This document shows, in pieces, positions 1 to 64,000 of a stretch of 64,000 nt of DNA. The first letter of the stretch is position 1. Every line of letters begins with the position of its first letter. Location: the NCBI RefSeq assembly GCF_014297575.1, contig NZ_CP060412.1, positions 434,001 to 498,000 on the forward strand, given 5' to 3'. Source of the stretch: Dyella telluris. GTDB lineage: Bacteria > Pseudomonadota > Gammaproteobacteria > Xanthomonadales > Rhodanobacteraceae. The translations under genes were made by a program, and so were the position numbers. The notes under the pieces were generated by a model. The model ran no database searches. It saw only the letters and a program-made list of their open reading frames with translations, and was not told the origin of the DNA.

Positions 1-713
1 TCCTTGGCATAGTCCGCCGGCTTGCCGTCCGGCCCCACGTAGGCACGCAGCAGGGTGAAATCACCCGCGTGGCGGGGCCACACGAAGTTGTCCACTTCGT
101 CGCCGTAATTGCCGATGGCGCGCGGTGGCGCGTAGACCAGTCGCACATCGCGCAGCTCGAGCTGTTTCACCAGATAGAAATCGCGGCCGTAGAACATGTT
201 GACCACGCTGCAGCGCACGCCTGGCTCGCGCTCGCATTCGGCCACCAGCGACTTGCTGATCGCGTCCACGGCATCGAAGTAGGCACGCCCGGTCTTGCCC
301 TTGGCGGCGGCAAGCACTGTGTCGCTGACCTTGTCGAAGCCGGTGGTGACGCGCAGGCGGAAATCCGGATTCGCCGGCAGTTCCTCGCTACGTGCATGCG
401 AGACGAAACCGTTCTGGATCAGGTCGCGCTGCGCATTGCTGTTGTACTGGATCACGCCGAAGGCCACGTGGTGGTTGGTCAGCACCAGGCCGTCGTCACT
501 GATGAAGGAGCCCGTGGCCCCTCCCACCTTCACCACCGCATTGAGCGGCGCACGCGTCAGGTCCGCCAGATCGCCCGGGTTGCCCTGGAAGCCCGCCTCG
601 CGCAGCTGCTTGCCGATGGTCGGCAACTGCGAGGGCATCCACATGCCTTCGTCAGCCTGCGCAGCCGGAGCGAACATCATGGCCATGGCCAGTCCCATCT
701 TCTTCAAGCGCAT
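1..713 (-). CDS. S46 family dipeptidyl-peptidase (DPP7/DPP11-like), 5' part only
   Basis: This is the N-terminal 237 residues of a secreted serine peptidase; the gene runs off the left edge of the window. The start is MRLKKMGLAMAM followed by a signal peptide that probably ends near residue 20 (APAAQA/DEGMW). Residues 22-32 (EGMWMPSQLP) and the TNHH motif at 79-82, which carries the catalytic histidine of the family, are typical of S46. Further on, GDEVDNFVWPRHAGDF matches the conserved block around the catalytic aspartate. The serine lies in the missing part. Family members remove dipeptides from oligopeptides in the periplasm or at the outer membrane. It is read leftward and has its own promoter upstream. 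Confidence 0.9.
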   Translation of the reverse strand, partial: MRLKKMGLAMAMMFAPAAQADEGMWMPSQLPTIGKQLREAGFQGNPGDLADLTRAPLNAVVKVGGATGSFISDDGLVLTNHHVAFGVIQYNSNAQRDLIQNGFVSHARSEELPANPDFRLRVTTGFDKVSDTVLAAAKGKTGRAYFDAVDAISKSLVAECEREPGVRCSVVNMFYGRDFYLVKQLELRDVRLVYAPPRAIGNYGDEVDNFVWPRHAGDFTLLRAYVGPDGKPADYAK

Positions 714-745
714 TGGTGACACTCATTAAATCGCAACAACTTGCG

Positions 746-774
746 ACATTAAAACGGAACGGCCCTGACCGTAA
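746..774 (-). promoter_or_regulatory. Putative sigma-70 promoter of the S46 peptidase gene
   Basis: On the minus strand a -35 TTACGG (769-774) and a -10 TAATGT (746-751) are separated by 17 bp. Much of this block is repeated at 3012-3041, upstream of the next gene, including the shared TCAGG-GCC spacer core and TGTCGCAA after the -10. That repetition supports a real promoter. Confidence 0.5.
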
Positions 775-808
775 CGCTGCATTGCACACCTCAGCAACGA
801 AAACCCCT

Positions 809-860
809 GCGCCGGCATGCCGGCGCCGATGCCCGCAGCACTCAGGCGACGGGCATCGGC
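809..860 (-). terminator. Putative terminator after the glycosidase-like gene
   Basis: Reading leftward, an 11-bp stem (825-835 with 850-860) is followed by a perfect GCGCCGGC/GCCGGCGC palindrome (809-826) and then GGGGTTTTCG. It lies directly after the stop codon at 866. Confidence 0.5.
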
Positions 861-865
861 GTGCA

Positions 866-2977
866 TCATCGGCAGGACTGCCCGGCCGGCGGCGGCAGCG
901 CCAGGAACACCGTGCTCCACAACTGCGCCGCGTTGGATTCGTCCTCGTGCGCGCCTTCCGCGCCGAAGGGTTCGATGCGGTAATGGCCGTTGACATACGA
1001 CCATGACCACAGCTCCGACGTGCGCATGGAGCCTGCGGCGCAGATGCCCTTCCACAGTTCGGTCTGCGCAGCTTCCACGTGCGTGCGGGTGGTCGCCGCC
1101 AGGTCATCACGCGCCAGCTGGCGCTTGAGGCCTGCCGCCATGATGGCCTGCTGCCAGGCCCACACCACCGTGCCGTGGTAGGCACTGTTGCCGAAGCGCG
1201 GCCACACGTCCTTGCCGGCATACGCGGGGTTGGCCACCACCATGCCCACGTCCGTCATCAGGCCCGCCGGGAACGGGCGCATCAGGCTGCTCACGCGGCG
1301 ATCCAGCACGGCAGCATCCGGCCGGCCGAACAACAGGCGGAAGCCTTCGTCCGAGTGCAGCACCGGAATCGGGTGGCCCTGCGCATCGAGTGAAATAGCC
1401 GGGAATTCCAGCGCGGAATCGCCCAGCGCCTTGAGCGCCGATGCATCCGATACGCCGATCTGGGTGGCGTAATCACGCACCTGCTGCGCGGCCTGCTCGT
1501 TGTTCAGCTGCACGGAGAACAGCGCGCTGGCGTGCTGCTCCCACTCGCCGGCACTGTTGGCAGCAGCGCGCAGGCGCTCGCGCTGGGCGGGCGTGGTGTA
1601 GTCGGTCAGCAGGCCAGCGTCGAGGAACTGGCCGATGGCCCGCAACGCGGCCGGCATCCAGACGGCATTGACGTCGTAGGGATAGCGACCGCGGCCGATG
1701 CCTTCGTTGCTGTCGCGCCACTGCCCCACCGGGGCATTGGGCTTGAGCGATATCAAGTTGGCATACACCGGCTTGCGTGCGAACGCTTCGCTGCTGCCGG
1801 CGACAAATAACAGGTTGCGCACCAGCGCATCGCCTTGGCGCTGCCCGTTGAGCTTGCCGGACAGGAACGCGCGGGCGCCCTCGCGGCCGCGCGGATCATC
1901 CAGCAGCCAGGCCGCGGCCACCGGCGGCAACATGTAGTCGTCGTCCACCATCACATAGTCATAGATGGGATCGGCCGACGGCTTGCCCTGCTCCTTGAGG
2001 TGCTGCAGCACGGCGAACTCGCCGATGCCCTCTTCGTGCGCGACTTGTCCGTCGGAGGAAAGGCGCGCCAGCACCGAACCGATGCCGGCATCCACGGCTG
2101 CCGGCTGCAGCACCGGCATCAGCAGGCGCAGCGACATCAGCGTATCGCGCCCGAAATAAGTGTCGAAGCGCCAGGAGCCGGCGAGGAATTTCTCGCGATA
2201 GCTCAGGAACTGCAGGGCATCACGGCTGCGCTTGTCGTTCTGCGCGTTGTCGTTGAGCAGGTGGGTGAACGGCGTCAGCGGGGTCTCGCCGGTGCTGGCC
2301 TCGATGCGCAGGTGCACGGCCTCGCCGGCGTGATCCGGATGCAGCACGATGTGGCCGTCCTCGCGCACGAAGCGACCATCCTTGGCGGTCAGCGCCATGG
2401 CATAGCCCGGGGCACCATCCAGGCGCGGGCGCTGCCAGCGCACGGAGCGTTCGGTCAGCTCGGGCTGGGCGACGATCTTCGGCGTGGCGGCGACCTGCTC
2501 GGCGTAGCCCTGGCCCAGCTGGTAGTCGCGAAGTACGCGGATGCTGCCCAGCACGGCGTCCTTGATCACCAGGGTGTCGCCGGTGACGCTGGCCTGGGCG
2601 GCGATGCCGTGCCAGGGGTGGCCATCCACCGTATAGGTCTGGCCGGTGACCGGACCCAGCGTCCAGCGCACCCGGGTCACGGTAGGCTCGAACCAGATGC
2701 CGGCGCCGCTGTCCCCGGCCGGAAAGGCCACCAGGATGCGCGGCTTGTCACCCGAATTGAGCAGCAGATGGGCGGCCACGTCGCCGCTCTGGAAGAACGC
2801 GTTCTCGATGCCCCCTTCGGTAATGCGGAACTGCAGCGGCGCCTTGGCGCCCTGCTCCGGCGCCTGCCCGGCCCATGCGGCCGGCAGCACCGCCAGACCC
2901 ATGGCCAGCGCCAGCGCCCGCCACCGATAACCCCGCCCCGCCATGCCGACTGCCCGGCCCATCGTGTTCAAACGCAT
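866..2977 (-). CDS. Secreted six-hairpin glycosidase-like protein
   Basis: This is a 703-residue exported protein. The start (MRLNTMGRAVGM) was chosen because it precedes a clear signal peptide, with a hydrophobic stretch at about 25-36 ending AAWA/GQAPEQ. The middle contains DTYFGRDTLMSLRLLMPVL, a pattern seen in (alpha/alpha)6-barrel glucosidases of the glycogen-debranching/GH15/GH63 type. The later blocks DSNEGIGRGRYPYDVNAVW and GNSAYHGTVVWAWQQ fit the same fold. I infer an extracytoplasmic carbohydrate hydrolase; the substrate and exact GH family cannot be read from the sequence. A longer frame running into tdh on the other strand is not coding. The gene is divergent from tdh. Confidence 0.72.
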   Translation of the reverse strand: MRLNTMGRAVGMAGRGYRWRALALAMGLAVLPAAWAGQAPEQGAKAPLQFRITEGGIENAFFQSGDVAAHLLLNSGDKPRILVAFPAGDSGAGIWFEPTVTRVRWTLGPVTGQTYTVDGHPWHGIAAQASVTGDTLVIKDAVLGSIRVLRDYQLGQGYAEQVAATPKIVAQPELTERSVRWQRPRLDGAPGYAMALTAKDGRFVREDGHIVLHPDHAGEAVHLRIEASTGETPLTPFTHLLNDNAQNDKRSRDALQFLSYREKFLAGSWRFDTYFGRDTLMSLRLLMPVLQPAAVDAGIGSVLARLSSDGQVAHEEGIGEFAVLQHLKEQGKPSADPIYDYVMVDDDYMLPPVAAAWLLDDPRGREGARAFLSGKLNGQRQGDALVRNLLFVAGSSEAFARKPVYANLISLKPNAPVGQWRDSNEGIGRGRYPYDVNAVWMPAALRAIGQFLDAGLLTDYTTPAQRERLRAAANSAGEWEQHASALFSVQLNNEQAAQQVRDYATQIGVSDASALKALGDSALEFPAISLDAQGHPIPVLHSDEGFRLLFGRPDAAVLDRRVSSLMRPFPAGLMTDVGMVVANPAYAGKDVWPRFGNSAYHGTVVWAWQQAIMAAGLKRQLARDDLAATTRTHVEAAQTELWKGICAAGSMRTSELWSWSYVNGHYRIEPFGAEGAHEDESNAAQLWSTVFLALPPPAGQSCR

Positions 2978-3011
2978 TCGCCTGCTCCGTTCAGTCGCGC
3001 ACAATTTTGCG

Positions 3012-3041
3012 ACAGTACAAAGCAAGGCCCCTGAACGGCAA
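3012..3041 (-). promoter_or_regulatory. Putative promoter of the glycosidase-like gene
   Basis: Minus strand: -35 TTGCCG (3036-3041), an 18-bp spacer and -10 TACTGT (3012-3017). The block closely resembles the promoter of the neighbouring S46 gene at 746-774, so the two secreted hydrolases may be co-regulated. Confidence 0.5.
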
Positions 3042-3078
3042 CGTTGCAGTGCACGAAGCCGCCGCCCCACCGGCCTTC

Positions 3079-3084
3079 TATAAT
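3079..3084 (+). promoter_or_regulatory. -10 element (TATAAT) upstream of tdh
   Basis: A perfect TATAAT lies 35 bp before the tdh start codon. The spacer is GC-rich and no good -35 hexamer is visible, so either an activator or a poor -35 is implied. Confidence 0.45.
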
Positions 3085-3118
3085 GTCGGTTTCCCCAGCC
3101 CTGCCCCACGGAAACCCC

Positions 3119-4153
3119 ATGCCTCAGATGATGAAAGCCCTGGTCAAGCGCAATCCCGAACAGGGCATCTGGATGGAAGAAGTGCCCGTCCCCGAGGTCG
3201 GCCCCAATGAGGTGCTGATCAAGATGGAAAAGACCGCCATCTGCGGCACCGACCTGCACATCTACAAGTGGGACGACTGGTCCCAGCGCACCATCAAGCC
3301 CGGCCTGACCATCGGCCATGAGTTCGTCGGCCGCATCGTGGAGATCGGCCCCGGCGTGACCGGCTACAAGATTGGCGACCGCGTCTCGGCCGAAGGCCAC
3401 ATTGTGTGCGGCCACTGCCGCAACTGCCGTGCCGGCCGCCAGCACCTGTGCCCGAACACCGTGGGCATCGGCGTGAATCGCAACGGCGCGTTCGCCGAAT
3501 ACATGACCATGCCGGCCTCGAACCTGTGGCCGATTCCGGACCAGATCCCGTCCGAACTGGCTGCCTTCTTCGACCCCTACGGCAATGCCGCGCACTGCGC
3601 GCTGGAGTTCGACCTGATCGGCGAAGACGTGCTGATCACCGGCGCCGGCCCCATCGGCATCATCGCCGCGGGCATCGCCAAGCACGTGGGCGCGCGTAAC
3701 GTCGTCGTCACGGACATCAACGACTACCGCCTCAAGCTGGCCGCCGACATGGGCGCCACCCGCGTGGTCAACGTCGCCAACCAGTCGCTGAAGGACGTGA
3801 TGAAGGACCTTCACATGGAAGGTTTCGACGTGGGCCTGGAAATGAGCGGCAACCCGCGCGCCTTCAACGACATGCTCGACTGCATGTACCACGGTGGCAA
3901 GGTGGCCCTGCTCGGCATCATGCCCAAGGGCGCCGGCATCGACTGGGACAAGGTGATCTTCAAGGGCCTTACCCTGCAGGGCATCTACGGCCGTCGCATG
4001 TACGAGACCTGGTACAAGATGACCCAGATGGTGCTCACGGGCTTCCCGCTGCAGAAGGTGCTCACCCACCAGATCCACATCGACGACTTCCAGAAGGGCT
4101 TCGACCTGATGGATGCCGGCAAGTGCGGCAAGGTCGTCTGCTCCTGGAGCTGA
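3119..4153 (+). CDS. tdh: L-threonine 3-dehydrogenase
   Basis: This zinc-dependent medium-chain dehydrogenase oxidises L-threonine to 2-amino-3-oxobutyrate with NAD+, and Kbl then cleaves that product. The protein has 344 residues against 341 in E. coli. The catalytic zinc cysteine is in [14 protein letters not shown] (C42) and GHEFVG follows. The structural zinc cluster is [15 protein letters not shown]. The nucleotide-binding GAGPIGI loop and the C-terminal KVVCSW complete the family pattern. The ATG at 3119 ([10 protein letters not shown]) has GGAAA upstream; M4 or M5 would match the E. coli start better and cannot be excluded. kbl lies 4.2 kb downstream, beyond a large AsmA-like gene, rather than directly adjacent as in E. 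coli. Confidence 0.96.
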
Positions 4154-4205
4154 GCGAATCCTGTCACACCCTGGATTTCTGCTTGAGAAATCCGACCTGA
4201 AATCT

Positions 4206-4242
4206 CGGCCGCCCTAGTACACTCGCGCTCAGGGCGGCCGAC
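4206..4242 (+). other. Dyad-rich spacer between tdh and the DUF748 gene
   Basis: A perfect 11-bp inverted repeat (4206-4216 with 4232-4242) lies 52 bp after the tdh stop. It is flanked by an 8-bp hairpin (GGATTTCT/AGAAATCC, about 4171-4191) and by GTGCA/TGCAC plus GGCCC/GGGCC arms just before the next ribosome-binding site. None has a U-tract, so they may act as weak terminators or mRNA structures rather than a classic terminator. Confidence 0.4.
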
Positions 4243-4318
4243 AGAATCGCTGGGATTGTGAAGGTGCACGGCCCAAGGGCCCTGCACGGTCGGCACGCGA
4301 TGTCATGGGAGCATCGTG

Positions 4319-7300
4319 ATGGCGGGCCTTTTCAGCAATCCACGTCTGGCCGCAGGACGCGACCGCGCCCTGGCCATCGCCAAGTCACACCGCACGCGCA
4401 AGATCACGCTGATCGTTGCCATCGTGGTGGTCGTGTTCGGCCTGCTCGGCTTCCTGGCCGCGCCAGGCATCATCCGCAGCCAGATCGAGAAGCGCGCCAG
4501 CGCCGCACTGGAACGCCCCGTTACCCTGGGCGCGGTGCATCTCAATCCGTACACACTGCGGCTGCAGCTCGACCAGCTGCACATTGCCGACCATGACGGC
4601 AAATCACCTTTCGTCGACATTGATCAAGCCGTGATCAACGCATCGTGGGGTTCGGTGTTCCGCCTGAAGCCGGTGCTGGATGAACTCTCCGTGCAGCATC
4701 CGCGCATCCGCATCGTGCGCACGGGTGACCAGCGCTTCAACTTCAGCGACATCATCGACCGCATCAACGCCACGCCGTCCGATCCGAACGCCGCGCCCAC
4801 GCGCTACTCGCTTTCGAACATCAGCGTGCACAACGGCGACATCCAGTTCGAGGATGAAGCGCTGAAGACGAAGCACCAGGTGCAGAACCTGGAGCTGGGC
4901 ATTCCGTTCATCGCCAACCTGCCCAGCGACACCGACGTGTTCGTGCAGCCGCTGCTGTCGATGAAGGTGGACGGCAGCCCCCTGCGCGTGGACGGCCACG
5001 CCAAACCCTTCGCGGACAATCGTGAGTCGACCGTCGACTTCCATCTCGACCGGCTCGATCTTGCCCGTTACATCGGTTACGCCCCCACCACGCTACCGGT
5101 CACGATCCCCAAGGGCCTGCTCAGTGGCGACCTGACCCTGCATTTCGTGCAGGCCAAGTCGTCGCCGCAGGTGCAACTCACCGGCAAGCTGCAGCTGGAC
5201 GACTTTGCCCTCAACAGCAGCGACGGCCAGGCGATCGTGGGCCTGGGCAAGGCCACGGCGGATCTGGCCGATGTCCAGCCACTGGCATCGCGCTATGTGA
5301 TCGGCACGCTCGCGCTCGAACAGGCTCACCTGTACTACACGTCCACGGCGGACGGCCGCAGCAACTTCGACACGCTGACGGCAGCACCGGCGAAACCCGC
5401 GACGGAAGCGAAAGCCCAGCCGATGGACCTGCGCATCCATGCGTTGACGCTGGCCAACAGCGCCATCCATTACGGCAGTGCCACCGGCAAGATCGACCTG
5501 ACCAACCTGCACGGTGGCCTGCAGGGACTGAGCATGCTGGCCGCCCCACCGGCGAAGCTGGACGTCACCGCGCAGATGTTTGGCGGTGAGCTCGGCCTGA
5601 ACGGCACGGTGGATCTTGCCAAGGACAAGCTGGTCGCCGCGCTCAACGTCAAGCAGGTCGACCTGGCACCGCTGCAGGCGGCCACCTATCAGGGCCTGGC
5701 CGCGCGCGTGACCAAGGGCAAGCTGGACCAGACCGGTCAGCTCGAGGTGAACTGGGGCAAGCCGTTCAACGTGAATCTGGCCAAGTCCAAGGCCACAGTC
5801 ACCGACTTCGCCATGGAACCCCAGTTCAAGGGTCACAACGCACCGGTGGCGTGGACCCGCATGGAGGCGGAGATCAACCAGATCGACCTTGCCTCGCAGC
5901 AAGCCCAGCTCGGCACGGTCACGGCGACGGGCCTGAACCTGGACGTGCAGCGCAACAGCAACAAGTACATCAGCCTGGTCGATCTGTTCGCCGCCAAGGA
6001 CGCCCCGGCAAAGAAGGCTTCCGCGAAGAAGGGCGACGACACCAGCGCGCCGTGGCACTGGAGCGTCGCCCACCTGGCGCTCGACAAGGCGGCCATCGTC
6101 TTTACCGATCTGGCCGCCGGCGACAAGCCGGTGAAGATCAAGATCGACTCCCTCAGCGGCGGCATGGACAACCTGAGCGACAAGCTCAACGAGCCGCGCG
6201 CGATGAAGTTGTCGGGTAACGTCGACAAGGGCAGCTTCACGGCCAATGGCAAGGTGCAGCCCGTACCGGCAGTTGCCGACATCCAGCTGGACACCAAGCG
6301 CCTGGACATCGCCACCTTCCAGCCGTACATCAGCGTGCCGCTGAACGTGACCATTTCCAGCGCGCGCATCAGCAGCACCGGCAAGGTGCACTACGACGGT
6401 CGTAGTGCGGACCCGAAGCTGACTTACAAGGGCAACGCCGCACTGGAACAGGTGCGTATCCAGGACAAGCTCACGGGCGATGACTTCCTGCGCTGGCGCA
6501 CGCTGAGTGGTTCCAGCCTTGACGTGTCCTACGGCTACGGCCCGCCGCGCATGCACGTGGCGAACCTGGTGCTTACCTCGTTCTATGCGCGCATGATCGT
6601 CAATGCCAACGGCACGTTGAACCTGTCGGAGGTCGTGGCCAACCCCGAAGCGGCACCGGTATCGGTGACCCGCACCGAGAGTGAGCAGCCCGCCGGTGCC
6701 GCCACGCCGGCGCCGGCAAAACCCGCTCCGGCCCCGCCGCAGGCTCCTGCCGCAACGTCGACGGCGAAGTCGCAGGTGGCTGCTGCGCCTGCGCCGGCCT
6801 CTTCGGCCCCCGCGGCACCGCCGGCCGATATTCGCATCGGTGGCATCACCCTGCTCAACGGCCAGCTCAACTACACCGACAACTTCATCAAGCCGAACTA
6901 CACCGCCAACATGACCAAGCTCACCGGCAAGATCGGTGCGTTTGGCACCACGCCGGGCGACCCGCCGGCCGATCTGGCGGTGCAGGCGGCGTTGAACGAT
7001 GACTCGCCGATCGACATCGACGGCACCATCAATCCGCTCCAGCCCGTGGCCTTCCTCGACATCAAGGGCAAGGCGAACGATGTGGAGTTGACCGGCATGA
7101 GCGCGTACTCCACCAAGTACACCGGCTACCCGATCACCGCGGGCAAGCTGACGATGGACGTCCACTACATGCTGGACCAGCGCAAGCTCAATGCCGACAA
7201 CCACATCTTCATCACCCAGCTGACCTTTGGTGATCGCGACGAGAGCCCGGGCGTGAAGCACCTGCCGGTGAAGCTCGCAGTGGCCTTGCTCAAGGACACC

Positions 7301-8035
7301 AACGGCAACATCGACGTGAACGTGCCGGTGTCCGGTTCGCTGGACGATCCGCAGTTCAGCATGGGCAGCCTGATCTGGCACGCGCTGGGCAACCTCATCG
7401 CCAAGGCCGCCACGGCGCCCTTCCGCCTGTTGGGCGCGGCATTCGGCGGTGGCAATCACGAGGACCTGGGCTACGTGGAGTTCGATCCCGGCTCGGCCGT
7501 GCTCGACAAGGCGGCGCAGGAACGGCTCGGCAAGATCGTGGCGATGCTCAACCAGAAGGCATCGCTCAACCTCGACATCATCGGCCGCGTGGATCCGTCG
7601 AAGGATCAGGATGGCCTGCGCAAGGTCACCGTGGACACCATGGTGCGCAAGCAGAAGGTGCTGGACCAGGAAGGCAAGAACGCCGACACCTCCGATGCCG
7701 CCCTCGCCGCCGTCAACGTCACGCCGGATGAATACGAGAAGTACCTCAAGCGTGCGTACAAGGACGACGACTTCAAGGACAAGCCGAAGAATTTCATCGG
7801 CCTGAAGAAGTCACTCGAACCGGACGACATGCGCAGCCTGATGGAGACCAACGTGGCCGTGGACGATGCCGCCATGCGCGACCTGGCGCAGCGCCGCGCC
7901 GCTGCTGTGGCGACCTGGCTCAAGGGCAAGCTCGACGACAAGCGCTACGCCATCAAGGATCCGAAGCTCGACACCAAGGGCATCGACGACAAGGGCAAGA
8001 CGACGCGCGTGGAGTTTGGCTTGCATCAGGGGTGA
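4319..8035 (+). CDS. DUF748 / AsmA-like envelope protein
   Basis: This is a 1238-residue envelope protein with one N-terminal membrane anchor (about 30-48, TLIVAIVVVVFGLLGFLA). After the anchor comes a long repetitive beta-rich region of the AsmA/DUF748 type, in which phrases such as 'LDELSVQHPRIRIVR' and 'LNGQLNYTDNFIKPNY' recur. A low-complexity Ala/Pro segment at about 795-835 splits it in two. Near the C-terminus, DLGYVEFDPGSAVLDKAAQERL resembles the start of an OmpA-like domain. AsmA-superfamily proteins are linked to lipid transport between the membranes; that role is inferred here. The start ATG has GGGAG 6 nt upstream, and a GTG one codon earlier is also possible. Confidence 0.85.
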   Translation: MAGLFSNPRLAAGRDRALAIAKSHRTRKITLIVAIVVVVFGLLGFLAAPGIIRSQIEKRASAALERPVTLGAVHLNPYTLRLQLDQLHIADHDGKSPFVDIDQAVINASWGSVFRLKPVLDELSVQHPRIRIVRTGDQRFNFSDIIDRINATPSDPNAAPTRYSLSNISVHNGDIQFEDEALKTKHQVQNLELGIPFIANLPSDTDVFVQPLLSMKVDGSPLRVDGHAKPFADNRESTVDFHLDRLDLARYIGYAPTTLPVTIPKGLLSGDLTLHFVQAKSSPQVQLTGKLQLDDFALNSSDGQAIVGLGKATADLADVQPLASRYVIGTLALEQAHLYYTSTADGRSNFDTLTAAPAKPATEAKAQPMDLRIHALTLANSAIHYGSATGKIDLTNLHGGLQGLSMLAAPPAKLDVTAQMFGGELGLNGTVDLAKDKLVAALNVKQVDLAPLQAATYQGLAARVTKGKLDQTGQLEVNWGKPFNVNLAKSKATVTDFAMEPQFKGHNAPVAWTRMEAEINQIDLASQQAQLGTVTATGLNLDVQRNSNKYISLVDLFAAKDAPAKKASAKKGDDTSAPWHWSVAHLALDKAAIVFTDLAAGDKPVKIKIDSLSGGMDNLSDKLNEPRAMKLSGNVDKGSFTANGKVQPVPAVADIQLDTKRLDIATFQPYISVPLNVTISSARISSTGKVHYDGRSADPKLTYKGNAALEQVRIQDKLTGDDFLRWRTLSGSSLDVSYGYGPPRMHVANLVLTSFYARMIVNANGTLNLSEVVANPEAAPVSVTRTESEQPAGAATPAPAKPAPAPPQAPAATSTAKSQVAAAPAPASSAPAAPPADIRIGGITLLNGQLNYTDNFIKPNYTANMTKLTGKIGAFGTTPGDPPADLAVQAALNDDSPIDIDGTINPLQPVAFLDIKGKANDVELTGMSAYSTKYTGYPITAGKLTMDVHYMLDQRKLNADNHIFITQLTFGDRDESPGVKHLPVKLAVALLKDTNGNIDVNVPVSGSLDDPQFSMGSLIWHALGNLIAKAATAPFRLLGAAFGGGNHEDLGYVEFDPGSAVLDKAAQERLGKIVAMLNQKASLNLDIIGRVDPSKDQDGLRKVTVDTMVRKQKVLDQEGKNADTSDAALAAVNVTPDEYEKYLKRAYKDDDFKDKPKNFIGLKKSLEPDDMRSLMETNVAVDDAAMRDLAQRRAAAVATWLKGKLDDKRYAIKDPKLDTKGIDDKGKTTRVEFGLHQG

Positions 8036-8092
8036 GCGGAGGCAGAGGCAGCCTCAATGCCAAAGCCATACGCTCGCGAAGCCCCGCCTTGG

Positions 8093-8237
8093 CCGTCATT
8101 CCGGCGCAGGCTGGAATCCAGTGGCACCCGTTTTCGGTTTTCGTCGGGAGTCCGGCGACGCTCTGCAGGTCCAGTGTGGCGCATGGCCATAACCTCACCC
8201 TGACGCCACTGGATTCCGGCCTGCGCCGGAATGACGG
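8093..8237. repeat. 145-bp palindromic repeat element with 32-bp inverted arms
   Basis: Two near-perfect 32-bp arms (8093-8124 and 8206-8237) read CCGTCATTCCGGCGCAGG and its complement, with one visible mismatch. They enclose about 80 bp with no open reading frame of note. Repeats with this GTCATTCCGGCG core are common between genes in many proteobacteria. It fills the gap between the DUF748 gene and kbl. A degenerate half-copy (CGCAGGAATGACGG) occurs near 28018. Confidence 0.75.
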
Positions 8238-8327
8238 GCTTGGGGCGTACGGCCAGCACCGCGCCCTTCCTTCCCAGCCAGCCCCCGAGGGGTCAAAATA
8301 GCCTTTTGACCCAGCTGGAATTTCCCC

Positions 8328-9521
8328 ATGAACTACCCCGGCCAGTCGCGCTTCGCCAGCGAACTCGAATCGATCCGTGAGCAGGGCCTGTTCAAGGCCG
8401 AGCGCATCATCACCTCGCCGCAGTCGGCCAAGATCCGCCTCGACAGCGGCAAGGAAGTGCTCAATTTCTGCGCCAACAATTACCTGGGGCTGGCCGACCA
8501 CCCTGACGTGATCCAGGCGGCGAAGGACGCGCTGGATACCCATGGCTTCGGCATGGCCTCGGTGCGCTTCATCTGTGGCACCCAGGACCTGCACAAGGAA
8601 CTGGAAAAGAAGATCGCCGAATTCTTCGGCACCGAAGACACCATCCTCTACGCCGCCTGCTTCGACGCCAACGGTGGCCTGTTCGAGCCCCTGCTGGGTG
8701 AGGAAGACGCGATCATTTCCGACGCGCTCAATCATGCCTCCATCATCGACGGCATCCGCCTGTGCAAGGCCAAGCGCTTCCGCTACGCCAACTGCGACAT
8801 GGCCGATCTGGAAAAGCAGTTGCAGGCCGCCGACGCCGCCGGCGCCCGCACCAAGCTGATCACCACCGATGGCGCGTTCTCGATGGACGGCTTCATCGCG
8901 CCGCTGGACGAGATCACCGCACTCGCCGAGAAGTACAACGCACTGGTGCACATCGACGAATGCCATTGCACCGGCTTCCTTGGCGACACCGGCCGTGGTT
9001 CGGCCGAAGTGAAGGGCGTGCTCAACAAGATCAACATCATCACCGGCACGCTGGGCAAGGCCCTCGGCGGCGCGCTCGGCGGCTTCACCACCGGTCCGCG
9101 CGAAGTGATCGAAATGCTGCGCCAGCGCTCGCGCCCGTACCTGTTCTCCAACTCCCTGCCGCCGCACGTGGTCGCTGCCGGCATCAAGGTGTTCGACATG
9201 CTCGCCGCCGCCGACGACCTGCGCGACCAGGTCAAGGCCAACACGGCCTACTTCCGCGACGAGATGACCAAGGCCGGCTTCGACATCAAGCCGGGCGTGC
9301 ACCCCATCGTGCCGGTCATGATCTACGACGCGAAGAAGGCTCAGACCATGGCGTCCGAACTGCTCGACGAAGGCATCTATGTCACCGGCTTCTTCTACCC
9401 GGTGGTGCCGCAGGGCCAGGCGCGCATCCGCACGCAGATGAGCGCCGCGCACACGCGCGAGCACCTTGACCAGGCCATTGCCGCCTTTACCAAGGTGGGC
9501 AAGAAGCTGGGCGTGATCTGA
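8328..9521 (+). CDS. kbl: Glycine C-acetyltransferase (2-amino-3-ketobutyrate CoA ligase)
   Basis: This PLP enzyme cleaves 2-amino-3-oxobutyrate with CoA to glycine and acetyl-CoA, the second step after Tdh. The length of 397 residues matches E. coli Kbl (398). Diagnostic motifs are [14 protein letters not shown] near the N-terminus, the substrate-binding [27 protein letters not shown] carrying the PLP-ring aspartate, and [13 protein letters not shown] with the Schiff-base lysine near residue 243. The start at 8328 ([13 protein letters not shown]) is preceded by AGCTGGAA. The gene is separated from tdh by the DUF748 gene and a palindromic repeat, so it may be transcribed on its own. Confidence 0.97.
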
Positions 9522-9569
9522 TAGACATCGCATCGGCTTGCCTTACGGCAAGTCGATGCGTCTCTTTCT

Positions 9570-9650
9570 TGTAGGAGCGCACGTGTGCGCGATCGGAGCG
9601 CAATGGCGCAACCCCTTTGTCAGGTGGTCGCGCACAAGTGCGCTCCTACA
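9570..9650. repeat. REP-like palindromic element (TGTAGGAGCGC type)
   Basis: Inverted arms 9570-9592 and 9628-9650 pair TGTAGGAGCGCACGTGTGCG with its near-perfect complement around a 35-bp spacer. A second copy with the arms in the opposite order lies at 47236-47294. The TGTAGGAGCG core is typical of REP-like elements in pseudomonads and xanthomonads. It sits between convergent kbl and the pseudouridine synthase gene and may also act as a terminator. Confidence 0.75.
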
Positions 9651-9676
9651 TTCTCCACGACAACACAATAGGCCTG

Positions 9677-10477
9677 TCAGTGCGTCCCGTCGCCACCCAG
9701 AAGGCGAACCTCATCGGGCGTCAGGTGACGCCACTGCCCCTTGGGCAATTCACCCAGCACCAGTGAACCGATCGCCACGCGTATCAGGCGCAACACATCG
9801 ATACCATGGGCCGCCAGCAAACGCCGGATATGGCGGTTGCGTCCTTCATCCAGCACGATCTCCAGCCACGCATTCTTCTCGCCGTGGCGCAGCAGGGTGA
9901 CGCGACGCGCAGTGAGGCGCTCGCCTTCGTCCACCACGCCATCGACCAGCCGGTCGAGCAGCGCCTGATCCGGAATGTCGTTGACCTGCACGTGATAGGT
10001 CTTGTCGACGTGGTGTTTCGGCTCGGTCAGGCGCGCAGCCCACACACTGTCATTGCTCAACAGCAGTAGCCCTTCGCTCGCCTTGTCCAGACGGCCCACC
10101 GGACCCAGCCACGGCAGGCCGGCATCCTTCATCAAGTCATAGACCGTATCGCGGCCGCGCTCGTCGGCCGCACTCACCACGATGCCGCGCGGCTTGTTCA
10201 GCAGGATATACACGCGCGTACTCGCCGCCACCGGCGCACCGTCCAGCAAGATGCGTTGCCGATCCGGATCGGCCGAGCGCTCGGGATCGAGCACCACCCG
10301 GCCATCCACCTGCACCCTGCCCTCGCGTATCGCCTTTTCTGCCTGGCTACGCGAACACACACCCATCTTGCTGAGGACGCGTGCCAGCCCGTGGCGCGGT
10401 GCTGATGGCGCGGCGGATCGCGATGGCGGGCGGGATGGGCGCATGGGAACTCGAACAACGTGGGACGACTGCCGCAT
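9677..10477 (-). CDS. Pseudouridine synthase, RsuA/RluB/RluE family
   Basis: The protein has 266 residues from the ATG at 10477; the ATG at 10444 would give 255. An N-terminal S4 RNA-binding domain (LARVLSKMGVCSRSQAEKAI, about residues 32-51) is followed by the catalytic domain, with the RLDKASEGLLLLSND motif carrying the catalytic aspartate and GRNRHIRRLLAAHGIDVL near the C-terminus. Such enzymes convert a specific uridine in 16S or 23S rRNA to pseudouridine. The family is clear, but the target base (RsuA, RluB or RluE type) cannot be told by eye. The N-terminus before the S4 domain is Arg/Ser/Pro-rich. It shares no operon with the OmpA genes upstream, which end in a terminator. Confidence 0.88.
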   Translation of the reverse strand: MRQSSHVVRVPMRPSRPPSRSAAPSAPRHGLARVLSKMGVCSRSQAEKAIREGRVQVDGRVVLDPERSADPDRQRILLDGAPVAASTRVYILLNKPRGIVVSAADERGRDTVYDLMKDAGLPWLGPVGRLDKASEGLLLLSNDSVWAARLTEPKHHVDKTYHVQVNDIPDQALLDRLVDGVVDEGERLTARRVTLLRHGEKNAWLEIVLDEGRNRHIRRLLAAHGIDVLRLIRVAIGSLVLGELPKGQWRHLTPDEVRLLGGDGTH

Positions 10478-10511
10478 GGTAGGCGATAGGTGCGGGCTTA
10501 CGCACAAAAAG

Positions 10512-10537
10512 AAAAGCCCGGCTTGCGCCGGGCTTTT
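10512..10537 (-). terminator. Rho-independent terminator of the first OmpA-like gene
   Basis: An 11-bp stem (AAAAGCCCGGC, 4-nt loop) is followed on the minus strand by CTTTTTGTG. It is 23 bp after the stop codon and is nearly identical in design to the terminator at 11956-11981. Confidence 0.85.
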
Positions 10538-10560
10538 CGGTACTACCTGTACAGATCCGA

Positions 10561-11646
10561 TTACTGCTGGACCTGGAGTTCCGTGCGACGGTTCTGAGCG
10601 CGGCCAGCGTCCGTATCGTTCGAGCCGATCGGATCATTCTTGCCGTGGCCGATCGGGCCAACCAGACGGTCGGCCGTGATGCCGTGAGCCGTCAGGTACT
10701 TGAACACGATCGAAGCGCGACGCTCGGACAGATCCTGGTTGTAGGCATCCTTACCGACCGAGTCGGTGTAGCCGGCAACCGTGACCTTGACCTGCGGGTA
10801 ACGCTGCAGGGTGTCGACAGCCTGGTCGAGGATGGCAACCGAGTCAGCGGTCGGCTCAGCCAGCGCCTTCTTGATGTCCGTCTCGCCCTTCTTCGGGCGG
10901 TCGAACTTGAAGTTGACGCCGCGCAGGTCGATCACGACCTTCTGCGGGCAGCCGTCCGGACCGACGATCGTGCCTTCCGGCAGATCCGGGCACTTGTTGT
11001 CGCACAGGTTCACGCCGTTGCGGAACTGCTTGGAGCAGTCCGGAGCAACCGGAGCCACCGGAGCCGGGGCCGGAGCAGCAGCCGGCTCGCCGAAGCGGGA
11101 CACGATGCTGAAGCCCAGGAACCAGTCGCCGTAGCCGTTCTTCGACGGCTGGCTCTTGTCGTCCCAGTCGTAGCGGTAGCCAGCTTCCACGCGGAAGTCG
11201 GTGCTGTCGGTAACGGTCTTGGAGACACCGCCGCCGATTTCAGCCGCCGGAGCCCATGCCTTGTCGGCCGGGTTCGAGTGATAGCTGCCCATCACGCCGA
11301 CGAGGGCGTACGGACGCCATGCGTTCCAGTCGCCGTAGTAGAAGCGTGCGGCGACGCCGACATTGTTGTTCGACCAACGCTGGCTGTTGCCACCGTCGAT
11401 GGTGCGCTTGGTGCGGTCGAAGAACACGTCGAGCGAGGTGTACGAGTTAATGAAGCGACCGAAGCCCAGGCCGTAATAGACCTGACGGCTGTTGGTGTTG
11501 CGATCGGTGTCGTTGTAATAGCCGCCCACGGTGGGTGCGATGTACCAACGGCCGTCGTAGCTCTGCGTGGCGCTGTCCTGCGCGTGGGCTGCGCCCACTC
11601 CGCCCAGGGCCAGGGCGATCACGAAATACAAGCCCTTACGATTCAT
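10561..11646 (-). CDS. OmpA-family outer membrane protein (copy 1)
   Basis: The protein has 361 residues. A signal peptide (MNRKGLYFVIALALGGVGAAHA) is followed by an 8-stranded-type beta-barrel domain to about residue 195. A short Ala/Pro linker and a Cys-containing segment (CSKQFRNGVNLCDNKCPDLP) lead to a C-terminal OmpA-like peptidoglycan-binding domain with VAGYTDSVGKDAYNQDLSERRA, ending NRRTELQVQQ. It anchors the outer membrane to peptidoglycan. The start ATG has AGGAGACACCTG upstream, identical to the site before copy 2. The two copies are almost identical from the Cys-rich segment to the C-terminus but differ in the barrel loops, which indicates a tandem duplication. Confidence 0.93.
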   Translation of the reverse strand: MNRKGLYFVIALALGGVGAAHAQDSATQSYDGRWYIAPTVGGYYNDTDRNTNSRQVYYGLGFGRFINSYTSLDVFFDRTKRTIDGGNSQRWSNNNVGVAARFYYGDWNAWRPYALVGVMGSYHSNPADKAWAPAAEIGGGVSKTVTDSTDFRVEAGYRYDWDDKSQPSKNGYGDWFLGFSIVSRFGEPAAAPAPAPVAPVAPDCSKQFRNGVNLCDNKCPDLPEGTIVGPDGCPQKVVIDLRGVNFKFDRPKKGETDIKKALAEPTADSVAILDQAVDTLQRYPQVKVTVAGYTDSVGKDAYNQDLSERRASIVFKYLTAHGITADRLVGPIGHGKNDPIGSNDTDAGRAQNRRTELQVQQ

Positions 11647-11794
11647 CAGGTGTCTCCTCGTTTTATTGGTATCCGCGTCCGTTCCACCCCAGACAGAAAC
11701 GCGCGTCAAAACTGACTTCCACTCCGGGACTTTTCCTGTCCCGTGCTTTGCGTCCCGATCAAAGGTAAGTGTCACAAGATCACAAGCGGCGCGA

Positions 11795-11803
11795 AGTGTA
11801 GCA
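11795..11803 (-). promoter_or_regulatory. Extended -10 promoter element of OmpA copy 1
   Basis: TGCTACACT on the minus strand is an extended -10 (TG-n-TACACT), within TTTTGCTACACTTCGCGCC. OmpA copy 2 has the matching TTTTGCTAGACTACTCCGCG. The resulting leader is about 140 nt, long as is usual for ompA mRNAs. The rest of the 358-bp gap between the two OmpA genes holds only the terminator of copy 2 and two TGCGACA direct repeats near 11883-11900. Confidence 0.5.
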
Positions 11804-11955
11804 AAACCGTTAAGAGCATCGCACGCGCAAATAGACGCAGTTGGTGAACCCCTGTTCAGGCAGTTGTTGAAGACACAACGACTGCGACATTTGACTGCGA
11901 CAATCTGTCACCAAGGAACAACGCGTTACTGCAAAAATCGATCTTGCAAAAAAAG

Positions 11956-11981
11956 AAAAGCCCGGTTTTCACCGGGCTTTT
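11956..11981 (-). terminator. Rho-independent terminator of the second OmpA-like gene
   Basis: An AAAAGCCCGGT stem with a TTTC loop is followed on the minus strand by CTTTTTTTGC. It lies 24 bp downstream of the stop codon of OmpA copy 2. Confidence 0.87.
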
Positions 11982-12004
11982 CTGACTTTCCGAGAGTTGT
12001 CGGA

Positions 12005-13114
12005 TTACTGCTGAACCTGCAACTCCGTACGACGATTGCGGGCGCGACCGGCATCCGTATCGTTGGTGTCGATCGGATCGTTCTTGCCGTGACCGATCGG
12101 ACCTTCCAGACGGCTGGCGTCGATACCATGAGCAGTCAGGTAGTCGTACACGATCTTCGCACGACGCTCCGACAGACTCTGGTTGTACGCGTCCTTGCCC
12201 ACGGAGTCGGTGTAACCGGCAACCACGACCTTGACCTGCGGGTAACGCTGCAGGGTGTCGACGGCCTGGTCGAGCACGGCCAACGAATCCTTCGTCGGTT
12301 CGGCCAGCGACTTGGAGATGTCCTTCTCGCCCTTCTTCGGACGATCGAACTTGAAGTTGACGCCGCGCAGGTCGATCACGACCTTCTGCGGGCAACCATC
12401 CGGACCGACGATCGTGCCTTCCGGCAGATCCGGGCACTTGTTGTCGCACAGGTTCACGCCGTTGCGGAACTGCTTGGAGCAGTCCGGAGCCGGCGGCGGC
12501 GGCGGCGGAGCCGGCGGTGCCGGCGGTGCGCCGATGCGCGACACGATGCTGAAGCCCAGGAACCAGTCGCCGTAACCGTTCTTGTTCGGCTGGGTGTTGT
12601 CATCCCAGTCGTAACGGTAGCCACCTTCGACGCGGAAGTCGGAGCTGTCGGTGATGGTCTTGGACACACCAACGCCCACTTCAGCAGCCGGCGACCAGCC
12701 GTGCTCGAAGTTGCTGATGTGCTGGCTGCCCATCACGCCGCCCAACAGGTACGGGCGCCATGCCGTCCAGTCGAGGAAGTAATAGCGTGCGGCAAAGCCG
12801 TAGGTGTTGTTCGACCAGCGCCCGTTGTCGCCGTCCACGGTGCGCTTGGTGCGGTCACCGAAGAAGTCCAGCGAGAAGTTGGGCGAGAAGAAACGACCAA
12901 AGCCGATGCCGTAATAGAACTGACGGCTGTTGGTGTTGCGGTCGGTGTCGTTGTAGTAACCGCCGACGGTCGGTGCGATGTACCAGCGATCGTCGTACGT
13001 AGGCGTTGTGGTCGGTTCGGCAGCGCTGCCAGAAGCGGTATTGTCCTGCGCGTGAACGGCGCCGGCGCCGCCCAGGGCGAGGGCAATCAGGATGTACAGG
13101 CCCTTACGTTTCAT
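12005..13114 (-). CDS. OmpA-family outer membrane protein (copy 2)
   Basis: This 369-residue paralogue of the gene just downstream has the same layout: signal peptide MKRKGLYILIALALGGAGAVHA, a beta-barrel to about residue 205, a Pro-rich linker (APPAPPAPPPPPPAPDC), a Cys segment and an OmpA-like domain (VAGYTDSVGKDAYNQSLSERRA). The N-terminus of the mature protein carries an extra Ser/Thr-rich stretch (DNTASGSAAEPTTTPTYDDR) absent from copy 1. The ribosome-binding region and 5' leader are nearly identical to copy 1. Each copy has its own promoter and terminator, so they are separate transcription units and could be differently regulated. Confidence 0.93.
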   Translation of the reverse strand: MKRKGLYILIALALGGAGAVHAQDNTASGSAAEPTTTPTYDDRWYIAPTVGGYYNDTDRNTNSRQFYYGIGFGRFFSPNFSLDFFGDRTKRTVDGDNGRWSNNTYGFAARYYFLDWTAWRPYLLGGVMGSQHISNFEHGWSPAAEVGVGVSKTITDSSDFRVEGGYRYDWDDNTQPNKNGYGDWFLGFSIVSRIGAPPAPPAPPPPPPAPDCSKQFRNGVNLCDNKCPDLPEGTIVGPDGCPQKVVIDLRGVNFKFDRPKKGEKDISKSLAEPTKDSLAVLDQAVDTLQRYPQVKVVVAGYTDSVGKDAYNQSLSERRAKIVYDYLTAHGIDASRLEGPIGHGKNDPIDTNDTDAGRARNRRTELQVQQ

Positions 13115-13252
13115 CAGGTGTCTCCTCGTTTATTGGTGTACGCGTCCGTTCACCCCAGACGGGAAAAGCATCAGCCGGGACTTCCAACTCCTATAGAACG
13201 CCCTGGCATGACTTCGAACCCAACAACTTTTTACCCGAAACGGGCGCGGAGT

Positions 13253-13261
13253 AGTCTAGCA
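13253..13261 (-). promoter_or_regulatory. Extended -10 promoter element of OmpA copy 2
   Basis: TGCTAGACT on the minus strand, 139 bp before the start codon, sits in an AT-rich tract. It matches the corresponding site of copy 1 at 11795-11803. Confidence 0.5.
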
Positions 13262-13320
13262 AAAGTTAAACAATTGCAAATCGACCCCAAACGCCCGTTC
13301 ATTTTCAACTCACGCTGTCT

Positions 13321-14772
13321 TTACAACGTGAAGAGCCCCAGAAATTCCTGAACGGGCATGGCGTCCAGCCGGACCGGATCCGCCGTGGCTCCAAGAATGG
13401 CGTTGACCCGGTGGTCTGGCAAGTGGCTACGAAGGGCGGCCTCGAACTTCCCCAGCAGGACCGGGATGCCTTCGGCCCGTCGCCGGCGGTGGCCGATCGG
13501 GTAGTCGACGGTCACCTTGTCGGTCCGGGTACCGTCCTGGAAGACCACCTGCACCGAGTTGCCGATATAGCGCTTGTCCGGGTCGTAGTAGTCCCGCGTG
13601 AACCCGGGGTTCTCACTGACGACCGTCTTCTCGCGGAGGGCGTCGATGCGAGGGTCGGCGGCGATCTGGTCGCTGTAGTCATCGGCCGTGAGGCGTCCGA
13701 AGATCAACGGCACGGCCACCATATATTGAATGCAGTGGTCCCGGTCGGCGTAATTGGCCAGCGGCCCGGTCTTGTCGATGATGCGCCGGCCGGCCTCCTG
13801 GGTCTCGATCAGCACCTTCTCGACCTGCCCGAGCCTGCCCGCCACGGCGCCGTGCAGCGCCATGGCGCACTCCACGGCCGTCTGGGCGTGGAATTCAGCC
13901 GGGAAGCTGATCTTGAACAGCACGTTTTCCATCACGTAGCTGCCGAACGGGCGCTCAAACTGGAAGGCTTCCCCCTTGAAGGCCGCGTCGTAATAGCCCC
14001 AGGTCCGGGCGCTCAGGGCCGAGGGGTAGCCGACCACGCCGCGATACACCGCATTAATAGCGTGGGTGACGGCGCGACGGCAGGCATCCCCCGCCGCCCA
14101 GCTCTTGCGCGGGCCGGTATTCGGGGCGTGGCGGTAGGTACGCAGGGCGCCGTTGTCGATCCAGCTGTGGGAAATCGCCGTAATGATTTGCTCCCTGGTG
14201 CCGCCCAGCATGGCCGTGGCCACGGCCGTGGACGCCAGGCGGACCAGGATCACATGGTCCTGACCCACCCGGTTGAAGCTGTTCCTGAGCGCATAGCACC
14301 CCTGAATCTCGTGGGCCTTGATGGCCCAGGTCAGCACGTCGCGCACCGTCAGGGGCGTGCCGCCTTCACGCCCGGCCTTGCGGCCGAGGTAGTCGGCCAC
14401 GGCCAGGATGGTGCCGAGGTTGTCCGACGGATGCCCTCACTCGGCGGCCAGCCAGGTGTCGTTGAAATCCAGCCAGCGGATCTGGGTGCCGATGGCGAAG
14501 GCGGCCTGCGCCGGGTCCAGCTCATGGCTGGTGCCCGGCACCCGGGCGCCGCCCGGCAGGGTCGCCCCCGGTACGAGCGGGCCAAGATGCTTGACGCATT
14601 CGGGAAACGTCATGGCCAGCATGGCCGTGGCCAGCGAGTCCAGCAGCATGATGCGCGCGGTGTCGTAAGCCTCGGCAGAATCGATGGTGTAGTCGACGAC
14701 ATAGTCGGCGACGTCGACCATCGGCGCGTCCGGATCGGGACGCCTGGCGGAACGGATGTCCTGCGTACTCAT
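13321..14772 (-). pseudogene. prpD: 2-methylcitrate dehydratase PrpD with an in-frame TGA stop at codon 112
   Basis: PrpD dehydrates 2-methylcitrate in the propionate pathway. Read through the stop, the frame is 483 codons, the same length as E. coli PrpD, and starts MSTQDIRSARRPDPD with AGGAGAG upstream. Codons 1-111 end DFNDTWLAAE. Codon 112 is TGA (14437-14439) and the frame continues GHPSDNLGTILAVADYL to FLGLFTL without another break. The family sequence here is DTWLAAEWGHPSDNLG, so a single TGG-to-TGA change replaced a conserved tryptophan. The downstream part has no plausible start of its own. It is either a recent nonsense pseudogene, a sequencing error or, less likely, a readthrough site. 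AcnD plus PrpF provide the alternative route for this step. Confidence 0.88.
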
Positions 14773-14899
14773 CGGAGCGGCTCTCCTGGCGGCACGGGGA
14801 ACCGCCGTGTATCGGGATGGGTCGGCCCCGCCGCTTGTCGCGTACATGGACGAGGTCAGCTCGCCACGCCACTACCACAGAAAGGAGTCCGTACCCTCC

Positions 14900-14920
14900 C
14901 CTGCAGGCTCAGCCTGCAGG
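14900..14920. repeat. 10-bp inverted repeat spanning the prpF stop codon
   Basis: CCTGCAGGCT and AGCCTGCAGG flank a single base, so the hairpin overlaps the prpF stop at 14909. It may be an mRNA 3'-end or attenuation structure between prpF and prpD. The remaining 130 bp to the prpD start show nothing else. Confidence 0.4.
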
Positions 14921-16093
14921 TATCCGAACCCAGCCTTCCATCAGCACGCGCGCGCTTCGGCTCATGATGGCCTTGGTGACAGTCCACGTACCGTCAACCC
15001 GCGCAGCCTCCGCGCCCACGCGCAAGGTGCCCGACGGATGACCGAAACGCACCGCCTGCCGCTCACCGCCACCCGCGGCCGTATTCACCAGCGTGCCGGG
15101 AATGGCCGCCGCGGTACCGATGGCCACTGCCGCCGTACCCATCATGGCGTGATGCAGCTTGCCCATCGACATGGCGCGTACCAGCAGGTCGACATCACCC
15201 GCCTTCACCGGCTTGCCGCTTGAGGCGACGTAATCGGCGGGGCCCGCAACGAAAGCCACCTTGGGCGTGTGCTGGCGCGTGGCGATCTCGTCGAGCGACT
15301 GGATCAGGCCCATGCGCAGCGCACCGTGCGCGCGGATGGTCTCGAACATCGCCAGCGCCTTCGCGTCGCCGTTGATGGCGTCCTGCAACTCCGTGCCGGT
15401 GTAACCGATGGCGGAGGCCTCGACGAAGATGGTGGGAATGCCCGCATTGATCATGGTGGCCTTGAGCGTGCCGACGCCCGGCACCTCCAGGTTGTCCACA
15501 AGGTTGCCCGTGGGGAACATCGCGCCACCCGCCCCATCCTCCTCGGCAGCCGGATCCAGGAATTCCAGCTGCACCTCGGCGGCCGGGAACGTCACCCCGT
15601 CCAACTCGAAGTCACCGGTTTCCTGCACGACGCCATCCGTCATCGGCACATGCGCGATGATGGTCTTGCCGATATTGGCCTGCCAGATGCGCACGGTAGC
15701 CATGCCATCGCGCGGGATGCGCGCGGGGTCGACCAGGCCACCGGCGATGGCGAACGGACCCACCGCCGCCGAGAGATTGCCGCAATTGCCGCTCCAGTCG
15801 ACAAAGGCCTTGTCGATGGCCACCTGGCCGAACAGGTAATCCACATCGTGATCCGGCCGGTTGCTGCGGGAGACGATCACCGTCTTGCTGGTGCTGGACG
15901 TGGCGCCACCCATGCCGTCGATCTGCTTGCCATACGGATCAGGGCTGCCGATCACGCGCATCAGCAAGGCATCGCGCGCGGCGCCCGGCACCTGCGCTGC
16001 CTCGGGCAGGTCCTGCAGGCGAAAGAACACGCCCTTGCTGGTGCCGCCGCGCAGATAGGTGGCGGGAATGCGGATCTGGGGGTTATGGCTCAT
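14909..16093 (-). CDS. prpF: 2-methylaconitate cis-trans isomerase PrpF
   Basis: PrpF works with AcnD: AcnD dehydrates 2-methylcitrate to 2-methyl-trans-aconitate and PrpF isomerises it to the cis form. The 394 residues match the family's usual size. The hallmark PATYLRGGTSKGVFF is at residues 8-22, followed by IDGMGGATSSTSKTVIV and the conserved DWSGNCGNLSAAVGPFAI block of the diaminopimelate-epimerase-like fold. The start MSHNPQIRIP was chosen because an upstream extension has no homology features. The start overlaps the last 11 bp of the DUF559 gene. The gene is part of the leftward acnD-prpF-prpD group. Confidence 0.95.
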   Translation of the reverse strand: MSHNPQIRIPATYLRGGTSKGVFFRLQDLPEAAQVPGAARDALLMRVIGSPDPYGKQIDGMGGATSSTSKTVIVSRSNRPDHDVDYLFGQVAIDKAFVDWSGNCGNLSAAVGPFAIAGGLVDPARIPRDGMATVRIWQANIGKTIIAHVPMTDGVVQETGDFELDGVTFPAAEVQLEFLDPAAEEDGAGGAMFPTGNLVDNLEVPGVGTLKATMINAGIPTIFVEASAIGYTGTELQDAINGDAKALAMFETIRAHGALRMGLIQSLDEIATRQHTPKVAFVAGPADYVASSGKPVKAGDVDLLVRAMSMGKLHHAMMGTAAVAIGTAAAIPGTLVNTAAGGGERQAVRFGHPSGTLRVGAEAARVDGTWTVTKAIMSRSARVLMEGWVRIPAG

Positions 16094-16496
16094 GGGAATC
16101 CCGTGTCGAAACAAACTTGCCGTCCCCCCTCTCCCCTTGTGGGAGAGGGGTCGGGGGAGAGGGGATGCTTTTGGCGAGCTCGATCAGGATCGCCTCAAGC
16201 ACCGCTTCGATGTTCTGCAATATGTCGTTGTTCCAGAAGCGCAGCACCGTGAAGCCCTGGCTCTTCAACCATGCATCACGTACCGCATCATCGGCGCTAC
16301 CGTTGTGTTGTCCACCGTCGGCCTCGATGACCAGTCGTGCACCGAAATGCACGAAGTCCACGATGTAAGGGCCGATGGGTTGTTGACGGCGGAACTTCTG
16401 ATCGCACGTGCGATGGGCACGGAGATGGCGCCATAGCAGTTGTTCCGCCTCCGTCATGTTCTGGCGCAAGACTTTGGTGAACTGTCGCTGGTCCAT
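16083..16496 (-). CDS. DUF559 endonuclease-like protein (Vsr/PD-(D/E)XK fold)
   Basis: The protein has 137 residues from MDQRQFTKVLRQNM. The conserved DUF559 core is AEQLLWRHLRAHR, FRRQQPIGPYIVDFVHFG (D47), LVIEADGGQH (E58, D60, Q63, H64) and FTVLRFWNNDIL, matching the Vsr-like nuclease fold with candidate catalytic D47, E58 and Q63. The last 25 residues (SPPTPLPQGERG and on) are encoded by a flanking inverted repeat and are probably not part of the domain. The gene lies between acnD and prpF and interrupts an otherwise metabolic operon. Its role is unknown; it could be a repeat-borne passenger or a housekeeping nuclease relative. Confidence 0.85.
   Translation of the reverse strand: MDQRQFTKVLRQNMTEAEQLLWRHLRAHRTCDQKFRRQQPIGPYIVDFVHFGARLVIEADGGQHNGSADDAVRDAWLKSQGFTVLRFWNNDILQNIEAVLEAILIELAKSIPSPPTPLPQGERGDGKFVSTRDSHEP
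16123..16165. repeat. Left inverted repeat flanking the DUF559 gene
   Basis: This GC-rich composite palindrome, CCCCTCTCCCC-TTGTGGGAGAGGGG-TCGGGGGAGAGGGG, lies inside the 3' end of the DUF559 frame and encodes its PSPPTPLPQGERG tail. Its reverse complement closely matches the repeat at 16515-16554. Confidence 0.7.
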
Positions 16497-16514
16497 GTCA
16501 GTCGCTCCGTTGCG

Positions 16515-16554
16515 CCCCCTCTCCCCAACCCCTCTCCCGCGAGGGGAGAGGGGC
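16515..16554. repeat. Right inverted repeat flanking the DUF559 gene
   Basis: CCCCCTCTCCCC-AACCCCTCTCCCGCGAGGGGAGAGGGG is inverted relative to the copy at 16123-16165. It occupies most of the gap between the acnD stop (16561) and the DUF559 start (16496). Each copy is itself palindromic. Confidence 0.7.
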
Positions 16555-16560
16555 TTAAGG

Positions 16561-19170
16561 TCAGGCCGCCTGCGAAGCCTCGAGGAAATCCTGCGCAAAA
16601 CGCTGCAGCACGCCACCGGCTTCGTAGATCGACACTTCTTCCGCGGTATCCAGACGACAGGTCACCGGCACGTCGACGCGCTCGCCATTCTTGCGGTGAA
16701 TGACCAGCGTGAGGTCCGCGCGCGGCGTGCGTGCGCCCACCACATCGAAGGTCTCGGTGCCATCGATGCCCAGCGTCTTGCGGTTGGTGCCCGGCTTGAA
16801 CTCCAGCGGCAGCACGCCCATGCCGATCAGGTTGGTGCGATGGATGCGCTCGAAGCCTTCGGCTGCAATGGCTTCCACACCCGCCAGGCGCACACCCTTG
16901 GCCGCCCAGTCACGCGACGAGCCTTGGCCGTAGTCGGCGCCTGCGATCACGATCAGCGGCTGCTTGCGATCCATGTACGTCTCGATGGCTTCCCACATGC
17001 GCATGACCTTGCCTTCCGGCTCCACGCGCGCCAGCGAACCCTTCTTCACTTCGCCATCGATCACGGCCATCTCATTGAGCAACGTGGGATTGGCGAAGGT
17101 GGCGCGCTGCGCGGTGAGGTGATCGCCGCGGTGCGTGGCATACGAATTGAAGTCCTCTTCCGGCAAGCCCATCTTGGCCAGGTATTCACCGGCGGCGCTG
17201 TCGAGCAGGATCGCGTTGGACGGCGACAGGTGATCGGTGGTGATGTTGTCACCGAGCACCGCCAGCGGACGCATGCCCTTGAGCGTGCGCTCGCCGGCCA
17301 GCGCGCCTTCCCAGTACGGCGGGCGACGAATGTAGGTGCTTTGCGCGCGCCAGTCGTACAGCGGCGCAGCGCTGGTTCCGGTGCTGCCGCTGCGCGCGAA
17401 CATCGGCTCGTAGACCTTGCGGAACTGCTCGGGCTTCACGCTGGACGACACGATGGCGTCGATTTCTTCATCGGACGGCCAGATGTCCTTGAGCGTCACC
17501 GGCTGGCCATGGGCATCCACGCCAAGCACGTCCTTCTCGATGTCGAAGCGGATGGTGCCGGCGATGGCGTAGGCCACCACCAGCGGCGGCGAGGCCAGGA
17601 AGGCCTGCTTGGCATACGGATGGATGCGGCCGTCGAAGTTGCGGTTACCCGACAACACGGCGGTGGCATACAGGTCGCGATCGATGATTTCCTGCTGGAT
17701 CTTCGGATCGAGCGCGCCGGACATGCCGTTGCAGGTGGTGCAGGCGAACGCGACGATGCCGAAGCCGAGCTTCTCCAGATCCGGCAGCAGGTTCGCCTCT
17801 TCCAGATACAACTGCACTGCCTTGGAGCCCGGGGCGAGCGAACTCTTCACCCACGGCTTGCGCGTGAGGCCGCGCGCATTGGCGTTGCGCGCCAGCAGCG
17901 CGGCGGCAATCACGTTGCGCGGATTGCTGGTATTGGTACAGCTGGTGATGGCGGCGATGATCACCGCGCCATCGGGCATCTGGCCTGGCTGTTCCGTCCA
18001 CTCGCCCGCGATGCCACGTGCAGCAAGATCGGACGTCGGCAGGCGCTTGTGCGGATTGGACGGGCCCGCCATGTTGCGCACCACCGACGACAGATCGAAC
18101 GTCAGCGTGCGCTCGTACTGCGCGTGCGCCAGCGTATCGGCCCACAGGCCGGCAGCCTTGGCGTAGGTTTCCACCAGCTTGACCTGCTCGTCGCTGCGGC
18201 CGGTAAGGCGCAGGTAGTCGGTGGTCTGGCCATCGATGAAGAACATCGCGGCGGTGGCACCGTACTCGGGCGCCATGTTGGAGATGGTGGCGCGATCGCC
18301 CAACGTCAGACTGGATGCGCCTTCACCGCGGAACTCCAGGTACGCACCGACCACCTTCTCCTTGCGCAGGAATTCGGTGAGCGCGAGCACGATGTCGGTC
18401 GCGGTGATGCCCGGCTGACGCTTGCCGGTGAGTTCCACGCCAATGATGTCCGGCAGGCGCATCCAGGAAGCGCGGCCAAGCATCACGTTTTCAGCTTCGA
18501 GGCCGCCCACGCCGATGGCGATGACGCCCAGCGCGTCCACGTGCGGCGTGTGGCTGTCGGTGCCCACGCAGGTGTCGGGATAGGCGACGCCCCTGCCCTG
18601 ATCATCGTGTTGCACCTGGATCACCGGCGACATCTTCTCCAGGTTGATCTGGTGCATGATGCCGTTGCCCGGCGGAATCACGTCGACGTTCTCGAACGCC
18701 TTCTTGGTCCAGTTGATGAAGTGGAAACGGTCTTCGTTGCGGCGATCTTCGATGGCGCGATTCTTGGTGAACGCGTTCGGATCGAAGCCGCCACACTCCA
18801 CCGCCAGCGAGTGATCGACGATCAGCTGCACCGGCACCACCGGGTTCACCTTGGCCGGATCGCCACCGCGCTCGGCGATGGCATCGCGCAGGCCGGCCAG
18901 ATCCACCAGCGCCGTCTGGCCCAGAATGTCGTGGCACACCACGCGCGCCGGGAACCACGGGAAGTCGCGGTCACGCTTGCGCTCGATGAGCTGACTGAGC
19001 GATTCGGTCAGGATGGACGGATCACAGCGGCGCACCAGATTCTCGGCGAGCACGCGCGAGGTATAGGGAAGCGCGTCATAGGCGCCCGGCTGGATCGCCT
19101 CCACGGCGGCGCGTGCATCGAAGTAATCCAGCGACGTGCCGGGGAGAGCTTTGCGGTAGACGGTATTCAT
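16561..19170 (-). CDS. acnD: Fe/S-dependent 2-methylisocitrate dehydratase AcnD
   Basis: This 869-residue aconitase-family protein converts 2-methylcitrate to 2-methyl-trans-aconitate. The [4Fe-4S] ligand cysteines are in AITSCTNTSNPRN (about residue 410) and FACTTCNGMSGALDP (about 477 and 480). DTCVGTDSHTPHVDALG, SGNRNFDGRIHP and GADYGQGSSRDWAAKG are aconitase signatures. The context with prpF marks it as AcnD rather than AcnA. The start MNTVYRKALPGTSLDYF is typical of AcnD. It is the first gene of the leftward acnD-DUF559-prpF-prpD group, with its own promoter divergent from the terC riboswitch. Confidence 0.96.
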   Translation of the reverse strand: MNTVYRKALPGTSLDYFDARAAVEAIQPGAYDALPYTSRVLAENLVRRCDPSILTESLSQLIERKRDRDFPWFPARVVCHDILGQTALVDLAGLRDAIAERGGDPAKVNPVVPVQLIVDHSLAVECGGFDPNAFTKNRAIEDRRNEDRFHFINWTKKAFENVDVIPPGNGIMHQINLEKMSPVIQVQHDDQGRGVAYPDTCVGTDSHTPHVDALGVIAIGVGGLEAENVMLGRASWMRLPDIIGVELTGKRQPGITATDIVLALTEFLRKEKVVGAYLEFRGEGASSLTLGDRATISNMAPEYGATAAMFFIDGQTTDYLRLTGRSDEQVKLVETYAKAAGLWADTLAHAQYERTLTFDLSSVVRNMAGPSNPHKRLPTSDLAARGIAGEWTEQPGQMPDGAVIIAAITSCTNTSNPRNVIAAALLARNANARGLTRKPWVKSSLAPGSKAVQLYLEEANLLPDLEKLGFGIVAFACTTCNGMSGALDPKIQQEIIDRDLYATAVLSGNRNFDGRIHPYAKQAFLASPPLVVAYAIAGTIRFDIEKDVLGVDAHGQPVTLKDIWPSDEEIDAIVSSSVKPEQFRKVYEPMFARSGSTGTSAAPLYDWRAQSTYIRRPPYWEGALAGERTLKGMRPLAVLGDNITTDHLSPSNAILLDSAAGEYLAKMGLPEEDFNSYATHRGDHLTAQRATFANPTLLNEMAVIDGEVKKGSLARVEPEGKVMRMWEAIETYMDRKQPLIVIAGADYGQGSSRDWAAKGVRLAGVEAIAAEGFERIHRTNLIGMGVLPLEFKPGTNRKTLGIDGTETFDVVGARTPRADLTLVIHRKNGERVDVPVTCRLDTAEEVSIYEAGGVLQRFAQDFLEASQAA

Positions 19171-19217
19171 GGAGTTCGAAACCCTGGGAACGGACGCCGG
19201 GCTGACGTGGTCTGCCC

Positions 19218-19246
19218 ATTTTAGCGGGATAAAGCCTTTTACTTAA
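19218..19246 (-). promoter_or_regulatory. Putative acnD promoter
   Basis: Minus strand: -35 TTAAGT (19241-19246), a 17-bp spacer and -10 TAAAAT (19218-19223), about 48 bp before the acnD start codon. Confidence 0.45.
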
Positions 19247-19256
19247 GGGGTTTGGC

Positions 19257-19286
19257 TTGACTGGTATGCTCGATGGCATCGACAAT
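19257..19286 (+). promoter_or_regulatory. Putative promoter of the riboswitch-terC transcript
   Basis: -35 TTGACT (19257-19262), an 18-bp spacer and -10 GACAAT (19281-19286). The predicted start near 19293 lies just ahead of the aptamer at 19301, which supports the assignment. Confidence 0.45.
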
Positions 19287-19300
19287 GGCCCGATACTGAT

Positions 19301-19420
19301 CCCAAAGGGGAGTAGTTCCGGGCACAGGCGTCATCCGTGCTCTCGCAGTGGTCGTCATCACGGGTGCAGCAGCACCCCGGTCACTGCGGCGGTCCTGCCG
19401 CGAACGAGACTTTTGCAGTA
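19301..19420 (+). promoter_or_regulatory. yybP-ykoY manganese riboswitch
   Basis: The leader of terC contains both conserved parts of the yybP-ykoY aptamer: CCCAAAGGGGAGTAG at 19301-19315 and CGAACGAGACTTTTG at 19401-19415. Between them lie GC-rich helices, including CGGGTGC/GCACCCCG and GCGGC/GCCGC. This class binds Mn2+ and switches on genes for Mn2+ export or protection, very often TerC/YjbE-family proteins like the gene 60 bp downstream. The boundaries are approximate. The expression platform was not resolved: no terminator is obvious between the aptamer and the start codon, so translational control is the likelier mode. Confidence 0.82.
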
Positions 19421-19478
19421 ATGACAGGCCGCGCGTGCCTGTTGTTGCTGCATTCGTCTTACGCGCAGAGATACGCTC

Positions 19479-20171
19479 ATGGACCTTGCGGTTACCGAAT
19501 TCCTTTCCGGCCTGATGGCCATCGTGCTGCTCGACCTGGTGCTCGCGGGCGACAACGCCATCGTGATTGCGCTGGCTGCACGCAACCTCCCCCGCCAGAT
19601 CCAGAAGAAGGCCGTGCTGTGGGGCACCCTTGGCGCAGTGCTGGTGCGCGTGGCGCTGACCGGCATCGTGGTCTACCTGCTGGAGCTGCCGGGCCTGATG
19701 CTGGCCGGCGGCCTGCTGCTGCTGCCCATTGCCTGGAAGCTGCTGAAACCGGATGACCCGCACGCGCACCAGGTCAACGCGGCCGGCAACTTCTGGGCGG
19801 CCATGCGCACCATCATCGTGGCCGACGCCCTCATGGGCATGGACAACGTGCTGGCCATCGCGGGCGCCGCCAAGGGCCACATGGCGCTGGTGATCATCGG
19901 CCTGGCCATCAGCGTGCCGCTGGTGGTGTGGGGTTCGTCGCTGATCCTGCGTCTGATCGAGCGCTTCCCGGTCATCGTCTATATCGGCGCTGGCGCCATT
20001 GCGTGGACTTCGGCGCGGATGATCGCCCACGACCACTGGCTGTCGCCCTGGTTCGAGGCACATGGCTGGGCGAAGTACGCGCTCGACGCCGTGCTGGTGA
20101 TCGGCGTATGCCTGGGGGGCTGGCTCGCGCAACGCCGGCGTGCGTCCGCCCCTGCACAAGCTTCGGATTGA
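19479..20171 (+). CDS. TerC/YjbE-family membrane protein, likely Mn2+ exporter
   Basis: This 230-residue integral membrane protein has about seven hydrophobic segments. The two acidic family motifs are present: LLDLVLAGDNAIVIALA (about 17-33) and ADALMGMDNVLAIAGA (about 117-132), whose aspartates are thought to bind the metal. Members of this branch (YjbE-like, short TerC) export manganese, and the yybP-ykoY riboswitch in the leader strongly supports that role. gst follows after 56 bp on the same strand and may be cotranscribed. The C-terminal tail after about residue 217 is polar and Ala-rich. Confidence 0.9.
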   Translation: MDLAVTEFLSGLMAIVLLDLVLAGDNAIVIALAARNLPRQIQKKAVLWGTLGAVLVRVALTGIVVYLLELPGLMLAGGLLLLPIAWKLLKPDDPHAHQVNAAGNFWAAMRTIIVADALMGMDNVLAIAGAAKGHMALVIIGLAISVPLVVWGSSLILRLIERFPVIVYIGAGAIAWTSARMIAHDHWLSPWFEAHGWAKYALDAVLVIGVCLGGWLAQRRRASAPAQASD

Positions 20172-20227
20172 TGACGACGGGCGCGGCAGGCGACACTTCA
20201 TGGCTAACGCACACCGAGGAAACACCC

Positions 20228-20836
20228 ATGAAGTTGTACTACCTGCCGGGCGCCTGCTCGCTCGCCGACCACATCGTGCTCGAATGGATTGGCCAGCCTT
20301 ACGAGGCCAATCGCGTCGCACGTGAGGAACTGGGTTCGGCCGACTACCTGCGCATCAGCCCGTCGGGCTGCGTCCCTGCCCTGCAGGAACCGGATGGCTG
20401 GGTGCTGACGGAGAACGTGGCGATCCTCAACTACCTCGCGGACAAGTATCCGCTGGCCAGCCTCGGCGGCGAAGGTGCGCGCGGTCGTGCCGAAGTGAAC
20501 CGCTGGATCGGTTTTCTCAACTCGGACCTGCATCCGCTGTTCAAGCCCGTGTTCCGTCCCGAACGTTTCATTGACGACGAGGGATCGCAGGAAAAGCTCC
20601 GCACCCGCGCCATCGCCCGCCTGCGCGCGTACTACGAGCGCCTGGATGCGCAGCTGCACGGACGCGACTGGCTCACCGGCACGCGCTCCTTCGCCGACCC
20701 GTACCTGTTCGTCGTGCTGCGCTGGGCCGTGGCCAAGGGCGTGGATCTGTCGGGCCTGGACAACCTGGCCCGCTTCCAGCAGCGCATGCTGGAAGATGCC
20801 GGCGTGAAGGCTGCCCTGCAGCAGGAAGGCCTCTGA
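20228..20836 (+). CDS. Glutathione S-transferase family protein
   Basis: The protein has 202 residues. The N-terminal thioredoxin-like domain begins MKLYYLPGACSLADHIVLEW, with the beta-class GACS motif at residues 8-11 and the glutathione-binding VPALQEPDGWVLTENVAIL at about 48-67. An all-helical C-terminal domain includes LTGTRSFADPYLFVVLRWA. These fit beta/GST-like enzymes that conjugate glutathione or act as peroxidases; the substrate is unknown. The start has GAGGAAACACCC upstream. It lies immediately after terC. Confidence 0.92.
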   Translation: MKLYYLPGACSLADHIVLEWIGQPYEANRVAREELGSADYLRISPSGCVPALQEPDGWVLTENVAILNYLADKYPLASLGGEGARGRAEVNRWIGFLNSDLHPLFKPVFRPERFIDDEGSQEKLRTRAIARLRAYYERLDAQLHGRDWLTGTRSFADPYLFVVLRWAVAKGVDLSGLDNLARFQQRMLEDAGVKAALQQEGL

Positions 20837-20871
20837 GCGCATCCGCCACATGACGGCGCGCGTGCCATGGC

Positions 20872-22323
20872 CTAGAGCATCATGGGCACACGTACTGTCA
20901 CGGTGGCATCCGGCGTGTCACGCGTCACCCCCACGCCCAACGTAAAGTTGAGCGTGCGTTTGTCGCTGAAGCGCCACGAGCCGCCGATCAGCAGCGTGCC
21001 GAGCACGGTTTTCACCGAGCCCGGCACGGTCTGCCCGTTCTGCTTGGTGACGCCCACGAAACTCTGGTCGTAGCCGATGCTGAAAGAGGCCTTTTCGTTG
21101 AGCGAGATACCCATGCCGATGCTGACATCGGCGATATCGCCCTCTTTCACTTTGCCCAGGGATTCCGTGCCGCCCAACAGGATCTTGCGCGTGAGGTTGT
21201 CGCGAGGCACGTTGTACAGGTAGCTCAGGTTGCCGAAGAACACCACCGGATCGGTCGGATAGAGCCAGGTGACGCCGGGCTGGATGGACCAGAAGCCCGT
21301 GCCGGTCGGCTGCTCCAGTGGCAATCCGGTGCCGGTGGCGGAAAGATCCACCTCGTCGATGACGTTCTCCACGCAGCGATGGACGCAGTCGGTGGTGACC
21401 TCGAACGGATCGGTGCCGGTGCGTGACTTCACGCGCAGCCAGCCCACGTAGTACGCCTTGTCCGGCCCGCCGACATTGAGCTGATAACGCAGGGTCGCCT
21501 CGACGTCGCCCAATCCATGGCCACTGGAACCAAAGGCATTGTCCGTGGCGCTGCCGGTGAAGATCTCGCGGCTGATGGTGTCCTGGTGTGCATACACATA
21601 CGGCACGCGCACTTCCACTTCCATGCGGTTGGTAATGCCATAACGCGCGGTCAGCCAGCCGATCTGGGTGGTGTCCTTCACCTGCCGCGCATCGATCAGG
21701 CCGATCAGGATGGCCGGAATCACGGTGTAGCCCACCAGGGCCACGCGATCCAGCGAGGAATAGCCGAACTGGTAGGCCGGCTCGATGATCACCTTGCCCT
21801 TGGGCGTCAGCACACCGGGCTGCTGGAAGATCGGTGCCACCTCCGGTGGCCGCGTATCCTGCTTGGGCGCCTGCCCCACGGCCTGCTGCCCTTGCGCCTG
21901 GTCGGTGGATGGCGCGTTGGCTGCCACCGCGTCCCCCGCCGGCATGGGCAGTGCCGATGCGCCGGGTCCACCGGCGGCAATGCTGCCGGCGCGCTGCTTG
22001 TCGAGCACGTCCATGCCCACGGCATGACGCAAGGCCTGGTAATCCGCTTCCTGCTGAGCCAGCGCGCGTTTCATGGCGTCCAGCTGTTCCATCTGGGCGC
22101 TGATCTGGCTGCGCATCGCGTCGATGCGCTCGCCTTGCTCCGACACCTTTTTCTGCAGGTCTGAAGCCGGTGCATCAGCGGTCGGTGCATTCGCTGCCGT
22201 TGCTGTCGAAGGAGCGGCAGCCGCCGCCGGTGTGCCGGGTTCCTGTGCGGAAACAGGCGCGCCAAGCATCGCCAGTCCAGCACATCCCGACGTCAGGAAA
22301 TACCGCCACGTTGTCTGTCGCAT
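20872..22323 (-). CDS. FapF-like coiled-coil/beta-barrel outer membrane protein
   Basis: This 483-residue exported protein is the last gene of the five-gene leftward operon. A signal peptide (to about 26, PVSA/QEPG) is followed by an Ala/Pro/Thr-rich spacer and a coiled coil at about 55-102 (LQKKVSEQGERIDAMRSQIS and on). A linker then leads to KQDTRPPEVAPIFQQPGVL at 155-172, after which come beta strands rich in alternating residues to the C-terminus (TVTVRVPMML). FapF of Pseudomonas, the pore that exports functional amyloid, has the same layout of coiled coil, linker and barrel. The assignment rests on layout, the QPGVLTPKG block and the adjacent C39 protease gene. A generic barrel transporter is the alternative. 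Confidence 0.72.
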   Translation of the reverse strand: MRQTTWRYFLTSGCAGLAMLGAPVSAQEPGTPAAAAAPSTATAANAPTADAPASDLQKKVSEQGERIDAMRSQISAQMEQLDAMKRALAQQEADYQALRHAVGMDVLDKQRAGSIAAGGPGASALPMPAGDAVAANAPSTDQAQGQQAVGQAPKQDTRPPEVAPIFQQPGVLTPKGKVIIEPAYQFGYSSLDRVALVGYTVIPAILIGLIDARQVKDTTQIGWLTARYGITNRMEVEVRVPYVYAHQDTISREIFTGSATDNAFGSSGHGLGDVEATLRYQLNVGGPDKAYYVGWLRVKSRTGTDPFEVTTDCVHRCVENVIDEVDLSATGTGLPLEQPTGTGFWSIQPGVTWLYPTDPVVFFGNLSYLYNVPRDNLTRKILLGGTESLGKVKEGDIADVSIGMGISLNEKASFSIGYDQSFVGVTKQNGQTVPGSVKTVLGTLLIGGSWRFSDKRTLNFTLGVGVTRDTPDATVTVRVPMML

Positions 22324-22363
22324 CGTGCTTCCCCCGAGGCTTCCGTGTTGTTGATGTCACACA

Positions 22364-22401
22364 GACGAACGCGTCGCGATGCTTCTCGCGGCGCGTTCGT
22401 C
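22364..22401 (-). other. Intercistronic hairpin upstream of the barrel gene
   Basis: Two arms of about 16 bp, GACGAACGCG-n-CGCGA and its complement, enclose a loop of about 6 nt, with one non-pairing position. It lies between the double-glycine protein gene and the barrel gene and has no U-tract. It could protect or attenuate the upstream mRNA. Confidence 0.55.
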
Positions 22402-22435
22402 GTCCAGGAAAAACCGTGGCGGTGCCCGTTCCATC

Positions 22436-22960
22436 TCAGTGCACCAAGGACTGAAGCTGTGCCTGTTGCAACGCGTCCTGGAAGTTCGCCGATCGGAAAG
22501 CGTTCAGCGAATTGACCGACGTGTTGAGCGTGGTGACGCTCTGGATGTTCTGATTGTTCAGCGTGTTCTGGATCACCGCCCCGGCGCTGGTCTGGCCCAG
22601 CGACGAGGGATCGAACGTATTGTTGGGGCCGATCTGCGTGATCGACATGGCATTGAGCGCGCTGGACATGGCCGACGCCTGTGTCGTCGTCATGCGCGCG
22701 ATGTCGGGCACGTTGAAGCTGGTCTGGGTGACGAGGTTGCCGTTGACGTACACGGCGCGATTGATGCCAAACGAGGCCATCAGGCCATTGCCCACATCGA
22801 ACCCGCCGCGGGTTTCGTCCAGGGTCTGCTCGCTCACCGGCACCCAACCGGAACCATCGGCCGGCGTCGTCGGGCTGTCGTCCGCCAGCGCACTGGCCCA
22901 ACCCGCCGCGCCGACGAAAATCGTCGTTCCCAGGAAAATGACACGAAGCGTCGAATTCAT
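22436..22960 (-). CDS. Exported protein with double-glycine motif (FapE-like position)
   Basis: The 174-residue product begins MNSTLRVIFLGTTIF; this ATG is preferred over one two codons earlier because GAGG lies 8 nt upstream. A signal peptide ends near ASALA/DDSP (25). The segment SEQTLDETRGGFDVGNG (43-59) resembles a C39-peptidase double-glycine site, with GG at 52-53. The C-terminal half is rich in Asn, Gln, Ser and Thr and contains AVIQNTLNNQNIQSVTTLN, similar to the C-terminus of the 141-aa protein of this operon (VIQNSGSNVLIQNATV). No known enzyme motif is visible. I infer an exported fibre-associated component. Confidence 0.65.
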   Translation of the reverse strand: MNSTLRVIFLGTTIFVGAAGWASALADDSPTTPADGSGWVPVSEQTLDETRGGFDVGNGLMASFGINRAVYVNGNLVTQTSFNVPDIARMTTTQASAMSSALNAMSITQIGPNNTFDPSSLGQTSAGAVIQNTLNNQNIQSVTTLNTSVNSLNAFRSANFQDALQQAQLQSLVH

Positions 22961-22970
22961 CGGCATAACC

Positions 22971-23651
22971 TCAAAGGTCGTCCGGCCCTTTCTTGGGCAT
23001 CACGGTGAAGAAAAGGCTGTTGCGGTCCACCGCGGTATCGATGGGCGCCGGTGGCGCCACCTTCCAGTCGCTGGCACTGTTGAACACCGCCAGGTTCCGA
23101 CGGTTGTGGATGACGAACACCAGCCCGCTCTTCCACATGGCCATGAAGTGGCTCTGCGAGATCACGCGCGTGCCGCGTGCCGGATCGCCCACCAGCACGC
23201 GTTCATTGCGGATACCCTTGATGACCACGAAGTGGTGATAGCCCTTCTCGTCGATCAGCACGATCGCCGGCAGTCTTTCCTGCACGAGCTTGTCCAGTGG
23301 CACCTTGAAACCATCGGCCTCGAAACCGTTGGCATCCAGGAAGCGCTTGATGTCGAGCAGCGAGAACCCTTCCTTGTTGATCTTGGCGCGATCGCCATGG
23401 GTATACATCTGCTCGAAGGCCACCTGCTCGTTCATCGGGTAGCCGTACTGATAGGTCAGCAGGGTTGCGACAGCCGCGGAGCCGCAGCTGAAGTCGTACT
23501 TCTGATGGATGGTGGTCTTGTAACGGGCCTCTTTGATGCTCGTCAGGTGAATGGCGTAGTTGCCGTTGCCACTCACCACGGAAATATCGGAGGCCGGGCT
23601 CCCCGTCGGCAGCGCCACCAGAACCATCAGCAGCGCTGCAAGCATTTTCAC
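22971..23651 (-). CDS. Periplasmic C39-family cysteine peptidase (FapD-like)
   Basis: The 226-residue product has a signal peptide of about 20 residues (LMVLVALPTGSPA). Its C39 peptidase domain carries QKYDFSCGSAAVATLLTYQYG (Q50, catalytic C56), YHHFVVIKGI (H140) and VGDPARG (D156), so the full Cys-His-Asp triad is present. It has no ABC or membrane domain, unlike bacteriocin exporters; stand-alone periplasmic C39 proteases of this kind are found in Fap amyloid operons as FapD. The start overlaps the stop of the upstream 141-aa gene (ATGA), implying translational coupling. A likely substrate is the double-glycine motif of the neighbouring 174-aa protein. That link is inferred. Confidence 0.85.
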   Translation of the reverse strand: MKMLAALLMVLVALPTGSPASDISVVSGNGNYAIHLTSIKEARYKTTIHQKYDFSCGSAAVATLLTYQYGYPMNEQVAFEQMYTHGDRAKINKEGFSLLDIKRFLDANGFEADGFKVPLDKLVQERLPAIVLIDEKGYHHFVVIKGIRNERVLVGDPARGTRVISQSHFMAMWKSGLVFVIHNRRNLAVFNSASDWKVAPPAPIDTAVDRNSLFFTVMPKKGPDDL

Positions 23652-24073
23652 GGTTTGAACTCGACGCTGATCACGGTGGCGTTCTGGATCAGCACGTTGC
23701 TGCCCGAGTTCTGTATCACCATCGGTATGCCCGCTTCGCCGCTGAAGGCACCGCCCGTGATGACATTGGCACCTGAAATGACATGGTCCGCGGTGTCGTT
23801 GGACACCGTGCCGGTCAGCGTAGTGTTCTGCACGACCAGGGTGCCGCCACTCAGGCCGTCCAGGGTGGCGTTGTCCACGCCGGTCCCCAGGTCCGCGGCA
23901 GCCGCCCCCTCATTCTTGGTGACATCGACGGCGGCCGCGTAGACGGCAACCGGAGACTGCGCGCCATCCAGCAGATAGGCGGCAGGTATCTGCGCGTTTT
24001 CCGCGCAGAGCAAAGTAGGTACGACCATGGCGCAGAGCGCGATGACGCCAGGCAATGCATGGAGAATCCGCAC
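23648..24073 (-). CDS. Small exported protein sharing motifs with the Gly-rich subunit
   Basis: The product is 141 residues from a GTG start (MRILHALPGVIALCAMV), chosen because AGGAGT lies about 8 nt upstream and a signal peptide (to about 24, TLLCA/ENAQ) follows directly. Upstream ATG or GTG codons lack such a site. The mature protein carries NTTLTGTVSN (83-92) and IQNSGSNVLIQNATVISV (120-137). Both recur in the Gly-rich protein as NSTLTGSVSN and QNSGAAALIQQSVNV. The two therefore look like a minor/major subunit pair, as FapB/FapC or CsgB/CsgA are. No such protein is known to me by name. Confidence 0.65.
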   Translation of the reverse strand: MRILHALPGVIALCAMVVPTLLCAENAQIPAAYLLDGAQSPVAVYAAAVDVTKNEGAAAADLGTGVDNATLDGLSGGTLVVQNTTLTGTVSNDTADHVISGANVITGGAFSGEAGIPMVIQNSGSNVLIQNATVISVEFKP

Positions 24074-24160
24074 GGCACTCACTCCTGAAGGCTTGAGCAC
24101 GTCCATCGACCGCGCGTTTCGCGCGCTCGCTCTGAGCAACCCTTTGCAGTTGCAGCCGGG

Positions 24161-24189
24161 CATGGGGGAGCCGGAACGGCTCCACCATG
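24161..24189 (-). other. Intercistronic hairpin after the Gly-rich subunit gene
   Basis: CATGG-n-GGAGCC pairs with GGCTCC-n-CCATG around a 5-nt loop within the 132-bp gap behind the Gly-rich gene. A stable stem without a U-tract in this place is typical of fibre operons in which the first, major-subunit cistron is kept at a higher mRNA level. Confidence 0.5.
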
Positions 24190-24205
24190 CCGGATGCGTA
24201 CTCAC

Positions 24206-25150
24206 TTAATGTGCGAAGTTCAGGTTGGCCTGGACATTCACGCTCTGCTGGATCAACGCCGCTGCGCCACTGTTCTGCGCAAGGATCGAGACACCAGCCG
24301 CTGCGGCTGCCGAACCGTTCATCTGGTTCGACATGTCGAAGGCACCCGTCGTGGCATAAGCCGTGCCGCCTGCGCCGCCGTTGCCGCCCGCGCCACCGGA
24401 GCCTGCGCCACCGGTACCACCCATGCCTGAGCCGCCCGCACCGCCTGCACCGGCCGTTGCGTCAGCCGCACCACTGGTGCCACCCGTGGAGGTCGACGAA
24501 CCGCTATAGCTGCTCGGCGACGATGCACCCGACGAACCTGCGCCACCGGCACCGCCGGCACCACCGGCTCCGCCTGCACCACCGGCCCCTGCCGTCGCCG
24601 TACCACCGCCGGCGTAACCGCCGCCGCCGCTGGTGCGCGAATGACTGTGGCTGTTTGCACTGGAGTTGCCGCCGTCGTTGCCGCCGCCGCCATCACCGCC
24701 GCTGCCGCCACCGGCCAGCGATGCGCCAAGGGCGCCGGAATCACCCGACGAACTGCCTGAACCGCCGGCATGACCGCTACGTGCATGGGCGTCGCCGCCC
24801 GATCCGCCGTCGCCGCCGTTGCCGCCGATGGCCTTGCCACCGTAGCCGTCGCCACCGCTACCGCCGCGGCCGCCACTGGCATTGCCATTGTTGGTGGATG
24901 AGTTGCCAATACCCCAAACGGCAACGTTCGACACCGAGCCGGTAAGCGTGCTGTTGGCTACGGCTTCATTGGTATTGAAGGAGTCAGCATTACCACCGCT
25001 ACTCGCTGCGGAGCCGTACTGACCGGTCGCATACGTGCTGTAGGTGTTATTGGAATCACTGCTTCCATGGTTGTGGTCATTATCCGCAAATGCCGGCAAT
25101 GCCAAGCCCATGCCGAGCACAATTGCGGTCGCAATTAGAGTCTTACGCAT
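24206..25150 (-). CDS. Gly-rich exported protein, candidate major fibre/adhesin subunit
   Basis: This 314-residue protein is the first gene of the five-gene operon. The signal peptide is MRKTLIATAIVLGMGLALPAFA, with AGGAG 8 nt before the ATG at 25150; the ATG six bases upstream is too close to that site. The mature part starts DNDHNHGSSDSNNTYSTY. NSTLTGSVSN is at 66-75, a Gly/Ser/Asn/Ala-rich stretch runs from about 91 to 275 (GGSGG, GGAGGAGG tracts), and the C-terminus is SILAQNSGAAALIQQSVNVQ. The end motifs are shared with the 141-aa protein. The composition suits an extended secreted fibre or matrix protein. The Gly-rich tract also creates long Arg/Pro-rich open frames on the other strand, which are not genes. 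Confidence 0.72.
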   Translation of the reverse strand: MRKTLIATAIVLGMGLALPAFADNDHNHGSSDSNNTYSTYATGQYGSAASSGGNADSFNTNEAVANSTLTGSVSNVAVWGIGNSSTNNGNASGGRGGSGGDGYGGKAIGGNGGDGGSGGDAHARSGHAGGSGSSSGDSGALGASLAGGGSGGDGGGGNDGGNSSANSHSHSRTSGGGGYAGGGTATAGAGGAGGAGGAGGAGGAGSSGASSPSSYSGSSTSTGGTSGAADATAGAGGAGGSGMGGTGGAGSGGAGGNGGAGGTAYATTGAFDMSNQMNGSAAAAAGVSILAQNSGAAALIQQSVNVQANLNFAH

Positions 25151-25550
25151 AGTCATTACTCCTGGAACGATGCGGTGACCCCCTGTGTAGCTGGTGTTGC
25201 GAGTCCAGCAAGGCTTATTCGCAACATGCGTGCCAGCCAACGCTGCGTCTCCTTGGGCAGCGCGACTGGCATGAGATAAGCGATTACAGGGGGCCTGCGG
25301 CACGTGATCCAGAAGGTCCGCCAAGCATGCAACGGACAAAGTGACACAGCACCGTTACACCCTTTTCGGCATGTGGGTAGCGCGAGCACCCGGATGCATC
25401 AGAACAAGATGCTCAACTTCAATGATTTGCGGTGCATTGGTGATCTCGATTTTTGCAATGTAAGCCACGTATCAAAGCTGTTACACCGATGCATACGAAA
25501 CCATAGCAATCTCGTACAGACACATGAACCACAACGAAATCTGCAAAAAA
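25151..25550 (-). other. Long AT-richer leader/regulatory region of the fibre operon
   Basis: About 400 bp upstream of the Gly-rich gene hold no convincing gene. The region is lower in GC than its neighbours, which suggests extensive regulation or a long leader, but I cannot pick out a reliable -35/-10 pair. No known riboswitch signature is visible. Confidence 0.4.
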
Positions 25551-25576
25551 AAGAGGGAGCCTTTCGGCTCCCTCTT
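25551..25576 (-). terminator. Rho-independent terminator of prpC
   Basis: An 11-bp stem AAGAGGGAGCC with a 4-nt loop is followed on the minus strand by a run of T (CTCTTTTTTTTGC). It lies 22 bp after the prpC stop and separates the prp genes from the fibre operon. Confidence 0.92.
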
Positions 25577-25597
25577 CGCAAACGCTGGCAACAGCGA

Positions 25598-26743
25598 TCA
25601 ACGCTTCTCGATCGGCACGTAGGCCTGGTCTTCCGGTCCGGTGTAGTTCGCGCTGGGACGGATGATCTTGCCGTCCTCGCGCTGTTCGATCACGTGCGCG
25701 CTCCAGCCGGAGGTGCGGGCGATGACGAACAGTGGCGTGAACATGGCCGTCGGCACGCCCATCATGTGATACGCGCTGGCCGAGAACCAGTCGAGGTTCG
25801 GGAACATCTTCTTCTGCTCCCACATCAGCTTCTCGATCTTCTCCGACACGTCGAACAGCGTGGGGTTGCCACCTTCGGTGCAGAGCTTGCGCGAGACTTC
25901 CTTGATGATCTCGTTGCGCGGATCGGACACGGTATACACCGGGTGGCCAAAGCCGATGATGATTTCCTTGCGCTCGACGCGGGCGCGGATATCTGCTTCC
26001 GCCTCGGCCGCGTTGCGATAGCGCGCGATGATCTCCATCGCCACTTCGTTGGCGCCGCCGTGCTTGGGACCACGCAGCGCGCCGATGGCACCGGTGATCG
26101 CCGAGTACATGTCCGAGCCGGTACCGGCGATGACGCGCGCGGTGAAGGTGGACGCGTTGAACTCGTGCTCGGCGTAAAGGATCAGCGACTTGTCCAGCGA
26201 GTGCGCGTGCAGCTCGCTCGGCTTCTTGCCATGCAGCAGGTGCAGGAAGTGACCGGCGATGGATTCGTCATCCGTCTCCGTTTCGATGCGCTTGCCGTTG
26301 TGGCTGTAGTGGAACCAGTACAGCAGCATCGAACCGAAGCTGGCCATCAGGCGATCGGCGATGTCATGCGCGCCGGTTTCGTTGTGATCGTCCTTCTCCG
26401 GCAGCACGGTGCCCAGCACCGAACAACCCGTACGCATCACGTCCATCGGATGGGTGGCGGCCGGCAGCAGCTCCAGCGCGCTCTTCACCGGGGCCGGCAG
26501 GCCACGCAGGCGCTTGAGCTTGGCGCGGTACGCGTTCAGTTCCGCCCAGTTCGGCAGCACGCCGTGCACCAGCAGGTACGCCACTTCCTCAAAGCAACCC
26601 TTGGCCGCCAGGTCATGGATGTCATAGCCGCGGTAATGCAGGTCATTGCCGCTGCGGCCCACCGTGCACAGCGCGGTGTTGCCGGCGGCAACGCCCGACA
26701 GTGCGACGGATTTCTTGGGCTTGGGAAGGGTTTGCTCGGTCAT
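25598..26743 (-). CDS. prpC: 2-methylcitrate synthase
   Basis: PrpC condenses propionyl-CoA with oxaloacetate to 2-methylcitrate. The protein has 381 residues. Citrate-synthase catalytic blocks are [21 protein letters not shown] and the C-terminal [20 protein letters not shown]. The [10 protein letters not shown] segment near the N-terminus and [11 protein letters not shown] are typical of the short methylcitrate-synthase branch. The context (prpB 69 bp upstream, prpE further up) supports PrpC over GltA. The start [17 protein letters not shown] has AGGAGACGTATCCG upstream. A strong terminator follows. Confidence 0.96.
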
Positions 26744-26812
26744 CGGATACGTCTCCTCAACATGCGACTCTGCCGGCCGTGGCGCACCACGACCGACGAT
26801 TGGGGTGGCCGA

Positions 26813-27703
26813 TCAGGCCTTCTTCTGGCTGGCGAACAGCGCGTCGAGCTTGTCCTCGTAGGCGTTGTAGCCCAGGAAGTCATACAGGTCGGCGCGGGTC
26901 TGCAGTGTGTCGATGATGTTCTTCTGGGTACCTTCGCGGCGCACCGTCTCGTAGAAGTTCAACGCCGCCTTGTTCATGGCACGGTAGGCGCCGCAGCAGT
27001 AAAGGGCGATATCGACGTTGGCGTCACGCAGTTCGTCGGTAGTAAAGAACGGCGTGGAACCGAACTCGGTCAGGTTCGCCAGGATCGGCACCTTCACCGC
27101 GGCCTTGAAGCGGCGGTAATCGTCCAGCGTCTTCATGGCTTCGGGGAAGATCATGTCGGCACCGGCCTCGACATAGGCGCAGGCACGATCGATCGCGGCA
27201 TCAATGCCTTCGGCGGCCGCGGCATCGGTACGCGCCATGATCACGAAACCTTCATCGGTACGCGCGTCCACGGCCGCCTTCACGCGGTCGACCATTTCGT
27301 CCCTGGGCACCACTTCCTTGCCTGGGCGGTGGCCGCAACGCTTCTGGCCGACCTGGTCCTCGATGTGCACGGCGGCCACGCCGACGTTGATGAACGAGCG
27401 AATGGTGCGCGCGATATTGAACGCGCCGCCCCAGCCCGTATCGATGTCCACCAGCAGCGGCATCTGGGTGGCGTCGACGATGCGGCGTGCGTCAGTGAGC
27501 ACGTCCTCCATGGTCGAGATGCCGAGATCGGGGATACCCAGCGAGTTGGCGGCGACGCCGCCACCGGAAAGATAAAGCGCCTTGTAGCCCACGCGCTTGG
27601 CCATCAGGCCGGCGTAGGCAGTGATGGCACCCATCACCTGGAGGGGACTTTCGGCGGCGACGGCGGCGCGGAACCTTGCGCCGGGGGATGCGATCTGTGC
27701 CAT
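26813..27703 (-). CDS. prpB: Methylisocitrate lyase
   Basis: PrpB cleaves 2-methylisocitrate to pyruvate and succinate. The protein has 296 residues, the family's usual length. The isocitrate-lyase-family catalytic loop [18 protein letters not shown] has its cysteine near residue 122. Metal-binding DIDTGWG and [10 protein letters not shown] are also present. The start [12 protein letters not shown] is preceded by GGAGGTTTC, better than the ATG five codons upstream. It is likely cotranscribed with prpC. Confidence 0.97.
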
Positions 27704-27840
27704 GAAACCTCCGCTCATAAAAACGCGATTTTAGCGCAGGGCGTGTTCAAGGGCTGTTGCGCGGCAACATGCATGGTTTCGAACGCTGCGTGTAATGAAA
27801 GTGGAAGGCCCTGATCGTTCCACGCCTTTGCGGCCTTGAG

Positions 27841-27890
27841 CCCCCCTCTTCTCGGAGGGGAGCGGGGGACTCGGCCTCCCCATGGGGGAT
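27841..27890. repeat. GC-rich palindromes in the 382-bp prpB-prpE gap
   Basis: CCCCCCTCTTCTCGGAGGGG and CCTCCCCATGGGGGA form neighbouring dyads resembling a decayed version of the repeats around the DUF559 gene. The rest of the gap (27704-28085) shows no gene; a partial GCAGGAATGACGG repeat half lies near 28018. prpE and prpB are therefore probably separate transcription units. Confidence 0.5.
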
Positions 27891-28085
27891 GCCATCGCGC
27901 CATCAGCAGACGTCGAGTGGCAACGTGCGAGGCGACGACCCTGCGCGAAGCCACTGGATGCCCCCGCTCTTAGGCGGTTGAAAAGCGCTTCCCACCCTTG
28001 CCCCCTTTCAGGGTTCGCAGGAATGACGGACAGGAAACCGTGGAGCAGGCCCCATGGAGTGAAGGAAACCCGTCAGCGCCGTGAC

Positions 28086-29984
28086 TTACTCCCCCTGCTC
28101 CGGCCCTCTCTCCAAGGCCTTGCGCACCTCGTCCAGCGCCGCCGGATCATCCAGCGTCGAGAGATCACCCGGGTCGGTATGCTGCACCAGCGCCTGCAGC
28201 GACCGACGCAATAGTTTCCCCGAACGCGTTTTGGGCAACGCATTGACCACGTAAACCCGTGCCGGCCTGGCCACTTTGCCCAACTGATCGCAGACGCGCT
28301 GCTGCATGGCTTTCGCCACGTCCGCGGCGCCTTCGACCACGCCCTGTCGCAACGTGGCGAACACCACGGGCACCTGCCCTTTCAACTCGTCCTGCATGCC
28401 GATCACGGCAGCTTCTGCACACGCAGGATGTGTCGCCACCGACTCCTCGATCTCGCGCGTGCCCAGTCGATGACCGGCCACGTTGATCACATCGTCGGTG
28501 CGTCCCAGGATGTTGGTGTAGCCGTTCTCGTCGCGGATGGCCCAGTCCAGCGAGCTGTACAGCAGTTCGTTGAAGTGGCTGAAGTAGCTGGTGACGTAGC
28601 GCTCGTCGTCGCCCCACACGGTGGTGAGACAACCGGGAGGCAGCGGCGGCACGAACACCAGCACGCCTTTCTGGTTCGGCGGCAATTCCTCGCCCGTGCC
28701 TTCGTCGATCACCTTCATGCGGTAGCCGGGCGCGGGCAATCCCGGTGATCCGAATTTCACCGGCTTGAGGTCCAGGCCCGGCATCAGTGTAATCGCCGGC
28801 CAACCGGTTTCGCTCTGCCAGTAGTTGTCGATCACCGGCACGCCAAGGCCGTCGGTGATCCAGTGCGCGGTGGGTTCGTCCAGTGGCTCGCCTGCCAGGA
28901 ACAACCATGTCAGGCGGGACAGGTCGTACTTCTTCAGCCAGCCCGCGTCCTGCTTCTTCAGCACGCGGATGCCGGTGGGTGACGAGAACATGGTGCGCAC
29001 GCCGTAGCGTTCGCACAGTTGCCACCATATGCCCGGATCAGGTTGCGTGGGCAGTCCTTCGTACAGCAATGAGGTCGCACCGCCGATCAAGGGGCCGTAC
29101 ACGTTGTACGAATGCCCCACGGCCCAGCCAACGTCGGAGGTGGAGAACATCACCTGCCCCGGCGCCACATCGAAGATGGTCTCGATCGACATCGCCATGG
29201 CAACGGCGTAGCCGCCCACATCGCGCTGGATGCCCTTGGGCTTTCCGGTAGTGCCCGAGGTATAGAGCAGGTAACTGGGCTCGTTCGATTCCAGCCACGC
29301 CACCGGCACCTCGGCACCTTCGTACGATGCACGCAGACTGGCGTAGTCCAGATCGCGGCCGGCAACACGCGTCATCTGCGGATCCAGTCCGCGGTCGACA
29401 ATGAGCACGTGCGCGGGAGCATGCTTCACTTCATCCAGCGCAGCATCCACCAGCGGCTTGTAGGGAATGATCTTGCCTCCGCGCATGCCTGCATCGGCGG
29501 CAATCAGCAGCGTCGGCTGCGCATCATCGATGCGAAGGGCAAGATTGTGTGCCGCAAAACCGCCGAACACCACGGAATGGATGGCCCCCAGGCGCGCGCA
29601 CGCCAGCATGGCAAAGACGGCTTCGGCGATGTTGGGCAGGTAGATCACCACGCGATCACCCTTGCCTACGCCCAGCGATGCCAGCACGGCGGCGAACGTA
29701 TTCACTTCGCGATACAGGTCGCGATAGGTGAGCTCACGCGTGATGCCGGTTTCGGTGGAGATGGCCACCAGAGCAAGCTGGCCGCCGCGCGCATCCAGAT
29801 GCCGGTCGACCGCGTTGTAGCAGAGATTGGTGGTGCCACCCACGAACCAGCGCCGGAACGGCGGGTTGGATACATCGAGGATGCGCTCGGGTGGCGTGTG
29901 CCAATGGATGCGTTGCGCCTGTTCGGCCCAGAAGGCCTCTGGCTGCTCTATCGAACGCTGATAGAACTCCTCGTAGCGCATCAT
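28086..29984 (-). CDS. prpE: Propionyl-CoA synthetase
   Basis: PrpE activates propionate to propionyl-CoA with ATP, feeding the 2-methylcitrate cycle encoded on both sides. The protein has 632 residues. Adenylate-forming enzyme motifs are YLLYTSGTTGKPKGIQRD, WQSETGWP, GRTDDVINVAGHRL and the C-terminal LPKTRSGKLLRR with the catalytic, acetylatable lysine. The N-terminal YEEFYQRSIEQPEAFWAEQA is typical of the acetyl/propionyl-CoA synthetase group. Three ATGs cluster at the start; 29984 is chosen because GAGG lies 6 nt upstream. The family could also be read as acetyl-CoA synthetase, but prpB and prpC context favours PrpE. Confidence 0.93.
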   Translation of the reverse strand: MMRYEEFYQRSIEQPEAFWAEQAQRIHWHTPPERILDVSNPPFRRWFVGGTTNLCYNAVDRHLDARGGQLALVAISTETGITRELTYRDLYREVNTFAAVLASLGVGKGDRVVIYLPNIAEAVFAMLACARLGAIHSVVFGGFAAHNLALRIDDAQPTLLIAADAGMRGGKIIPYKPLVDAALDEVKHAPAHVLIVDRGLDPQMTRVAGRDLDYASLRASYEGAEVPVAWLESNEPSYLLYTSGTTGKPKGIQRDVGGYAVAMAMSIETIFDVAPGQVMFSTSDVGWAVGHSYNVYGPLIGGATSLLYEGLPTQPDPGIWWQLCERYGVRTMFSSPTGIRVLKKQDAGWLKKYDLSRLTWLFLAGEPLDEPTAHWITDGLGVPVIDNYWQSETGWPAITLMPGLDLKPVKFGSPGLPAPGYRMKVIDEGTGEELPPNQKGVLVFVPPLPPGCLTTVWGDDERYVTSYFSHFNELLYSSLDWAIRDENGYTNILGRTDDVINVAGHRLGTREIEESVATHPACAEAAVIGMQDELKGQVPVVFATLRQGVVEGAADVAKAMQQRVCDQLGKVARPARVYVVNALPKTRSGKLLRRSLQALVQHTDPGDLSTLDDPAALDEVRKALERGPEQGE

Positions 29985-30107
29985 GATCATCCTCGGCTCA
30001 ACGGCTGTCTGGCTAGCCTAGATCAGCCGTGCGAAACGGGCTTTGCGACCTTGGTCGAGTCGCCGGAGGGGATGAGCGCCCGCATGGCGTTCATCCCTGT
30101 CCGTGGC

Positions 30108-30446
30108 TTACAGGCAGGACACCGCCGCGTCGCGGTAGGCGCTGTTGTATTCCTTCTTGGTGTTCTGGGTTTCGTACATCATGGCCTGCGCACCCGTGCC
30201 GTCGGAGGTCACTTCGATCAGCTCATGCGCGCCATTCTTGTCGGTGCCCGACACGGTGCCCGACTGGTCCTTGTGCGAAACGCTCACCTCGGCCGTTTCG
30301 GCCCACTTCGCGCGCACGCATTCCAGATAGGTCGGAATGTCTTTGTTGGTACGGCTGCTCATCTTCGGCGTGGTGTCACGCAGGCCGTAGCTGCCGCAGG
30401 CAGCGAGCAAAACGCAGGAAGTAGCGATGACGAGGAGTTGCTTCAT
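30108..30446 (-). CDS. Small hypothetical lipoprotein
   Basis: The 112-residue product has a lipobox LLAAC (C17) after MKQLLVIATSCV, so it is predicted to be lipid-anchored. The mature part is short and polar, with TYLECVRAKWAETAEVSVSH and a second cysteine at the end (AAVSCL), which might form a disulfide with C43. No known domain is recognised. It stands alone between prpE and a divergent MerR gene. Confidence 0.75.
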   Translation of the reverse strand: MKQLLVIATSCVLLAACGSYGLRDTTPKMSSRTNKDIPTYLECVRAKWAETAEVSVSHKDQSGTVSGTDKNGAHELIEVTSDGTGAQAMMYETQNTKKEYNSAYRDAAVSCL

Positions 30447-30506
30447 GTCCGGGTTCCAGTCGAGGATTCGCTGATTTAACCATGAAGCGCCACCCGACGG
30501 AGAGGC

Positions 30507-30537
30507 TTGACCCTCACGTTACGTGAGCCCCCAGAGT
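30507..30537 (+). promoter_or_regulatory. MerR-type promoter-operator of the following regulator gene
   Basis: -35 TTGACC (30507-30512) and -10 CAGAGT (30532-30537) are 19 bp apart, the over-long spacing used by MerR-family activators. The spacer holds a perfect dyad CTCACG-TTA-CGTGAG (30513-30527). The predicted transcript start lies just before the ribosome-binding site of the merR-like gene, indicating autoregulation. Confidence 0.6.
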
Positions 30538-30562
30538 GACCGGCACGCAAGGAGGACACCCC

Positions 30563-31576
30563 ATGGAACTGACCGTAGGCGAACTGGCAAGGCGCAGCGG
30601 GCTCACCGTCCGCACGCTGCACCACTACGACGCCATCGGCCTGCTGGTGCCCTCGTTGCGCTCCGCTGCCGGCTACCGGCTGTACGACCGGGCCAGTATC
30701 GAACGCCTGCATCGTATCCAGGCCCTGCGCCAAATGGGTCTGTCGCTGGCCGACATCGGAGTCGCCCTGTCCGGGCCGGAACTGCCATTGGCCGAGCTGA
30801 TCGACCGCCAGCTGGCGCAGATCGATCGCGAGATGGCGCGCGCCGTCCGTTTGCGCACCAAGCTTGTCCATCTGCGCGCGCAACTGGCAACCGGACAGCC
30901 CCCTGATCTGGCCGAATGGCTGGACACCCTGGAGCTGATGACGATGTACGAGAATTACTTTTCCGCCGAAGAAATCAGGCAACTGCCCCTGCTTCACGAT
31001 GCCGATACCCGCGCCGAATGGGGCGCCTTGGTCAGCACCGTGCAGGCCGCGTTGGATCGCGGTGTTTCGCCCGGTTCGCCCGAGGCGCAGATCCTGGCGC
31101 TGCGCTGGATGCGCACGCTGCACCGGGACACCGGCGGCAACCCGGATTTCCTGGTGCGCCTCAACACCATGCACGACAACGAGCCGGGCTCGTGGGACGC
31201 GATGGGCGTCACCACCGCCGTTCGGGACTTTATCGAGCAGGCATTCGTGGAGAGCCGGCTGGCGATCTACCAGCGCTACCTGAAGCCCGATGAGTTCGCC
31301 TTCATGCGCAGGCACTACGGCGAAACGTTTGACGCCTGGCCGCCATTGCTGGTCGAGCTGCGCAAGGCCATGAACGATGGCGTCGCACCACACGCCCCCG
31401 AGGCACGTGCACTCGGCCTGCGCTGGATCACGCTGTTCCGCAGCTATGCCGGCGACGATCCGGGCACGCACGAACGCATCCGCGAAGCCCACGCAAGGGA
31501 ACCGGATCTTACCGACAGCTCGTGGGCTGACGACGCCCTGATCGGCTACGTAAAGAACATCCTCGCCACACTCTAG
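30563..31576 (+). CDS. MerR-family regulator with TipAS-like C-terminal domain
   Basis: The protein has 337 residues. The N-terminal winged-helix (ELTVGELARRSGLTVRTLHH, with YDAIGLLVPS and GYRLY) is a textbook MerR DNA-binding domain. A coiled dimerisation helix (about 75-115) is followed by a long C-terminal part with two similar halves: 'WGALVSTVQAALDRGVSPGSPEAQILALRWM' is echoed by 'WPPLLVELRKAMNDGVAPHAPEARALGLRW'. That repeat of the TipAS/antibiotic-binding fold suggests a small-molecule sensor. The start has AAGGAGGACACCCC upstream. Its target is probably its own promoter; other targets are not visible. Confidence 0.9.
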   Translation: MELTVGELARRSGLTVRTLHHYDAIGLLVPSLRSAAGYRLYDRASIERLHRIQALRQMGLSLADIGVALSGPELPLAELIDRQLAQIDREMARAVRLRTKLVHLRAQLATGQPPDLAEWLDTLELMTMYENYFSAEEIRQLPLLHDADTRAEWGALVSTVQAALDRGVSPGSPEAQILALRWMRTLHRDTGGNPDFLVRLNTMHDNEPGSWDAMGVTTAVRDFIEQAFVESRLAIYQRYLKPDEFAFMRRHYGETFDAWPPLLVELRKAMNDGVAPHAPEARALGLRWITLFRSYAGDDPGTHERIREAHAREPDLTDSSWADDALIGYVKNILATL

Positions 31577-31609
31577 GCCGCGCCGCGCAGCCACCGGGCA
31601 GCCAGACGC

Positions 31610-31638
31610 GACAAGGGCGGCACAGGGCCGCCCTTGTC
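31610..31638. terminator. Bidirectional terminator between merR-like gene and mdh
   Basis: A perfect 11-bp stem (GACAAGGGCGG/CCGCCCTTGTC) with a 7-nt loop lies between the convergent stop codons at 31576 and 31660. Confidence 0.7.
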
Positions 31639-31659
31639 GTGGCAACGATGACTGCTCAC

Positions 31660-32646
31660 TTACTTCTTGGCGAACAGGTGCTCGACGCCGGCGCGCTCTT
31701 CGCGCAGTTCCTTGTTGGTGGCATCCATGCGGGCGCGCGAGAAATCATTGATTTCCAGGCCCTGCACGATGGCGTACTTTCCATCCTTCACGGTCACCGG
31801 GTAGCCGTAGATCACGCCCGGCTCGATGCCGTACGAACCGTCAGACGGGATACCCATCGAAGCCCAGTCACCTTCCGCGGTGCCCAGTGCCCAGGTGCGC
31901 ATGTGGTCAACGGCGGCCGAGGCAGCCGACGCGGCCGACGACGCACCGCGAGCCTTGATGATGGCCGCGCCGCGCTGCTGCACGGTCGGGATGAAATCGC
32001 TCTCGTACCAGGCCTGGTCGACCAGCGACAGCGCCGGCTTGCCGCCCACGGTGGCGTGGTACAGGTCCGGGTACTGCGTGGAGCTGTGGTTGCCCCAGAT
32101 GGTCATCTTCTTGATGTCGGTGCTGTGCTTGCCGGTCTTCTCGGCCAGCTGCGACAGCGCGCGGTTGTGGTCCAGGCGAACCATCGCGGTGAAGCACTTC
32201 GGATCCAGATCCGGAGCGTTCTGCTGGGCGATCAGCGCATTGGTGTTGGCCGGGTTGCCGACCACCAGCACGCGCACGTCACGCTTGGCGTGATCGTTCA
32301 GGGCCTTGCCCTGCGGGCCGAAGATGGCGCCGTTGGCTTCCAGCAGGTCCTTGCGCTCCATGCCCGGGCCGCGCGGACGTGCACCCACGAGCAGCGCGTA
32401 GTCCACGTCCTTGAAGGCGACGTTGAGGTCATCGGTGGCGACCACGCCAGCCAGCGTCGGGAACGCGCAATCGTTGAGCTCCATCACCACGCCCTGCAGC
32501 GCGGGCAGCGCCGGGGTGATTTCCAGCAGGTGCAGGATCACCGGCTGGTCCGGACCCAGCATGTCGCCTGCGGCGATGCGGAACAGCAGGGCGTAACCGA
32601 TCTGGCCGGCAGCGCCGGTAACGGCAACACGAACGGGTGCTTTCAT
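31660..32646 (-). CDS. mdh: Malate dehydrogenase
   Basis: This TCA-cycle enzyme oxidises malate to oxaloacetate with NAD+. The 328 residues match the proteobacterial cytosolic-type enzyme. It has the Rossmann motif [17 protein letters not shown], the substrate-binding [27 protein letters not shown] and the catalytic [13 protein letters not shown] histidine. The start [11 protein letters not shown] has GGAGTTTCTCCG upstream. It is downstream of an aminotransferase gene but separated from it by a terminator. Confidence 0.97.
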
Positions 32647-32688
32647 CGGAGAAACTCCTTCAACTTGGCTAGTGCTTACAAAAGACAA

Positions 32689-32712
32689 GGCCCACGTCAC
32701 GCGACGCGGGCC
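32689..32712 (-). terminator. Terminator of the aminotransferase gene
   Basis: A 10-bp GC stem (GGCCCGCGTC/GACGTGGGCC, one G-U pair, GCGT loop) is followed on the minus strand by TTGTCTTTTG. Confidence 0.7.
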
Positions 32713-32721
32713 CCAAGACCA

Positions 32722-33921
32722 TCAGGCCAGTTCTGCAAAGAACGCCTGGATACGTTCCAGCCCGGGCTGCAATTGTGCGGTCGGGCAGGTATAGGAAATG
32801 CGCAGGGCACGCGGCTCGCCGAAAGCCGAGCCCGGCACACAGGCCACGCCCTTGGCTTCCAGCAGCGCCGCGCACAGGTCCACATCGTTGTCGATGCGCG
32901 TGCCGTTGTGGCTCTTGCCGAAGGCAACGGAGATGTCGGGGAACGCATAGAACGCGCCCTGCGGATAGGGGCAGACCACACCGGGAATCGCACGCAGCGC
33001 GTTCACGACCACGTCGCGCTTGCCGGCGAATTCCTTGCACTTGGCTTCCGGCACGTCCTGCGGGCCGGCGAACGCGGCCACGGCGGCGGCCGTGATCACT
33101 TCCGGCACGCTGGTGATGTGGTTGGAATTGAGTGTGGTGATGGCCTTGGCCACGTTCTCGGGGCCCGCGATCAGGCCCACGCGCCAACCCGGCATGCCGT
33201 AGGTCTTGGACACCGAGTCGACGAAGATCTGGCGGTCCTTCAGCTCCGGCTTGATGTGCACGAAGTTGTGGTAGCCGATGCCGTCGAACACCATCGAGTT
33301 GTAGATGTCGTCGGTGATGATCCAGGTGTCCGGATACTTCACCAGCACCTCGGCCAGCGCGGCGATTTCATCGCGCGTATAGACCATGCCCGTGGGGTTG
33401 GACGGGTTGTTGAACAGGAACACTTTCGGCTTGCGCGCCAGCGCGGCATCGAGCTGCGCGGGCGTGAGCTTGTAGTTCTGCTCGGGGCCGCAATGCAGGA
33501 TGTTGGCCTTGGCACCAAGGATGTCGGCGATGTCGCGGTAGGTGGTCCAGAACGGCGCGGCAAAGGCAATTTCATCGCCCTCGTTCAGCAGCGCCTCGCC
33601 CAGGTTGTACAGCACCTGCTTGGCGCCGATGCCGATGGACAGATTGGTACGGCCGTAACCGGTGAAGCCGAGCTTTTCGATGTGGACCAGGAAGGCATCC
33701 AGCAGCGCGTCGGCGCCGCGGTTGCTGCCGTACTGGCCGGAATCATGCTGGAGTGCTTCGCGTGCGGCGGCATACACGTGCTCGCCGGGAAGAAAATTGG
33801 GGACGCCGATGGAGAAGCTGATGATGTCGCGACCGGCAGCCTTGAGCTGCTTGGCCTTTTCGGCGATGACCATGATCGCGCTGGGCTTGGCGCGACCGAC
33901 ACGCTGGGCAAGCTGGGGCAT
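32722..33921 (-). CDS. Class I pyridoxal-phosphate aminotransferase, aspartate aminotransferase-like
   Basis: This 399-residue fold-type I aminotransferase has the PLP-lysine motif SVSKTYGMPGWRVG (K near 239). Upstream blocks are FNNPSNPTGMVY and ITDDIYNSMVFDG, and PYPQGAFYAFPD and RISYTCP follow. The sequence resembles class Ib aspartate aminotransferases (AspB/AatA), which interconvert aspartate and oxaloacetate; aromatic substrates are possible. The start MPQLAQRVGRAKPSAIMVI has GAGGAAGTC upstream. Confidence 0.9.
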   Translation of the reverse strand: MPQLAQRVGRAKPSAIMVIAEKAKQLKAAGRDIISFSIGVPNFLPGEHVYAAAREALQHDSGQYGSNRGADALLDAFLVHIEKLGFTGYGRTNLSIGIGAKQVLYNLGEALLNEGDEIAFAAPFWTTYRDIADILGAKANILHCGPEQNYKLTPAQLDAALARKPKVFLFNNPSNPTGMVYTRDEIAALAEVLVKYPDTWIITDDIYNSMVFDGIGYHNFVHIKPELKDRQIFVDSVSKTYGMPGWRVGLIAGPENVAKAITTLNSNHITSVPEVITAAAVAAFAGPQDVPEAKCKEFAGKRDVVVNALRAIPGVVCPYPQGAFYAFPDISVAFGKSHNGTRIDNDVDLCAALLEAKGVACVPGSAFGEPRALRISYTCPTAQLQPGLERIQAFFAELA

Positions 33922-34184
33922 GACTTCCTCTTGTTCGGGGACAGGCAGCGAAAGACAGCAAACTCGGAAATTTTAGCATGTGGCGGCGCGTCATCCGCCC
34001 CGCCCGCCCTATCGGATGGTCTAACCCCGCCCCCGGAGGTGCGCTGTCATGCCCGCGAGTGCATGATGGACCTGCCAGACCGTCCCACCCGGATGGGGGC
34101 GGACGCATGGCAGGGGCCCGCGGGATGCGGGCCAGCCGTTCGGAACCAGGAAACCTTTCCAACGCTCACCAAGGACATACGCGT

Positions 34185-34442
34185 ATGCATTGGTTATGGG
34201 TAATCATTGTCGGTCTGGTCGTCGGCATCATCGCCAAGGCGGTCACCCCGGGCAAAGAAGCCATGGGTTGGATCATCACCGCCATTCTCGGCATTGCCGG
34301 TTCGTTCATTTCCACCTATGTCGGCGAAAAGCTGGGCTGGTGGCCGGAAGCCGGTTTCATGCACTTCCTGGGCTCGATCCTCGGCGCCGTCGTGCTGCTG
34401 GTGATCTATCACGCCCTGTTCCGCCGCGGCGCCACCTCGTAG
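34185..34442 (+). CDS. GlsB/YeaQ/YmgE-family stress-associated membrane protein
   Basis: The 85-residue product has three hydrophobic segments (LWVIIVGLVVGIIAKAV, WIITAILGIAGSFISTYV, FLGSILGAVVLLVIYHALF) and the family's glycine spacing (GLVVGIIA, PGKEAMGW). These transglycosylase-associated-named proteins sit in the inner membrane and are often stress-induced; their function is unknown. The start MHWLWVII has AAGGACATACGC upstream. A terminator follows. Confidence 0.93.
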   Translation: MHWLWVIIVGLVVGIIAKAVTPGKEAMGWIITAILGIAGSFISTYVGEKLGWWPEAGFMHFLGSILGAVVLLVIYHALFRRGATS

Positions 34443-34451
34443 CGCCCGTTA

Positions 34452-34478
34452 CCCGGCGGTGCCTTGCGCACCGCCGGG
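34452..34478 (+). terminator. Terminator after the YeaQ-like gene
   Basis: A perfect 11-bp stem (CCCGGCGGTGC) with a 5-nt loop is followed by CTTTT. It may serve both convergent genes. Confidence 0.85.
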
Positions 34479-34490
34479 CTTTTGCCGCCC

Positions 34491-34922
34491 TCAGGCGGTT
34501 TTGTTGCCACCGAGCAGCTTGCCCGCCAGCGAGGCGAGCGAACCCAGGTCGAAACCACCCTGGCCCTGCTCCGGCACCTGGCCATCGGGGGTCAGATGGT
34601 CCACCGCATGCGGCAGCACCTGCGAGAGCTGGCCGATCAGCTGGTTCTGGTCCACGCCCAGCTTGCCGGCGGCTTCCTGCAGCACCGAACCGAGGCCACC
34701 GTTCTGCAGCGCCTGGCCCAGCTGTTCACCGGACACCTGCTGGTTGGTGCCCGAGCCGACCCACGACTGCACCGCATCGCCCAGCCCGTGCTGCTGCAGC
34801 ATGGACACCAGACCCTGCACGCCGCCCGCCTTGTCGATCAACTGGCCGGCGATGGCCACCAGGGAAGAACCGCCAGCCGAATTGGCCTGGGCACCACCGA
34901 GCAGATCATTGAGGAAGGACAT
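34491..34922 (-). CDS. YidB/DUF937-family protein
   Basis: The 143-residue product has no signal peptide. It starts MSFLNDLLGGAQ and is rich in Gly and Gln; YidB-type blocks are LGQALQNGGLGSVLQEAAGKLG and the HAVDHLTPDGQVP segment near the C-terminus. The function of the family is unknown. The start at 34922 has AGGAGAGGTAACC upstream, better than an upstream extension. It is convergent with the YeaQ-like gene. Confidence 0.88.
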   Translation of the reverse strand: MSFLNDLLGGAQANSAGGSSLVAIAGQLIDKAGGVQGLVSMLQQHGLGDAVQSWVGSGTNQQVSGEQLGQALQNGGLGSVLQEAAGKLGVDQNQLIGQLSQVLPHAVDHLTPDGQVPEQGQGGFDLGSLASLAGKLLGGNKTA

Positions 34923-35027
34923 GGTTACCTCTCCTTGAGTGGGATGACGCACATCGTGCGTGGGGTGGAGCCGTTCGATTCTAGGCCGCTGTTTCGCACA
35001 CCGCCATGACAAAACTCCCAAAGAAAA

Positions 35028-35053
35028 AGCCGCCGTCGACATCGACGGCGGCT
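35028..35053 (-). terminator. Rho-independent terminator of the cyclophilin gene
   Basis: A perfect 12-bp stem (AGCCGCCGTCGA) with a 2-nt spacer (functional loop larger) is followed on the minus strand by CTTTTTCTTTGG, 25 bp after the stop codon. Confidence 0.88.
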
Positions 35054-35078
35054 CTTCACGCAATCACCACGAACAGGA

Positions 35079-35588
35079 TCAGCCGCGCTCGTCGAGCACC
35101 GCGTTCCATTCCTTCACGCGATCGGCCTGCGCGGCCAGCAGCGCGTCGACGTCGCCTTCCACGGTGACCTTTTCGATCACGTCGCCCTGGCGGATGGCGT
35201 CGACCACGGCCTGGTCTTCCGCGCCGAGGATTTCGCCGAACACGCTGTGCTTGCCGTCCAGCCACGGCGTGGCGCCATGGGTGATGAAGAACTGGCTGCC
35301 GTTGGTGCGCGGACCGGCGTTGGCCATGGACAGCACGCCCGGCTTGTCATGACGCAGCGAGGGGTTGAACTCGTCCTCGAAGCGGTAGCCCGGGCCACCG
35401 CGACCGCTGCCTTCCGGGCAACCGCCCTGGATCATGAAGTCGGCGATGACGCGGTGGAACGCGAGGCCATCGTAGTAGCCGCGACGCGCCAGGTTGACGA
35501 AGCTGGCCACGGTCACCGGGGTCTTGTCGTCGTGCAGACGCAGGTGGATGGGACCGCGGTTGGTGGTCATGGTGACGTTGATGGTCAT
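35079..35588 (-). CDS. Peptidyl-prolyl cis-trans isomerase, cyclophilin type
   Basis: The 169-residue cytoplasmic cyclophilin catalyses proline isomerisation during folding. The active-site blocks are [36 protein letters not shown] and HSVFGEILG. There is no signal peptide, so this is PpiB-like. The start [18 protein letters not shown] has GGATTCCCTG upstream. It ends in a strong terminator. Confidence 0.96.
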
Positions 35589-35707
35589 CAGGGAATCCTT
35601 CGTTCGCAAAAGCCGGGCGCAACCACAGGCGCCCCGCGGGGCGGCAAGGATACCCCAGCCGGCGTGACAGGCCGATCCCCCTGAATACGGCACGCCATGC
35701 GCCGTAC

Positions 35708-37468
35708 CTAGACCGGCCCGGGTGTCCAGGTGGCTGGCAGATCCAGCGCCTCCCGGGTCAGGGTGCCGGTACCGCGCGACCTGGGCGCCGGCGTGGGCAC
35801 CCTCACCGGCCACGGGGCTCCCTCATATAAGTGTGCCCAGAGGCGATCCAGTGCGGCATAGCCGTAGGGCAGCAGTGGAACGTGCCGGTCTCCGAAACCG
35901 GGAATGGCGAGGAAGGCATCGAAATGCTGGGCGCCGGGCACCTTCCAGTACAGCGGTCGCCCGCCGCCGGCCCGGAGCCAGGCCACGTAGGGCTCGGAAG
36001 TGAACGAGGCGGGCAGCAGGCCATCGTCAGCGCCATGCACGACCCAGAGCGGCAGACTGGCCCGCGGCTGCTTCACCGTCGTTGCCGCCACGCCATCGCG
36101 CAACGCCTGGGTGCTCGCATCCTTGTCCTCCCAGAGCGTCCGCAGGCAAAGAGCGCCCGGCAAGCTCGCATCGGCCGAGTGATCCATCCCGCCGGACAGG
36201 CCCACGCCCTGCCCGGGTGGAATGCCCGACGCATCCGTCCACCAGCTGGCCCTGATCACGGGGTCGATAGCCCCCGATCCGCCATAGCGGAATCCGCAGG
36301 GCATCTCGTCCGGGCCGCGCCGCATATAAGCCGATGCGTAGCCGGCGGTAATGGCACGCCACAGGTCCAGCGCCGTGGTGGAAGCGGCCGTAGCCATGAC
36401 TTCATCCGTCCAGCCGCTGGCACGCAGGCGTTCATGGGCTTCCGCGGCCTGCCCGGCAAGGTGCGCGGCACTAAGTAGGCCGCGTTCGTGGAGTTGGTGG
36501 CAACGCTGCACCCATGAAGGCGGCACCTCGCCTTGCGGGGTACGCGCCATCGGCGTGCTGTCAAAACGAGCGTCCGCCAGCGCGCAGGGCAGCCAGATCG
36601 AGGCTTCCGTGGCGTAGTCGAACAAGGCTCGGCCCTGCCCCGGCACGAGCACATTGGGTTCCAGCGCCACCACACCGGCCAGCAGGTGTCCGTCATCCAG
36701 ACCCGCCGCCTGCAGCACCGCCCCGCCACCATTGGAAAGGCCGGTGGCGATGATGCGGGTGTTCTGGGCCGTGAAAGGCGCCAGCTCGGGAAATGCGCGA
36801 TCCAGCATGGCCAGGCCGAACTGCGCGGCCTGCAGCACGTGGCGACCCCAGTCCGCTTCGGGGTTGTCCCCGGAATGCAGGTGCTTGATGCCGATGCCAC
36901 CCTGCGCGGAGGCCCGCGGTGGCTCGAATTCCAGCGTCGCGCTGCCGCGCCTGGCGCGCGTACCGTCCAGCGCGACGCCGGTGTCGTCAGCGGGGTCGAA
37001 ATAGCCGCTGCCGGCCCCTTTGTCGGTGTAGGCCACGGCACAGCCGCGGGGCAGCCCCCAGGCACCCGCCAGTGCGATGGCGCCGTAGATGCCGCGGGAC
37101 CCGGACGAGGCCGTCACCACCAGGCAACGATGCGCCGGGCCGAAATGGTCCGGCACCTGCACCAGCACCCGGTGCGGGGACTGCGCCCCGGGAATCCAGG
37201 CAAACGCCTGATACTCCCTCCCGGGAACATCCGGCACCGCCCCGTAGACACGCCCATAACCGCCCAGCGGTCCCAGATCGGCGATGCCTTGCCAGCTGGA
37301 CTGGATCGCCCGCCGCCGCAATTCCGCCGGCGTGGGACGCAGCGGGTGCGCGATGGACGATGGCTCGGCGCCCAACCCGGACTGCCCCAACCCCGCGCTC
37401 AGCAGGTCATCGCCCTGGCGGTGCCCGGTGACGCGCACTTCGCCGCGCAGAAAATCGGGTGCCTGCAT
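35708..37468 (-). CDS. D-(-)-3-hydroxybutyrate oligomer hydrolase
   Basis: The 586-residue protein resembles the 3HBOH family, which degrades oligomers of 3-hydroxybutyrate during PHB mobilisation. Family-type segments are [18 protein letters not shown], the nucleophile elbow [18 protein letters not shown], and [37 protein letters not shown] holds the probable catalytic histidine. The start [15 protein letters not shown] has AAGGAGTCAGGC upstream. Unlike many family members it has no signal peptide, so it is predicted to be cytoplasmic. No PHB synthase or phasin gene is in the window. Confidence 0.85.
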
Positions 37469-37730
37469 GCCTGACTCCTTTGAGGTTGCGATGGTCGTTG
37501 CCGATGACGCCGGCAACGGCGCTCGCCACAGTATCCACGGGCAAAGGTGACGGCCCACTCGCCCCATCCCTTCACACGGCCGGCAGCCCGTTTTTTCCCG
37601 GTAAGCATGTGCCGCGGCGCGGATCCCCGCGGGGTGGCGGCCCGTCCGCTTCCGACCGGGTCAGCCGCCGTGCCCCACCCGCCTGAACGAATTTGTTAAG
37701 GCCTTTCAAGCAAGCTGTCACATAACCCCG

Positions 37731-37736
37731 TATAAT
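37731..37736 (+). promoter_or_regulatory. -10 element (TATAAT) in the 327-bp gap upstream of typA
   Basis: A perfect TATAAT is 59 bp before the typA start, in CCCCGTATAATTGTCGGG. No -35 at ideal spacing is clear; TTTCAA at 37704 is 21 bp away. The remainder of the gap (37469-37700) is GC-rich and shows no gene. Confidence 0.5.
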
Positions 37737-37795
37737 TGTCGGGTTACCCCTATAGAAACCTCACGCGACGGCCCCGTGCCGCCCGAGACGACCTC

Positions 37796-39646
37796 ATGTC
37801 CATCGAAAATCTGCGCAATATCGCCATCGTGGCCCACGTTGACCACGGCAAGACCACGCTCGTCGACCAGCTGCTCAAGCAGTCCGGCACCCTCAACGAG
37901 CGCACCGTGCTCGCCGAGCGCGTGATGGACAGCAACGACCAGGAAAAGGAGCGTGGCATCACGATCCTGGCCAAGAACACGGCCATCACCTGGACCGACA
38001 AGAAGACCGACACCAAGAACCGCATCAACATCGTCGACACCCCAGGCCATGCCGACTTCGGCGGCGAAGTGGAGCGCGTGCTGTCGATGGTCGACACGGT
38101 GCTGATCCTGGTCGACGCGATGGACGGCCCGATGCCGCAGACGCGCTTCGTGACCCAGAAGGCCTTCGCCATGGGCTTCAAGCCCATCGTCGTGGTCAAC
38201 AAGGTCGACCGTCCGGGCGCGCGTCCGGAGTGGGTGGTCGAGCAGGTGTGGGATCTGTTTGAAAAGCTCGGCGCCACCGACGAGCAGATGGAATTCCCGA
38301 TCGTTTACGCCTCGGCGCTGAACGGCTACGCCTCGCTGGACGAGAACGCCCGCGAAGGCGACATGACCCCGCTGTACGAAGCGATCATGCAGCACGCGCC
38401 CAAGCCGGACGTGGATCCGGAAGGCGCCTTCCAGATGCGCATCAGCCAGCTGGACTACAACAACTTCGTCGGCGTCATCGGCATTGGCCGCATCCAGCGC
38501 GGCACCCTGAAGAAGGGCATGCCGGTCTCCGTGATCGACCGTGAAGGCAAGAAGCGCCAGGGCAAGATCGGCCAGGTGCTGGGCTTCCTCGGCCTCGAGC
38601 GCATCGAGCAGGACAGCGCCGAAGCCGGCGACATCGTCGCTATCTCGGGCATCCCCGAGCTGACCATTTCCGATACCGTCACCTCGCTGGAAGTGCCCGA
38701 AGCGCTGCCGGCGCTGAGCGTCGACGAGCCGATGATCAGCATGACCTTCCAGGTCAACAACTCGCCGTTCGTCGGCAACAAGGATCTGTCGGGCGGCAAG
38801 TTCCTCACCAGCCGCCAGCTGCGTGAGCGCCTGGATCGCGAGAAGGTGCACAACGTGGCACTGCGCGTGGAAGACGGCTCCGACGCCGACAAGTTCCTGG
38901 TCTCGGGCCGTGGCGAACTGCATCTGTCGGTGCTGATCGAAAACATGCGTCGCGAAGGCTACGAGCTGGCCGTGTCGCGTCCGGAAGTGATCATCAAGGA
39001 AATCGACGGCCAGAAGATGGAGCCGATCGAGCAGCTGGTGGTGGACATCGAAGAGCAGCACCAGGGTGGCGTGATGGAACGCCTGGGCATCCGCAAGGGT
39101 GACCTGAAGAACATGGTGTCGGACGGCAAGGGCCGCGTGCGCCTTGAATACCTGATCCCGGCCCGTGGCCTGATCGGCTTCCAGAACCAGTTCAAGACCC
39201 TCACCCAGGGTTCGGGCCTGCTGTTCCACGTGTTCGACCACTACGGTCCGTACACGCCGGTGGCCATCGCCAAGCGCCTCAACGGCGTGATGATCGCCAA
39301 CGCCGGCGGCACCACCCCAGCCTACTCGCTTGGACCGCTGCAGGATCGCGGCAAGCTGTTCGCCGCCGAAGGTGATTCGGTGTACGAAGGCCAGCTGATC
39401 GGCATTCACGCCAAGGACAACGACCTCACCGTCAACGCCATCAAGCCCAAGCCGCTGACCAACATGCGCGCCTCGGGCAAGGACGATGCGATCCAGCTCA
39501 CCCCGGCGACCAAGTTCTCGCTGGAGCAGGCACTGGACTTCATCGACGACGACGAGCTGGTCGAAGTCACGCCGAAGGAAATCCGCATGCGCAAGAAGCA
39601 CCTGACGGAAAACGACCGCAAGAAGGCTTCGCGCGGCGTCAACTGA
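37796..39646 (+). CDS. typA: Ribosome-associated GTPase TypA/BipA
   Basis: This 616-residue translational GTPase assists 50S assembly and stress responses. The G-motifs are [13 protein letters not shown] (13-25), [20 protein letters not shown] and [13 protein letters not shown]. The later BipA-specific part includes [38 protein letters not shown] and [14 protein letters not shown] near the end. The start [18 protein letters not shown] is the family start; an upstream in-frame methionine adds non-conserved residues. Confidence 0.97.
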
Positions 39647-39671
39647 TCGCTTAGCTTCCTGCGTTGAAATC

Positions 39672-39703
39672 AAAAGGCCAGGTTCTTCGGAACCTGGCCT
39701 TTT
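39672..39703 (+). terminator. Rho-independent terminator of typA
   Basis: A perfect 14-bp stem AAAAGGCCAGGTTC with a TTCG tetraloop is followed by TTTCGTG. Confidence 0.95.
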
Positions 39704-39901
39704 TCGTGTCCGCGTGCCGCAGGGACGCGGCCATCCCGCGCATGACGCCACAAGGGAAAGCTACAGGCCGCACGGCAAAGCGGCGACTTCGCGCTCGATC
39801 TCGGAAACCTACGATGACGTGTTGCAGCTGTCGCCGCGGGCATCTCTCGCCGGAATGCACGCCGACAGCCCGTCCTGTCACGTCTTTTCCCAGGAGTCGC
39901 C

Positions 39902-40348
39902 ATGAAAATACGCCGCACCCTTGCCGCCATCACCGCCATCGCCCTGCTCGGCGCATGCGCCAACACACCCGCCGGCTCGTCCACCGGCGCCACGGAGATC
40001 CGTGCCGGCGTGATCGAGCAGATCAGCAACGTGCAGATCCAGACCAATCACCACACTGGCGTGGGTGCCGTGGTGGGCGGCGCCGTCGGCCTGGGCGTCG
40101 GCAGCCTGATCGGCGGTGGCACTGGGCGCGACGTGGCCATGGTGCTGGGCGCCGTGGGCGGCGCAGTGGCCGGCAACGAGGTACAGAAACACTACGACAA
40201 GCCCGTGGCTGGCCAGCAGATCATCGTGCGCCTGAAGAACGGCGTGCTGGTCTCCGTCACCCAGCCGGCCTCGTCAGCGCTCCACACAGGCGAGCGAGTC
40301 TACGTCGAGGGCAACGGAGAGAACGCCCGCGTGGTTGCCTCGCAGTAA
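39902..40348 (+). CDS. Glycine-zipper outer-membrane lipoprotein (SlyB/PcP-like)
   Basis: The 148-residue product has lipobox LLGAC (C19) after MKIRRTLAAITAI. A glycine-zipper 2TM segment (GVGAVVGGAVGLGVGSLIGG and VLGAVGGAVAGNEVQ, about 52-98) leads to a C-terminal beta-rich part (IIVRLKNGVLVSVTQP). SlyB-type proteins stabilise the outer membrane under stress. CAGGAGTCGCC precedes the ATG. A terminator follows at once. Confidence 0.92.
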   Translation: MKIRRTLAAITAIALLGACANTPAGSSTGATEIRAGVIEQISNVQIQTNHHTGVGAVVGGAVGLGVGSLIGGGTGRDVAMVLGAVGGAVAGNEVQKHYDKPVAGQQIIVRLKNGVLVSVTQPASSALHTGERVYVEGNGENARVVASQ

Positions 40349-40380
40349 CCGTCCGCCAACACCGATTTCCCCTGCTGGCA

Positions 40381-40404
40381 AAAGGCCGCCGCAAGGCGGC
40401 CTTT
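40381..40404 (+). terminator. Terminator after the glycine-zipper lipoprotein gene
   Basis: A 10-bp stem AAAGGCCGCC with a GCAA loop continues into CCTTTCTAC. Confidence 0.8.
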
Positions 40405-40476
40405 CTACATTGGGCGGATCATCATGCAAGGCCGGCACGGCATTGCATCGCCCCCCATCCACGTTGCCGCCCCTCG

Positions 40477-41802
40477 ATGCGATTCCAACTCGCCACCACC
40501 GCAGCATGCCTGTTGTCCGCCACGTGCATGCTCCACGCCGACGAACCCAGCCTGTTCGTACCGCAGTGGCTGGGCGCGCAATACACCTTCGTCGACCAGC
40601 ACCAGGATTCGCTGCACTCGCCCTACTCAGGCCCGCTCAGCCTGCACGCGAATGGCGATACCGAACGCTCCCACACCTTCGGCGCGTACTTCGGCGTGCC
40701 GTTGCCAGCGCATCTGCAGTTCTATCTCGACGTGGAAATGTTCAAGGGCGAAGGCGTGTCCGGCGCCACGGGCCTGGGTGGCCTGACCAACGGCGACGTG
40801 ATCCGGGCCGGCTCCAACAACCTGCCCAAGACGCCCTATGTGGCACGCGCCTTCCTTCGTTGGACGCAAGCACTGGGCGATGGAACAACCCACGTGGAGC
40901 GGGCGCAGGATCAACTGCCCGGTGACGAAGCCGACGAACGCGTCGAGGTGAAGCTGGGCAAGATGTCGGTGACCGACGACTTCGACAAGAACCGCTACGC
41001 CGGCAGCACCCGCACCCAGTTCATGAACTGGGCGCTGTTCAACAACACCGCCTGGGATTTCGCTGCCGATACACGCGGCTACACCGACGGCCTGGTGTTG
41101 GCCCTGGTACGCAAGACCTGGAGCCTGCGCTACGGCATCTACCGGATGCCTTATGAAGCCAACGGGCAACGCCTGGTCAACGCGCTGGGGCAATCGCAGA
41201 ACCAGCAGGTCGAGCTGACCCTGCAGCCGCAATCCGATGGCTGGGCACTGCGCTTTCTTGCCTATCGCAACACCGCACGCATGGGCATCTACAGCGATGC
41301 CCTGGCCATTGCCGAAGCCACCGGCCAGCCCCCGGACATCCACGCCGACGACGCACCCGGCCGGCATAAATACGGCTTTGGCATCAACGGCGAACTGCCG
41401 CTCGCCGACCACGGCGACACCGGCCTGTTCATGCGCGCAGGCTGGAACGACGGCCATACCGAATCGTTCGTGTTCACCGAGGTGGATCGCACGATGACCG
41501 CCGGCTTCCAGTTGTCCGGCGTGCACTGGTCGCGCCCTACCGACCACGTCTCGGTGGCCGTCGCGGTCAATGGCCTGTCAGGCGACCATCGCGATTATCT
41601 AGCCGCTGGCGGCAATGGCTTCGTGCTGGGGGATGGCGCACTGAACTACGGCCGTGAACAGATTCTTGAGGCGTACTACAGCTTCACGCCCTTCGCGCAC
41701 TTCACGCTGAGCCCCGACCTGCAACTGGTCCACAACCCGGGCTACAACCGGGACCGCGGCCCGGCGCGATTCGTAGGGTTGCGCGCGCACATCGACATCT
41801 GA
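40477..41802 (+). CDS. Carbohydrate-selective porin, OprB-like
   Basis: The 441-residue exported protein has a signal peptide (to about 21, CMLHA/DEPS). Family features are LGAQYTFVDQHQDSLHSPYS at the mature N-terminus and VKLGKMSVTDDFDKNRYAGS with RTQFMNWALFNNTAWDFAAD in the middle. The C-terminus is FTLSPDLQLVHNPGYNRDRGPARF, and final beta strands end RAHIDI. OprB porins take up sugars across the outer membrane. The ATG at 40477 directly precedes the signal peptide, but its ribosome-binding site is weak. The gene stands alone, without sugar transport genes nearby. Confidence 0.88.
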   Translation: MRFQLATTAACLLSATCMLHADEPSLFVPQWLGAQYTFVDQHQDSLHSPYSGPLSLHANGDTERSHTFGAYFGVPLPAHLQFYLDVEMFKGEGVSGATGLGGLTNGDVIRAGSNNLPKTPYVARAFLRWTQALGDGTTHVERAQDQLPGDEADERVEVKLGKMSVTDDFDKNRYAGSTRTQFMNWALFNNTAWDFAADTRGYTDGLVLALVRKTWSLRYGIYRMPYEANGQRLVNALGQSQNQQVELTLQPQSDGWALRFLAYRNTARMGIYSDALAIAEATGQPPDIHADDAPGRHKYGFGINGELPLADHGDTGLFMRAGWNDGHTESFVFTEVDRTMTAGFQLSGVHWSRPTDHVSVAVAVNGLSGDHRDYLAAGGNGFVLGDGALNYGREQILEAYYSFTPFAHFTLSPDLQLVHNPGYNRDRGPARFVGLRAHIDI

Positions 41803-41814
41803 CGAAACAAAGCG

Positions 41815-42420
41815 TCAGCTGCTTTGCACGCGCTCCAGCGCCGCCACGCGACGCTCCAGGCGCGGGCCGAGATAACAGTGCGAGCCGCACGGCATCAAGC
41901 CGGCGTCGTTGAAGGCCTTCAGGTACCAGGACGGTGCACGCGCGTGGAAGCCATCCATGTCGCCATCGACACCGTCCTTGTTGGTGAACACCTCGAGAAA
42001 GGCCACGCCCTCGAGCATGTCGCTGATGCCTCCAAGGCCCGCGCGGATCTCGGCCGGCTTGAGGTAATGCAGTACGTCGGTACAGACGATGACGTCGAAG
42101 CGGTGATCGAAGCGCAGGTACTCCAGCTGGCCGAAACGCGCCAGGCCGATATTGCGGCTGCGCCCGAAGCGGGACACTGCATACTCGCTTGCCTCCAGCC
42201 CCTGATAATGAAGGCCGGGGCGCAGCTTGAGCAGAGGCGCACGCCATACACCCTCGCCGCAGCCCACGTCGAGCACCGAGCGCACCGGGCGCCCGAGGTA
42301 ATACTCGGCCTGCGCCACCACCATGGCGATCTTGCGGCGCAGTTCGGCCGGCGAGGCCACCGTATGGTCGGGGTGCCGATACCACTTGTCGAAATAGGCG
42401 CGGTCGTAAATCTTGGGCAC
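41815..42420 (-). CDS. SAM-dependent methyltransferase (class I)
   Basis: The 201-residue product starts at GTG (MPKIYDRAYFDKWYR), chosen because CGGAGAG lies 6-7 nt upstream; longer frames lack support. SAM-binding motif I is VLDVGCGEGVWRAPLL (about 49-64), with LEASEYAVSRFGR and FDVIVCTDVLHYL as later motifs. The substrate is unknown. It is convergent with the porin gene, only 12 bp away, without a clear terminator. Confidence 0.82.
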   Translation of the reverse strand: MPKIYDRAYFDKWYRHPDHTVASPAELRRKIAMVVAQAEYYLGRPVRSVLDVGCGEGVWRAPLLKLRPGLHYQGLEASEYAVSRFGRSRNIGLARFGQLEYLRFDHRFDVIVCTDVLHYLKPAEIRAGLGGISDMLEGVAFLEVFTNKDGVDGDMDGFHARAPSWYLKAFNDAGLMPCGSHCYLGPRLERRVAALERVQSS

Positions 42421-42527
42421 AGGTACTCTCCGGCGAAGGCTGAATAGTAGCGCAGCGGCCATGATCACCCGCCCTGAACATGGCTTGCCGCAGGATAAGG
42501 ACGATGGAACCTGGGAGCCGCCCGCCC

Positions 42528-42815
42528 ATGCCCACGATCCACATCCGCATGACCGGTACGCGCGACAGCGCCGATACCCTGCTGACGATCCTGCACGGCA
42601 TCGATGGCATTGAGCACGTCGAGGAGATCGACGATCCCACACTGGACATGAGGGATGACTCCAGTTCCTCGGACCTGATCGACGACAACAGCGCCGAACT
42701 CTTCGTCATAGAAGTGACTGCGCGCGACCTGCTTCACGCCGATGCCGTGCGAGCGGTGGCGGAAGTGGAGGCATCCATGTTGGGCGCCCTGGTGGAATTC
42801 ACCGACGATTTTTGA
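42528..42815 (+). CDS. Conserved small hypothetical protein
   Basis: The 95-residue acidic cytoplasmic protein is MPTIHIRMTGTRDSADTLLT and on. It looks like a single ferredoxin-like (beta-alpha-beta) fold: a beta strand, a helix with LLTILHGIDGIEHVEEID, an Asp/Ser-rich linker, and FVIEVTARDLLHADAVRAVA. The pattern recalls ACT-like domains. The function is unknown. GGAG lies 10 nt before the ATG. Confidence 0.7.
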   Translation: MPTIHIRMTGTRDSADTLLTILHGIDGIEHVEEIDDPTLDMRDDSSSSDLIDDNSAELFVIEVTARDLLHADAVRAVAEVEASMLGALVEFTDDF

Positions 42816-42953
42816 GATCTGCGTCGTCGCCCACTTCGCCACGCAGACAACCTCACATGCAGAGAAGGCTGTTCCTGATCCCGGCCACCCATGCCTGTGG
42901 CCTATGTTCATCACGCGCATCCGCGCTGAACACGGACCAAGAAAGGAGCAGCC

Positions 42954-44285
42954 ATGGCAGAAAACAACAGCTTCAGAAACCGGTACCCAATCATCCTTGT
43001 GCACGGCATCTTTGGATGGGGTCGCGACGAAGTGCTGGGATTCAAGTATTGGGGCGGCAATGTCGACATCGAGGCCCGCCTCAACGACATGCACTATCGC
43101 ACCCAGACGGCCACCGTCGGCCCGGTGTCCAGTAGTTGGGAACGCGCCGTGGAGCTTTATCACTACCTCGTGGGCGGCAGGGTCGATTACGGTGCGGCAC
43201 ACGCCAGCAAGTACGGCATCCAGCGATACGGCCACACTTTCCCCGGCATCTACCCGCAGGTCAGCCACACCAACAAGATCCACCTCGTGGGACACAGCAT
43301 GGGCGCCCAGACCATCTGCGAACTCGAATCCATGCTGCGCAACGGATCACAGGAAGAGCGCGACTACCATCAGGCCCATCCTGGGGACACGATCTCCGAG
43401 CTGTTCCTGGGTGGCAAGAACTGGGTCCACAGCATCACGGGCGTGGCGCCCGGGTTCAACGGCACCACGTTTCTCGATACCACCAATGGTCCGGTCAACA
43501 TGATGAACCTGTTCAGGCAAAACATGCTGTGCCTGGCAACCGCCAACGGTGCCGACCCGACCAATTTCGTCTACGACTTCAAGCTTGACCAATGGGGCCT
43601 CAAGCGTGAAAAGGGCGAGCATTTCATCGAGTACCTGGAGCGGATCATCGACAGCGACCTCTGGAAGTCGCGCGACACCGCGCTATTTGACATCTCGACC
43701 GCGGGCGCCGCGAAGATCGTGCGCGAACGGATCCGCCTCTTCCCGGGAACGCACTATTTCAGCTTCTCCGGCAAGACCACCTTCATCAATCCCAGGACAG
43801 GGTATGCCCTCCCGCTGCCGGCCACTCACCCTGCCCTGTACCTTGGTGCACTGGTCATGGGCCGCAACCATGGCAATCCTGAGCTGCCGGGCGAGCCCAT
43901 CGAATGGCGCGACAGCGACGGGTGCATCCCCTGCGCGGGCACCCGATACATATTCGATCACCCCCACCGTGACGCCGATCCCCTCGACATGTCCTTCCCG
44001 GCGGGCATCTGGAATGCCTTCCCGGTCATGCACGATTGTGACCATATGGCGCTGGTCGGCATCGGCGCCGCCTACCAGTCGGAACGAAAGGACATCATGC
44101 CGTTCTATGCGGACATGGCCCGCATACTGACGGCGACCGAGCAGCAAACGGATGCCGCGCATGCCGATGCCGCCACGGCACACGGCGCAACGCATCCGAC
44201 GCACCGGCAGGCAAGCACCACGAAAGCCAGTGCACCCCATGCAAAGCATCATGACGCCAAGGCTCCCCCGAAACGAAAGCACTGA
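42954..44285 (+). CDS. Family I.5-like alpha/beta-hydrolase lipase
   Basis: The 443-residue protein resembles Gram-positive thermoalkalophilic lipases (Geobacillus L1/staphylococcal type). YPIILVHGIFGWGRDEVLG is the oxyanion block, LVGHSMGAQT has the nucleophile S115, and RDSDGCIP (about D320) and CDHMALVG (about H363) supply the likely acid and base. VDYGAAHASKYGIQRYGHTFPG matches the metal-binding insertion typical of that family. There is no signal peptide, unlike the secreted Gram-positive enzymes. The C-terminal 45 residues are Ala/His/Lys-rich and repetitive. AAGGAGCAGCC precedes the ATG. It may have been acquired by transfer; the base composition is not unusual. Confidence 0.85.
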   Translation: MAENNSFRNRYPIILVHGIFGWGRDEVLGFKYWGGNVDIEARLNDMHYRTQTATVGPVSSSWERAVELYHYLVGGRVDYGAAHASKYGIQRYGHTFPGIYPQVSHTNKIHLVGHSMGAQTICELESMLRNGSQEERDYHQAHPGDTISELFLGGKNWVHSITGVAPGFNGTTFLDTTNGPVNMMNLFRQNMLCLATANGADPTNFVYDFKLDQWGLKREKGEHFIEYLERIIDSDLWKSRDTALFDISTAGAAKIVRERIRLFPGTHYFSFSGKTTFINPRTGYALPLPATHPALYLGALVMGRNHGNPELPGEPIEWRDSDGCIPCAGTRYIFDHPHRDADPLDMSFPAGIWNAFPVMHDCDHMALVGIGAAYQSERKDIMPFYADMARILTATEQQTDAAHADAATAHGATHPTHRQASTTKASAPHAKHHDAKAPPKRKH

Positions 44286-44461
44286 GGTCCGGAGGGATAG
44301 CACGCACCCGCGTGCCATCCCTGCGCCAGGCTGTCGAAGTGCATGAATACCAACCAACACATCGGCATTTCCGGCAGCCTAGGCGGTAAGCCGCTCGTCT
44401 CCTGCTACGTTGTCACTCCTGAAGCGCGCCGCCGTTCAATTGCCGCCAGGAGCCCAGACGC

Positions 44462-46012
44462 ATGCAGGAACGCCCGAACCTTCCTTCCCACGCTACATGC
44501 CGCCGGCTGGTTCTCGCGGGCATGCTGCTGGCACTTGGCACAGGCGCCGCGGCGGCCCGCGACGCCCACGCGCTGTCGCAGGACGACATCGACTGGCTTC
44601 GTCGCGACAGCTTCGAACTCGACAGCACCACTGTATCCATGTACCGGGACCTGGGCCGCTCGCGCCTGCTCGACCGGCAACTGGATGGCCGCGTCGGCGA
44701 CGAGCTGCCGGCACCGATCAATGCCCTGATCAATTCCTATGAAGCGGGCAGCGTTTCAACGGAACAGCTCCTGACCAACCTGCGTGACGAGCAGGAGAAC
44801 ATCAAGGCAATGCCCGATGGCGACGCCAAGACCGCCGCCAGGAAGGCCCAGCAACAGCACGCCAACGACCTGCTGCAGCAAGCGCAGGAAATCGAGATGC
44901 TGCACGCCATCTATGGACCGAACCAGCTCAAGGAACAGATGGTGTGGTTCTGGCTGAACCATTTCAGCGTGTATGGCGCCAAGGGCCGCGTGCGTTGGGT
45001 GGCGGCCGACTACGTGCAGAACACCATCCGTCCGCATGCGCTGGGCAAGTTCCGCGACCTGGTGATGGCGACGCTGGAAAGCCCGGCGATGATGGAGTTC
45101 CTGGACAACGCGCAGAACGCCAAGGGCCACGTCAACGAGAACTATGCCCGCGAACTGATGGAGCTGCACACGCTGGGCGTGGGCTCGGGCTATACGCAGC
45201 AGGACGTGCAGCAACTCGCACTGATCCTTACCGGTGCTGGCGTCGCGCCGCTGCGTGATCCCAAGAATATGCGCCCGCGCGTAGCGGAGATGGTTGTACG
45301 CAACGGCATGTTCGAATTCAATCCCCGACGCCATGACTTCAGCGACAAGGTGTTGCTGGGCCACAAGATCAAGGGCAGCGGCTTCGACGAAATCAGCGAG
45401 GCGGTGGACCTGATCACCAGGCAGCCCGCCTGCGCCCAGTTCGTCTCCAGGAAGCTCGCGGAATACTTCGTGTCCGACACCCCGTCGCCCGAGCTGGTGG
45501 CCAGGATGGCCCACACCTTCCAGCGCACCGATGGTGACATCGCCGAAGTGCTGCAGACCATGTTCGACTCCAAGGAACTGGCCGCCAGCTACGGCAAGAA
45601 GTTCAAGGACCCGATGCAGTTCGTGGTGTCTTCCGTGCGCATGGCCTATGACGGCAAGCCCATCGCCAACGCCAAGCCGCTGCTCAACTGGCTCAACCAG
45701 CTGGGCGAGCCGGTGTTCGGCCGGCTGACTCCGGATGGCTGGCCACTGGACAGCACCGGCTGGTCCAGTTCCGGCCAGATGGCCAAGCGCTTCGAGATCG
45801 CCGGCGCCATCGGCACGGGCAACAACCGCCTTCTGACACCGGAAGGCCAGCCCAAGAGCGGTGGCGATTTCCCCATGCTGACTACGCGGCTCTATTACGA
45901 CACCTTCGACACCAAGCTGAGCGTGCCCACGCGTGACGCGCTCGCCAAGGCCACTACGCAGCAGGAATGGAACACCTTCCTGCTCTCCTCACCCGACTTC
46001 AACTACCGCTGA
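44462..46012 (+). CDS. DUF1800 family exported protein
   Basis: This 516-residue protein has an N-terminal hydrophobic signal (RRLVLAGMLLALGTGAAAA) and the DUF1800 signature WFWLNHFSVYGAKGRVRW with NENYARELMELHTLGVGSGYTQQDV. ILTGAGVAP and FSDKVLLGHKIKG follow. Such proteins nearly always stand before a DUF1501 gene, as here after 9 bp. The function is unknown. The pair probably forms one exported complex or a two-step pathway. Confidence 0.9.
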   Translation: MQERPNLPSHATCRRLVLAGMLLALGTGAAAARDAHALSQDDIDWLRRDSFELDSTTVSMYRDLGRSRLLDRQLDGRVGDELPAPINALINSYEAGSVSTEQLLTNLRDEQENIKAMPDGDAKTAARKAQQQHANDLLQQAQEIEMLHAIYGPNQLKEQMVWFWLNHFSVYGAKGRVRWVAADYVQNTIRPHALGKFRDLVMATLESPAMMEFLDNAQNAKGHVNENYARELMELHTLGVGSGYTQQDVQQLALILTGAGVAPLRDPKNMRPRVAEMVVRNGMFEFNPRRHDFSDKVLLGHKIKGSGFDEISEAVDLITRQPACAQFVSRKLAEYFVSDTPSPELVARMAHTFQRTDGDIAEVLQTMFDSKELAASYGKKFKDPMQFVVSSVRMAYDGKPIANAKPLLNWLNQLGEPVFGRLTPDGWPLDSTGWSSSGQMAKRFEIAGAIGTGNNRLLTPEGQPKSGGDFPMLTTRLYYDTFDTKLSVPTRDALAKATTQQEWNTFLLSSPDFNYR

Positions 46013-46021
46013 GGCACAGCC

Positions 46022-47227
46022 ATGAAACGCCGCGAATTCCTGCTCGCTGCCGCAACCGCTGCCGTCGCCGCGCCTGCGCTGTCCTTCTCCGGAAAATTGT
46101 TCGCCACGCCTGCCAGCAACAGCCCGCGCTTGCTGCTGGTGTTCCTGCGCGGCGGCTACGACAGCAATAACCTGCTGGTGCCTTACAGCAGCGACTTCTA
46201 CTACGAGTCGCGCCCCACGCTGGCCATCGCCAAGCCCGATCCGTATAACGCCAACAGCGCCATCGGGCTCGACAACAGCTGGGGCCTCAACCCCGTGTTG
46301 CGCGACACCATCTACCCGCTGTGGCAGAAGCGCCAAGTGGCCTTCATTCCGTTCGCAGGCACCGACGACATGTCGCGCAGCCACTTCGAAACGCAGGACA
46401 ACGTCGAGTCCGGCGAACCCACCGGACAACGCAGCAACTTCCGCTCAGGCTTCATGGCGCGCCTGTCGGGACAGATGAGTACCGTGCCGGCCATCGCTTT
46501 CACCGACGCCCTGCCGTTGTCGTTCCAGGGTAGCGGGCACGACATCCCCAACATCTCGCTGCGCGGCAATCCCAAGCCGGTGTACGACGAGCGACAGGCC
46601 AACATCCTCGCCGGCATGTACCGCGACACGTCGCTGGCCTCGGCTGCGGCCGATGGCCTTGAACTGCGCCAGACGGTTTCGAAGGAGCTGCAGGACGAGA
46701 TGATGAAGGCGAATCGTGGCGCCCCTAACGCCAAGAACTTTGCCGACGAAACGACGCGTATCGCCACCATGATGCGCGACCAGTACCGCCTTGGCTTTGT
46801 CGACGTCGGCGGCTGGGACACGCACGTCAACCAGGGCAGCACTACCGGCCAGCTCGCCAACAACCTGAGCAACCTCGGCAAGGGTCTCGCCGCCTACGCC
46901 GATGCGCTGGGTGACGAGTGGAACAATACGGTGGTGGTGGTGGTGTCGGAGTTCGGCCGCACCTTCCGCGAGAACGGCAACAAGGGTACCGATCACGGGC
47001 ACGGCACGGTGTACTGGGTACTGGGCGGCAAGGTGAATGGCGGTCGGATCGCCGGTCAACAGGTCGCGGTAGCCCCGCAGAGCCTGCTGCAGAACCGCGA
47101 CTACCCCGTGCTCAACAACTACCGCGACGTGCTGGGCGGCCTGATGGGGCGCATGTGGGGCATGTCCGGAAGCCAGCTGCAATCGGTGTTTCCGGGCGCG
47201 CACCCGAAGGACCTGCAGTTGGTGTAA
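46022..47227 (+). CDS. DUF1501 family Tat-exported protein
   Basis: This 401-residue protein starts MKRREFLLAAATAAVAAPAL, a twin-arginine-type signal. The family core LLLVFLRGGYDSNNLLVPY is followed by DVGGWDTHVNQG and VVSEFGRTFRENGNKGTDHG, which resemble the metal-binding parts of the alkaline-phosphatase/sulfatase superfamily. The gene begins 9 bp after the DUF1800 stop with GAGGCACAGCC as ribosome-binding site, so the two are cotranscribed. The activity is unknown; a hydrolase is inferred. Confidence 0.9.
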   Translation: MKRREFLLAAATAAVAAPALSFSGKLFATPASNSPRLLLVFLRGGYDSNNLLVPYSSDFYYESRPTLAIAKPDPYNANSAIGLDNSWGLNPVLRDTIYPLWQKRQVAFIPFAGTDDMSRSHFETQDNVESGEPTGQRSNFRSGFMARLSGQMSTVPAIAFTDALPLSFQGSGHDIPNISLRGNPKPVYDERQANILAGMYRDTSLASAAADGLELRQTVSKELQDEMMKANRGAPNAKNFADETTRIATMMRDQYRLGFVDVGGWDTHVNQGSTTGQLANNLSNLGKGLAAYADALGDEWNNTVVVVVSEFGRTFRENGNKGTDHGHGTVYWVLGGKVNGGRIAGQQVAVAPQSLLQNRDYPVLNNYRDVLGGLMGRMWGMSGSQLQSVFPGAHPKDLQLV

Positions 47228-47235
47228 CGAACTTG

Positions 47236-47294
47236 TCGCGCGCAAGCGCGCTCCTACAACGACGGCATCCGGTAGGAGCGCGCTTGCGCGCGAT
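47236..47294. repeat. REP-like palindromic element, second copy
   Basis: Arms TCGCGCGCAAGCGCGCTCCTAC (47236-47258) and GTAGGAGCGCGCTTGCGCGC (47272-47294) enclose 13 bp. It is the same family as 9570-9650 with the arm order reversed. It lies between convergent DUF1501 and DUF1579-like genes. Confidence 0.75.
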
Positions 47295-47306
47295 GCTGCC
47301 AATCAA

Positions 47307-47753
47307 TCAAGCGATGCGGCGATAAACGCCGCTCATCACCCGTTCCCAGCTCACCCCGCCGTTGAACGAACTCTCCAGCTGCAGGGTGAACGTATCCTCG
47401 TTCTCGAAAGCGTAGACGTGACGCGTCTGTCCGCGCGGCGAACTGCGCACGAAGGTCAGTCGCTCGCCATTCCACAGGCCCGGCGCCGGTGTGCCCGGCA
47501 CGAAACCGAAGCTGTCGAACCAGTACAGGCTGTACTGATCATGGTCCGGCTCCGCCACGAACACCGCATGCGCCTGGAGGGCCGTGTTCCCATCGCGCTC
47601 TTCGCGATAGTCCTGCACCAGGACCCGTCCGTTGAGCTGCAGACGCGCCGTCGCGTAACCCGTTGCCGGGCCGCCCGGCCCCCAGCGCGTAGTGGCCAGG
47701 GTTTCCTCGCCCACCCATTCGCCCGCAAAGCGGGCCAGCATGCCCGGGGACAT
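47307..47753 (-). CDS. DUF1579-like cytoplasmic protein
   Basis: The 148-residue single-domain beta-barrel-like protein starts MSPGMLARFAGEWVGEETL. WVGEETLATTRWGP, QDYREERDG and HDQYSLYWFDSFGF follow the DUF1579 pattern, with a probable lipocalin-like ligand cavity. The function is unknown. The gene begins 3 bp after the stop of the DUF1700-like gene and is therefore the third gene of a PadR-membrane protein-DUF1579 operon. Confidence 0.78.
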   Translation of the reverse strand: MSPGMLARFAGEWVGEETLATTRWGPGGPATGYATARLQLNGRVLVQDYREERDGNTALQAHAVFVAEPDHDQYSLYWFDSFGFVPGTPAPGLWNGERLTFVRSSPRGQTRHVYAFENEDTFTLQLESSFNGGVSWERVMSGVYRRIA

Positions 47754-47756
47754 GGC

Positions 47757-48674
47757 TCAGGCGCCCTCGCCGACGATGCGCACCAGCAGGCCCTTGGCTA
47801 TCGCGCCATGGAACTTGCCCATGCCACGCACCATGTGCAGCGTGGCAAACAGCAGGAGCACGCCGGCAATGCAGGTCAGCACGGCCAGTGGCCAATAGTT
47901 GTTGTCGCACAGCCACTCCGGGTAGCCGCACTGCAGGTAGATCACGTCCGCCACGCTCAGCGCCTTCAGGATCGGCGTGGCGACAAGGGCCAGCGCAATG
48001 CTCAGGAAGGTGATCGTCACGGTGAAGTAGAAGATGCCCAGCGGCAACATCAGCACCATGTAGAACAGCGTGGTCCAGGTGCGTGCATCGGTGAAGATCG
48101 CACCCATGCGCTGCCAGAAGGACTGGCCAGCATTGGACGGATATGGCGGGCGACGCGGCATGCGCACACCCAGCATCGTCTCCACGATGCGCCCTTCCAG
48201 CAGCGACAGTGCGCGCACCGTGCCCAGGAACAGGATGGTGAACGGAATGCCGATGATCAGCACCGACAGGCCGGCCGACAGCGATACGCCGGTTACCGCC
48301 CAGGTGAAATAGAAGATGCCCGTTGCCAGCGACAGCAGCATGTAAAACAGCGCGCCCCAGGTATGGGAATCGGCGGCCACGCCGAAGAAACGGCCCAGTG
48401 CGGAGCGTTGCTTGGGCACCGGCGGCGGACGCAGCGCCCGCTGTATCTTGATTTCCTGGTCGCGGTAGATGTCCGCCACCTCTTCCGGTGCACCGTAGGT
48501 GCCCACCACATGCGCCAGCATATCCGCCTCGCTGCGCTGGGGATTGTCGGCCAGCTCGGCGCGAAGATGTTCTTCCGCGTCATACAGCGCGTCCTGGATC
48601 AACGCCGGGTCCGCTCCCTTGAGGGCAGCCCGCAGCTGGTTCAGGTATTCAGCAATCGTGCGTGGTGCGTTCAT
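47757..48674 (-). CDS. DUF1700/HAAS-type membrane protein with sensor-like domain
   Basis: The 305-residue protein has an N-terminal helical HAAS-type region (TIAEYLNQLRAALKG, AEEHLRAELADNPQRSEADM) and two membrane blocks with a duplicated sequence. 'SHTWGALFYMLLSLATGIFYFTWAVTGVSLS' is echoed by 'ARTWTTLFYMVLMLPLGIFYFTVTITFLS'. HAAS proteins are regularly encoded after a PadR regulator, as here, where the start overlaps the PadR stop by 1 bp. The role is probably membrane-signal sensing for the regulator. Confidence 0.82.
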   Translation of the reverse strand: MNAPRTIAEYLNQLRAALKGADPALIQDALYDAEEHLRAELADNPQRSEADMLAHVVGTYGAPEEVADIYRDQEIKIQRALRPPPVPKQRSALGRFFGVAADSHTWGALFYMLLSLATGIFYFTWAVTGVSLSAGLSVLIIGIPFTILFLGTVRALSLLEGRIVETMLGVRMPRRPPYPSNAGQSFWQRMGAIFTDARTWTTLFYMVLMLPLGIFYFTVTITFLSIALALVATPILKALSVADVIYLQCGYPEWLCDNNYWPLAVLTCIAGVLLLFATLHMVRGMGKFHGAIAKGLLVRIVGEGA

Positions 48675-49036
48675 TACACCCCTCCTTGCAGAACGGCATC
48701 GACGGAATCGCGCGTGGCGTTCCAGGCTTCCACCCAGTCACGCAGCACTTCGCGCCCCGGCTTCGTGATGCGGTAATAGCGCCGCGGCGGACCGCTGATG
48801 GAAGGCTCCACCTCGCTGTCCAGCAGCCCCGCCCCCTCCAGATTGCGCAGTACGGGATACAGCGCGCTCTGCTTGCCCGCAAGCACGCCCTCGCCCACTT
48901 CTTCCAGGCGCTTGGCAATCTGGTAGCCGTACATCGGCTGACGCGACTGCCCCAGCACCGCCAGCAGCACCAATGACACCGTGCCCGCCGACAGTTCCTT
49001 CTGGAATTTCTTCAGATGGCTGCTGTTGTCTTCCAT
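48674..49036 (-). CDS. PadR-family transcriptional regulator
   Basis: The 120-residue winged-helix protein starts MEDNSSHLKKFQKELSAG. The PadR signature is in VLLAVLGQSRQPMYGYQIAKRLEE, KQSALYPVLRNLEGAGLLDSEV and GPPRRYYRITKPGREVL. It likely represses this operon and responds to the membrane protein encoded directly downstream. The start at 49036 is chosen over upstream extensions because the family begins here. Confidence 0.92.
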   Translation of the reverse strand: MEDNSSHLKKFQKELSAGTVSLVLLAVLGQSRQPMYGYQIAKRLEEVGEGVLAGKQSALYPVLRNLEGAGLLDSEVEPSISGPPRRYYRITKPGREVLRDWVEAWNATRDSVDAVLQGGV

Positions 49037-49277
49037 GCCCCACCCGCACTGCGACATACCTTGGAGTGAACCATAGTGTGAAGTTAACAGTAGCCGGATG
49101 GGCCTGAAGTCATACCCCTGCCATAAGGCATGCCCGGAGCCCCTGTCCCACGCGGGTGTTTCCATCGCACGGACCCCGGCCTTCCGCGCCGCCATGCGCT
49201 GCAGCGCGACCAAAGGCGACATTGCAGACACACTTCGCCCCACTAGAATTCCCTGATGCGCAGCCATCTGGCCCAAC

Positions 49278-50420
49278 ATGCCTGAGCGGGAAAGCCATGG
49301 TCCGGGTAGCGGCATGGGCAACGCCCGACGCATGCTGGCCGACCTGAAGACACTGTTACGCGGGTTATGGCGCGACCTTGCCACGCTGCTGAAACCCGGG
49401 CCGCGCCTGGTGGACCAGGCCGAAGCCGTGGCCTCCGTGTTGCTCGCGATCGCGCTGGCGCAACTGGCCGGTACGCGGAATGTCGGCTGGGCCGCCTTCA
49501 GCGGCTTCATGGTCATACGCTCGCACCTGGCGGCCAGCACCCAGCGCGCGGCGTTGCGCGTGCTCGGCACCGTGGCAGGTGCGCTGGCCGGCTATCTGGT
49601 GGCGGTACGCATCGTCGGGCACCCGTGGTGGGCCTGCCTCGCGCTGGCCGTGGTGGTCACCGGCACCATGTACATGGTGCTGGTCGGACGACGCACCTAC
49701 GCCTGGCTGTTCACCGGCCTCACCTTTCTCATGGTGGTGGTCGAAGGCGTGGTCCCGCAGGCGGCCTCGCCCGCATCATTTGCACTGGCGCGCGTGGAGG
49801 AAATACTGATCGGCACCGGCGCGAGCCTGCTGGTGAGCTACCTCTCCTCGAAAACCCTGCGACGCTGGGTGCCAGGCCAGCCACCCAAGGCTGCCGTGTC
49901 GAACTTCGGCTGGTATCCGGATGCGGCGTGGCACGCCGTACAGGCGGGTCTCGCGGCAGCGGTCATTCCGCTCTTTGCGCGATGGATCGCCGTTCCCACG
50001 CTGATCCAGGCCGGCATCACCGTGATGGCCGTGATGGCCATTCCGCTGGCCAGCCTCACCCCTGCCAGCAAGGTGGTTTCCACGCGCATGGTCTACCGCT
50101 TCATCGGCTGCGGCCTCGGCGCGCTGCTTGCCATCGCCATCCTGCTGGTCTCGCATCACAGCGTGGTACTCATCACGCTGGGCGTGTGTCTTGGCGTGGC
50201 CATCGGGCGACATATCGAGAACGGCCCGCATCGCTACGGCTACATTGGTGTGCAGTTCGCCCTTGCCTTCCTGGTGGTGCTGGTGCCCGACCGCTATGCC
50301 AGCGCGAATATGGAACCGGGCCTGGAGCGCCTGCTTGGTATCCTGGCCGGCTTCGCCGTGCTGCTGCTGACGCAACAGCTGTTCAGGGCATGGCGCCTAC
50401 TGCTACCGCGCATCAAGTGA
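49278..50420 (+). CDS. FUSC-family integral membrane protein
   Basis: The 380-residue protein has two sets of about five hydrophobic segments with a soluble middle (about 180-215), the fusaric-acid-resistance/aromatic-efflux FUSC layout. Examples of membrane segments are AEAVASVLLAIALAQLAG, WACLALAVVVTGTMYMVLVG and YGYIGVQFALAFLVVLVPD. It probably exports aromatic or other small toxic compounds. The start is uncertain (49278, 49314 or 49332). GNAT follows after 16 bp. Confidence 0.85.
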   Translation: MPERESHGPGSGMGNARRMLADLKTLLRGLWRDLATLLKPGPRLVDQAEAVASVLLAIALAQLAGTRNVGWAAFSGFMVIRSHLAASTQRAALRVLGTVAGALAGYLVAVRIVGHPWWACLALAVVVTGTMYMVLVGRRTYAWLFTGLTFLMVVVEGVVPQAASPASFALARVEEILIGTGASLLVSYLSSKTLRRWVPGQPPKAAVSNFGWYPDAAWHAVQAGLAAAVIPLFARWIAVPTLIQAGITVMAVMAIPLASLTPASKVVSTRMVYRFIGCGLGALLAIAILLVSHHSVVLITLGVCLGVAIGRHIENGPHRYGYIGVQFALAFLVVLVPDRYASANMEPGLERLLGILAGFAVLLLTQQLFRAWRLLLPRIK

Positions 50421-50436
50421 AGCCCGGTTGGAAACC

Positions 50437-50877
50437 ATGATCACTCTCCGCACCTCCACACCCGCCGACGGCCCACAGATCATGCAGGTCTGGCGCAGCG
50501 CCGTGGACGCCACCCATCACTTCCTCACGGGTGACGACAGGCGTGCCATCGAAGAGGAAGTGGCCGCCTTCCTGCCCTCGGCGCCGCTGCTGCTTGCCGT
50601 GGACGAACTGGATCGTGTCCTCGGCTTCATGTTCCTGCATGAAGGCCATATGGAAGCACTGTTCGTGGACGCCAATCATCGGGGCGCCGGCATCGGGCGC
50701 GCCCTGCTGAAGCATGCGCTGCAACAGCACCCTTCGTTGACCACGGATGTGAACGAGCAGAATGCGCAGGCGATAGGCTTCTACGAACGCATGGGGTTTC
50801 GCCGCACCGGCCGTTCCGACAAGGATGGTCAGGGGCGTCCCTATCCGTTGATCCATCTGCGCCACGCACCTGGCTGA
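50437..50877 (+). CDS. GNAT-family N-acetyltransferase
   Basis: The 146-residue GCN5-related acetyltransferase has IEEEVAAFLPSAPLL, the acetyl-CoA-binding ALFVDANHRGAGIGRALLK and NEQNAQAIGFYERMGF. These are the usual motifs A and B. The substrate is unknown. The ATG at 50437 has GGAAACC upstream. It may be cotranscribed with the FUSC gene. Confidence 0.9.
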   Translation: MITLRTSTPADGPQIMQVWRSAVDATHHFLTGDDRRAIEEEVAAFLPSAPLLLAVDELDRVLGFMFLHEGHMEALFVDANHRGAGIGRALLKHALQQHPSLTTDVNEQNAQAIGFYERMGFRRTGRSDKDGQGRPYPLIHLRHAPG

Positions 50878-50889
50878 GTCGCTTCATCG

Positions 50890-50921
50890 GTGAAGGCTCC
50901 GCATGGCGGCGGAGCCTTCAC
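50890..50921. terminator. Convergent terminator-like palindrome
   Basis: A perfect 13-bp stem (GTGAAGGCTCCGC) with a 6-nt loop lies between the convergent GNAT and HAF-repeat genes, 13 bp past one stop and 6 bp past the other. No T-run is visible. Confidence 0.6.
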
Positions 50922-50926
50922 GCCGA

Positions 50927-51862
50927 TCAGTGCTGCGCTGCCCGCACGGGCGTGGCAATGAAGCCGTGCTGCTTGTGGTTGGCGTCGAGGTAGTAGCCCG
51001 CAACCACGCCGAAGTTGTTGATGGCAGTGGCCGCCGTGCCAGTCGAGCCGGGTACGTCGAGCGTCACGAACTTGCCGTCGGCCTCCACGAACGAATGCAT
51101 CGGACCCGTGGGGCCCCAGTCATAGCCGGCGATCTGGCCGACGTCGTTGATGGCGAAAGCCACGGTATTCGTGGCGCCGGGCACATCCAGCTGGGTGATC
51201 TTGCCGTTCGCATCGCGGACGAATCCGTGAGGCTGCGGTGCCTTCGGGTTGGTGTCCCAGTAACCCACGGACTCATTCAGATCATTGATGCCCAGCGGAT
51301 AAGTTTCCGCCGCGCCGGCCACATCGAACGGTGTGTCCCAGCTCTTCCCGCGTCGCAGAATGCCGTGAAACGCACCATCGGCGTCCCAGTACACGCCGAG
51401 AATGGTGCCGAACTCGTTGTAGCCATCCACGTTCGAACCGACATGACCGGGGAAGTCCACGGTTTCAAGATGGCTGCCGCGCAACACGAAACCATGCTGC
51501 GTGCCGGATGCATCGGCATAGGCGCCGTACGTCGCGCCCAGGTCGTTGGGGCCACCGGCAGCGCTGAAGTACGATCCCAGCACCGCCGGATCGAGCAGTT
51601 CGAAGCGACCATGGCGATACGCCATGGCATGCGCCGCGCCGCCATTCAATGCGTACTGGCCGGCCAGCTCGCCGAAATCGTTGATGCCCCAGAAAATCGT
51701 TTGCGACGAGCCGGGATAGTCGAGCGTCTGATAGGTATATCCCGCGGTCGAGGCGGCGTTCTCCGCAGCGGCCGTGGCGACAACAGCAAGGCTGGCGAAG
51801 GCCAGCGTCAGCCAACCCGCGGCCCTTGTGAGCCGGCCGTACGTAGCGCGATGATTCGACAT
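50927..51862 (-). CDS. HAF-repeat exported protein
   Basis: The 311-residue exported protein has a signal peptide ending near VVATAAA/ENAAS. About five repeats of the type GIND-GE-AG-Y...HGF follow, for example WGINDFGELAGQY, AINDVGQIAGYDW and AINNFGVVAGYY, with HGFV or HSFV after each. These blade-like repeats resemble the HAF/DUF3466 extracellular repeat family. Their function is unknown; a secreted or surface binding role is inferred. It is divergent from the ECF sigma gene, with 132 bp between the starts, so it may be a target of that sigma factor. Confidence 0.8.
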   Translation of the reverse strand: MSNHRATYGRLTRAAGWLTLAFASLAVVATAAAENAASTAGYTYQTLDYPGSSQTIFWGINDFGELAGQYALNGGAAHAMAYRHGRFELLDPAVLGSYFSAAGGPNDLGATYGAYADASGTQHGFVLRGSHLETVDFPGHVGSNVDGYNEFGTILGVYWDADGAFHGILRRGKSWDTPFDVAGAAETYPLGINDLNESVGYWDTNPKAPQPHGFVRDANGKITQLDVPGATNTVAFAINDVGQIAGYDWGPTGPMHSFVEADGKFVTLDVPGSTGTAATAINNFGVVAGYYLDANHKQHGFIATPVRAAQH

Positions 51863-51994
51863 GACTTCACTCCTCTCTTGGATGCGACGGGCGATGGCAT
51901 TCCCTGGGTCTGTAGCTCTTCCTGACTGCGCCATCTCCTCTTACAGCGCAGAACGGCGGCCGATACCGACATGCCGCGCAGGAGATTCGCGCGC

Positions 51995-52540
51995 ATGAAC
52001 GCGGAGCCGCGGATCACCGAGGTCCTTTCGCAGGCCGCCGGTGGCGATGCCGCTGCATTCGCCACACTGATCCCGAAGATCTATGCCACGCTGCAGCGGC
52101 TCGCCCACCGCCAACGCGTGCACGAGGCTGCACACACGCTGGAAACCACGGCGCTGGTGCACGAGGCTTACCTGAAACTGGTCGCCAGCGATGCCCTGGC
52201 CTTTGCCGATCGCAACCATCTGTACGCGTACATGAGCCAGGTGATGCGTCACCTGCTGATCGACCATGCGCGCAAGAAGAAAGCCCAGAAGCGCCAGGCG
52301 CCGGACCGGGCCACCACCGAAGCAGCCGCCGACATCATCGACGTGCTGGCGATCGACGAAGCACTGACCCGTCTGGCCGCCACCGCGCCGCGCCTTGCGC
52401 GCGTGGCCGAGCTGCGCCTGTTCGGCGACCTGTCGGCTCCGGAAATTGCCGTGGCGCTGGGCGTCACCGCCCGCACGGTGGAACGCGATTGGCTCAAGGC
52501 GCGCACCTTCCTTTCCGCCTGTCTGCTGCCTGATATCTGA
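51995..52540 (+). CDS. ECF-type RNA polymerase sigma factor
   Basis: The 181-residue protein has region 2 DAAAFATLIPKIYATLQRLAH, a middle ALVHEAYLKLVASDAL-HLYAYMSQVMRHLLIDHARKK, and region 4 LARVAELRLFGDLSAPEIAVALGVTARTVERDWLKAR. This is the ECF subgroup commonly paired with Ser/Thr kinases, as here. The start MNAEPRITEVLSQA is used because AGGAG is 10 nt upstream; an earlier ATG has no ribosome-binding site. No anti-sigma gene is adjacent, so the kinase may provide control. Confidence 0.92.
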   Translation: MNAEPRITEVLSQAAGGDAAAFATLIPKIYATLQRLAHRQRVHEAAHTLETTALVHEAYLKLVASDALAFADRNHLYAYMSQVMRHLLIDHARKKKAQKRQAPDRATTEAAADIIDVLAIDEALTRLAATAPRLARVAELRLFGDLSAPEIAVALGVTARTVERDWLKARTFLSACLLPDI

Positions 52541-52589
52541 GCCATGTCGGATCGGGCCTCCTGAATCCGCTAAAGGAATAGAACCGTCC

Positions 52590-52610
52590 GTGAGCACCCG
52601 CCGCCGATGA
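52590..52610 (+). other. Possible 6-codon leader overlapping the kinase start
   Basis: GTG AGC ACC CGC CGC CGA TGA, following AAAGGAATAGAACC, ends in a TGA that overlaps the kinase ATG (ATGA). The kinase itself lacks a good ribosome-binding site, so coupled reinitiation is possible. This is speculative. Confidence 0.25.
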
Positions 52611-55417
52611 TTTCCGCGTTTGCCCAACGCTGGCACGAGATCGAACCTCTGATCGACCAGCTGTTCGAAGTGCCTGTCGCCGAACGGGAGCCATGGCTGC
52701 GCAGGCACTGCCACGACGCCACCCTGCGTTCACTGGTGGCGCAAGCACTGGACAACGCGCCCGGCGTGGAAGCGCTGGAACGCGGCATGGAGCAATGGCT
52801 GCCCGGGCTCACGGGTGATGAGCCCGATGCCTTGCCGGCCATCGATGGCTACCGCGTGCTGCGTTTCGTGGGCGCCGGCGGCATGGCCAGCGTGTTCGAG
52901 GCGGAACGCGAATTGCCCGGCGGCCCGCAGACGGTGGCGCTCAAGCTGTTGCGCATCGATGTGCACGATGCCGACGAGCGTCGGCGCTTCCTGCGCGAAC
53001 AGCACATCCTGGCCCGGTTGCAGCATCCGCATATCGCGCAATTGCTGGACGCGGGCTTCTCCCCCACCGGCACGCCGTTCCTCGCGCTGGAGTTCGTGGC
53101 CGGGGACGATCTGCTGTCGCACTGCGCGCTTCGCGGCTTGAACACGCGCGAGCGCCTTGCCCTGTTCATGGACGTCTGCGCGGCGGTGGACCATGCCCAT
53201 CGCAACCTGATCGTGCACCGCGACCTGAAGCCGAACAACGTGCTGGTGGCGACCGATGGCTGCGTGAAGCTCGTGGACTTCGGCATTGCCAAGCTACTCA
53301 CGGGCGAGGCCGAGTACACGCGTACCGAAGCTCGTCGGCTGACCCGTTCCTACGCGGCGCCCGAACAGCTGGTGGGCGATGTGGCAACCACGGCCATCGA
53401 CGTGTATGCGCTGGGCATCCTGCTTGGCGAGCTGCTCGGTGAGCAACAGCCGCATCGCGTCGATGCGTACACCGATATCCGCTCGTCCGTGTTCGACGAC
53501 GAGGCGCTGCGCAGCAAGCTCGGCATCGACCTGCACGCCATCGTGCTGGAAGCCACGCGGCCCGATCCCGTGCGTCGTTACCCCAGCGCGGCGGCGCTGA
53601 GCGCGGATATCCAGCGCTATCTCGACGGCATGCCACTGCAGGCGCGCCCGGACACGTGGGCCTATCGCGCGGTGACATTTGCCAGGCGGCATGCGCTGGC
53701 CGTATCCGTCGGCGCCATCATCGCGGTATTGCTTGCCGGCACCACCGTGGTGGGCCTGCATGAGGCGAACCTGGCGCGCGAATCCGCCCGGGAAGCACGC
53801 GCGCAGGCCATCGCGGCATCCAGCGAAGCCCGGCGCGCGGACGCGCTGAAGACCTTCCTTGAAGGCCTGTTCGACAGTTCGGCGCACGGCACCGAGGCCA
53901 ACGAAACGGCCAGGGAACTTCTCACGCGCGGACGCGAACGCGCCGACCGCGACTTCGCCACGCAGCCCGCACTGCGCGCCGAGATCCTCGCCTTGCTCGG
54001 CGATCTCGAACGACGCAGCGGCCACCCCGAACTGGCCTGGCAACCGCTGGAAGAAGCAGCCGCGCTGGCAAGGTCACAATTCGGCGCCGTCGACCGCCGC
54101 ACGCTGCATATCGAATACCTGCTCGCCAAGGAAGCCGACGAGCTGGGCCGGTTCCGCGAGGCGGCCGCCCGTCTGCAGGCCGCCATCGACGCGTTCGAGG
54201 CCGGCCCGAACCACGATTCGCCCGACGAGGTACAGGCCCTTGCCTGGCTGGCCGGCCTGGACGAACGCGTCGGCGATTCATCCAAGGCCATGGCGATCGG
54301 CGAACAGGACGTGGCCCTCGCGCGTCGCAGCCTGCCAGCGGACAGCGAGGCACTCACCGAAGCCGCACTCAACCTGGGCTGGATCTACGAAGACGCCGGC
54401 CACCCCGAGCGCGCCGAGCCCCTGCTGCAGGAAGCCCTGGCGCGCAAGCGCGACCATCTCGGCGCCAGGCATGCCGATGTCGCGGATACCATGGCCATCC
54501 TCACCTCGGCCCTGATGCGTCTGGGTCGCTATGGCGAAGGCGAACAGCTGATGCGCGATGCCATTGCCATCGACACCAGCGCCTACACCCACCCCAATGC
54601 GCATACGGCATGGCATCTCAATGACCTGGCTACCGTGTATTTCCTCGAAGGCAGGTATGACGAAGCGTATGCGTTCTACACCAAGTCGCTGGCGATCGAC
54701 CGGGCGCTGACACCCGCGCCGGCACTCACCGAAGCCACCAGCATCGGCAACATCGGCAAGTTGCGTTTCCGTCAGGGCGCATATGACGAAGCCGAAAGCC
54801 GCATGCGCGATGCCATCGAGCGCAGGCAGCGCCTGCTTGGCGTCGACTACGCCGACAATGGCCGCAGCTACGACCTGACCTGCCTCGCCGAGATCCTCAT
54901 TGCCCGCGGCAACCTGGATGACGCGCGCAGGAGCCTGGACAACGCGCTTGCCGAAGACCGTCAGCGACATCACGACGCCCATCCCGACACGGCATTCGCG
55001 CTCGCCGTCGAGGCCGAACTGATGGAGGCCCGCGGCGAGCACGAACACGCCGCCATCCTTGCCGCACAGGCCGTGGACATGTACGCCACGCTGGCCGACC
55101 ACGCATCGGACAAGGCCATCCGCGCCGGCCTGCTCTATGGCGACATCCTGCAGTCGCTAGGCCGGAACCGGGAGGCCGCGCAGCAGTTGGATGGCACGCT
55201 TGCCAACGCGCGCGCTGCCTCGCCGGAAACACCCGCGCTGGTGGCACGCCTTGCGGCAGACCTTGCACGTGTCGACGCAGCCTTGGGCGATCGCGTCACG
55301 CCGGATCGCCTTCGCGCCGACGCCAGGGCCTCACTGTCGCGCGTCGAAGCGGGTCCGAACGTGGATCGCGCGTTGGCAGAACATCTGCTGGCGGACCGGG
55401 GGCTGGCCTCGCGCTGA
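52607..55417 (+). CDS. Ser/Thr protein kinase with transmembrane segment and TPR-rich sensor region
   Basis: The 936-residue protein has an intact Hanks-type kinase domain: glycine loop GAGGMASVFEA (89-99), lysine K113, HRDLKPNNVL (D206) and DFGIAKL (D224). APEQLVGDVA follows at 251-260. One membrane segment (about 363-383, LAVSVGAIIAVLLAGTTVV) separates the cytoplasmic kinase from a long C-terminal region of TPR-like helices. Examples of these repeats are TEAALNLGWIYEDAGHPERAEPLL and HLNDLATVYFLEGRYDEAYAFY. The N-terminal 75 residues resemble the sensor-adjacent leader of such kinases. It probably works with the ECF factor encoded 66 bp upstream, perhaps by phosphorylating it. Confidence 0.93.
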   Translation: MISAFAQRWHEIEPLIDQLFEVPVAEREPWLRRHCHDATLRSLVAQALDNAPGVEALERGMEQWLPGLTGDEPDALPAIDGYRVLRFVGAGGMASVFEAERELPGGPQTVALKLLRIDVHDADERRRFLREQHILARLQHPHIAQLLDAGFSPTGTPFLALEFVAGDDLLSHCALRGLNTRERLALFMDVCAAVDHAHRNLIVHRDLKPNNVLVATDGCVKLVDFGIAKLLTGEAEYTRTEARRLTRSYAAPEQLVGDVATTAIDVYALGILLGELLGEQQPHRVDAYTDIRSSVFDDEALRSKLGIDLHAIVLEATRPDPVRRYPSAAALSADIQRYLDGMPLQARPDTWAYRAVTFARRHALAVSVGAIIAVLLAGTTVVGLHEANLARESAREARAQAIAASSEARRADALKTFLEGLFDSSAHGTEANETARELLTRGRERADRDFATQPALRAEILALLGDLERRSGHPELAWQPLEEAAALARSQFGAVDRRTLHIEYLLAKEADELGRFREAAARLQAAIDAFEAGPNHDSPDEVQALAWLAGLDERVGDSSKAMAIGEQDVALARRSLPADSEALTEAALNLGWIYEDAGHPERAEPLLQEALARKRDHLGARHADVADTMAILTSALMRLGRYGEGEQLMRDAIAIDTSAYTHPNAHTAWHLNDLATVYFLEGRYDEAYAFYTKSLAIDRALTPAPALTEATSIGNIGKLRFRQGAYDEAESRMRDAIERRQRLLGVDYADNGRSYDLTCLAEILIARGNLDDARRSLDNALAEDRQRHHDAHPDTAFALAVEAELMEARGEHEHAAILAAQAVDMYATLADHASDKAIRAGLLYGDILQSLGRNREAAQQLDGTLANARAASPETPALVARLAADLARVDAALGDRVTPDRLRADARASLSRVEAGPNVDRALAEHLLADRGLASR

Positions 55418-55585
55418 GGCTCAAACAGAGCGGATCACGGCAGCGGTTCGGCAGCGTCGCTCCGATCGCGTGGCCGGCACTTTAAGACTCGTCCTATGGG
55501 GCGGACGCAACGACAGGCGCAACCTTCCTGCATCTCGCCGCGGAACCCGATGAAGGGCATGCGGCCTGTCTGCCGGAGAACGCCC

Positions 55586-55957
55586 ATGCTTGCAGCACAC
55601 TTCGTACCGCACAACGAGATTCATGTCTTTCATGGCGACGAGTGGCAATTCAGCGTTGCCGAACTGCGCCTCCGAGGCAAAGACCCCACCCAACTCGAAC
55701 CACTGACGCACCAGTATTGCCTGCGGGCGCCGGGCCTGGATCAGGTCGCCTTCGATACCCGCGACATCCTTCAGATGGATCGGCCCACGGCATGGGATCC
55801 GCATCTACGCGTGGGCAAGCTTTCGCGCTGGCTGAGTCATTCCTTCGACGATATCAGCGGCATCGTCGGTGCCATCGACCGCTTCATGTGTCCGCTCGAT
55901 GCGTCGGTGCGCTTTGAGACCACACCGTCACCGCCAGCGATGACGGTGGAGCTGTAG
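55586..55957 (+). CDS. Hypothetical cytoplasmic protein
   Basis: The 123-residue protein (MLAAHFVPHNEIHVFHGDEW) has no signal peptide or membrane segment and no domain I recognise. Notable are VFHGDEWQFSVAELRLRGKD and LRVGKLSRWLSHSFDDISG. GGAGAACGCCC precedes the ATG; the codon pattern resembles the neighbours. It sits between the kinase and an alpha/beta hydrolase. Confidence 0.6.
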   Translation: MLAAHFVPHNEIHVFHGDEWQFSVAELRLRGKDPTQLEPLTHQYCLRAPGLDQVAFDTRDILQMDRPTAWDPHLRVGKLSRWLSHSFDDISGIVGAIDRFMCPLDASVRFETTPSPPAMTVEL

Positions 55958-56028
55958 CGCCGGGAACGTGGCACCCGTGCACGGCGCCGCTGCCATAATC
56001 GGCGTCCCGCCCTGCACTCTTCGTCCCC

Positions 56029-56829
56029 ATGACCGATGGCTTCACCCAGGACCGCCGGATAGACACACCCAACGGCACACTCCATGTGTGCTCGTGGCAA
56101 CCCGAAAACGGCCATGCCTCCGCTGCACCACCCATCGTGCTGTTTCACGATTCGCTGGGTTGCGTGGCCTTATGGCGTGATTTTCCCGCAAGGCTGGCGC
56201 GAGCCACCGGCCGCACGGTGATCGCGTATGACCGGCTGGGCTTCGGCCAGTCCGATCCGCATCCGGGCAAGTTGCGCCCTACCTTCATCCATGATGAAGC
56301 CCATGGCGACTTCCGTGCCCTGCGCGAAGCACTGGGCATCGGCAGATTCATTGCCTTCGGCCACAGCGTGGGCGGCGGCATGGCCGTGGCCTGCGCAGGG
56401 GCGCATCGCGATGGCTGCGTGGCCCTGATCACCGAGTCCGCGCAGGCATTCGTCGAGGACCGCACCCTTCGTGGCATCGGCAACGCCAGGGAAGCTTTCC
56501 GCCAGCCGGGACAGGTGGACCGACTGACGAAGTACCACGGCGACAAAGCCGATTGGGTGCTGCACGCGTGGACCGATACCTGGCTGGCCGACGACTTCGC
56601 CGACTGGCGTCTGGACGATGACCTGGGGCGCGTCGCCTGCCCTGTGCTGGCCATTCATGGCGATCTGGACGAATACGGCTCTGTCCTGCATCCGCAGCGC
56701 ATCGCGCAGCTCACCGGCGGCTCCACGGCCATCCTCGAACAGTGCGGCCACGTGCCCCATCGCGAACAGCCCGAGGTGGTGCTTGGTCTGGTCGTGACGA
56801 CGCTTGATCGCCTCCCGCGCGAGTCCTGA
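56029..56829 (+). CDS. Alpha/beta hydrolase
   Basis: The 266-residue cytoplasmic hydrolase has the oxyanion motif VLFHDSLGCVALWRDF (Asp in place of the usual Gly of HG) and the nucleophile elbow FGHSVGGGMAV (S near 113). The acid is probably in LAIHGDLDEYGS and the catalytic histidine is in EQCGHVPHREQP. The substrate is unknown; it resembles esterases and haloperoxidases. The next gene is convergent. Confidence 0.9.
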   Translation: MTDGFTQDRRIDTPNGTLHVCSWQPENGHASAAPPIVLFHDSLGCVALWRDFPARLARATGRTVIAYDRLGFGQSDPHPGKLRPTFIHDEAHGDFRALREALGIGRFIAFGHSVGGGMAVACAGAHRDGCVALITESAQAFVEDRTLRGIGNAREAFRQPGQVDRLTKYHGDKADWVLHAWTDTWLADDFADWRLDDDLGRVACPVLAIHGDLDEYGSVLHPQRIAQLTGGSTAILEQCGHVPHREQPEVVLGLVVTTLDRLPRES

Positions 56830-56846
56830 TTCACTCAGCGCATACG

Positions 56847-56874
56847 CAGAGGGCGCCCTTGTGGGCGCCCTCTG
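56847..56874. terminator. Convergent terminator-like palindrome
   Basis: A perfect 12-bp stem (CAGAGGGCGCCC) with a TTGT loop lies between the alpha/beta hydrolase and tautomerase stop codons. No T-run follows. Confidence 0.6.
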
Positions 56875-56877
56875 AAG

Positions 56878-57114
56878 TCACTTCTTTTCCGCCGATAGTC
56901 GCTTTCGCAACTCGGGCACCGGCAACCCACCCCAGCCCCAGTTCGCAAGCCCCACTTCCTCGATCACCACGAAGGTGGAGTCCATCGGCTTCTTCAGCAC
57001 ATCAAGCAGCACCTGGCTGACGCCCCTGATCACCGCCGCCTTTTCTTCCGCCGTGGCGGCGTTGCGGCCCGGGCCCGTACCCTCGCGGGTAATCTGGATG
57101 TTGACCATAGGCAT
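56878..57114 (-). CDS. 4-oxalocrotonate tautomerase family protein
   Basis: The 78-residue protein starts MPMVNIQITREG, so the catalytic proline becomes the N-terminus after methionine removal. EEKAAVIRGVSQVLLDVLKK and TFVVIEEVGLANWGWGG follow the family's short beta-alpha-beta fold. It tautomerises an enol or ketone in a detoxification or aromatic pathway; the substrate is unknown. GAGGAGAACGTC precedes the ATG. It is downstream of and in the same direction as the SDR gene and could be in an operon with it. Confidence 0.92.
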   Translation of the reverse strand: MPMVNIQITREGTGPGRNAATAEEKAAVIRGVSQVLLDVLKKPMDSTFVVIEEVGLANWGWGGLPVPELRKRLSAEKK

Positions 57115-57168
57115 GACGTTCTCCTCGTTGGATGCGGCGCAGGCACCATGCCCACCCCGAGTCTGGAA

Positions 57169-57879
57169 TCAGTGACCGGCGCTCTGGCCGCCATCGACGT
57201 GCAGGATCTCGCCCGTCACGAAGGCGGCGTTGTCGAGATAGAGCACCGCATCGACCACGTCGGCGATGTCGCCCATTCGACCGACCGGGTGCAGGCCAGC
57301 CAGCGCGCCGTGGGTTTCCGGTGCATGCATCGGCGTCTTGATCACGCCCGGCGCCACGGCATTCACGCGCACGCCGCGCTTGGCATACTCGATGGCCAGC
57401 GACTTCGTCGCCGCGTTGAGACCACCCTTGGTCATCGAGGCCAGTACGGAAGGCACGCCATCAATGGCATGGTCGACCAGGCTGGTGGTGATGCTTACGA
57501 CATGGCCACTGTGCTGCTTTTCCATTTCGGCGATGGCGAGCTGGGTGATGTGGAAAAAGCCGGTAAGGTTCACGCCGATATTGTCGGCATAGTCCTGCGC
57601 GGTAAAACCAGTAAACGGCTTGGCACTGAAGATGCCGGCGTTGTTCACCAGCGTGTCGACGCGACCGAAACGCGATACCGCTTCCTTGACGATGCGCGCG
57701 GCCACAGCACGATCGGCGATATCACCAGCCACCGTAAGCACCTCCGGATCACTGGACGGCGTGATGGAGCGGGAGTTGGCCACGACGCGGTAGTTGCGGT
57801 CGCGGAATGCCTTGACGAGGCCTGCGCCGATACCCTGCGATGCACCGGTGATGATGACGACTTTCTGCTGGTTGCTCAT
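57169..57879 (-). CDS. SDR-family protein lacking the catalytic tyrosine
   Basis: The 236-residue protein has the NAD(P)-binding TGASQGIG (11-18), NNAG (79-82), a Ser (S133) and the conserved K151. The residue four before the lysine, which should be the catalytic tyrosine of YxxxK, is alanine (A147, in SVLASMTKGGLNAA). The rest of the fold and the C-terminal GEILHVDGGQSAGH are intact. The enzyme is therefore probably not a normal SDR oxidoreductase; it could bind a dinucleotide or use another acid. LysR and the tautomerase genes flank it. Confidence 0.85.
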   Translation of the reverse strand: MSNQQKVVIITGASQGIGAGLVKAFRDRNYRVVANSRSITPSSDPEVLTVAGDIADRAVAARIVKEAVSRFGRVDTLVNNAGIFSAKPFTGFTAQDYADNIGVNLTGFFHITQLAIAEMEKQHSGHVVSITTSLVDHAIDGVPSVLASMTKGGLNAATKSLAIEYAKRGVRVNAVAPGVIKTPMHAPETHGALAGLHPVGRMGDIADVVDAVLYLDNAAFVTGEILHVDGGQSAGH

Positions 57880-57982
57880 GGCATGGATCTCTCGTAGATG
57901 GAAGTTGGGCCAGCGTGTGCTGTCCGGCGTCTCTCGCCGACCACTTCAATCTAGGAGCCTGCAGGGGATAAGCGAATCCCTG

Positions 57983-58954
57983 CTACTGGGCAGACACTCT
58001 TCCGCGGCGCGGTGGAATCGGCGGGTCGCCCGCAAGTTCGGCATCCGCCGCCAGGCTGGCGAAGCGCGTGCGCAGGCGTGGCAGGGCAAAGTCGACAAAC
58101 GCGCGCACCTTGGGCACCGACAGGCGTCCGTACGGCGATACGATGTTCACCGGGATCGGAGGAGGTTCGTCGCCGGCGAGCAATACCTTCAGCTTGCCCT
58201 GCCGGATCTCCGGTGCCACGTGATACGACAACAGGCGTGTCACGCCGTGACCGTCCACGGCCGAATCGATCGCGGCGCGAATATTGTTCACCACCAGCCG
58301 CGGGGTGAACGATACGGTGCGCGACATGGACGAACCATCCAGCGGCGGAAAACTCCACGAATCCATGCCCATGTGCGCCATGGCGATGATCTGCTGCTTG
58401 CCGAGATCGGCCGGTTCGGCGATCTGCGGATGCGTCGCCAGATAGCGCGGCGAAGCCACAACCACGCGACGTACCTCGCCGATACGATGCGCCACCAGCG
58501 TGGAGTCGGCCAGATGCGTGATGCGCAGTGCCAGGTCCATGCCTTCCTCGACCAGGTTGACCGGGCGCTCCAGGAGATGAAGCCGCACGTTCACCGTGGG
58601 GAATTCGTCCATGTAGGCATCCACGATGGGACGCAGGATTTCCAGCCCCGAGAATACGGTGGCCGAGATGGTGAGCGTGCCGCGCGGCACGGAGCGCTCG
58701 CCGGCGGCCTGGCGATCTGCCTCATCGAGTTCCGCCAGCACCTTGCGGCACGCTGTGGCGTAGCGCTCGCCCGCTTCGCTCAGCTTGATGGAGCGCGTGG
58801 TCCGGTGCAGCAACGGCACGCCCACATGCGCTTCGAGAAAGGCGATGGCACGGCTCACGGCAGCGGCAGAGCGCCCGGTACGCCGGCTCGCGCCAGCAAG
58901 GCTGCCCTCGTCGAGGGCAGCGACGAACACCTTCATGGCATCGATGCGATCCAC
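57983..58954 (-). CDS. LysR-family transcriptional regulator
   Basis: The 323-residue protein starts with GTG (MDRIDAMKVFVAALDEGS) and GGAGAG 6 nt upstream; an ATG six codons later is an alternative. The winged helix is followed by LysR substrate-binding sequence (RGTLTISATVFSGLEILRPI, MDLALRITHLADS). It lies upstream of, and in the same direction as, the SDR gene with a 103-bp gap, and may control it. Confidence 0.93.
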   Translation of the reverse strand: MDRIDAMKVFVAALDEGSLAGASRRTGRSAAAVSRAIAFLEAHVGVPLLHRTTRSIKLSEAGERYATACRKVLAELDEADRQAAGERSVPRGTLTISATVFSGLEILRPIVDAYMDEFPTVNVRLHLLERPVNLVEEGMDLALRITHLADSTLVAHRIGEVRRVVVASPRYLATHPQIAEPADLGKQQIIAMAHMGMDSWSFPPLDGSSMSRTVSFTPRLVVNNIRAAIDSAVDGHGVTRLLSYHVAPEIRQGKLKVLLAGDEPPPIPVNIVSPYGRLSVPKVRAFVDFALPRLRTRFASLAADAELAGDPPIPPRRGRVSAQ

Positions 58955-59030
58955 GGGTCACTCTCCGGGCAGCGGCTTGCAGGCCGTGGCCGGCAGTCTC
59001 CTACATCCCTTCGGCTCGCGCCTAGCGTCG

Positions 59031-59068
59031 AGCTAAAGACTTCAGCGCTCGCGCTGAAGTCTTTAGCT
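59031..59068. repeat. 18-bp perfect palindrome overlapping the NMO stop codon
   Basis: AGCTAAAGACTTCAGCGC and GCGCTGAAGTCTTTAGCT are separated by only 2 bp. The right arm contains the nitronate monooxygenase stop (59063). It could be a terminator without a U-tract or a mobile repeat. Confidence 0.6.
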
Positions 59069-60136
59069 GTCCAGCCGCCATTCGTTGATCAAGGTGCGCA
59101 TCAACGCCTGCGCAGACATCGGCCGCGCGAGTGGGGCTCCCTGCCCCGCCCAGTGCGCGCCATAACCGGCTTCTCCGGCGGCTCGCGCAGCGGCGTTCAG
59201 CGCCTTGCCCGCATCGTAGCTGATCGGATAATCCGGAATGTCCGCTGCCGGCACGGATGCCCCAAGCCGCGTGAACAGGCTGGCCAGGCTGCGCGCGGGC
59301 CGCCCGGATACGGCTCGGGTCATCACGGTGGCATTCGCGGCTTCACTGGCCATGGCCTTGCGGTAACCCGCATCGGCGAGTGACTCATCCGTCACTACAA
59401 ATGCCGTACCGAGCTGTGCAGCCGCCGCACCCAGCTTCAGCGCCGCCGCGATGCCCGCGCCATCCATGATGCCGCCCGCTGCTATCACGGGAATACGCAG
59501 GCTCTCTACCAGCACGCGCGTCAGGGCGAAGGTGCCCAGCTGGCTGTCTTCCGCATTCGGATCAAACACGCCGCGATGGCCACCGGCTTCATAGCCCTGC
59601 GCAACGATGGCATCCATGCCGGCCCCTTCCAGGGCCTTCGCTTCATGCAAATTGGTCGCACTGCCCATGAGGAAGATGCCCGCTTCGTGCAGCGCCTTGA
59701 CCTGCTCGGGACGCGGCAACCCGAAATGGAAGCTCACCACGCTCGGCCGTTCGTCCACCAGCATGGCCAGCATGTCGTCATCCACGAGGAAAGACGTGTA
59801 GATCTCCTTCAGCGACACCGGCGGCCTGGCATCGAAACGACTGAACTCCGGTGCCAGTCGCGCCAGCCATGCGGCTTCTTTCGCCGCATCCGCATGGGCC
59901 GGTTGGTGCACGAAAAGATTGATGTTCAGCGGCCCTTCGCTGGATTGGCGAAAGGCATGGATCGCCTCCCGCGCTTTCGCCGCCGTCATCGCTCCCACAC
60001 CGAGCGACCCCAGCCCGCCGCTGTTGCTCACCGCCGCCGCCATGGCAGGCGATGACACGCCTGCCATGGGCGCCTGGACGATGGGCACGCTGATGCCGAG
60101 GGCAGCCAGCAGTGAAGAAGACGCGTTGCTTGCCAT
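59063..60136 (-). CDS. Nitronate monooxygenase
   Basis: The 357-residue FMN enzyme oxidises alkyl nitronates. Family motifs are PIVQAPMAGVSSPAMAAAVS near the N-terminus, VAQGYEAGGHRG with the catalytic histidine, IPVIAAGGIMDGAG and LGAAAAQLGTAFV. It fits class I NMO, which protects against toxic propionate-3-nitronate-type compounds. AGCGATCGGTC precedes the ATG. The gene is leftward; the AraC-type gene upstream runs in the same direction. Confidence 0.93.
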   Translation of the reverse strand: MASNASSSLLAALGISVPIVQAPMAGVSSPAMAAAVSNSGGLGSLGVGAMTAAKAREAIHAFRQSSEGPLNINLFVHQPAHADAAKEAAWLARLAPEFSRFDARPPVSLKEIYTSFLVDDDMLAMLVDERPSVVSFHFGLPRPEQVKALHEAGIFLMGSATNLHEAKALEGAGMDAIVAQGYEAGGHRGVFDPNAEDSQLGTFALTRVLVESLRIPVIAAGGIMDGAGIAAALKLGAAAAQLGTAFVVTDESLADAGYRKAMASEAANATVMTRAVSGRPARSLASLFTRLGASVPAADIPDYPISYDAGKALNAAARAAGEAGYGAHWAGQGAPLARPMSAQALMRTLINEWRLDS

Positions 60137-60305
60137 GACCGATCGCTCCGCTTCGTGGGGACACGATCACTCTACGCGCCTGCGATGTCCTGTCGAAGAC
60201 TTGCATTACGGCGATCAGCCTTCCGCGCGATGCAAGAATGCCGGCGGATAGCCATGAGTCGCGGCCTGCCGGGGCTCCGGCGGCCTGATCACTGTTCCGG
60301 TCGAC

Positions 60306-61223
60306 TCAGGATTTCACGTACTGCCGACCGTAGGCACCCGGACTGCTGCCGTAACGTGCCTTGAAGGCACGCGTGAAAGCCGCCTCCGAGGCATAACCGG
60401 CCAGTTCGGCGGCCCGCCCTGCAGAAAGCTTGCCCGCGCGCAGCGATCGCGCAGCCAGGCCCAGACGCACGCCATTGACCCAGTCCATCGGCGTGACGCC
60501 CGCCGTTTCACTGAAATGGCGTGCAAAGCTGGCTCGTGAGGTATGCGCCAGCTCGGCAAGGTTCTGCAAAGTCCACGCATGGGTCGGTTCCTTCAGCACG
60601 GCATCGACCACGCCTGCCATGCGCGGGTTGGCGAGCAGCCCGAGGATGCCTAGCTGCCACTGGCCCTGACCCGTCATGCTGCGGAGCATCAGCGTGAACA
60701 TCGCCCCGGTGATCATGCGGATCACGCCCTGCCCGCCGGGCTGCGCGCTTGCGGTTTCATCGCGCAGCAGACGAACCAGATCGGGCAACGCCTCGCCATT
60801 CCCGGCACGCAGATGCAGCACGCTCGGCAGCCCTGTCCACAGCGCATCCGTCGCGCCTGCCAGGGTGAATTGTCCGCACAACATATCCAGCGCTTCACCG
60901 TCGCCGGAGCGTTCCACCAGAGTCACCCTGCCTCGCAGCCGGCGTGTTTCGCGTGAAGCCGGCCTGCGCTGCTCACCGGCTGGAGACCGGCTGCGCATGA
61001 TGTGGGCGTCGCCATAGGGAAACAGCAACACGTCGCCCTTCTGCAGGGCCGTACGCTGGCCATCCATCTCCAGCTCGGCGCTCCCGCCCAGGATCACGTG
61101 GTATGGCAGGTGATTGGGTGGCGCAGGCGGATGATCCAGCGACCATTCGCCGGCAAAACGGCATTGCAGCTCCACGCTGCCGGTCGGCGCGATGGCTTCC
61201 ACCAGTCGATCGAGGCCATCCAT
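60306..61223 (-). CDS. AraC-family transcriptional regulator with cupin-type sensor
   Basis: The 305-residue protein has an N-terminal cupin-like domain (HVILGGSAELEMDGQRTALQ) and a C-terminal AraC DNA-binding domain (AELAHTSRASFARHFSETAG, AAELAGYASEAAFTRAFKARYG, GAYGRQY). It starts MDGLDRLVEAIAPTG; an upstream extension is not family sequence. Its likely target is the divergent AhpD-like gene, whose start is 130 bp away. Confidence 0.92.
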   Translation of the reverse strand: MDGLDRLVEAIAPTGSVELQCRFAGEWSLDHPPAPPNHLPYHVILGGSAELEMDGQRTALQKGDVLLFPYGDAHIMRSRSPAGEQRRPASRETRRLRGRVTLVERSGDGEALDMLCGQFTLAGATDALWTGLPSVLHLRAGNGEALPDLVRLLRDETASAQPGGQGVIRMITGAMFTLMLRSMTGQGQWQLGILGLLANPRMAGVVDAVLKEPTHAWTLQNLAELAHTSRASFARHFSETAGVTPMDWVNGVRLGLAARSLRAGKLSAGRAAELAGYASEAAFTRAFKARYGSSPGAYGRQYVKS

Positions 61224-61353
61224 CGGTCTGAGACTCCCGGGCAAATAGTTGAGACGCGCATGTGCGGAAGCGCCCATGGCGCCTGCCTACCATGTCCCCA
61301 TGGTCGAGGTTTCACCCGCCCACTTGCAAACCCATCATCGAGGAGTCAATGCC

Positions 61354-61890
61354 ATGAGCCGTCTGAGCACCATCAACATTGCCGAAGCGCCCGAAGCCTC
61401 GGCCCAGCTGTTCGCCAATATCAAGAAGGCCGTAGGCAAGGTACCCAATGCCTATGCCGCCATCGGCACGCATGCACCGCAGGTGCTCGCCAACCTGCTG
61501 CAGACCAATGCGCTGCTCAAGCAGGGTGAACTTTCCTCGCTGGAACTGGAGGCGATCAACCTGGCGGTGAGCGAGGCCTCCCAGTGTGACTACTGTCTGG
61601 CAGCCCACTCCATGACCGGCAAGATGGCTGGCTACACGAGCGAACAGATTCACCAGATTCGCAACGGCGGACTGGAGGGAAACACCAAGGTTGATGCACT
61701 CATCAAGTTCGCCCTGACCCTGGTGACGACCCGTGGCACGCTGCCTGAGAGTGCGGTGACAAGCGTGAAGGACGCCGGCTACAGCGATCGACAGATCGTG
61801 GAAGCCATCCAGGCCATCAGCGCGATCCTGTTCACGAACATGTTCAATCGGGTCAACGACACCGTGGTCGATTTTCCCAAGGCTGCGTGA
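61354..61890 (+). CDS. AhpD/carboxymuconolactone decarboxylase family protein
   Basis: The 178-residue protein has the CxxC-H redox motif EASQCDYCLAAHSMTGK typical of alkylhydroperoxidase AhpD-like proteins. LEAINLAVSEAS precedes it, and DRQIVEAIQAISAILFTNMFNRV and DTVVDFP are the family's C-terminal segments. It probably reduces peroxides. The start MSRLSTINIAEAPEAS has GAGGAGTCAATGCC upstream. It is divergent from the AraC-type regulator. Confidence 0.93.
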   Translation: MSRLSTINIAEAPEASAQLFANIKKAVGKVPNAYAAIGTHAPQVLANLLQTNALLKQGELSSLELEAINLAVSEASQCDYCLAAHSMTGKMAGYTSEQIHQIRNGGLEGNTKVDALIKFALTLVTTRGTLPESAVTSVKDAGYSDRQIVEAIQAISAILFTNMFNRVNDTVVDFPKAA

Positions 61891-61938
61891 CTTGCGTTCG
61901 CCGGGCCACCATGAAAATCGTGGCCCGGCGAGAGCGAG

Positions 61939-62121
61939 TCAACCGCCTGATCCGTCCTGGTCTTCTTCGGAACGGCCCATGCATGCCGGATGGCCACACT
62001 GGCACTGCTGCTCCAGGCTGCCCGAGGCATGGGCCTTCCGGCAGTGGGAACTGCAGAACTCGCCCTGCTTGTCGACGTAGCACTGGCAGGGAGCATAAGC
62101 GCACTGGTAACCCGTAGGCAT
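61939..62121 (-). CDS. Bacterial metallothionein-like protein
   Basis: The 60-residue protein has eight cysteines and three histidines. C7, C12 and C14 are followed by YVDKQGEFCSSHCRKAH (C23, H26, C27, H31) and CQCGHPAC (C40, C42, H44, C47). This matches the prokaryotic metallothionein pattern C-x4-CxCxV...FCSxxC...AH...CxC. Such proteins bind Zn, Cd or Cu. AGGACAGCC precedes the ATG. It is convergent with the AhpD-like gene. Confidence 0.85.
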   Translation of the reverse strand: MPTGYQCAYAPCQCYVDKQGEFCSSHCRKAHASGSLEQQCQCGHPACMGRSEEDQDGSGG

Positions 62122-62371
62122 GGCTGTCCTCCGTTATGCAGAGAGCCCAGCTTAGTCACCAACGCCGCTGCATAAGTCATCGCTGCGTTAGGGCGACGTT
62201 GGTGTTTTGATACACGTGTCAGCATGGATCGGCCTCGATGGCTGCACGACGCCTGTTCAGGCGACATATCGTCATAACAAGGCCACAAACACGTGGTGAT
62301 AACAGCGAACGCATTTCCCAGGGTCCACGATCATGGCCACTCGTTCCTTTCGCAACAGGAAGGTGGCAACC

Positions 62372-62917
62372 ATGAAACGACTGTCCTTCATCTTCGCCGC
62401 AACATGCCTGGTATCCGCGTCAATGGCGGGAAACGCATGGGCGCAGGCAGCCACGTCCGGCCAGTCATCCGCGACGCAGAGCCCGCTCTCGGACCAGGAG
62501 TTTTTCACACGGGCGTCCCGCGACGGGGCCATGGAGGTACAGATCAGCCAGCTCGCGGTGCGCAAGGCGTCGTCACCGCGTACGCGGGCTCTCGCCCAGC
62601 AACTGCTCGACGATCATGCCGCCGCCAACAAGGAGCTCGCTGCGCTCGCAGCCAACGAGCATGAGCCTGTCGTGCAGAAGGCACCCGATTCCGCACTGAT
62701 GGAGCGACTGCAGTCGCTGAACGGTGATGAGTTCGACAAAGCGTATGCCTCGGCCATGATCGGCGGGCACCAGAAGGCCATCGAATTGTTCGATGACGCG
62801 ACGCATAGCAACGATCCGAACGTGCGGGCTTTTGCCAGCAAGACCCTACCTACGCTGCGACATCACCTCCAGATGGCACGGGCGATGGATACCCATGCAC
62901 CACTGGGCACGCCCTGA
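62372..62917 (+). CDS. DUF4142 exported protein
   Basis: The 181-residue protein has a signal peptide (to about 25, GNAWA/QAATS) and the DUF4142 helical core: EFFTRASRDGAMEVQISQLA, ALAQQLLDDHAAANKELAAL and a distal ASKTLPTLRHHLQMARAM. DUF4142 proteins are periplasmic ferritin-like helical bundles of unknown role. The start MKRLSFIFAATCL is chosen because AGGTGGCAACC lies upstream; a longer frame has no signal peptide at its N-terminus. Confidence 0.93.
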   Translation: MKRLSFIFAATCLVSASMAGNAWAQAATSGQSSATQSPLSDQEFFTRASRDGAMEVQISQLAVRKASSPRTRALAQQLLDDHAAANKELAALAANEHEPVVQKAPDSALMERLQSLNGDEFDKAYASAMIGGHQKAIELFDDATHSNDPNVRAFASKTLPTLRHHLQMARAMDTHAPLGTP

Positions 62918-62948
62918 AGTTTCCGTCCATCCGAGTGACGCAATGAAA

Positions 62949-62985
62949 GACCTCCAGCCCCGGCGAATGCCAGAGGCTGGAGGTC
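62949..62985. terminator. Convergent terminator-like hairpin
   Basis: An 11-bp stem (GACCTCCAGCC) with a 15-nt loop lies between the DUF4142 gene and the convergent lipoprotein gene. No T-run is present. Confidence 0.5.
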
Positions 62986-63002
62986 GTGCCAGCAGACCGC
63001 TA

Positions 63003-63239
63003 TCAGTGCGTCGTACTTGCCGGTGCTGGCGAACTCTGCGGATAGGCCGGAGCCGCCGTCGACGCAGGCGCAGGAGCGGTTTGCGACGGTGCAGGCATGG
63101 CAGGAGACGGGGCCGCGGCGGTACTCACCGGAGCGGGCGGTGGCGTGCCGGCATTTTCACCGCCCTGGTTGCCGCAACCCGCAAGCGCAGCCGCTGCAAG
63201 CACCAGCGGTGTGAGGAATTTCATTGTCGAAGAAACCAT
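63003..63239 (-). CDS. Small Ala/Pro-rich lipoprotein
   Basis: The 78-residue protein starts MVSSTMKFLTPLVL (GGAGGTAAGAGAC upstream) with lipobox LAGC (C22). The mature part is mostly Pro, Ala, Thr and Ser (APVSTAAAPSPAMPAPSQ) and has no domain. It is probably a periplasm-facing spacer lipoprotein. The function is unknown. Confidence 0.7.
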   Translation of the reverse strand: MVSSTMKFLTPLVLAAAALAGCGNQGGENAGTPPPAPVSTAAAPSPAMPAPSQTAPAPASTAAPAYPQSSPAPASTTH

Positions 63240-63498
63240 GTCTCTTACCTCCGTGGGCGTGGGAACACATACACGCGACCGCTCGGGCACGTGGCGCTAC
63301 AACACTTACACCCATAACGGTGTTCGTGGTGTCTAATGCCGCCGCGTGTTCAGCCCGCGTCATGATTGCGCGTATGCAGGAGCCTGCATTCAGTGGGCAC
63401 TCATGCTTCTGTCAGTGCCGGTCACGGCGCGACGCCGTTGCGTTAACGCTGGCGATGCAAGGCTCCCCACTCATTGCCAATTGCGCAGGGAGAACACC

Positions 63499-63963
63499 AT
63501 GAGCAGCCTCATCGTCGCCAGGTTCGGCAGTCAGTTTGCTGCCGCCTCCGCCTTCGCCAAGTTGATGTCATGCGGCCTGTATCGCCGCAAGGGTGTCGTG
63601 CAGTGCGACGAAAGCGTGGATGGCTCACCTGCCAGCGCCAGCGCCCCCACCAGTGTGGTATCGAGCGTCAGTCACCAGGGCCGCCGCGACGGAGCAAAAC
63701 ACGTCCTGCGCGGTCCCGAGGCGTCACCCGATCCCGCCGACATGGGCAGCGCCATTCTCACCGTGGAGATCGATGACGACCAGCCACTCGAGGAGGTGAT
63801 GGAGGTCATGCGCGCCATGGATGCCGTCCACGTGCACATCCTTCCCGGCAAGATCCTCGACGACAACGATGCCCCGCTCTGGCCGGAAGAAGGCCTGGGC
63901 CGCTGGGCTGACGTGCAGCGCGCTGTGCGGGCCTCACGCCGGGGCAAGCCGCGGCTGCACTGA
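63499..63963 (+). CDS. Hypothetical protein
   Basis: The 154-residue cytoplasmic protein starts MSSLIVARFGSQFAAASAFA, with GGGAGAACACC upstream. The first 40 residues suggest a small alpha/beta fold beginning with a strand and a helix. AILTVEIDDDQPLEEVMEVM and VHVHILPGK look like a ferredoxin-like second half. No domain I recognise. The last 37 bp of the window after it show nothing. Confidence 0.65.
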   Translation: MSSLIVARFGSQFAAASAFAKLMSCGLYRRKGVVQCDESVDGSPASASAPTSVVSSVSHQGRRDGAKHVLRGPEASPDPADMGSAILTVEIDDDQPLEEVMEVMRAMDAVHVHILPGKILDDNDAPLWPEEGLGRWADVQRAVRASRRGKPRLH

Positions 63964-64000
63964 TGGCCCGGGATCACACGTTAGCCCAGTAGTTCTACTC

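Follow-up and report, generated by a model that had tools for sequence, protein, structure and literature searches.

The closest described system to the locus analysed here is the fapABCDEF operon of Pseudomonas, with which it has in common a FapD-type C39 peptidase, a FapF-type barrel with coiled coil and remote counterparts of FapE and FapB/C, all in one operon. Both FapD and FapF are members of larger protein families (PMC3792158, section 5), and colocalised fapD and fapF homologues have been recorded in five additional phyla (PMC6173800, section 6). According to the available text of PMC3792158, 6 of the 16 genera with true fap lack fapA. A C39 peptidase likewise adjoins a FapF-like barrel in the Fil system (FilB and FilC, respectively, by their NCBIfam names), and a C39 domain together with a double-glycine leader is found in C39-peptidase ABC transporters (PCAT type, ComA). 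For the glycine-rich part of the locus the nearest likeness is to the PE_PGRS proteins of mycobacteria; polyglycine-II (PGII) sandwiches have been proposed for the glycine-rich triplets of PGRS domains, according to the part of PMC9436101 at hand. A paper on the present system was not found among the matches listed, and its loci may stand in the supplements of PMC6173800 and PMC3792158. The double-glycine leaders of two subunits with the matching frame in FapE, a C-terminal module common to two subunits with a large-subunit body that is Gly-rich or, in several sister loci, Asn/Ser-rich, a conserved sigma54-like site and the absence of FapA are what is new here.

The window, that is, the whole stretch of 64,000 nucleotides from Dyella telluris that was analysed, holds five consecutive minus-strand genes at 20872-25150 by ORF reading, termed G1 to G5. 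In this order they are separated by a 132 nt gap, a 4 nt overlap, a 4 nt gap and a 112 nt gap, in agreement with the leftward five-gene operon of the initial annotation, and a Sec-type signal sequence was read by eye at the N-terminus of all five proteins. We consider the operon to be a sister system of Fap and give this explanation as a whole a probability of about 0.7. The features are listed below.

24206..25150, minus strand: G1, glycine-rich exported large subunit, 314 aa; a second in-frame ATG lies at 25156
24347..24874, minus strand: glycine-rich core of G1, residues 93-268, 44% Gly, with Gly every third residue
24209..24346, minus strand: C-terminal module of G1, one copy, by module profile
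23648..24073, minus strand: G2, small exported subunit, 141 aa, GTG start, putatively remote FapB/C-like; 64 aa follow the GG
23843..23848, minus strand: double-glycine codons of G2, leader VDNATLDGLSGG; LxxxxGG kept in window-type G2
23651..23785, minus strand: C-terminal module of G2, by module profile
22971..23651, minus strand: G3, predicted Sec-exported C39 peptidase and FapD homologue, 226 aa, GTG start (Pfam, NCBIfam, tree)
23484..23486, minus strand: codon of predicted catalytic Cys56 of G3, invariant in 35/35
23232..23234, minus strand: codon of predicted catalytic His140 of G3, invariant in 35/35
23184..23186, minus strand: codon of predicted catalytic Asp156 of G3, invariant in 35/35
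22436..22966, minus strand: G4, 176 aa, predicted FapE-like protein (by iterated profile of its N-terminal part) that carries a double-glycine leader
22802..22807, minus strand: double-glycine codons of G4, leader VSEQTLDETRGG; LxxxRGG kept in window-type G4
20872..22323, minus strand: G5, predicted FapF homologue, 483 aa, by sequence and fold match
22021..22164, minus strand: predicted periplasmic coiled-coil helix of G5, residues 54-101 (AlphaFold helix, ten-residue block pLDDT 71-96)
20890..21792, minus strand: predicted beta-barrel of G5, residues 178-478 (AlphaFold and fold match to FapF)
25221..25235, minus strand: sigma54-like -24/-12 promoter site with perfect TGGCAC-N5-TTGC, 85 nt upstream of the start of G1

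Sequence comparison identifies G3 as a predicted FapD-type C39 peptidase, with matches to Pfam PF03412 (1e-21), to NCBIfam FapD (1.1e-39, 136 bits) and, in profile-profile comparison, to FapD (3.8e-53). Gln50 as well as the Cys-His-Asp residues is invariant in the 35 aligned relatives, and the C39 protease with intact catalytic residues described earlier was confirmed. The top PDB match of G5, both by sequence and by fold, is FapF (E 8.6e-23 to the solved FapF; 5.2e-54 over 420 columns in profile-profile comparison), which identifies it as a predicted FapF-type barrel with coiled coil. Of the FapF-like architecture first suggested for G5, the coiled coil and barrel were predicted, while for the plug a segment from residue 160 aligns with FapF from residue 92 but received no helix from AlphaFold. 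The scores of G3 (136 bits) and G5 (146 bits) are below the NCBIfam equivalog cut-offs (FapD 330, FapF 700). This is a weak test: the 16 canonical loci of the order, with 240-262 bits for FapD, are also below the cut-off, and of the 398 genomes in the phylum survey no more than 8 pass.

In a FapD tree rooted at the midpoint, the window-type loci form a clade beside canonical fap and outside all 35 canonical rows (support 100/99), and 18 outgroup (Fil) loci fall outside the group of window-type and canonical loci. G3 reaches 122 of 475 bits to FilB and G5 35 of 630 to FilC, both below their scores to FapD and FapF, whereas the three outgroup proteins tested all gave 219-291 bits to FilB. Membership of the Fil system was rejected by these scores and by the tree. 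Near the 18 outgroup loci, neither a FapE/FapB homologue nor an ORF with an [ED][LMI]xxhxG[GA] leader was found.

All five proteins were matched in the same order in 19/19 related loci of the order, with the G1 match at L041 being an 88-aa piece near the contig end and G1 and G2 at L053 being joined on one ORF. The gene order from G1 to G5 was also kept in all 26 named Xanthomonadales loci whose flanks were long enough, and relatives are found in Burkholderiales as well. The conserved order for which a survey of Xanthomonadales had been proposed was thus observed, and the C39 gene still adjoins the subunit genes in relatives; its separation from them had been named beforehand as evidence against a Fap-like operon. 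Of 62 loci with sufficient flank, 4 lack a FapF gene in the stretch and 17 have it on the opposite strand. An iterated FapA profile found 26 of 35 canonical loci but had no match in the 24 window-type, the 20 intermediate, the 18 outgroup or the 80 named loci, so the absence of a FapA-like gene that had been remarked on before holds for the fetched stretches. The order survey of 200 genomes contained 20 with window-type loci, 16 with canonical loci and one with both kinds (G001). Because one shared genome is close to the 1.6 expected by independence, mutual exclusion with canonical fap was dropped and is not claimed.

The three subunits are more distant. For G1, G2 and G4 neither Pfam nor NCBIfam has a family that scores above its cut-off, and PHROGs has no match. 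Iterated profiles linked G2 and G4 to FapB/C and FapE, at the expected operon positions and with no decoy or opposite-strand match. The E-values refer to 11,888 sequences; reversed decoys make up half of these, and the HMMER filters hide the weaker decoys. Iterated searches without decoys drifted and were excluded from the homology evidence. The canonical protein sets came from 33 of the 35 canonical loci (L176 and L177 omitted). In single-step profile-profile comparison G4 matched FapE at 4e-4, and G2 matched FapB at 2.3e-3, hardly better than its match to FapE at 4.7e-3. When only the N-terminal part of G4 was used, the iterated profile reached 34 canonical FapE-position ORFs; full-length G4, iterated at a stricter threshold, reached one canonical FapE-position gene only and then drifted to G2-type genes. 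These comparisons identify G4 as a predicted remote homologue of FapE and G2 as one of FapB/C. The comparison with Fap families proposed in the initial annotation accordingly gave strong matches for FapD and FapF and remote ones for G4 with FapE and G2 with FapB/C, and G1 showed no match to FapB/C when the profiles were compared directly. As to the relation to the fap order, the export machinery agreed, but the order differs slightly, with the large subunit first and the small one adjoining the protease.

By sequence comparison G1 and G2 end in one common C-terminal module, matched in 91/91 G1-type proteins (0 in the reversed control for G1), 99/99 window-type G2 and 0/102 G4; the G1-type proteins were recognised partly by the C-terminal end that the module profile counts. 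Since the G1-, G2- and G4-type proteins of named loci were picked by profiles from the other loci, the module and leader counts are partly so by construction. The totals of 102, 99 and 91 for G4, G2 and G1 include genomes counted twice (unique 96, 94 and 86, respectively) and leave out G4 of L152 (ORF overran), G2 of L053 (fused) and G1 of L041, L053 and L150. Four tandem copies of the module are present in the large subunit of L120 and in that of L121, and among the large subunits of intermediate loci, chosen by hand for 17 of 20 loci, four (L119, L127, L153 and L155; three of them Gly-rich) gave no module match. Leaving out these four, an alignment of the module of these sister loci (8 copies from L120 and L121 plus 11 others) matched the canonical Fap repeat in register over 39 columns (P 1.5e-5, vs 0.29 for the reversed control). 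Taken by itself, the module of G1 gave no signal (0.11 vs 0.095 for the reversed control). The C-terminal module thus appears to be remotely linked to the Fap repeat via G2 and the sister loci. The canonical Fap-repeat pattern itself was found in 0/61 and 0/21 large subunits and 0/24 G2, vs 29/32 canonical FapC.

In front of the module, the body of G1 is the glycine-rich exported sequence that the initial annotation had noted. The median Gly content of large subunits is 0.27 vs 0.12 in canonical FapC; the lag-3 Gly z is 4.3 over G1 residues 76 to 252 and exceeds 3 in 63 of 89 large subunits. In several sister loci the body is Asn/Ser-rich before the same module, and the length of the large subunit varies widely among loci. 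For G1 no structure was obtained from AlphaFold (mean pLDDT 43.8, pTM 0.17), so that neither cross-beta nor polyglycine-II is supported for it. The GGx-type composition and period are those of PE_PGRS proteins, but no PE or other Pfam family was found in 32 G1-type proteins, and the secretion route is another one.

A LxxxRGG leader is present in all 102 window-type G4 (96/96 unique), in keeping with the double-glycine exported protein first described there, and a LxxxxGG leader in 96 of 99 window-type G2 (91/94 unique); LxxxRGG or LxxxSGG occurs in only 3 of 91 G1. Canonical FapE keeps the frame of these leaders as RGR/RGK in 32 of 33 proteins, with Leu/Ile at -12, Asp at -10, Glu at -8, Leu at -7, Met at -4, Arg at -3 and Gly at -2, and with Arg/Lys in place of the leader Gly at -1. 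Clean GG leaders occur in only 4 of the 20 G2-type proteins from intermediate loci, and the others have RGx, SGR, RAK or none. Because canonical FapE keeps the leader frame of G2 and G4, the double-glycine leaders together with RGR/RGK point to a candidate target of the FapD protease; FapE RGR/RGK is a concrete single-site prediction for FapD cleavage, testable in existing Fap assays. A FapD Cys mutant has been described (PMC5557850).

For the mechanism we propose that Sec would carry all five proteins across the inner membrane and that G3 would then cleave G2 and G4 behind the GG of their leaders, in the periplasm because G3, unlike the PCAT and ComA peptidases, is a separate protein with a Sec-type signal. 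This would free a G2 of 64 residues that begins at T78 and consists of hardly more than a single amyloid-type module, and a G4 of 121 residues that begins at F56. Leader cutting may license or start export through a G5 trimer, through which unfolded G1 would follow. Outside the cell, the C-terminal module of G1 would stack on that of G2. The long Gly-rich body, as the exchangeable part, would thereby either polymerise on the cell surface or be displayed from it, forming a matrix or an adhesive fibre. The putative product is a Gly-rich fibre, which may or may not be amyloid. In its full form, we put forward only tentatively a Fap-derived surface-display system with an amyloid part reduced to a single C-terminal module, in which the fibre body is an exchangeable low-complexity polymer (Gly-rich and polyglycine-II-like here, Asn/Ser-rich in sister loci), the Sec-exported leaders of both small subunits are cut by a periplasmic double-glycine peptidase, and RGR/RGK on FapE is a decayed leader and FapD cleavage site. 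If the fibre model is true, low-complexity materials of quite different kinds can pass through an exporter of functional amyloid, and this would be of relevance to biofilm biology and engineered protein materials.

A simply diverged canonical Fap member making an ordinary Asn/Gln-rich amyloid of FapC type would agree with the FapD, FapE and FapF homologues in the same order, and the missing fapA is matched in the true fap genera mentioned above. It is, however, quite improbable in view of the sister clade of FapD, the lack of the Fap-repeat pattern in 61 large subunits, the raised Gly median and the genome with both kinds of loci. The window operon further differs from fap in its Gly-rich large subunit with one module and its double-glycine leaders on two subunits, vs RGR/RGK on FapE alone; canonical Fap membership was rejected on repeats, FapA and FapD clade. 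We see as little chance for peptide secretion, in which the C39 peptidase would free the 64- and 121-aa proteins as signals or antimicrobials that leave by way of the FapF-like barrel, while G1 would serve as carrier or surface coat. The leaders of G2 and G4 are indeed of bacteriocin type, and the C39 profile also matches peptidase domains of bacteriocin-type transporters in PDB; but no ABC transporter is among the five genes, by which C39-ABC bacteriocin export was rejected, the mature parts of G2 and G4 are remotely homologous to FapB/C and FapE by iterated profiles, and G1 and G2 share one module.

Export of G1 by a Fap-like route to serve as a polyglycine-II-like surface glue or hydrogel, held by the module and not polymerising, is unlikely as well. 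The Gly period of the large subunits, their wide length range and the likeness to PGRS triplets speak for it, whereas AlphaFold predicted no such fold, and a G2 with the same module alongside suggests nucleation and stacking, as in the preferred sister system of Fap.

Upstream of G1, the perfect TGGCAC-N5-TTGC site is the single occurrence in the window and one of 26 genome-wide, vs 8 for the backward control. Sites with at least 9 of 10 positions were found in 18/22 and 38/56 of the loci whose start could be located, vs 0.1 and 0.4 in shuffles, and the sigma54-like site is conserved among relatives; sigma54 is probably needed for expression of the operon. Of the 26 canonical loci that have a FapA match, 13 show a similar site near the fapA start. 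A scan of 20700-25700 found no sigma70 promoter-like site and three terminator-like sites, no excess over the shuffle mean of 3.7. RpoN control of fap is not reported in the available portions of PMC3792158, PMC5557850, PMC5135000, PMC9436101, PMC4751259, PMC6173800, PMC3684753 and PMC5552954. The sigma54-like site, the double-glycine motif of G2 and the common module of G1 and G2 are features beyond those of the initial annotation.

The initial annotation placed five minus-strand genes at 20872-25150, and translation of the window found them there, separated from G1 to G5 by a 132-nt gap, a 4-nt overlap, a 4-nt gap and a 112-nt gap. They encode a Gly-rich large subunit (G1), a small subunit (G2), a C39 peptidase homologous to FapD (G3), a FapE-like protein (G4) and a coiled-coil plus barrel homologue of FapF (G5). 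Flanking genes were named by reading of their translations:

20872-25150, minus strand, the five-gene operon, with G5 at 20872-22323
25577-25550, terminator-like stem after the citrate-synthase-like gene
25598-26743, citrate-synthase-like gene, one flank of the operon
other flank, strand opposite to the operon, glutathione-transferase-like gene

By the same reading, propionate (2-methylcitrate)-type genes adjoin the operon. Of the 103 window-type loci (those resembling the operon of the window), 31 have a homologue of the 25598-26743 gene (89-99% identity) within the stretch fetched, all in genomes of the same family or of Dyella, Luteibacter or Rhodanobacter. A perfect sigma54-type site, the sole one in the window, stands 85 nt upstream of G1. 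The genome, a single contig of 4.99 Mb with its closest named proteins in Dyella, holds 26 such sites, and the backward control gave 8. Among loci with a placeable start, a site matching 9 or more of the 10 positions lay at -76 to -133 in 18/22 survey loci (the first collected set; shuffles 0.1) and 38/56 scan loci (a later set from a FapD-like profile scan; shuffles 0.4). Canonical fap carries such a site near the fapA start in 13 of the 26 loci with a FapA match (shuffles 0.3).

The FapD model was matched at 1e-15 or better in 36 of 200 genomes of the order, and the scores split in two: 16 loci at 240-262 bits, with canonical fap surroundings, and 21 at 94-157 bits, of which 20 (the window counted) were window-type and one (L054) was not. 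One genome (G001) held both types. All five proteins were matched in the same order in 19/19 window-type relatives fetched, counting one locus (L041) with a piece of G1 only and one (L053) with G1 and G2 on a single ORF; this 514-aa ORF, upstream of the C39 gene, is a natural fusion or an assembly effect. The profile scan of further genomes yielded at least 585 stretches encoding a relative, of which 80 were kept, from Dyella, Rhodanobacter, Luteibacter, Lysobacter, Pseudoxanthomonas, Luteimonas, Cupriavidus, Paraburkholderia, Burkholderia, Ralstonia, Variovorax, Massilia, Duganella and others. Among the 62 with 2.6 kb upstream and 3 kb downstream, 60 had the small subunit, 62 the FapE-like gene, 61 the large subunit and 41 a downstream FapF-like gene on the same strand; 39 had all five in order. 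In Xanthomonadales all five were in order in 26/26 loci with enough flank, the scan loci being grouped by record titles. In 17 of the remaining 21 scan loci a FapF-like gene was present in the same stretch on the opposite strand; these loci (L199, L210, L211, L221, L225 and 12 more) all lie outside Xanthomonadales.

In a tree of 104 FapD-like proteins, the 35 canonical rows formed one group (support 100/99), and 31 window-type plus 20 intermediate rows, the latter from sister loci, formed another (100/99). With midpoint rooting both groups were nested in one (99/84), with 18 outgroup rows outside. FapA, which the initial annotation had not seen upstream of the operon, was matched in 26/35 canonical loci; the window-type, intermediate, outgroup and scan loci gave no match. 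FilB scored above FapD in 3/3 outgroup proteins tested. The outgroup loci (L133, L158, L178 and others) make up a third class with a C39 peptidase and a FapF-like barrel, Fil-like in 3/3 tested; one genome (G610) has such a locus alongside canonical fap, and another (G693) shows a similar score pair.

Iterated profile searches covered all ORFs of 97 loci, with reversed copies as decoys, and gave no decoy, opposite-strand or outgroup-locus match. With the G4 N-terminal part as query, the final matches at the FapE position were 34 canonical, 24 window-type and 20 intermediate ORFs; one other ORF of a canonical locus and one lying upstream in an intermediate locus were matched as well. When full-length G4 was used at a stricter threshold, the search reached a single canonical gene and strayed to genes of the G2 type. 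The G2 C-terminal half matched mainly FapB/C-position ORFs (70), with 23 at the FapE position. For the G1 C-terminus, canonical genes (35 upstream, 16 at the FapE position) appeared later in the iteration and matched more weakly. Single-step comparison was weaker (G4 with FapE 4e-4, G2 with FapB 2.3e-3, G2 with FapE 4.7e-3) and gave nothing for G1.

A profile of the C-terminal module common to G1 and G2 found one copy in each of 91/91 large and 99/99 small subunits of window-type loci; the 102 G4-type proteins and the reversed proteins had no copy. Built on survey loci, it also matched 66/66 unique large subunits of scan loci, a count partly by construction since G1 profiles had served to recognise these proteins. 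In L120 and L121, both intermediate loci, the large subunit has four evenly spaced copies, resembling the several repeats of FapC. Compared with the canonical Fap repeat, the module gave P 1.5e-5 for intermediate loci (39 columns in register), 3.7e-4 pooled, 8.6e-4 for G2 alone and 0.11 for G1 alone, against 0.1-0.3 in reversed controls. The module is thus probably related, at a distance, to the Fap repeat, through a chain of comparisons of which none is direct for G1.

The leaders of G4 (VSEQTLDETRGG) and G2 (VDNATLDGLSGG) follow the signal sequence, in a frame that fits the classical C39 leader consensus. LxxxRGG was present in 102/102 window-type G4 proteins (96/96 unique) and LxxxxGG in 96/99 G2-type proteins (91/94 unique); LxxxRGG or LxxxSGG occurred in only 3/91 large subunits. 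RGG was found in 20/20 intermediate FapE-like proteins (Glu at -8 in 13), and a clean GG in only 4/20 intermediate G2-type proteins, most others having RGx, SGR or RAK. The frame recurs in 32/33 canonical FapE proteins (exception L168). Among these 32, position -8 is Glu in 29, -7 is Leu in 28, -4 is Met in 20, -3 is Arg in 31, -2 is Gly in all and -1 is Arg or Lys in all; canonical FapB has the leader in 0/32. Rouse and others showed that secretion requires the FapD Cys and that N-terminal peptides of FapE were missing by mass spectrometry, and left the FapD substrate open (PMC5557850; PMC6173800). The sister system offers a sequence argument that FapE may be the FapD substrate, and for the exact site.

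Gly content of the large subunits was 17-34% (median 27%) in 61 scan loci, whereas canonical FapC (n=32) has 9-16% (median 12%). Gly recurred at every third residue, with lag-3 z above 3 in 63/89 large subunits (4.3 in the window), as against a canonical median of 1.7. This period resembles the glycine-rich triplets of PE_PGRS proteins, for which polyglycine-II sandwiches were proposed (PMC9436101). The AlphaFold model of G1 gave no confident structure. The corresponding gene could be picked in 17 intermediate loci: bodies were Gly-rich in four (L124, L127, L153, L155), Asn/Ser-rich in eight (L123, L126, L128-L131, L147, L148) and mixed in the rest. Asn-Ser-Asp-type repeats with 19-28% Asn precede the module in L128-L131, L147 and L148. 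The module was present in 13/17, including L124 and all eight Asn/Ser-rich subunits, and was not matched in L119, L127, L153 and L155. Since it is kept before differing bodies, the body seems exchangeable before a conserved module, with some Gly-rich relatives lacking the module.

From these homologies and motifs we infer cuts, export and assembly in the following outline, to which we give a probability of roughly 70%. All five proteins would be exported by Sec; G3 would strip the leaders from G2 and G4; G5 would then open and export G2, G4 and G1; G1 would stack on G2 at the surface through their common module; and the Gly-rich body would make up or coat the resulting fibre. A stronger version, in which the body would be an exchangeable polymer and not amyloid, is tentative and rather doubtful. 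That fapD and fapF also occur together outside fap was already known (PMC6173800, section 6); the Gly-rich subunit, the single shared module, the leader on two proteins and the sister clade appear new, none being described among the matches listed from the open-licence PMC literature.

Two loci carry duplications. In L147 the genes for the small subunit, the C39 peptidase and the FapE-like protein form a cassette that occurs twice, at equal length and about 2.9 kb apart. L163 (G637:C78) appears to be a tandem fap locus, its two FapD genes of canonical type lying about 4.9 kb from each other. Relatives of G5 are labelled 'acetate kinase' in many public records of Dyella, Rhodanobacter, Frateuria and Fulvimonas, apparently an annotation error on FapF homologues that has since spread.
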